From: Candidatus Hydrogenedentota bacterium
Lineage (GTDB): Bacteria; Hydrogenedentota; Hydrogenedentia; Hydrogenedentales; SLHB01
Assembly: GCA_019695095.1 (NCBI GenBank)
Contig: JAIBAQ010000057.1
Span: 1-32,944 of the forward strand
Direction of reading: 5' to 3'
DNA: 32,944 nt
In this document: in pieces, positions 1-32,944 of the stretch
Position numbering within the stretch: the stretch's first letter is position 1
Layout of the letters: every line of letters starts with the position of its first letter
Notes under the pieces: model-generated
Seen by the model: the letters and a program-made list of their open reading frames with translations, nothing else
Databases searched by the model: none
Told to the model about the DNA's origin: nothing
Position numbers and translations under genes: made by a program

Positions 1-972
1 GCCTATGCGACTGCGAGCGCGAGCCGCGAACTCGGCCTGCGTGGTCCTGCGCCCGACGTGGTGGCGCTCATGCTCGACAAGGGGCGATTGCGCCAGGCAC
101 TGTCGGAGACATTGGGTGGGGCGCACGACTTTGCCGTGGCTGCAAGCGCAGAAGCGACGATGGCGGCGGCGAAGAGGCTGCGATCGCCGTGGGTGGTGAA
201 GCCGTTGGTGGGCGACAAGTGCCGAGGCGTCAGCTTTATTGCGCACGCTGAGGACATGCCGCTGGGATACAAACGCGCGAGCGCTCAATCCGCCGGGCCG
301 GGTGTGCTGGTTGAAGAATATGTTCAAGGCGACGAGTTCGTTTTGGACGGTGTTGTTTGCGGCGGAGCATTGCACGCGCTGTGCGTTTCGATGCGCATGC
401 GCCCCGCACCGCCGATGTTGCATGACCTGGGAATGCTGGCGCCCGTGGTGCAATCGGTCGCGGAGCCGGTCAACGAATACGCGCAGTGTGTGGTTCGCGC
501 GCTGGGGTATGACGATGGACCGGTCAGGCTTGAGCTTGTGCATAGCGGCGAAGGTTTTCACGTGATTGAAGCGTCGCCGTGCGTTTGTGGCGGACGCCTC
601 GAAACCGACTTGGCGCGGGTCACAAGCGGTATGGGCGCAATCGAAGCGACCTTGTCGATGGGCGCGGGAGCGGACTGGTCACTGCCCGCTTCCCGAAAGC
701 AAGCCGCCGCTCTGTTGTGGATGCCTGCGCGATCGGGAGTGGTCGAAGAAATTCGGGGACTCGACGAAGCGCGCGCGATTGAAGGCATTGCTGACGTGGA
801 AGTCAACGCGGCGCCCGGCGACTGGATCGGCCACTTGGCGATTCGGCATTCGCACGAGCGCATCGGATACGTGCTTGCTGCCGGGACGACATCGGAAGAG
901 GCGCTCGCCGCCGCGCGCGAGGCGCTCAAGCGTTGCGAGGCCGTGACGCGAGCGACCATCTCCGCGGGGTAA
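1..972 (+). CDS. ATP-grasp ligase with LAL_C2-like C-terminus, 5' truncated
   Basis: The reading frame is open from base 1 and stops at TAA 970-972, so about 323 C-terminal residues are present and the N-terminus lies outside the window. An internal GTG at 58 is probably not the start because matching sequence (ELGLRGPAPDVVALMLDKG) continues upstream. ATP-grasp features follow in order: the VVKPLVGDKCRGV strand-loop, the VLVEEYVQGDEFVLDG motif, and the metal-binding strand ending IEASP. The last 90 or so residues (SGVVEEIRGLDEARAI, then RIGYVLAAGTTSEEALAAA) resemble the LAL_C2 domain of L-amino-acid-ligase-type ATP-grasp enzymes, which join a carboxylate to an amine using ATP. The usual EINPR motif reads EASPCVCGG here, with Ser where Asn normally helps bind magnesium. 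The substrate cannot be told. It converges on the MATE gene with only 17 bases between the stops. Confidence 0.8.
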   Translation, partial: AYATASASRELGLRGPAPDVVALMLDKGRLRQALSETLGGAHDFAVAASAEATMAAAKRLRSPWVVKPLVGDKCRGVSFIAHAEDMPLGYKRASAQSAGPGVLVEEYVQGDEFVLDGVVCGGALHALCVSMRMRPAPPMLHDLGMLAPVVQSVAEPVNEYAQCVVRALGYDDGPVRLELVHSGEGFHVIEASPCVCGGRLETDLARVTSGMGAIEATLSMGAGADWSLPASRKQAAALLWMPARSGVVEEIRGLDEARAIEGIADVEVNAAPGDWIGHLAIRHSHERIGYVLAAGTTSEEALAAAREALKRCEAVTRATISAG

Positions 973-989
973 GACAGACGCCCGGAGAA

Positions 990-2426
990 TTATTCGGTCT
1001 CCGCGGAAGGCATCAGAGTTGGCGTGGTATGCGACTTTACCACGGGGCGCTTCCAGCGGCCGGAAAGGTAGTAGCCGAGGCTGATGACCGCGCCAACGCC
1101 GATACTGACGAGCACGGCGTACCACACGCCTTCTACGCTCCCCATGTGCCGCGACAAGTAGGTTGCGAGGGGAACGCGGATCGCCCAGAAACCGATGAGC
1201 GAAAATACCGACGTGACGCCCGTGTGACCGGAGCCATTGATGACGCCGTTGCTCGCGAACATCACGGCAAAGAGCAGATACCCGAAACCGACGATGCGAA
1301 GATACTGTGCGCCGGTTACCACGACATCCGCGTCGCGCGTGAAGAGGCTGATAAGCCACGTAGGCATTGCGACGGCGATCACCGTGGCCACCAAGGTCAA
1401 TCCGCAACTGACGATGATTCCCCACCGGAAGACTTCGGCGACGCGGTCGTAGCGGTGCGCGCCGATGTTTTGTCCCGCCAAGGTGGAGACCGCCGCTCCG
1501 ACGGCCATGGCGGGCATGAACGCGAGTTGGTCGATGCGCATGGCGATACCGAACGCGGCGGCGCAGTGTGCTCCAAAGCCGTTTACCAGACCGGTGACGA
1601 ACAGCATGCCCAACGAGACCAATGCCTGCTGAACCATGGAAGGCACGCCGATTCGCAGCAGAAGCGCGGACATGGGGACGTCAATCTTCAGGTTGCGCCA
1701 GTCCGGCGCGACGAGCTTGCTGCGGTGTTGCGCGTAGACCGCAATCGACACGAAGGCGAGTATTTGCGCGGCAATGGACGCCCAGGCGACACCGTTTAGT
1801 CCAAGGCGAGGCAGTCCGAACCAGCCGAACATCAAGACCGGATCGAGCACGGCATTGATGACCAGCGAACCGGCTTGGAAGTAGAGCGGAGTCTTTGAAT
1901 CTCCGACGCCGCGCATAACGGATGCCTGAAAGAAGACGCCGAACATGAACGGAGTCGTCCACAAAAAGATGCGAAAGTAGCTGACGGCCAGGGGGAGTAC
2001 TTCGGGAGGCGTCCCCATCGCGCGGAACACCCAATCCACGCCGGCTTGACCCAACGCGACGCACAGAACGCTCGATACGCCCATCAGGACGATAGAATTC
2101 TGAACGACGGCCCGCAGACGGACGAAGTCCTTTGCGCCGTATGCCTGCGCGGCGAGGACATTGGACGCCAGGCTCAGGCCTGCCGCGAGGGCCATCAGAA
2201 GAAAGAGCAACGGGAAGCCGACCGTGATTGCGGCCATGGCGTTGGCGCCGAGGCCGTTGCCGACCCAAAGTGCGTTCACAATGCTGTAGGCGGTGTGAAG
2301 TAGGCTGCCCAGAAGCATGGGAATGGCAAAGAGGACCAATCGCCGGGCCACGTTGCCCGTCGTCATGTCCGTGCCATGATGTTCGTGATGGCCGATCTGA
2401 TCTTCTGCTGAAACGTCGGAACCCAT
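990..2426 (-). CDS. MATE family efflux transporter
   Basis: A multidrug and toxin extrusion (MatE, NorM/DinF-like) inner-membrane antiporter of about 478 residues, the usual length for the family, with twelve or so hydrophobic segments in two similar halves. The opening DMTTGNVARRLVLFAIPML with LLGSLLHTAYSIVNALWVG is the typical MATE first helix. MATE proteins export cationic compounds using a sodium or proton gradient; the substrate here is unknown. I chose the ATG at 2426; a TTG start at 2468 would add 14 residues that look non-coding, and an ATG at 2366 is also possible. No strong ribosome binding site is visible at any of them. The gene lies 182 bases downstream of the metal-efflux adaptor on the same strand, so it could be read through from that operon or have its own promoter. 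Confidence 0.9.
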   Translation of the reverse strand: MGSDVSAEDQIGHHEHHGTDMTTGNVARRLVLFAIPMLLGSLLHTAYSIVNALWVGNGLGANAMAAITVGFPLLFLLMALAAGLSLASNVLAAQAYGAKDFVRLRAVVQNSIVLMGVSSVLCVALGQAGVDWVFRAMGTPPEVLPLAVSYFRIFLWTTPFMFGVFFQASVMRGVGDSKTPLYFQAGSLVINAVLDPVLMFGWFGLPRLGLNGVAWASIAAQILAFVSIAVYAQHRSKLVAPDWRNLKIDVPMSALLLRIGVPSMVQQALVSLGMLFVTGLVNGFGAHCAAAFGIAMRIDQLAFMPAMAVGAAVSTLAGQNIGAHRYDRVAEVFRWGIIVSCGLTLVATVIAVAMPTWLISLFTRDADVVVTGAQYLRIVGFGYLLFAVMFASNGVINGSGHTGVTSVFSLIGFWAIRVPLATYLSRHMGSVEGVWYAVLVSIGVGAVISLGYYLSGRWKRPVVKSHTTPTLMPSAETE

Positions 2427-2608
2427 GGATATGCGCAAGTGCCTGTCGAGTTGTGCGGGCGGCTGCAATCGCGATTTGCGAGCAGATACGCGAGCGTGGA
2501 GTGACTACTAGCGATATTCTATCAGAGATCACTCCCGCTGATCCGGTATGCCGGTGTCATTACGCAGAGGTATGCATACGCGGCGCGCGGGGGAGCCGTG
2601 TTTCCGCG

Positions 2609-4630
2609 TCAGTGTTGATGTCCCGTCGCCTGCATGGTGTCATCCATTCCGGCCTGCGGAGTCTCCTGAGAAGCCTTCTGGTCCGAACTTGGCGTCTGAA
2701 TGCCGGACACGGCGGGATTGAGGCGGGCTTCGGCGTCAATCAGGAAAGAACCTCGTGAGACGATACGCTGCCCCAATGCGAGACCGTCGAGCACGGGGTA
2801 ATAAGCGCCGGCGCGTGGACCCAACGTGACGTGGCGCGCATCGTATAGGCCTGGAGACGATTCCACATAGACGACGGTATGTTCTCCGGTGTCGATGACG
2901 GCGCTCTCGGGCACGGCGAGAACGCGCTCGATGCGAAACCGTGTCATCTTCATGCCGCATCCGCACGTGGTGCATACGCCGGGTTTGTCACTGATTTCTT
3001 CGGGATGCATCGGACACATGTACCCTTCCACGACGGGTTCGTAAGAGCCCGCGTGTGGCAGGGCGGGGTTTTCTCCCACGCCAGTAGTCATGCCGGGAGC
3101 AGAGGCGGTCTGAACGCCGGCTCCCTTCTTCTGTTCGACCAAGCGCATGCCGCAGATGGAGCAATCGCCGGGTTTGTCGGAAACGACCTGGGGATCCATC
3201 GTGCACGTGAAATACTTGGCACCGTCGGCCAGCGTGGCCAAGTATTGCGCAGCTTGCTCCGCCGTAGTTGTGGGAAGAGTAATAGCGTGCGCCCCCTTCT
3301 GCTTCTCGACCAAGTGCATGCCGCAGATGGAGCAATCGCCGGGTTTGTCGGAAACGACCTGGGGATCCATCGTGCACGTGAAATACTTGGCGCCGTCGGC
3401 AAGCGTGGCCAAGTATTGCGCGGCTTGCTCCGCCGTAGTTGTTGGCAGAGAAACGGACTTCGCTTCCTTCTTTGGCACCTGAGCCTTTTCAGTGGCGTCA
3501 TCGGCAGAGCCGTACTTGCCGATCGGGGAACGCATGACCGCGTTCACGTACATACCGGGGCGAAGTTTCCCGTCGGTGTTGGCGATGGATACGCGCACTT
3601 TCAGCGAACGGCTGGAGGGATCCACTTCGGGGTAGAAGAAGTCGACGGTTCCGTAGAAGATCTCGCCCGGCCACGCAACACTCGAAACTTCGACGGGCAT
3701 CCTGTCGTGGATGCCTCCGATGTCGGATTCGATGACTTGGACTTGCACCCAGAGTGTGGAAAGATCCGCGATACCGAAGAGAGCGGTTCCTTCTTCCACG
3801 TTTTGGCCCAGGACGACATTCTTCTTCATGACGGTGCCGGTCACCGGTGAATACAAGGTAATAGCGCTGGCCTCGCCGCCTGTCTGCGCGATTGCGTCGA
3901 GTTGCTGGTCAGTGAATCCTGCCAGGCTCAATCGCTTGCGCGCGGCAGTCACCAACGCTTCTGCGCGTTCCTTCGCTCTGTCGTCGGCGTTGGGGTTGTT
4001 CTCAACGGACTTCTTGTTCTCCAATGCGTGTACGTACTCCGACGACCCCTGCAAGAACTGTGGACTGTAGATTCGGGCGAGGGGTTCCCCTTTACGAATA
4101 GGCATGCCCGTCGCGTTGACCATCAGCTCTTCGACGCGACCGGGAAACCGGGCGATGACATCCGCGACGCGCGTTTCCGCGACTTCCACCACGCCGTAGG
4201 AACGCACTTCGCGGGTCAGCATGCGGTAGAGCACGGGTTCAACTTGCACGCCCGCCTGCATGATTCGATCGGGCGAAACCTGTACGCGCGCAAGCACGCC
4301 CTCCGGCATTTCGACGGGGGCGCCCTTCTTTCGTTGCGTGAGGTCCATGCCGCAGATTGGGCATTTGCCCGGACGGTCGCGCACGACGAAGGGATGCATG
4401 CCGCAGTAGTATTCGAATTCGCTTTCGGCGGATTTCTCTTCGAGTGCAACGCCCTGCGACGTCCGCTCGCGCTGCCAGCGCTCGTAGTAGTTCTGAATGG
4501 TGTCCCAGTAACCGACAAGCAAGGCGGTTATCACCAGGATCAGGATGAACCGGAGGCGGATCTCGAGGAACTTGAGCACAAAGAAGGCTCGTCTCAAGAT
4601 GCCCGGTTTTTTCGTTGGCGCATCGCTCAT
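2609..4630 (-). CDS. cusB: CusB-type RND periplasmic adaptor with four heavy-metal-binding modules
   Basis: Membrane-fusion (adaptor) subunit of a heavy-metal RND pump, 673 residues, longer than E. coli CusB (about 400). An N-terminal anchor helix (about residues 24-41) is followed by a heavy-metal-binding domain (HMBD, YYCGMHP...CPICGMDL, residues 74-97), then the barrel-sandwich and beta-barrel core (YSPVTGTVMKKNVV, LRPGMYVNAVM). Between the core and the C-terminal membrane-proximal part sit three more HMBDs: two near-identical copies (TCTMDPQVVSDKPGDCSICG) around residues 394-498 and a diverged one (YMCPMHPEE...CTTCGCGM) near 537. HMBDs of this kind bind soft metals such as copper or silver and are thought to hand them to the pump. 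The C-terminus is rich in Met and His. The gene starts 22 bases after the permease stop, with GGGAGA upstream of the ATG. No outer-membrane channel gene (CusC) or CusF is nearby. Confidence 0.92.
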   Translation of the reverse strand: MSDAPTKKPGILRRAFFVLKFLEIRLRFILILVITALLVGYWDTIQNYYERWQRERTSQGVALEEKSAESEFEYYCGMHPFVVRDRPGKCPICGMDLTQRKKGAPVEMPEGVLARVQVSPDRIMQAGVQVEPVLYRMLTREVRSYGVVEVAETRVADVIARFPGRVEELMVNATGMPIRKGEPLARIYSPQFLQGSSEYVHALENKKSVENNPNADDRAKERAEALVTAARKRLSLAGFTDQQLDAIAQTGGEASAITLYSPVTGTVMKKNVVLGQNVEEGTALFGIADLSTLWVQVQVIESDIGGIHDRMPVEVSSVAWPGEIFYGTVDFFYPEVDPSSRSLKVRVSIANTDGKLRPGMYVNAVMRSPIGKYGSADDATEKAQVPKKEAKSVSLPTTTAEQAAQYLATLADGAKYFTCTMDPQVVSDKPGDCSICGMHLVEKQKGAHAITLPTTTAEQAAQYLATLADGAKYFTCTMDPQVVSDKPGDCSICGMRLVEQKKGAGVQTASAPGMTTGVGENPALPHAGSYEPVVEGYMCPMHPEEISDKPGVCTTCGCGMKMTRFRIERVLAVPESAVIDTGEHTVVYVESSPGLYDARHVTLGPRAGAYYPVLDGLALGQRIVSRGSFLIDAEARLNPAVSGIQTPSSDQKASQETPQAGMDDTMQATGHQH
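3136..3450 (-). repeat. Tandem 171-bp duplication of a metal-binding module inside the adaptor gene
   Basis: Two direct copies of about 144 bases, 3136-3279 and 3307-3450, are offset by exactly 171 bases (57 codons) and differ at only a handful of positions. Each encodes a linker (LPTTTAEQAAQYLATLADGA) followed by one HMBD. The offset is a multiple of three, so the frame is kept. The near-identity of the DNA points to a recent duplication or ongoing gene conversion. Confidence 0.93.
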
Positions 4631-4652
4631 TTAAGGTCTCCCAAAACGGCGT

Positions 4653-7600
4653 TCATGACGCGACTCCGTCCGTGCCCGTTTCCGGCGCTGCCGCGGGCAG
4701 TGGATTTTGCTGAAGGCGCATCCAACGACGTTTTTCGACGTGATAGAACAGGACCGGAAGAAAGATGTCGATGACTTCATCGGCAACAAGCAGGCCACCC
4801 AGCACTGGCGCTGCCATCGGGGCGATGACTTCCGCGCCAACGCCGTGCGCCCAGAGCATGGGCGCAAGGCCCACAATGGCCGTTGCTTCCGTGAGGAACT
4901 TCGGTCGAAGCCGGTGAACGGCTCCCGCGACGACGGTCTTCTTCAGTTCGTCGACGGAGGGGATAGACGCCAGCCCGCCGCGTTCGGCGATGGCGTCGCG
5001 CAGGTAAACGAGCATGATGATACCCGTCTCGGTGGCCATGCCAAAGCACGCGATATAACCCACCCATACCGCAACGCTGAAGTTGTATCCGAAGAGCGCC
5101 TGGAACAAGACGCCGCCCGCCAAGGCTCCGGGAACGGCCATCATCATCAGGATCGCGTGCATGAAGTCGTGGTAGGTGACGTACAGGATGACGAAGATGA
5201 GTATGAGCACGGCAGGAAACACGATGCGTAACGTTCTCTTGGCGCGAATCTGATGCTCGTACTGGCCGGTCCATTCCAGATAGGCGCCCTCGGGAAGCTT
5301 GACTTTCTCGGCCACGACGCGCTGGGCCTCTTCGACAAAGCCGACGATGTCCCGATCACGGACATTGAGTTGGACATACGAGCGGAGCAGTCCGTTCTCG
5401 CTCTTGATCATCACGGGTCCTTCGACCACGCTGATATCGGCTACGTCACTTAGACGAACAGCAGGTAGAGTGCCCATACCATTGGATGAAGGCTCGGCAG
5501 GCGCACCCATGCCGCCCTGCGTAACGAGGATGTCGCGAATGGCCTGTTCATCGGCGCGGTAGTCGCGCGCGTAGCGCAGTCGAACGGGGTAACGCTCACG
5601 TCCTTCCACGGTGGTGGTGATGGGTTTTCCGCCAAGAGCGACTTCGACAATATCCTGAATGTCGCCGACGTTAATCCCATATCGCGCTGCCTTGGTCCTG
5701 TCGATGTGAATCTCGATGTATCCCTTGCCGACCGTCTGATCGGCGACGACGTCAACTGCACCCTGAATGCCGCGCAGCACTTCCGCAACTTGGTTCGACG
5801 CCTGCTGTATGTCGTCCTGGTTCTGTCCGAATACCTTTACCGCGAGCTGTGTGCGAACGCCAGTTGCCAACATGTCGACGCGATTGATGATGGGCTGCGT
5901 CCAGATGTTTGCCCACCCCAACTGATGCACGGATTTGTCGAGTTCCTGGACAAGATCTTGTTTTGATTTTGGCCACAGGAAGATGCGCTCGCCAATCTGC
6001 TCCGCGAGCTTTGCGGCGTCCACGTTGTGCGGGTGCGTGTCTCCGCGCCACGCCGCCTGCATGCCAGCCTGCAATTCCGACTCGGCGAGGAGCGCGTTTG
6101 CGAATGCCAGCATCGCGTGCGGGAACAGGAGTTGATTGGTTTCTTTGGCCCACGCGTGTCGTTCATCCGATCGATATTGCTCCAAGGCTTCGAATGTAAG
6201 TACATAGAAGTCTTTGCGGGGGAGTCCGAGCGTGTCCGTGACGATCGCCCACGCAGTAGTCATCGGAGATTCAATGGGGGCGAGCAGGGCGGCGGTTTCC
6301 TTGTTTTGCGCTCCTGCTGCTTTGAGGGCGTCAAACGTTGCGTCAACCAGTTCTTCCACGTCGAGGAGTTGCGGATTGTGCGCGAAGGATGCGGCATGTG
6401 CGGCTAGAAGCTCTTCCATCAGGCGCTCGCGTGTCGAGGTTTCCAACGGTGAAGTCCAGGCGTGATGCCCTTCGACTTGTTTCAGCGCGCGCTCAATTAC
6501 GAAGCGCGCCGACGCATTCGCCAGAACGCCCTGGTGCTCCAGTGAGCGGTCCATTACGTCGAGTCGCATGGCCGCGTCGAAGCGGTCCAGCGCGCCGAAA
6601 GCTATGGCATCGACGAGCGACTTTCGTGCAGCGTCTTTGACCGTGTCCACGGTTCCGGACGATTCGAGTTGTGTGAAGAGGCGGTCCGCCTCCGCTTGCG
6701 CGTCCTCGATTCGAATCTTGCGTTTTAGCCAATGATCACGCGGGTGCAGCGTGATGACAGACTCGATCATATCGAGGGGCGAGGGATCGGTCGGGGTGTC
6801 GGCGCGCCCTGCTTTGCCGACGACCATTTCGACTTCGGGGAACGCGCGAATCATGGCATCGCGGGCCTTCAGGTCGTCGGCGACTTCCGTAACCGAGGCG
6901 CGCGGCACGGTGACCGGCATGTCAAGGATACTGCCTTCATCCAAGGGGGGCATGAATTCACGGCCGAGGTGGCGTGCCGTGTAGAAACCAAGCGCGAGCA
7001 GTATCACGAAAAGCCAAATGACCGTCTTGGGACGTTCCATGAGGAAACTCAGAACAGGCCGATACATCTCGATGACGCTGCGGATCAGCCAGTTGTTTTC
7101 TTCGCGTGACAACCTGCCTCGAACGAAGATGGGGATTATCGCGGGAACCAGCGTGATGGAAATGATTGCCGTGCCCAGAAGGGCGAATGTCTTCGTGAAG
7201 GCGAGGGGATGAAACAGCTTGCCTTCCTGACCAGTGAGAGCGAAGACAGGCAGAAACGAAATCACCATGATCACCACGGAGAAGAAGATAGGCCGGCCCA
7301 CTTGACGCATCGCGCCGACCACAATTTCCGTGGTGTCTCCACGAATAGGCCTATCGCCGAAGTGTTGGGTAAGCCGATGCGTGGCGTTCTCCAGCATAAC
7401 GATAGCCTGATCTACGAGAATTCCAATGGAGATGGCGATTCCCGAGAGCGACATGATGTTTGACGAGATTTTAAACCAGTCCATCAGGATGAACGCGATG
7501 AGGATGGACAGGGGCAGCGTAATCACGACCACGAAGACGCTGCGTATATGAACGAGAATGAGGAGAATGGCAATTGTCGCGATGATGATTTCGTGTTCGA

Positions 7601-8612
7601 GGATGGTCTGGACGGTATCGATAGAGCTCTCAATGAGCCGGGTCCGGTCGTAGAATGAAACAATGCGCACCCCTTCCGGCAGGCCTTTCTGGAGTTCGCG
7701 TATCTTGTTTTTGATGGCTTGTGTGACGCGCAGGGGGTTCTCGCCATATCGCATCATGACGACGCCGCCGACGGCCTCGCGTCCATCCTTTTCGAGGACG
7801 CTGCGCCGGAATTCGGGGCCCATCTGCACGGTGGCGACGTCGCCAACCAATACGGGAACGCCGTTGCGTTCGGTGATCACGATGTCGCGTATGTCTTCGA
7901 GAGTTTGTATCCAGCCCACGCCGCGAATGAGATATTCGGCGTTTCCTTTCTGAACGACGCGTCCGCCCACGGAACTGTTGCTTCGCGCGATGGCCGAGTA
8001 GATGGCTCCAATGGTTACGTTGTACGCGCGCAGGCGTTCGGGCGTTACATCCACCTGGTATTCGCGCGGCATTCCGCCGACGCTGCTCACTTGGGCAACG
8101 CCGGGAACCGAATTCAGTTGGTATCGGACATACCAGTCCTGAAGGGCGCGCAGTTCGCCGAGATCCCGGTTGTCCCCTTCGATCGTGTACCAGAAGATCT
8201 GGCCGAGCGCGGTGGCATCCGGCGCGAGATACGGAACCACGTTTTCGGGCAGAAACGTGTTCGCCAACGCGAGGCGTTCCAGGACCCGTGTGCGCGCGAA
8301 GTAAAAGTCCACGGAATCGTCAAAGATGATGTTGATCATCGAGAAGTTGAATTCGGAGGAAGAACGAACGGCCTTGACGCCGGCGAGCCCTTGGAGGTTT
8401 ACCGAAAGGGGATAGGTGATCTGATCTTCGATTTCCTTTGGACTGCGGCCCATCCAGTCGGTAAACACGATGACCTGATTCTCGGACAGATCAGGAATCG
8501 CGTCGATGGGGGTACTCTGCAGCACCCAGAGTCCGTAGCCGGTGATGCCCAGATAGACAATGATGACGACCGCTCTGTTTCTGCAGCAGAATTCGATCAG
8601 CCTTTCAATCAT
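4653..8612 (-). CDS. cusA: CusA/CzcA-type heavy-metal RND efflux permease with large insert
   Basis: Inner-membrane, proton-driven permease of a tripartite metal pump. At 1319 residues it is well beyond the roughly 1050 usual for CusA/CzcA. The N-terminus (RNRAVVIIVYLGI, IPDLSENQVIVFTDW) and helix 4 (GILVDQAIVMLENATHR, with D401 as likely proton-relay residue) are classic heavy-metal RND. The three methionines of the E. coli CusA metal site (M573, M623, M672) seem to correspond to M565 (ILDMPVTVP), M615 (SPLDMIES) and M914 (NRVDMLATG), favouring Cu/Ag over Co/Zn/Cd. The extra length lies between LHPRDHW (about 628) and SKQDLVQELD (about 883), where other family members have a short link; it is largely helical in character and unlike any domain I recognise. 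The adaptor gene follows 22 bases later and a small lipoprotein gene precedes it by 74 bases, suggesting one operon. Confidence 0.93.
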   Translation of the reverse strand: MIERLIEFCCRNRAVVIIVYLGITGYGLWVLQSTPIDAIPDLSENQVIVFTDWMGRSPKEIEDQITYPLSVNLQGLAGVKAVRSSSEFNFSMINIIFDDSVDFYFARTRVLERLALANTFLPENVVPYLAPDATALGQIFWYTIEGDNRDLGELRALQDWYVRYQLNSVPGVAQVSSVGGMPREYQVDVTPERLRAYNVTIGAIYSAIARSNSSVGGRVVQKGNAEYLIRGVGWIQTLEDIRDIVITERNGVPVLVGDVATVQMGPEFRRSVLEKDGREAVGGVVMMRYGENPLRVTQAIKNKIRELQKGLPEGVRIVSFYDRTRLIESSIDTVQTILEHEIIIATIAILLILVHIRSVFVVVITLPLSILIAFILMDWFKISSNIMSLSGIAISIGILVDQAIVMLENATHRLTQHFGDRPIRGDTTEIVVGAMRQVGRPIFFSVVIMVISFLPVFALTGQEGKLFHPLAFTKTFALLGTAIISITLVPAIIPIFVRGRLSREENNWLIRSVIEMYRPVLSFLMERPKTVIWLFVILLALGFYTARHLGREFMPPLDEGSILDMPVTVPRASVTEVADDLKARDAMIRAFPEVEMVVGKAGRADTPTDPSPLDMIESVITLHPRDHWLKRKIRIEDAQAEADRLFTQLESSGTVDTVKDAARKSLVDAIAFGALDRFDAAMRLDVMDRSLEHQGVLANASARFVIERALKQVEGHHAWTSPLETSTRERLMEELLAAHAASFAHNPQLLDVEELVDATFDALKAAGAQNKETAALLAPIESPMTTAWAIVTDTLGLPRKDFYVLTFEALEQYRSDERHAWAKETNQLLFPHAMLAFANALLAESELQAGMQAAWRGDTHPHNVDAAKLAEQIGERIFLWPKSKQDLVQELDKSVHQLGWANIWTQPIINRVDMLATGVRTQLAVKVFGQNQDDIQQASNQVAEVLRGIQGAVDVVADQTVGKGYIEIHIDRTKAARYGINVGDIQDIVEVALGGKPITTTVEGRERYPVRLRYARDYRADEQAIRDILVTQGGMGAPAEPSSNGMGTLPAVRLSDVADISVVEGPVMIKSENGLLRSYVQLNVRDRDIVGFVEEAQRVVAEKVKLPEGAYLEWTGQYEHQIRAKRTLRIVFPAVLILIFVILYVTYHDFMHAILMMMAVPGALAGGVLFQALFGYNFSVAVWVGYIACFGMATETGIIMLVYLRDAIAERGGLASIPSVDELKKTVVAGAVHRLRPKFLTEATAIVGLAPMLWAHGVGAEVIAPMAAPVLGGLLVADEVIDIFLPVLFYHVEKRRWMRLQQNPLPAAAPETGTDGVAS

Positions 8613-8686
8613 TGCAGGTCGACTCCATCACGTGACTCGTTGACGGCGCTGCCAACAGTAGAGTGTAGCGGGAGTGCGGCGAAACA

Positions 8687-8851
8687 TCATTTCATTACCA
8701 CATTCTTATGATACTTGCCGTTGGGGCCGTTTACATGTTTTACCGTGGACCCGCCTGAACCCGTGGACGCACAGCCAGCGGCCCCTGTCGCTAATACAAG
8801 CACGAGGGTCGTCAGCGCGATGCCCGCGCGCCTCCATGACTTGATACTCAT
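8687..8851 (-). CDS. Small lipoprotein at the head of the metal-efflux operon
   Basis: A 54-residue precursor. The start at 8851 is fixed by a strong ribosome binding site (AGGAGGTGA) a few bases upstream. Residues 1-26 form a lipoprotein signal peptide (positive SWRR, then a hydrophobic stretch) ending in the lipobox AAGC, with Cys27 as the lipidated residue. The mature part is only about 28 residues, Gly/Ser-rich and then basic (GPNGKYHKNVVMK) with two His. It belongs to no family I recognise. It precedes the CusA-type permease by 74 bases on the same strand, so a link to metal handling or pump assembly is possible, but only position supports this. Confidence 0.75.
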   Translation of the reverse strand: MSIKSWRRAGIALTTLVLVLATGAAGCASTGSGGSTVKHVNGPNGKYHKNVVMK

Positions 8852-8955
8852 TGTATTCTCACCTCCTTCTGAAGTCGCCGCCGGCTCCCTCAATACTCAC
8901 GCGTGTGAGCGGCCGCGAACTAGAGTTGGGTACGAAAACCGCCAGCGAGTGCTTC

Positions 8956-9042
8956 GCCATTTGCTTTCGCACCCCCGCTGTAGATGGGGGGAGAGCAAAT
9001 GCCGTACCAATGCGCAATACGGGATAAAGACGGCCATTTGCT
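8956..9042. promoter_or_regulatory. Candidate operator: three evenly spaced GCCATTTGCT elements
   Basis: GCCATTTGCT occurs at 8956-8965 and 9033-9042, and its inverted form AGCAAATGCC (one mismatch) at 8994-9003. The spacings are 38 and 39 bases. The set lies 105-190 bases upstream of the lipoprotein start at the head of the metal-efflux operon, a fitting place for a metal-responsive regulator. The first and second copies also bracket a C-run/G-run pair that could form a hairpin. No regulator gene is nearby, so the function is inferred. Confidence 0.35.
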
Positions 9043-9166
9043 GGTTTTTTTGCATGGTGTGGGGAAGGACTCGCCAGATGCTGGCGACGGCAATGGCCAA
9101 GTCCTGACACTCTTAGCAAGCCGTGAAGGGCCGGGCTGGAGTATAGCGCTCTAGATGTGGAGAGTA

Positions 9167-9242
9167 GACGAGCACGGACGAACACGGACGAGCACGGACG
9201 AAGTGGGCGAGGTGGGCGAGGTGGACGCGGTGGACGCGGTGG
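9167..9242. repeat. Short tandem repeats (10-bp unit followed by 9-bp unit)
   Basis: About three and a half copies of a 10-base unit (GACGAGCACG, with one GACGAACACG) at 9167-9202 run directly into four and a half copies of a 9-base unit at 9203-9242, two as GTGGGCGAG and two as GTGGACGCG. It lies just beyond the 3' end of the GT9 gene. It is a simple-sequence array, with no spacer structure like a CRISPR. Confidence 0.85.
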
Positions 9243-9282
9243 ATAGGGGGCGGTGTTGGGTCGCGCGGGTGCAGATGGCGGT

Positions 9283-10140
9283 TCAGTGCAGAATCTCGGC
9301 CAAGGCTTTCAGGACGCATTGCTCACTGGGCCACGGTTTTCGTTGTATCACTTGGACGTGTTCGCCGCGCGGCGCCCAGATGGCGGGGTCGGTGGGGCCG
9401 AATATGGCAACCGAGGGACAACCGCAGGCGGCGGCCAGGTGCGTGACGCCGCTGTCGTTTCCAATGTATGCGCGGGCTGACGTGAGTTCCCGTGCGAGCG
9501 TGACGAGGCTGGACGTGTGCAATACAGACGCGGAAGGCGGATAGGACAGGTTTTCTTCGGCAGGTCCGGCAATCCAGGTCACCGTGCGGCCTTTGTCTGC
9601 GAGCGTTTCCGAGACCTTTTGGAAGCGCTCTACCGGCCAATTCTTGCGCGCCCCGCCACTGCCGGGATGTATCAACACGTCGTGAGAAGAATCGCCTGAC
9701 GCGATGGGCAGCCGCAACGGTGGAAGGTCTTCGTAGCCGAGACAGGATGCATAATACTGCGACGCGTGGCGGTTCCAGTCTTCCGGAGGCAACCCCGGAA
9801 ACACAAGCACGTCGCGCACGCCACACGATTCGATAGCCTTTCGAATTGTCCCGTCGTCGTTCATCCACACAATGACCCGCTGAAATGGATTCATGAATCT
9901 CTCGAGTCGCGGCGACGGTGTGGAGAAGACGGAATCGAAGCCGATGTCGTCGAGATCGTGAGACGATTCCAACAAACCGGTTACTTCGGCAACCAGGAGG
10001 CGCGAGCGAATACCCGCGGCAGTCACCGGGCCGTCTTCGTTTAGGCGCTTAAGGGTTGGGCAGAATAGAAGGAAGTCCCCGACACCGCCCGTGTGAACGA
10101 CGAGTGTGCGAGTAGAAGACGCGGAGTGGGGAAGATTCAC
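9283..10140 (-). CDS. Glycosyltransferase family 9 (heptosyltransferase-like)
   Basis: A 285-residue GT-B fold glycosyltransferase of the ADP-heptose:LPS heptosyltransferase type (GT9), somewhat shorter than the 320-350 typical of WaaC/WaaF. Family motifs are the N-terminal VVHTGGVGDFLLFCPTLKRL, the central IHPGSGGARKNWPVERF and the donor-site YIGNDSGVTHLAAACGCP followed by VAIFGPTDPAIWAPRG. Enzymes of this family work on the cytoplasmic face of the inner membrane, adding a heptose or similar sugar to a lipid-linked glycan. The start is GTG at 10140, and its first four bases (GTGA) overlap the stop of the upstream GT39-like gene, so translation is probably coupled. The acceptor is unknown; no lipid A or LPS-core genes are in the window. 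Confidence 0.9.
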   Translation of the reverse strand: MNLPHSASSTRTLVVHTGGVGDFLLFCPTLKRLNEDGPVTAAGIRSRLLVAEVTGLLESSHDLDDIGFDSVFSTPSPRLERFMNPFQRVIVWMNDDGTIRKAIESCGVRDVLVFPGLPPEDWNRHASQYYASCLGYEDLPPLRLPIASGDSSHDVLIHPGSGGARKNWPVERFQKVSETLADKGRTVTWIAGPAEENLSYPPSASVLHTSSLVTLARELTSARAYIGNDSGVTHLAAACGCPSVAIFGPTDPAIWAPRGEHVQVIQRKPWPSEQCVLKALAEILH

Positions 10141-11639
10141 AGGCGTCCGCCGCGCCCAGTATCTGCGTCCTTGAACGCGTAGATCACTATGCGCGCCTGC
10201 CGGTACGGCGAAAGGTTGTCTTTCAGCAACTTCAAAGCTGATGGCGCGTTCTCTGGCACAAGGAGCGGCTTTAGGGCTGGTATCATGCCGGTCGAATAGC
10301 GCTCGTCCACGACGAGGTACTTTGCCCCTGCTTCTTTTGCGCGCTTGAGGATCTGATCGATGGTGTCCGTAGGTTCTGGACCGGTAGTCGGCATGTCCGC
10401 ATAGAATCCAACTTGCGGTTTGCGCGACATGATCAATCCTGGCTCAAGATTCTCTTTCATCCAGCGTCCGGCGATCTTGTATTCGACCGGTTGATAGGAC
10501 ATGCGACCCAAGTAATGGGGAACCACATTGACCGCCAGGCCCAATAGCATCATGAGCACCAGCAGGCCTACAGGCGCCGCCCTCAATGCGCGCCACTGTT
10601 TCAAGCGATGCGCCTGGTCGGCGACCAGCAGGAGACCTCGCGACGACCAGAGTATTGCGGCGATGGTGACGGGCATGATGTAACGCGGTTCGGGAAACGT
10701 GCTGTACACAGCGGCTGCGAATTGCAGTATCGCGAAGCTGACCAGGACGAGTTCCAGGCGCAGGTCGCGCCGCAAGTACGACGGCACGAACAGGCCGACA
10801 CCCGCGAAGAGCAATAGGTACGGGCCCAACATGGTCGGCAAGACTTCGCCAAACAATTTGATGAATGTGCGGATGAAGGCCTCGCCTTGGCGAAACAACG
10901 TGTGGAGCACGGCGGTTTGCGTGTCGGGCATACGCGAATTCAACGTGGGTTCGCCGGTGACTTCCATCATGTACATGGCGTATACCGCCAGGAGAAACAT
11001 GCTGATGAGAGCAACCGGCGCCAAGCGCCAGGGGCGAATCTCGTCGTCGCGCCGGTCGAGAAGGATCAGGGCGATAAGGGGCGCGGCGAGCATGAGTATG
11101 GTGCCTTCGGGCCGCGTCAGATGAAGCGCGAAGAAAGTCACCGGGGCAAGAATCGTCCAGATATGGCCGCGGCGCAAGGCCAAGACGAGGAAGTAAATGC
11201 CCGAAAACCAGAAGAGCGATGCCAGCGCTTCCGGCGCTACCCGGCATCCGTAGTCGACGAGCCACGGCCAGATGACCACAATAAGCGTTGCGACGCGCGC
11301 CATGCGCCGCCCCTGCATGTCGCGGGCAATGAGATACACGGGGACAACCAGAAGGGAGGATGCCACCAGCGAAACGGCGATTCCTGCCCATTCGAAGTCG
11401 TTTACGAAGAAGCTCAGAAAAGCGCAAAGGGCCGGATAGAGGAGAGGAATTCGAGCGTAAAAGCCGACAAAGTCGCCCGCCGCAAAGTGGCGCGCGACTT
11501 CAATGTACTGGATCGAGTCAGCCGAGTCGATAACCCGCGGAGCGAGTAGGAGGAATAGCCCTCGGTACGCCGCGGCCAACGCCACTCCGACTGCAATGTC
11601 GAACCCGATCGGATCTTTCTTGAGCGTCGGGTCGTTCAC
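10137..11639 (-). CDS. GT39/ArnT-like polytopic membrane glycosyltransferase
   Basis: A 500-residue integral membrane protein of the dolichyl-phosphate-mannose mannosyltransferase / ArnT group (GT-C fold). Signs are the early lumenal acidic motif (SADSIQYIEVARHF), about ten hydrophobic helices (such as VATLIVVIWPWLVDYG and FALHLTRPEG) and a soluble C-terminal tail of about 100 residues. Such enzymes move a sugar from a polyprenyl-phosphate carrier to a lipid or protein on the periplasmic side. The start is GTG at 11639, with GAGGT about nine bases upstream. It overlaps the GT9 gene by four bases, so the two probably form a two-gene unit for envelope glycan assembly. Donor and acceptor cannot be read from the sequence. 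Confidence 0.85.
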   Translation of the reverse strand: MNDPTLKKDPIGFDIAVGVALAAAYRGLFLLLAPRVIDSADSIQYIEVARHFAAGDFVGFYARIPLLYPALCAFLSFFVNDFEWAGIAVSLVASSLLVVPVYLIARDMQGRRMARVATLIVVIWPWLVDYGCRVAPEALASLFWFSGIYFLVLALRRGHIWTILAPVTFFALHLTRPEGTILMLAAPLIALILLDRRDDEIRPWRLAPVALISMFLLAVYAMYMMEVTGEPTLNSRMPDTQTAVLHTLFRQGEAFIRTFIKLFGEVLPTMLGPYLLLFAGVGLFVPSYLRRDLRLELVLVSFAILQFAAAVYSTFPEPRYIMPVTIAAILWSSRGLLLVADQAHRLKQWRALRAAPVGLLVLMMLLGLAVNVVPHYLGRMSYQPVEYKIAGRWMKENLEPGLIMSRKPQVGFYADMPTTGPEPTDTIDQILKRAKEAGAKYLVVDERYSTGMIPALKPLLVPENAPSALKLLKDNLSPYRQARIVIYAFKDADTGRGGRL

Positions 11640-11752
11640 AGGTCCGTGACCTCAGTCCGATACAACTTCACAGTGGCTGCAACACCCACTGCGGGCCAAG
11701 GCACTCAGACGATAAGCCGGCCCAAACTTGTTCTTCCTAGATATTAGGCTAA

Positions 11753-12586
11753 TTAGCAGAATTGTTCAAGGAATACGGCGCCGCGGAGGAATCCCTCCTC
11801 ACGAACTTGAGAGCTGTCCTCATTTTCGATACTCAGCACACCGTCGTAGCCGTTGATGCGCAGGTGGCTCACTAATTCGCCCCAGTTGATGTTGCCGAAC
11901 CCGGGGATGACGTAGCGCCACCACCCCTTTCCGTAGACGCCGACGCGCGCGCGGATGGCTTTGTCGACCAGTGTGTCTTTGGCATGAACGTGGAAGATGC
12001 GGTCCTTGAATTGAGATACCGGAATGAGGTGATCGCATTCCTGGTGATAGAGATGGCTTGGGTCGTAGTTGAGTCCGAAGTTGTCGTCGGGGATGGCAGA
12101 GAACATTAATTCAAAGGTGTCAATGCCTTGAAGACACGTTTCGAACCAATTCTCCAGCGCGATCCGGACTTTCTTTTTGCGGGCATGCGCCAATACAGGT
12201 TTGAATACTTTGGGCAGCACCTTCGCAATCGTATCGTATTTGGACAGCCCTCCCGCTTGGAATCCCGCGAGCATGCACACGGTGTCTACCTCGAGGAGCG
12301 CCGCCGCATCGATGACCTTCTTGGCATGTTCCTGGACTTTCCCCGTTTGCCTTGCATCCGAGATGCCCACGTCGTAGTAGGCGAGGGCGCTGATCTCCAG
12401 TTGCCGCGCTTCCAGAGCTGTCTTCAATTGCGCGGCTTTCTTCGCGTCAAACTTTGCGGCATCCAAGTGTTTGCTGCCGGGATGGGCGACGATTTCCAGA
12501 CACGGAATTGCGGCATCCTCGGCAAAATCCAGGACTGTCTCCAGCGGCTCCTTATCAAAGGGGGCCGTCAGCATACCTACTTTCAT
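11753..12586 (-). CDS. Sugar phosphate isomerase/epimerase-like TIM-barrel protein
   Basis: A 277-residue AP_endonuc_2 / xylose-isomerase-like TIM-barrel protein. Visible features include the opening MKVGMLTAPFDKEPLETVLDF, the strand LEIVAHPGSKH, a central IALENWFE (Glu at a metal-ligand position), the YDPSHLYHQECD segment, HVHAKD, and the final GYDGVLSIENED. Together these Glu, Asp and His residues match the divalent-metal site of this family. A good ribosome binding site (GGAAGGAGA) precedes the ATG at 12586. It follows the Zn-dependent dehydrogenase by 57 bases on the same strand, so the pair probably works in one sugar or polyol conversion. The substrate is unknown; members include inosose, tagatose and hydroxypyruvate isomerases. 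Confidence 0.88.
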   Translation of the reverse strand: MKVGMLTAPFDKEPLETVLDFAEDAAIPCLEIVAHPGSKHLDAAKFDAKKAAQLKTALEARQLEISALAYYDVGISDARQTGKVQEHAKKVIDAAALLEVDTVCMLAGFQAGGLSKYDTIAKVLPKVFKPVLAHARKKKVRIALENWFETCLQGIDTFELMFSAIPDDNFGLNYDPSHLYHQECDHLIPVSQFKDRIFHVHAKDTLVDKAIRARVGVYGKGWWRYVIPGFGNINWGELVSHLRINGYDGVLSIENEDSSQVREEGFLRGAVFLEQFC

Positions 12587-12643
12587 GGGGTCTCCTTCCT
12601 TTCCAGGATGGTGGTTTTCAATTCGTGTGGATGACGTCGATCG

Positions 12644-13591
12644 TCAGTTGTGAACAAGTACCTTCATAACGCCGGGGGCGGCGGCGCGCTCCAGGGCTTT
12701 CAACGCCTCGGTGATGGGGTAGCGCTCGGTGATAAGCGAACGTACCTCAACCGTGCCCAGCATAAGGGCTTCGAGCGCGGGCCGGAAGGGGCCGCACCGG
12801 GATCCAATGATGTTGATTTCGTTGATGACCGGGACGCTGAAGTTCATCGGTGTGCCGTTTGCCACGGTGGTTTTGAGCACGATAGTCCCTTCGGGGCGCA
12901 CCAACTCGATGGCGCGCGCGATACCTTCGGGGGATCCGGTGGCTTCCACGACAATGTCCGCGCCGGATTCCACGGGGTCCGTGGCGGCTGCGACGGGTAT
13001 GTGGAGCTTGCGCAGGAAGTCGAGCTTCCACGAATGCTTGCCGATACACGTCAGCTTCTTGGTGCGAAGCGCGATTACCTGCGCGATCAACTGCGCCAGT
13101 TTTCCATCGCCGAGCACGATGACGCGATCATTCTGCGTGATGTCGATTTGTTCGTCGATGCGAAATGCCGCGGCGGCGGGTTCGGTGAATACGGCCACTT
13201 CGTCCGGCATGCCTTCGGCGACCATATAGAGATTCTCTTCCGGCAGCACGAAGTACTCCGCGAGTGTGCCGTTTCGGTTTTGAATCCCGAGGACCGTGCG
13301 ATTGGGACAGTGATGGGACAACTCGCTTTGGCAGTAGCGGCATCGGCGGCACACGCAGTTGATTTCGCCCACAACGCGCTTGCCCATGAGATGAGGGTTG
13401 GCCGATTGTTCGACAATCCCGACGAATTCGTGTCCGATGACACCGCGGAATCCCATGTAGCCTTTGAGGATTTCGAGGTCGGTATTACAGATTCCAGTGA
13501 CCAGCGTACGTATGAGCGCTTCGCCAGGTCCGGGCGCCGGTACGGGGAGATTGACAAGGCGCGGTTCCCCGTCGAACACAACCGCTAACAT
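12644..13591 (-). CDS. Zinc-dependent medium-chain alcohol/polyol dehydrogenase
   Basis: A 315-residue medium-chain dehydrogenase/reductase of the threonine/sorbitol dehydrogenase type. Probable catalytic-zinc ligands are C35 (GICNTDLE) and H54-E55 (GHEFVG). The structural-zinc cysteines are C81, C84, C87 and C95 in the CVCRRCRYCQSELSHHC stretch. A Rossmann segment (VIVLGDGKLAQLIAQVIA) binds NAD(P). I put the start at the ATG at 13591, which has GGGGAGGAC upstream; the frame stays open to 13798 but the extra 69 residues look non-coding and have no family match. It probably oxidises a sugar or polyol feeding the adjacent isomerase. It is divergent from the sigma-factor fusion, 289 bases away. 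Confidence 0.9.
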   Translation of the reverse strand: MLAVVFDGEPRLVNLPVPAPGPGEALIRTLVTGICNTDLEILKGYMGFRGVIGHEFVGIVEQSANPHLMGKRVVGEINCVCRRCRYCQSELSHHCPNRTVLGIQNRNGTLAEYFVLPEENLYMVAEGMPDEVAVFTEPAAAAFRIDEQIDITQNDRVIVLGDGKLAQLIAQVIALRTKKLTCIGKHSWKLDFLRKLHIPVAAATDPVESGADIVVEATGSPEGIARAIELVRPEGTIVLKTTVANGTPMNFSVPVINEINIIGSRCGPFRPALEALMLGTVEVRSLITERYPITEALKALERAAAPGVMKVLVHN

Positions 13592-13880
13592 CTGCTGTCC
13601 TCCCCGGTAACGATGGCCACGCCCACACGCCAAAGGTGTATTGAACACTTCAACGAAGGGAGAATCAAGAGGATAATCCGGGCGTCTGGCAACCAGGTGA
13701 AATCCCGGGCTGTATACTGGATAGAGTTGCCGGCCACGTGGAGTAGAGGAATGCGGATTCTCTGTCAAGGCGAAGGCTTGGATCTGTCGGAGCAACATCT
13801 GCTGGATTGGATTGTCGCGATTACTGGGCGGGCGGCATCGTTATTATGTGGCCACGAACTGGACAAGTAATCAGGGCTTT
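13592..13880. other. Divergent intergenic region between the dehydrogenase and the sigma fusion
   Basis: 289 bases that should carry promoters in both directions. On the plus strand a TATACT hexamer at 13713-13718 resembles a -10 element for the sigma fusion, but I see no matching -35 at the right distance. The dehydrogenase ribosome binding site is at its left edge. No terminator or repeat was found. Confidence 0.35.
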
Positions 13881-16800
13881 ATGAGCGATTCCGAGATCAT
13901 CAGGCGAGTTCTTTCCGGTGAAGATGCTTTGTTCAGCCGGATTGTAAACCGGTATAGCGGGTACGTTTGGGCCATTTGTTCCAGCTATATCCGCAATCCG
14001 GCGGACAGGGAGGATGTCGCTCAGGAGACGTTTGTGGAGTGTTACCGAAAGCTGAACACGCTTCGGCAACCGGCGGCCTTCGGCCGGTGGCTCAGCCAGT
14101 TAGCGCGTAGGCGCTGTTTGATGTGGTTGCGCGCGGCGGGTCGCCGTGAAGCGAGTCTCGCCCGATACGAAGAGCAGATAGAAACCACCGCTGATATCGA
14201 GACTCATTCCGGAAGCGGTGAGTTGCGTCAAGGGATTCGCGACGCCATTGAAGGTTTGCCCGACGACTATCGTGAAGCGCTTCTTTTACGGTATGCCGAA
14301 GGCTATTCGACAGAAGAGGCGGCATCGTTTCTCGGAATCTCTTACGCGGCGATGCGCAAGCGGATCGAGCGGGCGCACCACATGCTCAAGGACCGGATAT
14401 GGAACGAGATCGAACCGGCACTTGCCGAAGAGAAACACGAGGATAGATATGTTCGGGGAATCCTCTCAGCCATTCCGTTTGGCAGTGCGACGTGGCTCGG
14501 CACAACAGCCCCGGCCGTAACGACAACGGCGGCCGCGGCAACCGTCAGTTCAAAGCTGGCACTGATAGGGGGGATTGCAGTCATGTCCAAGAAGGCAATG
14601 TTGATCGGTGGCGCGATCGTAATCTTGCTGGGTTTTGGGTATGTCGCCATACAGAAGGCAGGAGTCTCGAACACTGAGTCGCAGGGCGCTGCTGTTCCTC
14701 AGAAGTCTGAAAAGGAACTCGCGTCAACGATGACCGAAACGGCCGCGGATGTTGGCGCTCAGCCGGCAATTGCTGATGCAGCGACACCGCCTGATCAATC
14801 GAAGAAGTCCACGGCCATACCGCGAAAGCCCGCGCCGCCGTCGTCTGTTTCCGGCCATGTGAAGGACAGGGTAGGGAAGCCTATTGCAGGCGCGGATGTC
14901 CACGTGGAGGTCGGCAGCGATCGTTACACCAATGATGTAATCAAGACGTTTCATGCCAAGTCGAAAGAAGACGGCTCGTATGAGGTGGCGGGCATCGACG
15001 TGTTTGGGCGAGCGAACATCTTCGGGACGGCCACGGGTTTCGTGATGGAACGTCAGCACGAGAAGATCGTTCCAGGCGCGAAACTCACTGGCATCGACTT
15101 TTCGCTCTTGGAGGCCGCGTACTATGTCGCGGGACGGGTCGTGAACGAGAGCCAGATGCCCGTTCCCGGCGCTTCGGTGGACTCTCTCTATTTTGGGTAT
15201 GACGAGTCCGGCTTGGCGCACACGGCAAAGACGGGACAGACAACGGGCAACATCAGCGGGTCGAAGTTTGTGTTTGCCGTCACGGATGACAGTGGACACT
15301 TTGCCCTTGCGATACCCAGCGAGGGTTTGTGCGATCTGCGGGTGACGAAAGAGGGTTATGGCCCCGGCTTTTTCCCAAGCATCTCAACCGGCACCACTAA
15401 TGCGGAACTTGTGCTTCGCGCGGGCGGGGCGATATCCGGGGTTGTCTCAGACGAATCGGGTAAAGCCGTTGCCGGTGTGAATGTTCGTGTTCTTGGAGAG
15501 GCACTTCCCGGAGGGCTGGAGACTGGAGAGGTGCGAATTCAGAAGCTTCCCGTTCCCACCGTCACGGTGACTACGGACGACGCAGGGAAGTACCTCGCCG
15601 ATAAACTCGGCGAAGACTACGTATACACTGTGTCCGTTCCTGCTGAGGAGAAGTCGTTGGGCTCGGACGATTCCCAGGACCCCATACGCGTCCACATTGC
15701 GGAGGCCATGCGCGAACTCGATGAAGGTTCTTTCGGGGGAGCGAGTGCGCGCGCGATGAAGACGGGTATACACGTCAAGGCAGGAGTGACAACCACCGAC
15801 GTGAACCTGACGATAGGCGGCCCGAGCGATGCCGAAATTTGTGGCAAGGTGACCGATAGGACCAGCGGTAAGCCGGCCTGTCCGGTCGTAGTCACCGCGG
15901 CACTTGTGGGGGGCGCCAAGGAGCAGGCCAAGACGAAGTATTGGTTCCAAGCGGAAGCCGGGGCATCCGCGGTGACGCATCTGGACGGAACGTATGAGTT
16001 GTCGATTAACAATGTCGAGCAAGGCCAGCGATTCAGGATCAGCTATGCGTTCATGACAGAAGGAGGCAGTGCGTGGGAGCAGCCCGATGAAGAGGTGGCG
16101 GTTTTCGACCTGAATCCCGGGGACAAGAAACAACTCGACTTCAGTGTGGATGCGCCCATGACTGTTCCTGTCCGGTATGTGGATACGAAGGGCGGGCCGC
16201 TAGAAGGTATTTCCGCTGCAATGCGCCGGGCAGGGGGGAAAGGTGGTTGTGGCGGGACGCTTATGTCGGATGCCGAGGGGCGCGTTACTTTTCACGGTAT
16301 ACCGGGGAACGTGAGTCTTCAAGCCGTGGCATGGAAGGACACGGGCAATGACCTCATGACGCTTGGCGTCAGCGAGCCGTTCACGGGTCAGCCCGGGGAG
16401 ACGGTTCCCGAAGTAGTCGTAGTGTGCCGAATGCCCGGCAGCATCCAAGTCATGCTGACCTTTCCGGATGGGCGCGCGGTGGCGAATGCAAACGTGACGT
16501 GCGAGGCATCTCTTGCTGACGGCAGCGCGCCGCCTATTCAAGGCATGGTTACGACGGATGCCTCTGGCGCGATCCAAATCTTCGACATGGTTCCTGAAGG
16601 CACGTATCGAGGTGCAAGCGTGTCGTTGATCGATCCCAGTACGTCACAACCCTACTCCGCGTCGTCGGGAGGCTTCGAAGTGGCCACGGGCGCCATGACC
16701 GACTTGGGCACTCTCACCGTTCAACCAGAAAAAGACTTGTCACGTGTGGTGGAGTCGGCGGATTGGGGCAGGAAAGGAAACGAGGCAATCGCTGCTGTGT

Positions 16801-17147
16801 ACTCCAAGGAGGGTCTGGCGGCGCTAAGTAACTCGGGCATGATATTGAAGACCGGTTTCGCGTTGTATGACGTGGGCAAATACCAAGATGCCTTGGATGT
16901 GTTCGCGCAGATGTCCGCGGCCGCCGATAATGACACGATGTCCGCAGTCTCGTACATTTGGCAGGGGCAGATGCTAGACCTGCTTGGGAAACGGCAAGAC
17001 GCCATCGCGGCGTATACGACGGCCGCCAATATGAACGTGACGGGCGAAATGCGCCACGATCAGTTTGGACTCGCGTATTCACCGAGCGAATATGCCAAGG
17101 AACGATTGCAGACGCCGTTTACGCGCATTGAGAACCAGATGAAGTAG
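13881..17147 (+). CDS. Membrane-anchored ECF sigma factor fused to carboxypeptidase-regulatory and TPR-like domains
   Basis: A 1088-residue single-chain protein. Residues 18-85 are sigma70 region 2 (FSRIVNRYSGYVW, IRNPADREDVAQETFVECYRKL) and 118-172 are region 4 (LPDDYREALLLRYAEGYSTEEAASFLGIS), the DNA-binding parts of an ECF sigma factor. An Ala/Thr-rich hydrophobic stretch (201-234) and a membrane helix (LIGGAIVILLGFGYVAI, 241-257) follow. The remaining 830 or so residues are predicted to lie outside the cytoplasm: about six carboxypeptidase-regulatory-like beta-sandwich modules beginning near residues 321, 414, 516, 652, 760 and 854 (SGHVKDRVGKPIAGADV-type starts), then a TPR-like end (LYDVGKYQDALDVFAQM, LLGKRQDAIAAYTTAANM). 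The likely start is the ATG at 13881; a TTG at 13812 is less convincing. No anti-sigma gene is adjacent. Plausibly a sensor controls the tethered sigma domain; this is inference. Confidence 0.88.
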   Translation: MSDSEIIRRVLSGEDALFSRIVNRYSGYVWAICSSYIRNPADREDVAQETFVECYRKLNTLRQPAAFGRWLSQLARRRCLMWLRAAGRREASLARYEEQIETTADIETHSGSGELRQGIRDAIEGLPDDYREALLLRYAEGYSTEEAASFLGISYAAMRKRIERAHHMLKDRIWNEIEPALAEEKHEDRYVRGILSAIPFGSATWLGTTAPAVTTTAAAATVSSKLALIGGIAVMSKKAMLIGGAIVILLGFGYVAIQKAGVSNTESQGAAVPQKSEKELASTMTETAADVGAQPAIADAATPPDQSKKSTAIPRKPAPPSSVSGHVKDRVGKPIAGADVHVEVGSDRYTNDVIKTFHAKSKEDGSYEVAGIDVFGRANIFGTATGFVMERQHEKIVPGAKLTGIDFSLLEAAYYVAGRVVNESQMPVPGASVDSLYFGYDESGLAHTAKTGQTTGNISGSKFVFAVTDDSGHFALAIPSEGLCDLRVTKEGYGPGFFPSISTGTTNAELVLRAGGAISGVVSDESGKAVAGVNVRVLGEALPGGLETGEVRIQKLPVPTVTVTTDDAGKYLADKLGEDYVYTVSVPAEEKSLGSDDSQDPIRVHIAEAMRELDEGSFGGASARAMKTGIHVKAGVTTTDVNLTIGGPSDAEICGKVTDRTSGKPACPVVVTAALVGGAKEQAKTKYWFQAEAGASAVTHLDGTYELSINNVEQGQRFRISYAFMTEGGSAWEQPDEEVAVFDLNPGDKKQLDFSVDAPMTVPVRYVDTKGGPLEGISAAMRRAGGKGGCGGTLMSDAEGRVTFHGIPGNVSLQAVAWKDTGNDLMTLGVSEPFTGQPGETVPEVVVVCRMPGSIQVMLTFPDGRAVANANVTCEASLADGSAPPIQGMVTTDASGAIQIFDMVPEGTYRGASVSLIDPSTSQPYSASSGGFEVATGAMTDLGTLTVQPEKDLSRVVESADWGRKGNEAIAAVYSKEGLAALSNSGMILKTGFALYDVGKYQDALDVFAQMSAAADNDTMSAVSYIWQGQMLDLLGKRQDAIAAYTTAANMNVTGEMRHDQFGLAYSPSEYAKERLQTPFTRIENQMK

Positions 17148-17234
17148 CCTCAAGAGAGCGCGGATTCGATACCACTGCGAGGAACAGGCATAACGTAGAA
17201 TGAATCAAGGTGCGGATTCGCACTGCTGATTCCT

Positions 17235-18521
17235 CTACTTTGCGGCCGGGCCAACGGCGTCGGGTATCGCTGCGCTACTCACGCTGGGCGGCGCTATCCG
17301 GCTGAATGCTTCTGTCGGCCAAAGGCCTAGCCGCTCGAAGCCTTCCGGCAGCGGCTGCATATAGTGAACGTAGGCGCTGACCCTGCCTTTGATCGTGTAC
17401 GAAGGGTCGGTCTCGCCCGAACCTGCAATCTTGTTGCCTTGCACGGAACCTTTGCCGAAAACCTTGTAGCCCATCAGAATACAGTCTTCAAAGTCGACAT
17501 GAAGGTACTTGCCGTCAATATCGCAGCAAATGATGCCTGAGCCGGGTGTGCCGCCGGGCTGCGAGAAGTTCAGTGTGATCAGGCGGCAGTCCTTGAACTT
17601 CACGCGCGTGTAAAGCTTGAAACTGGGGTAGGCACACTGCAAGGCGTTATCCGGCGACACAATCGTGCAATCTTCAAAGATGGCATCGGGAAAGTCCGGC
17701 ATCGAGGTGTGGTGAGCGCGAACATACACGCCACCGGCATCGCCCCACCAATCGAGGTTGGCGTAGTAACAGTGGCGGTACACGACGGGCTCGTCTTTGC
17801 GGCCAACGTGTCCGGCCGCGCAGGTGCCCGAAAAACGTCCGATACCGACGCAGTTCTCCATCAGTCCGGATAATTCCGCGCCCTCACGATTGGTGTATGC
17901 CCAACTGAATCCGCCCTCGGAGCCCGCAGAATATAGATTGCGCAAGATCCACCGGTCCCAATCGTCAGTTGAGTACTCGGGAGTGCACTTGACCGGTCCC
18001 CACCAGTCGACGCTTTTCAAACCCGATTCTGGCTGGTCGGATTCGACGATTTTGAAGGGAGGGTTGCCGAACTTGTGGGCCAGGCTGGTGTCCACCCGAA
18101 CGGCTACGCCGGGGCAACTCGAATCGACGACGACCCAACCGGTCGCGCCGGATCCCAGCTTGCCGTCGCCATCGCCGACCAAGAGGTTGTACGAACCTTT
18201 CGCGCCGGGATGACCCGTGTACAGGTTAGCCTCGACATACGTGTCAGGCCGAACGATTACGCGGTGGCCGCCGTTGTTGTCGGGTATGGCGGACAAGCCC
18301 GCTTGAATCGTGTTGAATGCCTTTTCCCACGTGCTGCCGTCGGAGTTGTCGCCGAGTTTGGAGACGTAGATCGTTTTGCCCTTGTTGCCCGAATAATCCG
18401 CGGCGGCAGGGTCCCATGGTTCGGCAAATGCCAACGACCCGAAACATAGGAGAACCGTGGCACAGATAACAGCGATTGCAGGGTTGCGTTTGAGCGCATT
18501 GAAGGTACTCGTCCTATGCAT
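17235..18521 (-). CDS. Secreted beta-helix-like (pectate-lyase-fold) protein
   Basis: A 428-residue exported protein. The ATG at 18521 has GAGGAG eight bases upstream and is preferred over the ATG at 18548. A Sec signal peptide (basic start, then IAVICATVLLCFGSLAFA) ends near residue 33. The mature part opens with TIYVSKLGDNSDGSTWEKAFNTIQAGL, the usual entry to DUF1565 / right-handed parallel beta-helix proteins, and repeats short strand patterns such as IFEDCTIVSPDN, VKFKDCRLITLN and VDFEDCILMGY, as expected for successive helix coils. Such proteins often bind or cleave polysaccharides, but I see no catalytic signature. It is the last gene of a probable operon after the DUF2961 gene, 44 bases downstream. 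Confidence 0.78.
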   Translation of the reverse strand: MHRTSTFNALKRNPAIAVICATVLLCFGSLAFAEPWDPAAADYSGNKGKTIYVSKLGDNSDGSTWEKAFNTIQAGLSAIPDNNGGHRVIVRPDTYVEANLYTGHPGAKGSYNLLVGDGDGKLGSGATGWVVVDSSCPGVAVRVDTSLAHKFGNPPFKIVESDQPESGLKSVDWWGPVKCTPEYSTDDWDRWILRNLYSAGSEGGFSWAYTNREGAELSGLMENCVGIGRFSGTCAAGHVGRKDEPVVYRHCYYANLDWWGDAGGVYVRAHHTSMPDFPDAIFEDCTIVSPDNALQCAYPSFKLYTRVKFKDCRLITLNFSQPGGTPGSGIICCDIDGKYLHVDFEDCILMGYKVFGKGSVQGNKIAGSGETDPSYTIKGRVSAYVHYMQPLPEGFERLGLWPTEAFSRIAPPSVSSAAIPDAVGPAAK

Positions 18522-18565
18522 TCTCTCAACTCCTCTTAACCTCTTCATGTCGATTGGTAGTCTTC

Positions 18566-19723
18566 TTATTCTACAGGCAACTGATCGGGCCAGATGTTGG
18601 CCGTGCGAGCCTGCACGTTAGGCATGGCGGGCAACGGCGCACTCGGAATTGGCTCATACCAGAACGAGGCACACGACCAATCGCTTTCCGTTTCTCCGCC
18701 TGGAAACCCCAGTTGTTGAATGGTGATACGTATATCCTTCTGCCACACGATTGGATCCGGCAGATGCCAACGATACATGGACACAAAGTCCTTCTCTTTA
18801 AGGCTGCATCCGTTGTAGAGAAACGTCGCTACTTGAATCCCCCAGGAGAGACCAACATAGTCTTCGCTTCCCGTGCCGCAGATGGTGGGAAACTCGGTAT
18901 CGCCATCCATGTACATTTTCACTTCGCCTTCTCCCCACCATTGTTCCGGGTGGAGGTTCCGGATTCCGATCACGGTGCCAACGTAGCGGCCCTTGCCTTT
19001 TCGTTGCGGCAGTAGTTCGAAGTCCTGTTTTCGAGTCGTGGGGTTTTCGCGGCGAAACAGTGTGTGGAGGCGACCGACATCAGCCGGATGCTTGTCGCCA
19101 AGGGTGTAGTCGATTTGATAATAGAACAGGATTTCGGTGTCGTGCTCGTTGCTGATAGTAATTGTCGCCTGCTTTGAGAACGGCATAGGCAGCCAGAAAC
19201 TCAGGCCTGACAAAGGTCCTATCGAGTGGACTGCAGATTGGTACGCCGACACTTTGCCATGAGCAAATCCGAAGAAGTCGCCTATCGGACACTCGATGCT
19301 CGGATGCTGCTGCCCGTCCCATTTCGCGCGCAAAACCAGACTGCGCAATACAGCAGGCTGATTCGGGGCAATGTTAGGAGGCATGGCGCGCATGGTCATC
19401 CAAATGTGGCGGATGGTGCCCGAGCCTTTAATGTCGCAGAGCTGAACGGTCTCGCCCGGTTTCAGAACCCGAGATGGGGCTCCTTTTCGTCCAGGGCCCC
19501 ATTGGCCCGCGGCCTTACCTCCCTCGCCGGGGGCGCCGGTCGGATTCTCGAATGAGATGGACCGCGATACAAGGCCGGTATCGAGGAGGTACGGTTGGTG
19601 AACAACGTCTATCGGCTGTTGGGCGCTGGCTGTCAAACAAAAGCAGAAAATCGGAAGCGCGATACATGAAATGGCACATGTGACCAAGCCGATCGTTCTG
19701 CTGAAGGAACTACTATTCGGCAT
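18566..19723 (-). CDS. Secreted DUF2961 (GH172-type) protein
   Basis: A 385-residue exported protein of the DUF2961 family, now including glycoside hydrolase family GH172 (enzymes acting on fructofuranosides and D-arabinofuranosides). The signal peptide covers about residues 1-34 (IGLVTCAISCIALPIFCFCL, ending ASA). Hallmarks are SRSISFENPTGAPGEGGKA, PGETVQLCDIKGSGTIRHIW, the WWGEGEVKMYMDGDTEFPT segment with GTGSEDYVGLSWG, and a late YRWHLPDPI. The conserved acidic WWGEGE and GTGSEDY motifs are where catalytic residues of GH172 enzymes sit. A ribosome binding site (AAGGGAGA) precedes the ATG at 19723. It lies 39 bases after the GH95-like gene and 44 before the beta-helix gene. Confidence 0.9.
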   Translation of the reverse strand: MPNSSSFSRTIGLVTCAISCIALPIFCFCLTASAQQPIDVVHQPYLLDTGLVSRSISFENPTGAPGEGGKAAGQWGPGRKGAPSRVLKPGETVQLCDIKGSGTIRHIWMTMRAMPPNIAPNQPAVLRSLVLRAKWDGQQHPSIECPIGDFFGFAHGKVSAYQSAVHSIGPLSGLSFWLPMPFSKQATITISNEHDTEILFYYQIDYTLGDKHPADVGRLHTLFRRENPTTRKQDFELLPQRKGKGRYVGTVIGIRNLHPEQWWGEGEVKMYMDGDTEFPTICGTGSEDYVGLSWGIQVATFLYNGCSLKEKDFVSMYRWHLPDPIVWQKDIRITIQQLGFPGGETESDWSCASFWYEPIPSAPLPAMPNVQARTANIWPDQLPVE

Positions 19724-19762
19724 ACTTCGTCTCCCTTGTACTTGACTTCGAGCCCACCTATG

Positions 19763-22330
19763 TCATTGGACATTTTCCGTGCTGACCAAGGTGTACGAGC
19801 TACCGCTTCGCGTCGGGAACTCGAGTACATTACCTTCCAGTGTTTGTATCTCTCCGCCCTTCTCTTTCAATCGAGCTTTTTCTGTACCCCAAGGATTCAG
19901 AAGACGACACGGCGCTCCGCGACGGCTGGTAATCTTCACTTCCGTGACGCGACCTTGTTTGCGCTCCGCTGAGACTTCGAACGCGCCTTCTCCCACGAGT
20001 CCGGCAAATCGGGCGTCCATGCCGGTTGGCAGAACAGGGAAGAGGCGTAACAGCGGTTTGCCGGTGGCGTCGGGATGTGACTGCAGCAGGTGTTCGGCAA
20101 CTACGCCGGCTGCTGCGAAGTTCTCGGTGAAAATGGCCAACTTCATGAATCGCGGGCACTTGTCTGCGAGCGCCATTTCGAGCACTCCGTTAGGATATTG
20201 ACGCTTGCGCACGTCGGCGAGAAACTGGGCCAGGCTATCGTCGATTCCCAAACGCGCGCGCTCCACACCGAGCGCCACCATGCTGTTGTTGCCGTTGGTC
20301 TGGATTAGCTTTGCCGTACGGCGGGCAATTTCGATTTGCCGTGGATTGGCCCAGAGTGTTGGATCTTCGCCCGGAAAGACAGGGAACAAGGGCACCGGAT
20401 TGTTGTACTCAATCGGTGGTGCGTCGCGGACATCGACGAAGATCGTCCCCTCGGGCGATTCAAAGGTGGGGTAGTCAGAAAGATTCGTCGCCAGGGCGCG
20501 CCAACGCGCGGCCTTCTCTGCGTCGCGCCCCAGAACATCCGCCGCTTCCGCGGTCGCGAGCAAGTGATAGCGGGTAAACGCGATTGCCGAAGCACTGTCG
20601 CGGTTATTCACGAATTTTGGCGATACCGTACCCCAATGCTCCGGGGAGAACGTCGGAAGTATGTGCAGACGGCCATCTTTAGGCACTAGAGAGGCCAGGT
20701 CCTCGCGCTGTGTGCGTTGCAGAAGCCATTCGTAGAAGCGCGCAACTTCAACCATCATTGGATAGGTCTTTTGTTCGAGGAATTCACGATCTCCGACGTA
20801 TTGCCATTGGTGCCAGAAGTGCTGCATGACCCACGCGGAGGTTTCCATAATGGGATTGAAGAGGTAACCGGCATAGAGCATGCCGTCGTGGCGGATAGGG
20901 TAATCGCCCGGGTTGAAGGTTGCTCCGGCGGCCTCTTTGCCGTAAGCGAAAGGTGTGTTTTTCAATGCAATGGGGAACGTCTGGCAGATTCGATCAAAGT
21001 AGGGCTGCGCAAGATCAGCATGGTTACAAATGAAGGTGGGCCAGAAGGTCTGTTGGAAGTTGTAGTCCAGCATGTAAATGCCATGCCACGGGGCCAGATC
21101 CATCCAGATCCAATTGCCGTTCAGAGAGGGCGCAACCGCGCCGGGACGTATGCAACAGCCAAGCAAATACACGTTGCGATAGAACAGTTCTTCGGCAAGT
21201 GCCGCGTCTTGAGTCGAAGCCAAATTGGCCTGCGCCTTCTCTCCATTGGATGCCGTGATCTCTATGGCGCTACGCGACCAGAACTCAGCCCATTCGGCAG
21301 CGTGTGCCGTATGGATCTTCTTCCACGGATCGTCTGCCGCATCTTCGGCCAGTCGGCAAGCACCCGCTGCCGGTTCTGTATCGCCGTCACCCGTAGTGCG
21401 AACCCCGACGGCAATGGTAACCCAAGGTTTCTGCGTCGAAGTAATCTTGCAGACTGCTCGATCCGTTTCTTGTGACAGTTCACTCCTGGCTCCGTCCACG
21501 ATTGCCGCAACGGCTACGGAGAATCCTTCGGGGTACGTCGGTTCTGCGGGAATCCGTTGAAGCACCCAGAATGTGTCCTCTGTAATTCCTGTTTCTGGAG
21601 GCGCGAGAGGCGCGTTGGCAGGGTCGGCTGCGTTTTCTTTCGACGGTTGACTCATAAACGACGCCGGAGGTGGCGATGGCTGGCTCCAGTCGAGTGTCTC
21701 GCGCGGACGGTATATATCCACCTGCAACTTCTTGGCTGCTTCGGCGGGCACGCGTATGAACACGACATTCCTCGCGCGCTCGATAATGACAGCCACTTTC
21801 CCGTTAGGTGTATCGAAAGTGAGTGTGGCATCGACCAATCGCAAGTGGAGGTTTGAGATCTGTCCCAACCCGGTGAGACGAACCTGGCCCACCGGCTTAG
21901 GAGTTGGAGAGAAATTAAACTCGACGGCTTGCGAACAGTAGTAGTTGTTAGGGTCGCTAAAGTTCCATGTGCCGGACACTACCTGTTCAACAAGTTCATC
22001 GAATGTGATTATTGGTCTGTCATGGGTGTCGTTGAACCGGCGGTCCCAGACGTCGTTTTTTCCGAGGGTGAAGACCAGTGTTTCCCCATCCGCCCAAATT
22101 GATGCGCCCAGATCCCCGTTTCCAAGCAGCAAACCCAGGAGAGGTTCGTTGGTGGGGCTTGGCAAAACGAAGTCGTGCTTCGAGGCAACTACGGCGCCGT
22201 CTAGGGACTCGGCGGCACACCAAGGTACAGGGGCGAGCATCACTAGCAGTGGGACCAAGAATATCACTGACTTGAATGTTCGCTGATTTGACGGAAATGC
22301 AGGGTGGTTCAAAGTAGTAGCCCCCATCAT
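19763..22330 (-). CDS. Secreted GH95-like glycoside hydrolase
   Basis: About 855 residues from the ATG at 22330; the frame extends to 22462 but those 44 residues look non-coding. A signal peptide follows (SVIFLVPLLVMLAPVPWCAA). The N-terminal beta-sandwich has LLGLLLGNGDLGASIWADGE and FTLGKNDVWDRR, the pattern of GH95-like enzymes (1,2-alpha-L-fucosidase / alpha-L-galactosidase group). The central helical barrel has LNGNWIWMDLAPWHGIYMLD then YNFQQTFWP, equivalent to the GH95 catalytic-domain entry, and later HILPTFSPEHWG. The C-terminal sandwich ends in GTEKARLKEKGGEIQ. I can say retaining or inverting chemistry only by family, which is inverting; the sugar is not readable. It leads an operon with the DUF2961 and beta-helix genes, suggesting joint breakdown of one polysaccharide. 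No SusC/SusD-like genes are present. Confidence 0.82.
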   Translation of the reverse strand: MMGATTLNHPAFPSNQRTFKSVIFLVPLLVMLAPVPWCAAESLDGAVVASKHDFVLPSPTNEPLLGLLLGNGDLGASIWADGETLVFTLGKNDVWDRRFNDTHDRPIITFDELVEQVVSGTWNFSDPNNYYCSQAVEFNFSPTPKPVGQVRLTGLGQISNLHLRLVDATLTFDTPNGKVAVIIERARNVVFIRVPAEAAKKLQVDIYRPRETLDWSQPSPPPASFMSQPSKENAADPANAPLAPPETGITEDTFWVLQRIPAEPTYPEGFSVAVAAIVDGARSELSQETDRAVCKITSTQKPWVTIAVGVRTTGDGDTEPAAGACRLAEDAADDPWKKIHTAHAAEWAEFWSRSAIEITASNGEKAQANLASTQDAALAEELFYRNVYLLGCCIRPGAVAPSLNGNWIWMDLAPWHGIYMLDYNFQQTFWPTFICNHADLAQPYFDRICQTFPIALKNTPFAYGKEAAGATFNPGDYPIRHDGMLYAGYLFNPIMETSAWVMQHFWHQWQYVGDREFLEQKTYPMMVEVARFYEWLLQRTQREDLASLVPKDGRLHILPTFSPEHWGTVSPKFVNNRDSASAIAFTRYHLLATAEAADVLGRDAEKAARWRALATNLSDYPTFESPEGTIFVDVRDAPPIEYNNPVPLFPVFPGEDPTLWANPRQIEIARRTAKLIQTNGNNSMVALGVERARLGIDDSLAQFLADVRKRQYPNGVLEMALADKCPRFMKLAIFTENFAAAGVVAEHLLQSHPDATGKPLLRLFPVLPTGMDARFAGLVGEGAFEVSAERKQGRVTEVKITSRRGAPCRLLNPWGTEKARLKEKGGEIQTLEGNVLEFPTRSGSSYTLVSTENVQ

Positions 22331-22687
22331 CAGATTACGCCCGTTTCGATCGGATATGACGTGCTCCCAGCCCGGATTCTGCCGCCACTCAAGGTGCGTC
22401 GTGTGTATACGATTTGCCCGGTTATGGTGTCCATGCTGTAGGGCAGCATGGCCCCTTGCCACCGACCGTTACCGAGACGGCATCTTGAGACTGCGTACTA
22501 CCTTCTGCCCGTTATGAAGATTGAGTGTACGGGCAGTATTTGTGAATTGGAAGGGGTGAAGTCCGGAACAAAGACGGGAGGAAGGAATTTGTGCGAATTC
22601 TGCACAAAGGCGTTGGCGCAGAGTCCAGCAAGGATGGCGTGAACTGACCAATTGCAGTGTCGGCGTACATGTTGAAAAGTGAAGTGC
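22331..22687. other. Gene-free stretch with several small inverted repeats
   Basis: No credible gene. It holds three short perfect inverted repeats: CCATGCTG/CAGCATGG (22431-22451, 5-base loop), CTGCCCGT/ACGGGCAG (22505-22536, 16-base loop) and TTTGTGC/GCACAAA (22588-22608, 7-base loop). None is followed by a T-run, so they are not ordinary terminators. The promoter of the GH95-like operon should be here, but I could not place it. Confidence 0.5.
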
Positions 22688-22867
22688 CTAGCCGTACAGG
22701 CAAGTCCAACTGCGAAGGACGTTACACGGTTGATTGTGGCACAACGGTCTGGGCAATAGGCCGATCGGGAATTCGCCCGGAAGATTCACGATGCTGACAT
22801 GGCCGTCCATGTACAGCACGTTACACCGCCCGGACGCTGTGTAGCCTGAGGCGGTGCTCGTGGTGCA
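22688..22867 (-). pseudogene. Relic of a DUF1559 (H-X9-DG) pseudopilin C-terminus
   Basis: Reading the minus strand from 22867 to the TAG at 22688-22690 gives a 59-residue frame containing RCNVLYMDGHVSIVNLPGEF. This matches the C-terminal signature of DUF1559 / H-X9-DG type II pseudopilin-like proteins, which end in patterns like NVLYMDGHVEF...YPGEFP. The invariant His nine residues before the DG is Ala here, there is no start codon ahead of the motif, and a TGA lies in frame just upstream. The prepilin N-terminus is absent: upstream sequence on that strand is the oxidoreductase gene. It looks like the eroded end of a lost gene. The possibility of chance similarity is small but real. Confidence 0.6.
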
Positions 22868-22936
22868 TACTCACTTCAGTTAATCGCGAGAGATCCGCAC
22901 GCGACTGCACAACCTTGGGGAGGTTTGGAGGGGAAC

Positions 22937-24220
22937 ATGGAGAATCTGACGCGACGTTCGTTTTTGAAGACTACGGGAGCCGGTTTGGCTGCCGCATCGG
23001 CGTTGTCGGGTGTGACGGCGAAGGCCGCGGCAAGTGAGCGTGTGCGGCATGCGGTCATCGGGCTTGGGGGGCAGGGGAAGCGCCACACCAAAGGCTTCGC
23101 GGCCATGGACATCTGCGAAGTGGTCGCCGTGTGCGATGTGGACCCCCAGCGCCGCGATGCGGCTGTGGCGGTCACGCCTTACCCGGACAAGATTGCCAAG
23201 CACGAAGACTATCGGCGGATTCTTGAAGACAAGACTATCGATAGTGTGAGTATTGCGACGTGCGATCATTGGCACACGCCGATCGCGATTGCCGCATTGA
23301 TAGCCGGCAAGCACGTGTACGTGGAGAAGCCGTGCGGTCATAACGTACACGAGTGTCAGGCGCTTGTTGAGGCGGCTAAGAAGTCGGGGAAGTGTGTGCA
23401 GCACGGTACGCAGGCGCGAAGCGGCAAAGGCGTGATTGCGGCGGTGCAGGCGTTGCGTGAAGGCGCGATTGGCAAGGTGCGGATGGCCAAGGCGATCAAT
23501 CAACAATTGCGGGCTCCTATCGGGCGCGCGCCTGAGGAAGCGCCGCCGCCGGGTGTGAACTACGATATGTGGCTTGGTCCCGCGCCGGTGCACCCGTTCA
23601 CGAAGAACCGGTGGCATTACAACTGGCATTGGTTCTGGGATTATGGATGCGGCGATATTGCGAACGACGGTGTGCATGAAACGGACGTCGCGCGTTGGGG
23701 ACTCGGCGTGGGCATGCCGAAGCGAGTCAGCGCTTCCGGTGGTCAGCTCTTCTATGACGACGATCATGAGACTCCGGATACGCAGGTTGTGATGTACGAG
23801 TACGACGAGTGCTATCTCATGTACGAGATGCGCTTGTGGTGCGACTATGAGATCGGCGGGATGGAAAACGGGACCGTGTTCTTTGGAGACAAGGGTACGA
23901 TTTCGTTCGATGGCGGCAAGGGCTGTTTTCTCACGCTTAAGGGTGAGGAACCGAAGCAGATTGGAGGTGGCCACGAGTGGGAGACTCATGTTCGCAACTT
24001 CATCGAGTGCGTGAAGGCGAACGACAAGTCGAAACTCAATGCGCCAATCGAAGAAGGGGCAATTTCCGCGACCATGTGCCACATGGGCAACATTTCGACG
24101 CGAGTGGGTCGGTCGCTGGCAGTTGACACCAATTCCTGGAGCTTCGTAGGTGACGATGATGCCAATAAGCTGCTCAAGCGGGAATATCGAAAAGGCTATG
24201 AGTTGCCCGTATACGCGTAG
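22937..24220 (+). CDS. Gfo/Idh/MocA family oxidoreductase with TAT signal
   Basis: A 427-residue NAD(P)-dependent oxidoreductase. The ATG at 22937 has GGAGGGG just upstream. A twin-arginine export signal opens the protein (TRRSFLKTTGAGLAAASAL), so it is folded with cofactor in the cytoplasm and then exported. The Rossmann part has VIGLGGQGKRHTKGF and VVAVCDVDPQRRDAA, then DHWHTPIAIAALIAGKHVYV and the EKPCGHNVHE motif with the likely catalytic Lys. The C-terminal sheet domain includes WHYNWHWFWDYGCGDIANDGVHETDVARW, a form typical of exported members in this lineage (quoted in pieces: WHWFWDYGCGDIAND, VHETDVARW). Such enzymes oxidise or epimerise sugars; the substrate is unknown. It is monocistronic, ended by the terminator at 24237. 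Confidence 0.92.
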   Translation: MENLTRRSFLKTTGAGLAAASALSGVTAKAAASERVRHAVIGLGGQGKRHTKGFAAMDICEVVAVCDVDPQRRDAAVAVTPYPDKIAKHEDYRRILEDKTIDSVSIATCDHWHTPIAIAALIAGKHVYVEKPCGHNVHECQALVEAAKKSGKCVQHGTQARSGKGVIAAVQALREGAIGKVRMAKAINQQLRAPIGRAPEEAPPPGVNYDMWLGPAPVHPFTKNRWHYNWHWFWDYGCGDIANDGVHETDVARWGLGVGMPKRVSASGGQLFYDDDHETPDTQVVMYEYDECYLMYEMRLWCDYEIGGMENGTVFFGDKGTISFDGGKGCFLTLKGEEPKQIGGGHEWETHVRNFIECVKANDKSKLNAPIEEGAISATMCHMGNISTRVGRSLAVDTNSWSFVGDDDANKLLKREYRKGYELPVYA

Positions 24221-24236
24221 TCCGGTCAAATGAAAG

Positions 24237-24274
24237 AAGCGCGCAGACTCATTTAAGGTCTGCGCGCTTTTTTG
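24237..24274. terminator. Strong rho-independent terminator, usable in both directions
   Basis: A perfect 11-bp stem (AGCGCGCAGAC at 24238-24248 with its complement at 24258-24268) with a 9-base loop, followed by seven Ts (24268-24274) on the plus strand. It ends the Gfo/Idh/MocA gene 17 bases after its stop. On the minus strand it is followed by a weaker TTCTTTCATTT, and lies 21 bases beyond the stop of the convergent Ig-like protein gene, so it probably serves both. Confidence 0.93.
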
Positions 24275-24294
24275 TCGTTTACGCTGTTGTTGCG

Positions 24295-25896
24295 TCAGGA
24301 ACGATTGCGGCGGCGTCGCGACTGGAGTTCGGCCAGGACCAAGCCAAGCGCGGCCAATCCCAACGGGGCCAAGCCCGTGAGACCCGCCTGAAGCGGAACG
24401 TTGCCTGCTTTTGCGCTCGCGAAGCACGAGGCTCCGGGGGACACGCCATGCTGATAGTATCCGCCGGTGTTGTAGTTTCCGGCGTCGTCTTGACATACGT
24501 TATCCGGAATGGTGATGGTCACCGGTCCGGTTACGGTAACAGGCAGCAAATTGAACGTGTAGACAGCGTCTTCGCCGCTGAACGTATTTGAAGAGTGGAA
24601 CTGCGCACCCGTGACGATAATGTCGCTCTGAGTAAATCCAGTCACCGGTTCGCTGAAGGTCACGAGGACTTGGATAACCGTGCTGATGCTGCTGGGATTG
24701 GGGGTGACGCTCGATATCGCTACCGATGGCGACGCCGTATCGACTGTGCGTTTGAATTGGGTAGCAGCTTTATTGGGATTTCCTCCCGCGTCTTTTGCGG
24801 AACCCTCCGGGATATCGACCGTGATCTGACCGGAGATGTTGGGAACGAGATCGAAGGTATAGGTGGTGCCCGAGCCGTCGAAGTCCTGAGCGGTGCATCC
24901 GCCGATATCGAGGTCCGTGACATCGAATCCGGTTACGCTTTCGCTGAACGTGACCGTGACGGGAATCGGGTTCTGGCTAGTGGTTTCGGTCGTCGATGAG
25001 GTGATGGTAACGGTTGGAGCAATGAGGTCGAAATTGACCACTTGCCCTTTTTCCGTGGCGCTCATGCACGTAAACAGGGGTTCAGGAAGCGTCAAAAGCT
25101 CACTGCACTTCGCTTCGGCGTCGCTGATACTCGGCTTTGCGGTAAGCAGGGTCATAAAGATGTATGTTTGTCCGGCAGGCAGGCTGAACGAGTATTCCCA
25201 CGAGACATTTGCCGTGTTATTGACAAAAGAGACCGTTGAGGGAGCGATGCGGCGGCCCGGACCATAGAGGACATGGCCAAGGCGGGGGCTGTTCGATAAG
25301 CCGCCCCCGTCGTAATCCTTGAACGTAACAACCCAGCGGTCGGAGGTCGTCGCGGTATCGAGGGGCGCGGTGGATGTGCTGCCGATTAGCGTATTGGTTC
25401 CCGCGCCCATTGTTCCGACGAGCGTGACGGTGACGGTTTCGGAACTTCCCGAGTTGTTTTGGACGACATTCAGCCACCGGCAAAACGCATCGTCTTCCGG
25501 GACAAACACTTTGCGTTGTACGGTGAGGTTGCCGATGGTCTGCGGCGCAAATACCACTTGCCGGTCAACGAAAGAGGTTTCGCCTTCGCAGGTGGTGGTT
25601 ACCGTGCCGTTTTGGTTGTAGGCGACGCCGTTTACGAGAAGTCCGGCGTAGCCTTCTACGCCGTTGGTGAGCAGTGCGGTGGTTGTGCCGCCCAGACTCG
25701 TGGTGACTCCCGTCACGGAAGTCGTGTATTCGGCCTCTTTCGCCGCGCCCGACGCCGACACCGAGGTAGTGAAGGTTACATCGGTGTTGATGTCGAATTG
25801 GACGCCAGAAGCGTCAACGAGTGAAACGACGGCTCCAGCCGTCGGAACCAGAGCGGTCACGATGACCGCTGCCAGGAGATAGGTCTTCCAAGTCAT
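24295..25896 (-). CDS. Secreted Ig-like domain protein with C-terminal anchor/sorting tail
   Basis: A 533-residue cell-surface protein. The start is the ATG at 25896 (a TTG at 25908 is in frame). A signal peptide (TYLLAAVIVTALVPTAGA) leads into a Thr/Ser-rich beta domain of about 250 residues of no recognised family. Two tandem bacterial Ig-like modules follow, each with the VTVTFSESVTGFDVTDL / VLVTFSEPVTGFTQSDI pattern of the Big_12/BapA-type fold and ending before VDTASPSVAIS or the tail. The C-terminus has ASCFASAKAGN, a hydrophobic helix (GLTGLAPLGLAALGLVLAEL) and SRRRRNRS: a Cys-helix-Arg layout like CTERM protein-sorting signals. It therefore probably ends up anchored or processed at the surface. 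Its own promoter is visible at 25987-26015. Confidence 0.82.
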   Translation of the reverse strand: MTWKTYLLAAVIVTALVPTAGAVVSLVDASGVQFDINTDVTFTTSVSASGAAKEAEYTTSVTGVTTSLGGTTTALLTNGVEGYAGLLVNGVAYNQNGTVTTTCEGETSFVDRQVVFAPQTIGNLTVQRKVFVPEDDAFCRWLNVVQNNSGSSETVTVTLVGTMGAGTNTLIGSTSTAPLDTATTSDRWVVTFKDYDGGGLSNSPRLGHVLYGPGRRIAPSTVSFVNNTANVSWEYSFSLPAGQTYIFMTLLTAKPSISDAEAKCSELLTLPEPLFTCMSATEKGQVVNFDLIAPTVTITSSTTETTSQNPIPVTVTFSESVTGFDVTDLDIGGCTAQDFDGSGTTYTFDLVPNISGQITVDIPEGSAKDAGGNPNKAATQFKRTVDTASPSVAISSVTPNPSSISTVIQVLVTFSEPVTGFTQSDIIVTGAQFHSSNTFSGEDAVYTFNLLPVTVTGPVTITIPDNVCQDDAGNYNTGGYYQHGVSPGASCFASAKAGNVPLQAGLTGLAPLGLAALGLVLAELQSRRRRNRS

Positions 25897-25986
25897 GACT
25901 GTGAACAACCCCTTCTTGCCCGTTTTTTTCCTCCGGCCGCACGCAAAGTGTGGCCAGAACGACTACCCATAACGGTGCCTTTGGGG

Positions 25987-26015
25987 AGTATAGGGCACCC
26001 CCCTGTCTCTTTCAA
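25987..26015 (-). promoter_or_regulatory. Sigma70-type promoter of the Ig-like protein gene
   Basis: On the minus strand TTGAAA (26010-26015) and TATACT (25987-25992) are separated by exactly 17 bases. The predicted transcript starts near 25980, giving a leader of about 85 bases before the ATG at 25896. The match is close to the housekeeping consensus. Confidence 0.65.
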
Positions 26016-26143
26016 TCACCATAACGCCGAAAGAGTTCCTTCATTACAAAAATGAATTGAACTGTTGTGGGAGCGGAAGGCTCTGACGTCAGGCGTGATA
26101 TATGTGCAAGTCATTTTATATTAATGAGTTAGTGGCGATCTTG

Positions 26144-28450
26144 TCAGAAAAGCGCTGGGCAGCGCTTGAAACCGAGGCGACGCACTTGGGTTTGCTGGAA
26201 CACTTTTTCGACGAAAGCGGCGATGGCGTCTGTGGAGATGTCAGAGTCGGCTATGGGAACCGTTGTAAGTGCTTCTGGCTGCAAGAGATCGTGGAATTGT
26301 CCCTCGCTTCGAGCGCGCTCCATCAGGGTAAAGCCTGCGCGGCAAGCCAAGCGTGTGCCTCCGGTGTAGTAGGGGTCCTGCGTGAGCGGGTCGGCCTTGA
26401 CCAGCCGGGCGGTCTGTTCGGGGAAATGCTGCAAGTCTACGGCTGCAAACCGACGCATGATCGGTTCTTCCTCCACCGACGCGATGGTAACCTGGATATG
26501 ATCCTTGGCCGCGGCGGCAGTGATTCCCTTGTGAACGCTCTGCAGTATGCGGCGGCCCAGCTCCGCAGCTTCGGCCGCGGAGTGGAGTTCGATGCCGAGG
26601 AGCGACTGAACGCATTCGTTCAGGCCTACAACGCCGACGGAACACCCCACCTGCTCGATATCGAGGTAGCGCCGGCCGGCATGTTCGAAGGCAAGCAGGC
26701 TCAGGGGGCCAATGCTGCGCAGGGCGAGGAGCCGCAGGGTGAACACGCGCTTCTCCACGAGAGCACGAACGGCCATTGCGCCGAGATTTTCGATCTCTTG
26801 GAGGGTGTTTTCGATGTCCCCACCGCGATATGCCGCGCGAGGGAGGTTTATGGACACGACGCCCAAGCACATGTGCCGGGGCTGCCAAGGTTGCAGGGTG
26901 GAGTCCACATCCCAATGGGGTTCGCGGTCGAAGACAAAATGCAGTCTGCCGCCCAGGGCCGTTTCGCTGACTGCTCGAGTCAGGAAATCCCGATGTCCGG
27001 TGGTTCGGAAGAAACCTTCCGAAATACGAATGGTCGCGCGAAGGCCCGAATTGAGCGGGTGCCGAGAATGGCCTTCCTGCAAGGCTTCCACGACTTCTAG
27101 GGCGAAACGGTGAGCGATGGAGAGATACTCGCCATATGTGCGACCCGTGGGGATACCTCCGGGGCCGATGGCTTCAGTTTGCCTCAGATGATCGGGCATC
27201 GCCCATTCGATGCCAATCTCGGTCACGGGCATTCTGCGATGGGCGAGACTATTTGGAGTGAATCCGAAAACCAGCAACCGGGCCAGCCTACGTAACTCGC
27301 GCGCGTCGGCGTCGGCCAGGAACGGGGCCATCAGCACGTTGAAGGCATCCCAGGAGTTGTAACCAGAGATGTGACTCTGGAGCGCGGCATTAAATTGGGC
27401 GGTCTGGGCGATCAGGGCTTCCGCATGGAGTGGGGGCGGGGCAAACCTGCCGCCCGTGCGAAATGCCATTCCGAATCGCTTCACGAACTCTACCCAATGC
27501 CGTCCTCCGTGCAGCCGGTCGATGTGCCCGATATCGTGGATGTGCAGATCGCCGCGGAGGTGCGAGTCGGCGACTTCCGCCGTGTATACGCGGGACAGAG
27601 CGAACTCTCGTTTGACATGTTCTGCCAGCGCGAGGTCGGTCATGGCGGGATCATGGACCTCTTCGGATTCGCCGTGGTTGGGCGCGCAGATGATACGCTC
27701 GGCGTCGTAGAGCGGCACGCCCAGGCGCATGTGCTTGCAGCGGTAGTCTTCCAGGCCGTGCTCTATCAACTTGGCGTCGACCAGTTCGCGAATCAGGGGC
27801 GCCGTGAGCGCGGTCACTTTGGCAGTCGTGATTTGGCTCTCGACCTCGATGGCAATCATGGATGCCACATCCTGCGCGATACCCGTCTCGCGGACCAGGG
27901 CTTCAACGATGCAGTCGCGATTCCAGACAGCCATGCGGTCATCGCTCGTGCGGACATTGAGCAAGTGGGTAACGCTGCTTTCAGAGCGGCCCTGCGATTT
28001 TCCGGCTTCCTCAAGTTCCGCGAGCAAGACCCGGATGTCGCCTTGGCGCAGCATGCGAATGCGCGACCGCTTGTCGCGATAGCGCGCGTAGGCGAGCCCC
28101 GTCTTTGCATGGCCCATTTCGATGAGGACTTTTTCGACGGCGTCGTGGACGTGGTCGACGGTCGGAATGGCTCCGTCCATGGACTTCGCGAGATAGATGG
28201 CGACGCCTGCCGCCAAGCCCTCGGCTCTATCGAAATCGTCGCCGCCGATCGATTGCGCGGCTTTGAAAATGGCTTCGGCTATCTTGCGCGTTTCGAAGGA
28301 TACTTCGCGCCCGTCGCGCTTGCGGATTTTGGCGATGGGTTCAGGTGGGGCCGCGGAAAGGGCAGGGAATGAGAGTTGAGCATCGAACGCCCCCTCGCGG
28401 GGTCTACTGCCCGAAGTACTGTCAATCCCCGAGAATAAATCGTCGTACAC
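26144..28450 (-). CDS. ATP-cone NrdD-like protein lacking glycyl-radical and catalytic Cys residues
   Basis: About 768 residues from a GTG at 28450. Upstream ATG (28519) and TTG (28537) starts would place a terminator hairpin inside the coding region, so they are less likely; the start remains uncertain. Residues 39-131 are an ATP-cone (IRKRDGREVSFETRKIAEAIFKAA), the nucleotide-sensing domain of ribonucleotide reductases. The rest follows the class III reductase NrdD: GDLHIHDIG (300-308), the SGYNSWDAFNVLMAPFLA segment, GVVSINLPRAAY (530-541), SVGVVGLNECVQSL. Yet the Cys expected after HIHD (as in YCAGWDL) is His314 (RLHGGRHW), the CCRL-type motif before GVVSINLPR is missing, and the protein stops without the Cys4 zinc site or the glycyl-radical loop. 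No NrdG activase is nearby. It is therefore probably not a working reductase; a nucleotide-sensing or structural role is speculation. Confidence 0.75.
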   Translation of the reverse strand: MYDDLFSGIDSTSGSRPREGAFDAQLSFPALSAAPPEPIAKIRKRDGREVSFETRKIAEAIFKAAQSIGGDDFDRAEGLAAGVAIYLAKSMDGAIPTVDHVHDAVEKVLIEMGHAKTGLAYARYRDKRSRIRMLRQGDIRVLLAELEEAGKSQGRSESSVTHLLNVRTSDDRMAVWNRDCIVEALVRETGIAQDVASMIAIEVESQITTAKVTALTAPLIRELVDAKLIEHGLEDYRCKHMRLGVPLYDAERIICAPNHGESEEVHDPAMTDLALAEHVKREFALSRVYTAEVADSHLRGDLHIHDIGHIDRLHGGRHWVEFVKRFGMAFRTGGRFAPPPLHAEALIAQTAQFNAALQSHISGYNSWDAFNVLMAPFLADADARELRRLARLLVFGFTPNSLAHRRMPVTEIGIEWAMPDHLRQTEAIGPGGIPTGRTYGEYLSIAHRFALEVVEALQEGHSRHPLNSGLRATIRISEGFFRTTGHRDFLTRAVSETALGGRLHFVFDREPHWDVDSTLQPWQPRHMCLGVVSINLPRAAYRGGDIENTLQEIENLGAMAVRALVEKRVFTLRLLALRSIGPLSLLAFEHAGRRYLDIEQVGCSVGVVGLNECVQSLLGIELHSAAEAAELGRRILQSVHKGITAAAAKDHIQVTIASVEEEPIMRRFAAVDLQHFPEQTARLVKADPLTQDPYYTGGTRLACRAGFTLMERARSEGQFHDLLQPEALTTVPIADSDISTDAIAAFVEKVFQQTQVRRLGFKRCPALF

Positions 28451-28471
28451 GGCGCCCCGAACCCAAGTAGA

Positions 28472-28504
28472 AGAAAAAAGACCCCTTCCGCAACGAGGGG
28501 TCTT
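28472..28504 (-). terminator. Rho-independent terminator (minus strand)
   Basis: A 9-bp perfect stem (AAGACCCCT at 28478-28486 with its complement at 28496-28504), 9-base loop. Read on the minus strand it is followed by six Us (the A-run at 28474-28479). It lies about 200 bases downstream of the small secreted-protein gene and directly before the NrdD-like gene, separating the two transcription units. Confidence 0.85.
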
Positions 28505-28650
28505 CGCAGTGTATCGCATGACCGGCGAATCGTGCAAGGGATATATCTACGCGAAGAGGCGGGGCAATTCACGTGTGTATGCAAGGACCTTGCCGTTAGC
28601 GATGCTCGGAACTTCGCATGTCCGGACAGGCCTGGATCTTCATGATGTGA

Positions 28651-28684
28651 AGCCCCCTCGCCATGCGTCAAAAGCGAGGGGGCT
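28651..28684. repeat. Perfect 11-bp inverted repeat, hairpin without T-run
   Basis: AGCCCCCTCGC (28651-28661) and GCGAGGGGGCT (28674-28684) with a 12-base loop, 20 bases past the stop of the small secreted-protein gene. There is no T-run on either strand, so it may act as an mRNA 3' stabiliser or a weak terminator ahead of the proper one at 28472. Confidence 0.8.
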
Positions 28685-28703
28685 CTATGTACCAAGGTTC
28701 AAA

Positions 28704-28934
28704 CTACTTCTTCGCGGGATTGGAGGAAGAGTTTGATTGCGACTTGTTGGTCGCTTGCGTCGACGTCATGTGCTTCTTGTGCGTGATGTGTTTCTTGTGA
28801 ACGGGCTGGCTTGTTGCGGCCTGCGCGGGTTTGTTCGAGGCGCTTGCGCCGCCATCCGCAAACGCGGGAGTGGTCAGGCCAATGGCGCCAATTGCAACTG
28901 CGGCAGCGAGTGCCCAATTTGTCCACCGAGTCAT
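28704..28934 (-). CDS. Small secreted His/Lys-rich protein
   Basis: A 76-residue precursor with a clear Sec signal peptide (NWALAAAVAIGAIGLTTPAFA, cleavage before DGG, about residue 27). The mature part, about 49 residues, is low-complexity: Ala/Ser/Asn/Gln with two related basic motifs, HKKHITHKKHMT, and a final NPAKK. The start is supported by GGAGGATCC about nine bases before the ATG; a small hairpin with a four-base loop (AGTAAG/CTTACT) sits immediately upstream of it. The HKKH pairs could bind metal or nucleic acid or phosphate, but no known family is recognised and the neighbours give no clue. Similar small Lys/His-rich periplasmic proteins are often acid- or metal-responsive; that is only an analogy. 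Confidence 0.75.
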   Translation of the reverse strand: MTRWTNWALAAAVAIGAIGLTTPAFADGGASASNKPAQAATSQPVHKKHITHKKHMTSTQATNKSQSNSSSNPAKK

Positions 28935-29379
28935 TGTGGGATCCTCCAGTAAGTTCGCTTACTTTTGTTGTGGGCGCGAGAGTGAAATCAACGAAGATTG
29001 ATAAGACTCCGCGCTCGTGTTGTCCATCGTGTCGTACACCGTGTCACCAGGTACGCAAGGATGAGAGCATATGGCGTGCCTAAGCGCCGTGATGCCGAAA
29101 ATCACACGATTACAGGGATTGAGACTGCATCTTGAAACGGAATGCCGCACTCAAATTGGGCGACAACTTCGCTATATACCCCAATTGAGGCGATTCGAGG
29201 GGCGTGGTACGAATCGCGAACCTCAAATTGCATCGCAAAGGTACTGGCACGGCAGGCAACTTAGGCATGTGCGGGCGGATTCAATGCGTAAGCGAGTGTT
29301 CGGCCCCGCCGGTGGGCGGCTTGCCGTGCGCGTATGGTATGCTTCCACCTCGAAATCTGCACTTGGCAGGGAGTTTCTT
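28935..29379. other. Gene-free divergent region before ddl
   Basis: 445 bases without a credible gene, between the small secreted-protein gene (minus) and ddl (plus). The plus frame upstream of ddl is open to 29071 but its residues look non-coding. There are CAAATTGGG / CCCAATTG inverted elements near 29150-29190 and another CTCAAATTGC near 29223. A TATGCT with an upstream TG (29335-29343) could be an extended -10 for ddl, about 37 bases before its start; no -35 is visible. No tRNA-like folding was noticed. Confidence 0.4.
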
Positions 29380-30381
29380 ATGAGTAAGACGCATGTCGCC
29401 GTCCTGATGGGCGGCGTGAGTTCGGAGCACGAAGTCTCGTTGAAGAGCGGAGCGATGGTCGCGGGAAGTCTGGACCGCGCGCGGTACGACGTTACCCCGG
29501 TGGTGATCACGCGGGATGGCACGTGGAAGTTTCCGGGGGAACATCAGCGCGATGTGTTTCAAGCGTTGCCGCTGCTTCTGACGCAGAAGGTGGATTGCGT
29601 GTTTATCGCGCTGCACGGACCTTATGGGGAAGACGGGCGCGTTCAGGGGTTGCTCGATTATCTGAAGATTCCCTACACGGGATCGGGGTGCGCGGCCAGC
29701 GCGCTTGCCATGGACAAGATTCATTCGAAGGCGGTCGTGCGGCAGGCAGGCGTGACCGTTGCGAAGGATTTTGTGCTGAACCGCGCCGAATGGGACGCCA
29801 ACGCCGATACCGTACTTGCGCGTGTGGAAAGCGAGATAGGGTTTCCTTGCCTAATCAAGAGCCCGTGCCAGGGATCGAGCCTGGGCATGGCCATACCTCG
29901 CAATGCCGAAGATTTCCGCAAATCGTTGCTGAATGTCCTTGTCTACGACGACCGCGTGCTGGTGGAGAAGTTCGTGAAGGGGCCCGAGATTACGTGTTCC
30001 GTGTTGGACGTGGAGCCCGGCAAGCCGCCACGGGCGTTGCCTTTGACCGAAATCTGCCCCGTGGATTCGACGTTTTTCGACTATCACGCCAAGTACACGC
30101 CGGGTGCGTGCAAAGAGATTACGCCTGCGCGCATTTCGCCGGAAGCCACCAAGCGCGCGCAAGAGATGGCGGTTTGCGTGCATAACGTCATCGGTTGCAG
30201 CGGTTTGAGCCGTAGCGACATGATTCTTGACGGCGACCAGCCGATGTGGATTGAGGTGAACACGCTTCCTGGTATGACGGAAACGTCGCTGTTTCCGCAG
30301 GCGGCGGCCGCCACGGGGATTCCGTTTGCAGAATTGACGTCACTGTTGGTGGAGAATGCGCTGGCCAAGGCGCATACGTGA
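29380..30381 (+). CDS. ddl: D-alanine--D-alanine ligase
   Basis: Joins two D-alanines with ATP in the cytoplasm to make the dipeptide for the peptidoglycan stem. It is 333 residues, normal for Ddl. The ATG at 29380 has CAGGGAG seven bases upstream and begins right at the family N-terminus (HVAVLMGGVSSEHEVSLKSG, with Glu16 for D-Ala binding). ATP-grasp features: YTGSGCAASALAMDK, CLIKSPCQGSSLGM, VEKFVKGPEITCSVL, the KYTPGACKEITPA loop, and the metal-binding end SRSDMILDG ... WIEVNTLPGMTETSLFPQAA, with Asp, Glu and Asn all in place. It is followed after about 113 bases by dapF on the same strand, giving a small cell-wall precursor group. Confidence 0.96.
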   Translation: MSKTHVAVLMGGVSSEHEVSLKSGAMVAGSLDRARYDVTPVVITRDGTWKFPGEHQRDVFQALPLLLTQKVDCVFIALHGPYGEDGRVQGLLDYLKIPYTGSGCAASALAMDKIHSKAVVRQAGVTVAKDFVLNRAEWDANADTVLARVESEIGFPCLIKSPCQGSSLGMAIPRNAEDFRKSLLNVLVYDDRVLVEKFVKGPEITCSVLDVEPGKPPRALPLTEICPVDSTFFDYHAKYTPGACKEITPARISPEATKRAQEMAVCVHNVIGCSGLSRSDMILDGDQPMWIEVNTLPGMTETSLFPQAAAATGIPFAELTSLLVENALAKAHT

Positions 30382-30494
30382 GAACATGCCTTTCCCGCGT
30401 GCGCATTGCGCTGTGGAGTTTCAAGTGACGATTTGCGCAAATTTGACGTTGTACAAAAGCAACAAGACATGGAAGAAGAGTGAGTAGCCATTCA

Positions 30495-31334
30495 ATGAAC
30501 ATCGAATTCACCAAACTGCACGGACTCGGAAACGATTACCTCTTTATTGAAGACGCCAAGCACCGCATTGATGACCCCGCGGAGCTGTCGCGGAAGATGA
30601 GCCACCGCCATTTGGGCGCGGGCGCGGATGGGATCATCCTGATACTGCCCGGGCAGAAGGGCGGCGAGTTCGCCATGCGCATCTTCAACGCCGATGGCAG
30701 CGAGGCCGAGACCTGCGGAAATGGTATCCGGTGTTTCGCGAAGTATGTCTACGAACGGAAGATGACCGACAAAACCGATTTCGTCATCGAGACGCTCGGA
30801 GGTCCGAATCGCGTGACGTTGACGGTAGATAACGGCGTCGTGACGCGCGTCCGCTCAAACATGGGCATTCCGCGTTTTGATCGGGCAGAGATCCCGATGA
30901 TCGGCGGGCCGGGCCGGGTCATTGAAGAAGACCTCGACGTTGACGGCACGATCATGAAGGTGACGTGTGCCAACGTCGGCAACCCGCACGCGGTCTTCTT
31001 CGTGGAGGACGCCACCGCAGTTCCTCTCGCGCAAATCGGTCCGAAGATCGAATGCCACCCCAAGTTTCCCAAGCGCACCAACGTCGAGTTTGTGACGGTG
31101 AAGGATCGCCAGAACATAGTCATGCGCATCTGGGAGCGCGGCAGCGGAATCACGATGGCCAGCGGCAGCGGCTCCTGCGGCTCGGCCCTCGCATCGATGA
31201 TTACGAATCGCGTCGATCGTAAAGTGAACGTCCACCTCGTCTACGGCGTGCTGACCATCGAATGGGCTGAAGACGGTTTTGTCTACCAGGAAGGCCCCGC
31301 AACGGAGGCGTATTCGGGGGTGTGGAAGGGGTAG
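30495..31334 (+). CDS. dapF: Diaminopimelate epimerase with Ser at the second catalytic Cys
   Basis: Converts LL- to meso-diaminopimelate for lysine and peptidoglycan synthesis in the cytoplasm; 279 residues, the normal length. The ATG at 30495 begins with the family-typical MNIEFTKLHGLGNDYLFIED; a GTG at 30480 closer to a GGAAGAAG sequence is the alternative start. The first catalytic Cys is present (C74 in ADGSEAETCGNGIRC). The second motif, normally ERGxGxTxACGTGAC, reads ERGSGITMASGSGSCGSA, so the catalytic Cys position is Ser223 (codon AGC at 31161); a Cys follows five residues later at 228, where other DapF proteins also often have one. Everything else aligns (ANVGNPHAVFF, NVEFV). Either this is a tolerated variant or the reaction differs. 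Confidence 0.92.
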   Translation: MNIEFTKLHGLGNDYLFIEDAKHRIDDPAELSRKMSHRHLGAGADGIILILPGQKGGEFAMRIFNADGSEAETCGNGIRCFAKYVYERKMTDKTDFVIETLGGPNRVTLTVDNGVVTRVRSNMGIPRFDRAEIPMIGGPGRVIEEDLDVDGTIMKVTCANVGNPHAVFFVEDATAVPLAQIGPKIECHPKFPKRTNVEFVTVKDRQNIVMRIWERGSGITMASGSGSCGSALASMITNRVDRKVNVHLVYGVLTIEWAEDGFVYQEGPATEAYSGVWKG

Positions 31335-31476
31335 CGGGCACCTATTGATACGACCGGAGCTTGTCGTTGCGCAAGTCCATTCCCTATCGAAAGAGGTAGC
31401 GAGGCTAACGGTGGCCGATTGGGCTTGTCCGGCAAGGAGACCCGGCCACAACAAGGGTGGTCAATTAGCTGCGTTT

Positions 31477-31504
31477 TTGCCGGAACCCGCAACCGTGCTA
31501 CTCT
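31477..31504 (+). promoter_or_regulatory. Possible promoter of purN
   Basis: TTGCCG (31477-31482) and TACTCT (31499-31504) are 16 bases apart, and TG one base before the -10 gives an extended -10 form. It would start transcription about 40 bases ahead of the GTG at 31550. The hexamers are only moderate matches. It lies in the 215-base gap after dapF, where nothing else was recognised. Confidence 0.35.
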
Positions 31505-31549
31505 ATTTCCGGCTGAGGTCTGCCGCTTATCAACTTTCGGGGAATCATT

Positions 31550-32173
31550 GTGACTGCATCGCCCATTCGCATTGCCGTTTTGTTGTCGGGGTCGGGGACC
31601 ACGCTTCAGAACATCATCGATTTGATAGAGAAGAGTGAACTGTCCGCGCGTGTGGTGTGCGTGGTGGGGTCGCGCGCAGATGCGTATGGGTTGGAGCGCG
31701 CGAGAAAGCATGGCATCCCTGCTGCGCTGGTTGCGCGAAAGGCATATTCGGATACGGCGTCGTTCAGCGATGCGATATGGGCGGAAGTGCGCAAGCACGA
31801 TGCGGATCTGGTCGTGCTGGCCGGTTTCATGAGTCTCTTGGATATTCCGGATGATTTTGAGAACCGCGTCATTAACGTGCATCCCGCATTGATCCCTGCG
31901 TTTTGCGGCAAGGGCATGTACGGGCATCATGTGCATGAGGCGGTGTTGGCCTACGGCGCGAAGGTGTCGGGGTGCACGGTGCATTTCGCGAATGCGAAGT
32001 ATGACGAAGGTCCGATCATCCTTCAGGAGCCGGTCCCTGTGTTGGAGGATGACACGCCCGATACGCTTGCGGAGCGGGTTCAAGCGAAGGAGCGTGAGTT
32101 GTACCCGAAGGCCATTCAACTCATTGCGGAAGGCCGGGTGCGCGTGGAAGGCCGCCGCGTGAGAGTACTCTGA
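31550..32173 (+). CDS. purN: Phosphoribosylglycinamide formyltransferase (PurN)
   Basis: Transfers a formyl group from 10-formyl-tetrahydrofolate to GAR in the third step of purine synthesis, in the cytoplasm. 207 residues, as usual for PurN. The GTG at 31550 has GGGGA seven bases upstream. Motifs: IAVLLSGSGTTLQNII (phosphate loop), LAGFMSLL, and the catalytic set N109 and H111 in VINVHPALIPAF with D152 in FANAKYDEGPIILQ, matching E. coli N106, H108 and D144. The folate-site GMYGHHVHEAVL segment is also typical. No other purine genes are in the window. Confidence 0.95.
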   Translation: MTASPIRIAVLLSGSGTTLQNIIDLIEKSELSARVVCVVGSRADAYGLERARKHGIPAALVARKAYSDTASFSDAIWAEVRKHDADLVVLAGFMSLLDIPDDFENRVINVHPALIPAFCGKGMYGHHVHEAVLAYGAKVSGCTVHFANAKYDEGPIILQEPVPVLEDDTPDTLAERVQAKERELYPKAIQLIAEGRVRVEGRRVRVL

Positions 32174-32181
32174 AGAGAACC

Positions 32182-32215
32182 GGGGAAACCCTTTCTTGAA
32201 AGAAAGGGTTTCCCC
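32182..32215. repeat. Perfect 14-bp palindrome (REP-like element)
   Basis: GGGGAAACCCTTTC (32182-32195) pairs with GAAAGGGTTTCCCC (32202-32215) around a 6-base loop, nine bases after the purN stop. There is no T-run, and it is followed by AGACCCCTTCCCCAAGAACTTT. This layout resembles dispersed intergenic palindromes found in many copies in some genomes. It may stabilise the purN 3' end or attenuate read-through into the HAD gene. Confidence 0.8.
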
Positions 32216-32262
32216 AGACCCCTTCCCCAAGAACTTTCACTTTGTAGAATTGGAGAGATGTC

Positions 32263-32944
32263 GTGATTAAGTCCGTTGTTTTCGATTTGGATGGAACGCT
32301 CATTGACTCTACGGAAGCGATCGTGGAGTCGTTTATGCATACGTTTGATGTGTTGGAGCAACCACGGCCCCCGCGCGATGCGGTCGTTAAGAGCATCGGC
32401 TTTACGCTGGAACAGCAATTCGAGAAGTTCACAAAGACCGACCCAAACGAGTGCGCGCTCATCTACCGTGCGTACTACGATACGGTCTGCCGGGAGAAGA
32501 CGTTTCTGTTGCCAGGGGCGGAAGAGTCGTTGCGCCAATTCTCGGAGGCAGGACTAACGATAGGATTTGCCAGTTCGAAGCAACGCCGTTTTTGCGAAGT
32601 AATCCTCAATCACCTGGGGGTGCTCGAGTATTTCACGACCCGGCTAGGGCCTGACGACATCACGCACCCGAAACCACATCCCGAAGCCGTGCTGCGCAGC
32701 GCGGAGATGTTGGGTGTCACGTCGCGAGAACTGTATTTCATCGGCGACACGAACTTCGATGTGTTAGCTGCGCGCGCTGCGGGAACGCGCTGTCTGTGCG
32801 TGACGACGGGATACAATACGCGCGAGGAACTGGTGGCTCTTGGCCCCGAGGCCGTCTTCGATTCGTTGAACGAGCTGACCCAATATGCCTTGGCTCATCT
32901 TGCGTCTCCCGGGCCGGCGGCTGCTCGATGCGGAAGCCCGGAAT
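32263..32944 (+). CDS. HAD-superfamily phosphatase (phosphoglycolate-phosphatase-like), 3' truncated
   Basis: Starts at GTG 32263, six bases after GGAGAG, and is still open at the right edge; 227 codons are visible, close to a full-length enzyme of 210-230. All four HAD motifs are present: VVFDLDGTLIDS (nucleophile Asp and acid Asp), GFASSK (Ser), the Lys in HPKPHPEAV, and FIGDTNFDVLAARAAG (metal-binding Asps). The cap after motif I is the helical C1 type as in Gph/PpaX and beta-phosphoglucomutase. It hydrolyses a small phosphate ester in the cytoplasm; the substrate is unknown. It lies 89 bases after purN on the same strand. Confidence 0.88.
   Translation, partial: MIKSVVFDLDGTLIDSTEAIVESFMHTFDVLEQPRPPRDAVVKSIGFTLEQQFEKFTKTDPNECALIYRAYYDTVCREKTFLLPGAEESLRQFSEAGLTIGFASSKQRRFCEVILNHLGVLEYFTTRLGPDDITHPKPHPEAVLRSAEMLGVTSRELYFIGDTNFDVLAARAAGTRCLCVTTGYNTREELVALGPEAVFDSLNELTQYALAHLASPGPAAARCGSPE

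Follow-up and report, generated by a model that had tools for sequence, protein, structure and literature searches.

A one-piece membrane-tethered ECF sigma factor of Candidatus Hydrogenedentota whose gene probably also specifies a sigma-less sensor through an internal start

ECF systems normally use two genes, one for the sigma factor and one for the membrane protein that regulates it. The principle of joining the two in one piece is not new, because sigma/membrane fusions are already known (ECF48, ECF52, ECF53 and IutY; PMC8999054). In ECF48, ECF52 and ECF53 of Actinobacteria (e.g. SCO4117), the sigma core is fused C-terminally to a membrane helix and an outer domain, and activation is thought to occur by proteolysis; IutY of Pseudomonas putida (ECF243) carries sigma factor and membrane sensor in one chain, with release by Prc and RseP; and ECF42 proteins have a TPR-rich extension of ~200 residues, for which a membrane helix is not described (all PMC8999054). 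Nested in-frame starts that give rise to N-terminally shorter proteins are also established, i.e. for MrcB, ClpB, InfB and ArcB, with the inner start of MrcB lying close before the membrane anchor and the longer form having extra residues ahead of this anchor; in such published internal starts the inner Shine–Dalgarno (SD) sequence is stronger than the outer one (PMC11005335). For the combination of a one-piece sigma factor with an internal start, no precedent was found in the open-access literature.

The gene described here lies in a contig of a Candidatus Hydrogenedentota genome, of which 32,944 nucleotides, referred to as the window, were analysed. It consists of one uninterrupted frame (table 1); a TTG at 13812 is a possible upstream start, and the orthologues start where the ATG does. 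With a probability of roughly 0.6, we read this gene as encoding a one-piece membrane-tethered ECF sigma factor and, via an internal start, also a sigma-less membrane sensor, a reading that draws on comparative sequence analysis and structure prediction.

Table 1. Coordinates, in the window, of the sigma gene, its domains and its predicted internal start.
Feature	Position	Strand	Size or evidence
Entire frame, from ECF sigma core through membrane helix and beta-sandwich modules to helical end	13881..17147	+	1088 aa plus stop
Sigma-70 region 2 (aa 22-89)	13944..14147	+	Pfam PF04542, E 1.6e-12; same place found by whole-genome search
Sigma-70 region 4 (aa 118-165)	14232..14375	+	Pfam PF08281 (Sigma70_r4_2), E 5e-14
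Linker from sigma region 4 to internal start (aa 178-234)	14412..14582	+	low complexity; disordered in model
Internal Shine–Dalgarno sequence AGGGGGG	14567..14573	+	9 nt ahead of internal ATG
Internal in-frame ATG (M235)	14583..14585	+	with SD in 8/8 of orthologue group
Predicted second product: sigma-less membrane sensor, N-terminus MSKK plus hydrophobic helix	14583..17147	+	854 aa; inferred from internal start
Membrane helix (aa 239-257)	14595..14651	+	hydropathy
Carboxypeptidase-regulatory-like beta sandwiches, about six (aa 321-946; predicted to lie outside)	14841..16718	+	Pfam PF13620, model, Foldseek
Helical TPR-like end (aa 953-1087)	16737..17141	+	model; weak TPR_2 match

By Pfam, sigma regions 2 and 4 are present and the remaining sigma regions absent, as in ECF (group IV sigma-70) factors. 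CarboxypepD_reg matches the protein with 85 bits over four stretches, and a weak TPR_2 match lies at aa 1024-1050 (E 0.0014, under the cut-off). Hydropathy reveals a single clear hydrophobic helix, with KK just ahead of it. An AlphaFold2 model built from an eight-sequence alignment, which is of moderate confidence (mean pLDDT 67, pTM 0.36), shows helices at residues 3-196, disorder at 178-316, i.e. in the linker and membrane helix, beta sandwiches at 321-946 and helices again at 953-1087. In Foldseek searches, sigmaE, SigW and AlgU are matches of the sigma part, whereas strings of pilin-type domains match the beta part. Profiles and model thus bear out the layout given in the original prediction, with a sigma core, a helix, about six modules and a TPR-like end in one chain, and the proposed one-piece membrane sigma factor is supported by its domains, their fusion and seven orthologues from other Candidatus Hydrogenedentota genomes. 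Five of these are full-length, with 47-51% identity and an identical domain order (genomes G007, G039, G033, G060 and G062); the two shorter ones, from G015 and G004, are 39-41% identical and end without the last domain. The TPR-like end also shares 46-47% identity with the C-terminus of secreted, alpha/beta-hydrolase-like proteins encoded in other genomes of the same order (L024 and L028) and, by this similarity, appears to be a mobile domain common to sigma sensor and enzyme.

The linker contains the motif IPFG-x-A-x-W at aa 198-205, in which P199, F200, G201, A203 and W205 are invariant among the orthologues. This motif, or IMG-x-I-A-A-x-P-x-x-W, is found between sigma core and helix in many fused relatives (e.g. 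L146, L186 and L310). Present in the long form only, it is a candidate self-inhibiting or membrane-contact segment. An anti-sigma domain was not detected in the protein or its linker by Pfam at E up to 1, and the model shows no fold in this stretch.

How does this protein compare with the described systems? It shares the C-terminal fusion to a membrane helix with ECF48, ECF52 and ECF53; these, however, carry a fused zinc-finger anti-sigma domain, to which the window protein has no match, and it differs further in its CarboxypepD_reg-like outer chain, its internal start and its phylum. Like IutY, it is one chain without a separate anti-sigma gene, but IutY is the fused anti-sigma factor of an iron-uptake surface-signalling system, and neither an IutY-type anti-sigma domain in the window protein nor an outer-membrane receptor family match in the flanking genes was found. 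A C-terminal extension with TPR-like helices recalls ECF42, yet here a helix and beta modules follow the sigma core and the TPR match is weak and at the far end. In contrast to MrcB, ClpB, InfB and ArcB, what the predicted short form would lack is an entire transcription factor, and the same arrangement is found again and again in a large family of paralogues. With a canonical ECF sigma/anti-sigma pair, finally, it would share a cytoplasmic sigma factor under a single-helix membrane sensor and a similar two-product output, but from one frame rather than two genes, and without an anti-sigma domain.

The genes flanking the sigma gene do not include an anti-sigma gene, as the original prediction had stated. 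The left neighbour is a divergent zinc-type dehydrogenase gene (12644-13798, minus strand), and the right, convergent one encodes an unnamed protein that has a hydrophobic segment at its N-terminus. The ~80 bp between sigma and dehydrogenase genes (13798-13881) are a possible shared control region, an arrangement that is not conserved at the orthologous loci; across six of these loci no conserved neighbours were found. Elsewhere in the window, genes on the minus strand at 2609-8612 for an AcrB-family efflux pump and an HlyD-type adaptor with three heavy-metal-binding domain stretches are likely to form a metal efflux system, and at 22880-25908, also on the minus strand, two frames overlap by ~200 bases, one with Big_12 Ig-like domains and the other without a family match.

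The fused design is widespread in the phylum. The genome containing the window has 39 matches to sigma region 2, 10 of which lie in fused frames of 722-1168 aa, and relatives, many with long frames, occur in all phylum genomes examined (68/68). Among 47 sampled fused proteins, regions 2 and 4 are present in all and CarboxypepD_reg in 42. By contrast, the frames of the closest sigma relatives from other phyla (~80 loci) stop within 50 residues past the sigma core in 76/80 cases, and the same modules are nearly absent from them. Thus, the domain order, which recurs in the seven orthologues, is usual within Candidatus Hydrogenedentota rather than singular, and the host belongs to this phylum and not to the planctomycetes that had served as its reference. 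Fused and two-gene designs coexist in one genome: in that of the window, directly after short sigma genes (L003-L007), either overlapping or at a short distance, come small genes whose products, judged by eye, resemble classic anti-sigma factors, some with a membrane helix. The genome G015 (e.g. L300, L302, L305 and L310-L312), a 3 Mb draft that is 66% complete, has 48 sigma region-2 matches; the internal start is seen there in most fused members (10 of 13 counted), and several of its fused genes are frame-broken.

Directly before the membrane helix lies what appears to be an internal start, which the original prediction had missed. In the window, the anti-SD energy is -9.8 kcal/mol at this site versus -3.0 at the sigma start. 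Start codon and SD are retained by every member of the orthologue group, in a linker that between W205 and G325 has no further invariant column. When linkers of fused proteins are viewed side by side, Gly-Gly-x-x-Met-(Ser/Thr)-Lys-Lys is seen just ahead of the helix, and among the 105 fused proteins whose helix is clear, Met is most frequent 3-4 residues ahead of the helix boundary (8 and 17 cases). The mean SD energy at this pre-helix Met is -7.8 kcal/mol, compared with -3.2 at more than 1100 other ATGs in the same frames (p 4e-15). In a second set of 37 proteins, which was fetched after the pattern had been defined, using an alignment of Met-bearing members, and may therefore favour the Met but not the upstream nucleotides, 19 have the Met, with SD energies of -6.9 versus -3.1 (p 2.7e-5). 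An unselected comparison gives -7.8 kcal/mol for the inner start and -6.3 for sigma starts; the finding that the inner SD is the stronger one in 46/46 selected members is given no weight, because the threshold used for selection biases it.

Start codon and SD together are found in 47/143 fused proteins (38 ATG, 7 GTG and 2 TTG), mostly with spacers of 7-10 nt. Several members with an SD but no Met have GTG at the start position, and those without a start codon mostly also have no SD. Of the first Gly codons ahead of the Met, 32/48 are GGA, against a background of 20% (p 3e-12) and 15/60 in Met-less members (p 1.4e-5), and the SD is also spelled in other codon phases (LEV, LEG, WRT). A peptide-level cause of the Gly-Gly-Met pattern was considered and is disfavoured by this GGA bias, by the other codon phases and by the GTG replacements. 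Around the site, mRNA folding is weak (-7.3 kcal/mol, versus -11.0 at other internal ATGs and -12.9 in start-less members). Met plus SD occurs in 39/143 fused sigma proteins, but at internal membrane helices of other proteins in only 5/107. When sequences are clustered at 50% identity, the internal start is present in 16/32 clusters; a synonymous-codon energy test, taken alone, is moderate (Fisher p 1.5e-4). All these comparisons involve related, i.e. not independent, sequences from draft genomes, thresholds set after a first look at the data and an assumed 16S anti-SD of the usual type. With conserved start codon, SD and open mRNA all within the frame, the locus has the features of a gene with an internal in-frame start, and the pre-helix pattern points to a signal that is maintained at the nucleotide level. 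The gene probably makes the sensor alone as a second product, because this conserved second start signal sits just before the membrane anchor.

For such a fused frame, an error of assembly or sequencing that joins two genes is an obvious concern, all the more as the genome is a draft of 405 contigs and a few relatives in other draft genomes show frame breaks. The original prediction had itself pointed to the region 14460-14600 as a place for a frameshift or false join. This is ruled out by the seven orthologues, since their frames run unbroken through the same place, and with more than 100 relatives showing long open fused frames, the chance of such an artefact is practically negligible. Neither was a genuinely split homologue found that would indicate that sigma factor and modules are always separate genes: the breaks in the candidates (L300, L305, L307, L308 and L311) miss the internal start and resemble the frame or stop breaks of drafts. 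A contig scan with the single window protein as query gave no match.

More weight has to be given to the view that only the full-length protein matters, i.e. that it is a one-piece membrane ECF sigma factor following the logic of IutY or ECF52, activated by regulated intramembrane proteolysis, and that its internal ATG and SD are a decaying relic from the time when a sigma gene became fused to a downstream membrane-protein gene. One-piece fusions freed by proteolysis are known (PMC8999054), MSKK plus a helix does look like an ordinary membrane-protein N-terminus, and two thirds of the fused relatives do not have the internal start, which therefore is not needed for basic function; on a rough tree the trait changes ~29 times (41 in shuffles), so gains and losses seem frequent. 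A relic, however, would hardly be kept by all orthologues at 39-51% identity in an otherwise variable linker; replacement by GTG, the bias towards GGA and the open mRNA, seen in half of the sequence clusters, indicate upkeep, and no unfused sigma/sensor pair was found. We therefore regard this explanation as rather unlikely. Still less probable is that the SD-like stretch serves as a translation pause that aids delivery of the next helix to the membrane, with the Met being incidental. The stretch does directly precede the membrane helix in every case, but its initiation-like spacing to ATG or GTG, its usual absence where the start codon is missing, the open mRNA around the start codon and its rarity at internal helices of other proteins all speak against a pause.

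The favoured reading, i.e. a tethered sigma factor accompanied by a sigma-less sensor from the same frame, suggests the following mechanism. The sigma core would face the cytoplasm, with the single helix crossing the membrane and the string of beta sandwiches plus the helical end detecting a signal outside. Initiation at the internal start, which lies just ahead of the helix and has a ribosome-binding site of its own, would yield the sigma-less sensor. As the inner SD of the window gene is much stronger than the outer one, an excess of the short form is suggested; most likely, it would join the sigma-bearing form in a shared sensing complex, and its excess would set the amount of latent sigma factor per sensor. 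The signal would then free the sigma core, probably via cleavage at or near the membrane, for which the M50 site-2-protease homologues encoded in the genome are permissive, and the sigma core would act after such release or rearrangement. Tentatively, and at somewhat less than even odds, these elements may amount to a single-frame signalling system, in which nested starts let an excess of the sigma-less form regulate the sigma-bearing form and thus do the work of a separate anti-sigma gene within a large Hydrogenedentota sigma family.

Overall, a one-piece sigma factor without a recognisable anti-sigma domain has been multiplied across an entire phylum, and a hidden second start in about one third of the sampled family would restore the sensor as a separate part. 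Such a nested start is overlooked by gene callers because these keep one start per frame. The family would clearly exemplify a nested gene that is conserved among paralogues, and it offers a test case for how sigma activity may be restrained and set free when there is no anti-sigma factor.

Follow-up and report, generated by a model that had tools for sequence, protein, structure and literature searches.

An NrdD homologue without class III catalytic residues is maintained across Candidatus Hydrogenedentota and may act as a nucleotide sensor

An NrdD homologue with two ATP-cones

The window, that is, the whole stretch of DNA analysed here (32,944 nucleotides), corresponds to contig C57 of a 6.77-Mb genome of Candidatus Hydrogenedentota assembled in 405 contigs (G000). 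Its minus strand carries an uninterrupted reading frame (26144-28537) encoding a homologue of the class III reductase NrdD (Table 1). The protein was matched by the Pfam NRDD profile with 154.7 bits and by the ATP-cone profile with 69.7 bits (curated cut-off 25.8), which bears out an earlier sequence-only reading of this locus as an NrdD homologue with an ATP-cone. The NRDD match covers profile positions 9-500 of 562, so that the zinc/glycyl end is missing from the protein, and no Zn-ribbon was found in the Pfam scan, which gave NRDD and ATP-cone only.

Similarity to orthologues begins only at about residue 42-47 of the longer ORF, and a hairpin followed by a T run (AAGACCCC ... GGGGTCTT TTTT) lies within this ORF. 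The true start is therefore probably the GTG at 28450, in line with the start implied by the sequence-only reading. A promoter and terminator scan gave nothing useful and does not list this hairpin, the loop of which exceeds the length allowed by the scan.

The sequence-only reading had noted one retained ATP-cone; this cone is present, and the protein has a second one that was missed. Cone 2 coincides with a second, weak Pfam ATP-cone stretch, shows a cone topology in the AlphaFold2 secondary structure of the window protein and matches cone 1 in a profile-profile comparison with a probability of 94.8%. An ATP-cone match (E <= 0.1) was obtained for all 27 family members scanned. In cone 1, the residues K76, R77 and G79 (alignment numbering) are kept in 49, 47 and 49, respectively, of 49 rows of the family alignment described below. 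According to the accessible part of PMC4390871, two ATP-cones occur in 6% of class III NrdD; tandem N-terminal cones are thus shared with these proteins, which are, by contrast, counted as reductases.

The AlphaFold2 model of the window protein, built from 17 sequences, reached a mean pLDDT of 80.5, the N-terminal tail being disordered (pLDDT 34-51). The best structure matches were class III reductases, namely T. maritima 4con_B (Z 33.1, 482 residues, 2.8 A) and P. copri 8p2c_A (E 6e-21). The structure prediction called for by the sequence-only reading thus returned an NrdD barrel, and the model indicates that this fold is kept in the window protein.

Table 1. Coordinates of the features in the window and of glycyl-loop ORFs at other loci
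Feature	Position	Strand	Basis or remark
NrdD pseudoenzyme gene	26144..28450	(-)	768 aa from GTG 28450; open frame back to 28537
Hairpin then T run, 5' of start	28474..28504	(-)	read directly from sequence
N-terminal tail motif EGAFDAQLSFP, clamp-binding-like	28364..28396	(-)	family consensus EGxFDxQ(L/M)S(L/F)PxP
ATP-cone 1	28064..28330	(-)	PF03477, residues 41-129
ATP-cone 2, sequence degenerate	27722..27964	(-)	about residues 163-243
NrdD-type barrel, catalytically empty	26180..27649	(-)	Pfam NRDD and structure matches
HIHD (HxHD), retained triphosphate-contact motif	27533..27544	(-)	sequence and alignment
Finger-loop deletion site, between FVFD and VSINLP	26852..26938	(-)	alignment
Separate glycyl-loop ORFs	L003:7723-8100, L008:3098-3436, L006:8381-8704, L007:6998-7165		loop RVTGY/RIVGY/RVVGY
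NrdDs of other clades, glycyl loop in following short ORF	L013:4889-5098, L018:8101-8286, L020:8352-8528, L029:7958-8227
Free-standing NrdD glycyl-domain proteins	L201:2688-3164, L202:3423-3875, L203:2713-3129, L199:3049-3336

The residues of class III chemistry are absent

Fifty-nine rows of this family from 58 genomes (hereafter dead rows, and dead copies for the proteins) were aligned with catalytic relatives. Residue names are those of the P. copri NrdD (PcNrdD) and, like the role of the HxHD motif, were taken from the accessible part of PMC11226230. At the column of Cys171, the second catalytic Cys on barrel strand 1, a Cys is found in none of the 59 dead rows (one of which, G012, is a fragment short of this column) and a Ser in 27. 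The window copy has a Gly there. The sequence-only reading, which had described a His in place of the first catalytic Cys, was thus right about the loss of the Cys and wrong about the residue, the His standing one column earlier. At the column of the radical Cys416 in the finger loop, Cys is again found in 0/59 rows, with 58 gaps and one Ala. In the window copy, the alignment to catalytic relatives shows that the finger loop is deleted together with its Cys pair, the pair already reported as gone ahead of GVVSINLPR, and the NxN flap is lost, as it is in all dead rows covering that position. None of the 59 dead rows has any of the four Zn Cys or the glycyl Gly, rows G001a, G004 and G064 stopping at contig ends ahead of this region. 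A conserved Cys at the catalytic positions, which would have spoken against the sequence-only reading, therefore appears in no row, and the Cys columns common to the dead rows lie outside the catalytic positions.

As had been stated from the sequence, the window protein ends before the zinc site and the glycyl loop; in the frames that follow its TGA, stops appear within about 30 bases, and no zinc or glycyl motif was found when these frames were examined to base 25801. By its sequence, the dead copy cannot run class III RNR chemistry, having no thiyl Cys, no glycyl loop and no zinc site. The HIHD motif, recognised in the earlier reading, is intact in the window copy. Across the family, the two positions of HxH are His in 49 and 39 of the 59 dead rows and the Asp of HxHD is present in 18. 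Since HxH is still His in most rows, the former nucleotide pocket may still have a function.

The complete catalytic set lies in one chain in the relatives L004, L010, L031 and L032; of this set, L003, L006, L008 and L012 lack only the Gly in cis. A separate glycyl-domain ORF exists at L003 and L008, the sisters of the dead family, and also at L006 and L007, and the dead copy might likewise be one half of a split reductase that receives its glycyl domain from another gene. We regard this as highly improbable: the radical Cys and its loop are also gone, and a PF13597 search of 68 genomes for a glycyl domain acting in trans gave, as the sole free NRDD C-terminal piece, a 67-aa frame in G016, a genome that also has a truncated intact nrdD.

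A single clade under purifying selection

Relatives of the dead copy were found in 61 of the 68 sampled Candidatus Hydrogenedentota genomes, which are all the genomes returned for the phylum. Fifty-five genomes were matched at E <= 1e-30 and six more (G036, G041, G044, G046, G049 and G051) each contain a divergent version within one long frame; the dead copy was not found in the remaining seven (G015, G016, G024, G029, G052, G057 and G063). In the maximum-likelihood tree, the 57 dead rows used form one clade with a support of 100, and its sisters, catalytic NrdDs with nrdR as a neighbour, are the complete L004 and the split L003 and L008. Pairwise omega values were 0.05-0.29 in 18 of 19 pairs, the nineteenth being saturated, and stayed within 0.05-0.29 in the nine pairs with dS < 1; some of the frames take in upstream noncoding bases, which raises omega. 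The orthologues with the same losses that the sequence-only reading had called for thus exist and are under purifying selection.

In a single draft genome, the missing catalytic residues could equally reflect gene decay or a faulty assembly. Against this stand the long open frames in most of the 58 genomes, the single clade and the omega values, and the chance of such an artefact is negligible. The dead family is under purifying selection and is not a broken gene; that the protein is both non-catalytic and under selection is almost certain.

In 12 of the 58 fetched genomes the dead gene directly follows nrdR, as nrdD does in 9 of 10 outside relatives; the divergent member of G049 also adjoins nrdR. 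This shared adjacency points to an nrdR-nrdD operon as the probable origin of the gene, and by its sequence relations the dead copy descends from a catalytic NrdD whose gene adjoined nrdR. A phage origin was considered and set aside, as the viral contigs searched held no relative of the window protein. At a Planctomycetota locus (L011:5476-8100), a second catalytically empty NrdD is found directly behind nrdR, without the tail motif. It appears to be a dead copy of separate origin, its position in the tree being unsure because of a long branch (2.12).

Other reductases of the cell and NrdR boxes

Whether the genome has another RNR was a question raised by the sequence-only reading, and the host genome has two, an intact NrdD on contig C249 and a class II RNR on contig C74. 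An intact NrdD (at least 275 bits) was detected in 39 of the 68 genomes, G000 included; among the 61 genomes with a dead copy, 35 also have an intact NrdD and 26 do not. In many genomes only the dead copy was seen at first, with no match to PF02867 (9/68 have one, G000 among them), and we considered the dead copy as their sole reductase. This idea was rejected when the TIGR02505 model revealed a class II reductase in 62/68 genomes, including all 26 that have a dead copy without an intact NrdD, so that in none of the 61 is the dead copy the only reductase.

Of 25 intact nrdD genes scanned in the phylum with an NrdR-box consensus and an allowed spacing of 30-33, 17 are preceded by paired NrdR boxes (z > 3). 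By the same search, no pair was found upstream of 56 dead genes, the scan covering the stretch directly ahead of the dead gene also in the 12 cases behind nrdR, where a box could lie before nrdR; nor was any found upstream of seven class II genes. On this evidence, the control of the dead gene appears to differ from that of a reductase gene, and these sequence data suggest that its product is not a standby reductase. At the loci L063-L090, NrdR-box-like pairs 30-33 bases apart lie upstream of nrdD, the second site often being ACACTTGACTTTGTGG or close to it.

Two explanations would connect the dead copy to these reductase systems. In the first, its cones form mixed oligomers with the cone of NrdR and thereby tune the repression of the active nrdD. 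NrdR, the RNR repressor and the neighbour in the 12 genomes mentioned above, is likewise a non-catalytic protein with an ATP-cone nucleotide sensor; it senses nucleotides through this cone and oligomerises, as far as the accessible literature describes it, and paired NrdR boxes do exist in the phylum. The dead copy differs from NrdR in lacking the Zn-ribbon DNA-binding domain and in having two cones and a barrel instead. An NrdR partnership seems unlikely, since the adjacency is shared by 9 of 10 outside relatives and is thus ancestral, is not seen in most of the phylum, and would leave the new tail motif unexplained; moreover, no intact nrdD was found in 26 of the 61 genomes with a dead copy. 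In the second, the dead copy and the intact NrdD of the cell form a mixed dimer over the former dimer interface, in which the dead copy serves as a regulatory subunit. NrdD functions as a dimer, according to the accessible part of PMC11226230, and an intact NrdD is available in 35 genomes, that of the window included. We consider this improbable in view of the 26 genomes that have the dead copy and a class II reductase and in which no intact NrdD was found, and of the distance between the two proteins (154 versus 649 bits to the same profile).

Constraint has shifted to the cones and the tail

Mean pairwise identity was calculated by region for 49 of the 59 dead rows, the 8 divergent rows and 2 fragments being left out, and for 9 catalytic relatives. 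Cone 1 is as conserved among the dead copies as among the catalytic relatives (0.59 versus 0.60) and cone 2 more so (0.56 versus 0.38). By contrast, identity falls to 0.27-0.37 in the parts of the barrel (0.47-0.62 in the catalytic relatives) and to 0.22 in the finger region (0.56), whereas it reaches 0.60 in the tail motif (0.09). As judged from these identities, the old catalytic half is relaxed and the sensing half is unchanged or tightened; selection now acts chiefly on the two ATP-cones and the new tail motif, with the barrel as a degenerate scaffold.

This pattern bears on the proposal, made from the sequence alone, that a dead reductase with an ATP-cone would sense dNTP/ATP or have acquired a new reaction. 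A new reaction of the barrel would agree with HxH being kept in most rows and with a modelled barrel that still has an NrdD-like fold. The barrel is nevertheless the least conserved part of the protein, its invariant residues are scattered, and the Cys columns that the dead rows share are not catalytic, so that we see only a slim chance for this explanation. Because the two cones and the tail motif are the most conserved parts, the conservation pattern favours sensing.

The tail motif EGxFDxQ(L/M)S(L/F)PxP precedes cone 1. It is present, with D-x-Q-(L/M), in 50 of 57 tails; the tail of G035 reads QLSIPL without the Asp, and the motif is absent in the six divergent members. Three of these (G036, G046 and G041 of genus g24, at L153, L154 and L155) have a different conserved tail, FLFDLFGFP...P(I/L)QG. 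The exact sequence QLSLPL is present in six genomes (G025, G030, G031, G032, G037 and G053). In the accessible parts of PMC12309361 and PMC3836487, QLSLPL is the clamp-binding hexapeptide of Hda, and the former gives QxxLF as the general clamp-binding consensus. The pattern Q(L/M)x(L/M)x(L/F/I/M) is found in 27 of 50 tails and Q(L/M)xF in 20 of 50, Phe at position 4 being common in the family of the window; the window copy itself, QLSFPA, departs from the clamp consensus in its fourth and sixth residues. The EGxFD flank ahead of the Gln is equally conserved and is unaccounted for by clamp binding.

A further QxxLF-like site is found near the start, upstream of the motif, in 13 of 50 tails (for example QGDLF, QEDLF, QGELF, QDELF and QESLF), compared with a mean of 0.34 and never more than 3 in 2000 shuffles, a test that is generous because the pattern was picked after inspection of the tails and the rows are related. 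In the same phylum, DinB/ImuB-like proteins carry QLRLF, QMSLF, QLDLF or QLSLF in many of the loci read, and one DinB ends with QMTFPF; several loci showed no such site, unless a wrong reading frame had been taken. The tail pattern also occurs in about 15 other places; among the five loci outside the family that were read, one is a RuvB start and the rest are unrelated.

A proposed role at the sliding clamp

The dead copy shares with class III NrdD (PF13597; P. copri, S. thermophilus, T. maritima and T4 enzymes) its fold, the order of ATP-cone and barrel, HxHD, many scaffold residues and its origin. It differs by the absence of the radical Cys, the second Cys, the finger loop, the NxN flap, the Zn site and the glycyl domain, by its new tail and by the NrdR boxes, none of which was found upstream of the dead genes. 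The best explanation overall, to which we give an even chance, is that this non-catalytic NrdD descendant senses nucleotides and is probably held at the beta sliding clamp. Considered separately, a role in nucleotide sensing is likely from the sequences, and the tail is fairly probably a tether to the clamp, judging from its motif; the chance of both together is slightly below even. The two ATP-cones would respond to the ratio of ATP to dATP, as the cones of NrdD and NrdR do. The tail would dock the protein on the beta sliding clamp, so that the nucleotide state would be sensed at the replication fork or relayed to it. Possible outputs include the slowing of a polymerase, a RIDA-like control or the recruitment of the class II reductase. 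More tentatively, we propose a phylum-wide checkpoint-like protein, in which a dead RNR would sit on the replication clamp via one or two clamp-binding peptides and its tandem cones would report the local ATP/dATP.

Hda is an AAA+ protein. As in Hda/HdaA, the clamp-bound DnaA regulator, the N-terminal QLSLPL stands ahead of a nucleotide-binding protein, and it is identical in six orthologues of the dead copy; clamp binding is demonstrated for Hda, whereas it is proposed here for the dead copy. The cytomegalovirus proteins M45/UL45, R1 homologues descended from an RNR large subunit, have no catalytic residues and serve another role, and are RNR pseudoenzymes already known elsewhere; these are class I, viral and of a different role, whereas the dead copy is class III, bacterial and phylum-wide. 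No non-catalytic class III reductase was found in the accessible parts of the open-licence literature searched.

How the supply of DNA precursors is coupled to fork movement in bacteria is an old question, for which the dead family offers a concrete candidate; to our knowledge, no dedicated bacterial dNTP sensor at the fork has been described. Should the tail indeed act as a tether, the dNTP state would be linked to the replisome in a new way, and the checkpoint-like reading, if true, would make that link between dNTP sensing and the replisome a direct physical one.

Detached glycyl domains and other observations

At four loci (L003, L006, L007 and L008), the glycyl loop lies outside the NrdD frame, in a short ORF of 56-126 aa from stop to stop that follows directly downstream (Table 1), and the upstream NrdD ORF keeps the catalytic Cys. 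The glycyl pieces of L003 and L008 are alike in their new N-terminal part. The sister lineage suggests a possible beginning, in which the glycyl domain became a separate gene; in the dead family the chemistry was lost altogether. Short-ORF glycyl loops are also present behind NrdDs of other clades and may reflect repeated origins of the split, or else frameshifts.

Free-standing NrdD glycyl-domain proteins were observed as well. In G108, whose Scalindua locus L012 has an altered glycyl loop of its own, a 159-aa glycyl-domain protein is encoded elsewhere, and G109, which has a complete NrdD (L031), encodes two more, of 139 and 151 aa. Three glycyl-domain relatives (L237-L239) are located on IMG/VR viral contigs. 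These free-standing domains may be detached catalytic subunits or YfiD-like spare parts. In the accessible part of PMC8683613, such spare parts are validated only for pyruvate formate-lyase, and the free-standing NrdD domains bear on glycyl radical enzymes beyond it.

Two further ORFs have unusual arrangements. At L010:776-4738, an NrdD ORF of 1321 residues contains an intein-like insert starting at the radical Cys pair. In the window, a single ORF on the plus strand (13812-17147) has a carboxypeptidase-regulatory-like domain behind sigma-70 regions 2 and 4, apparently an unusual fusion.
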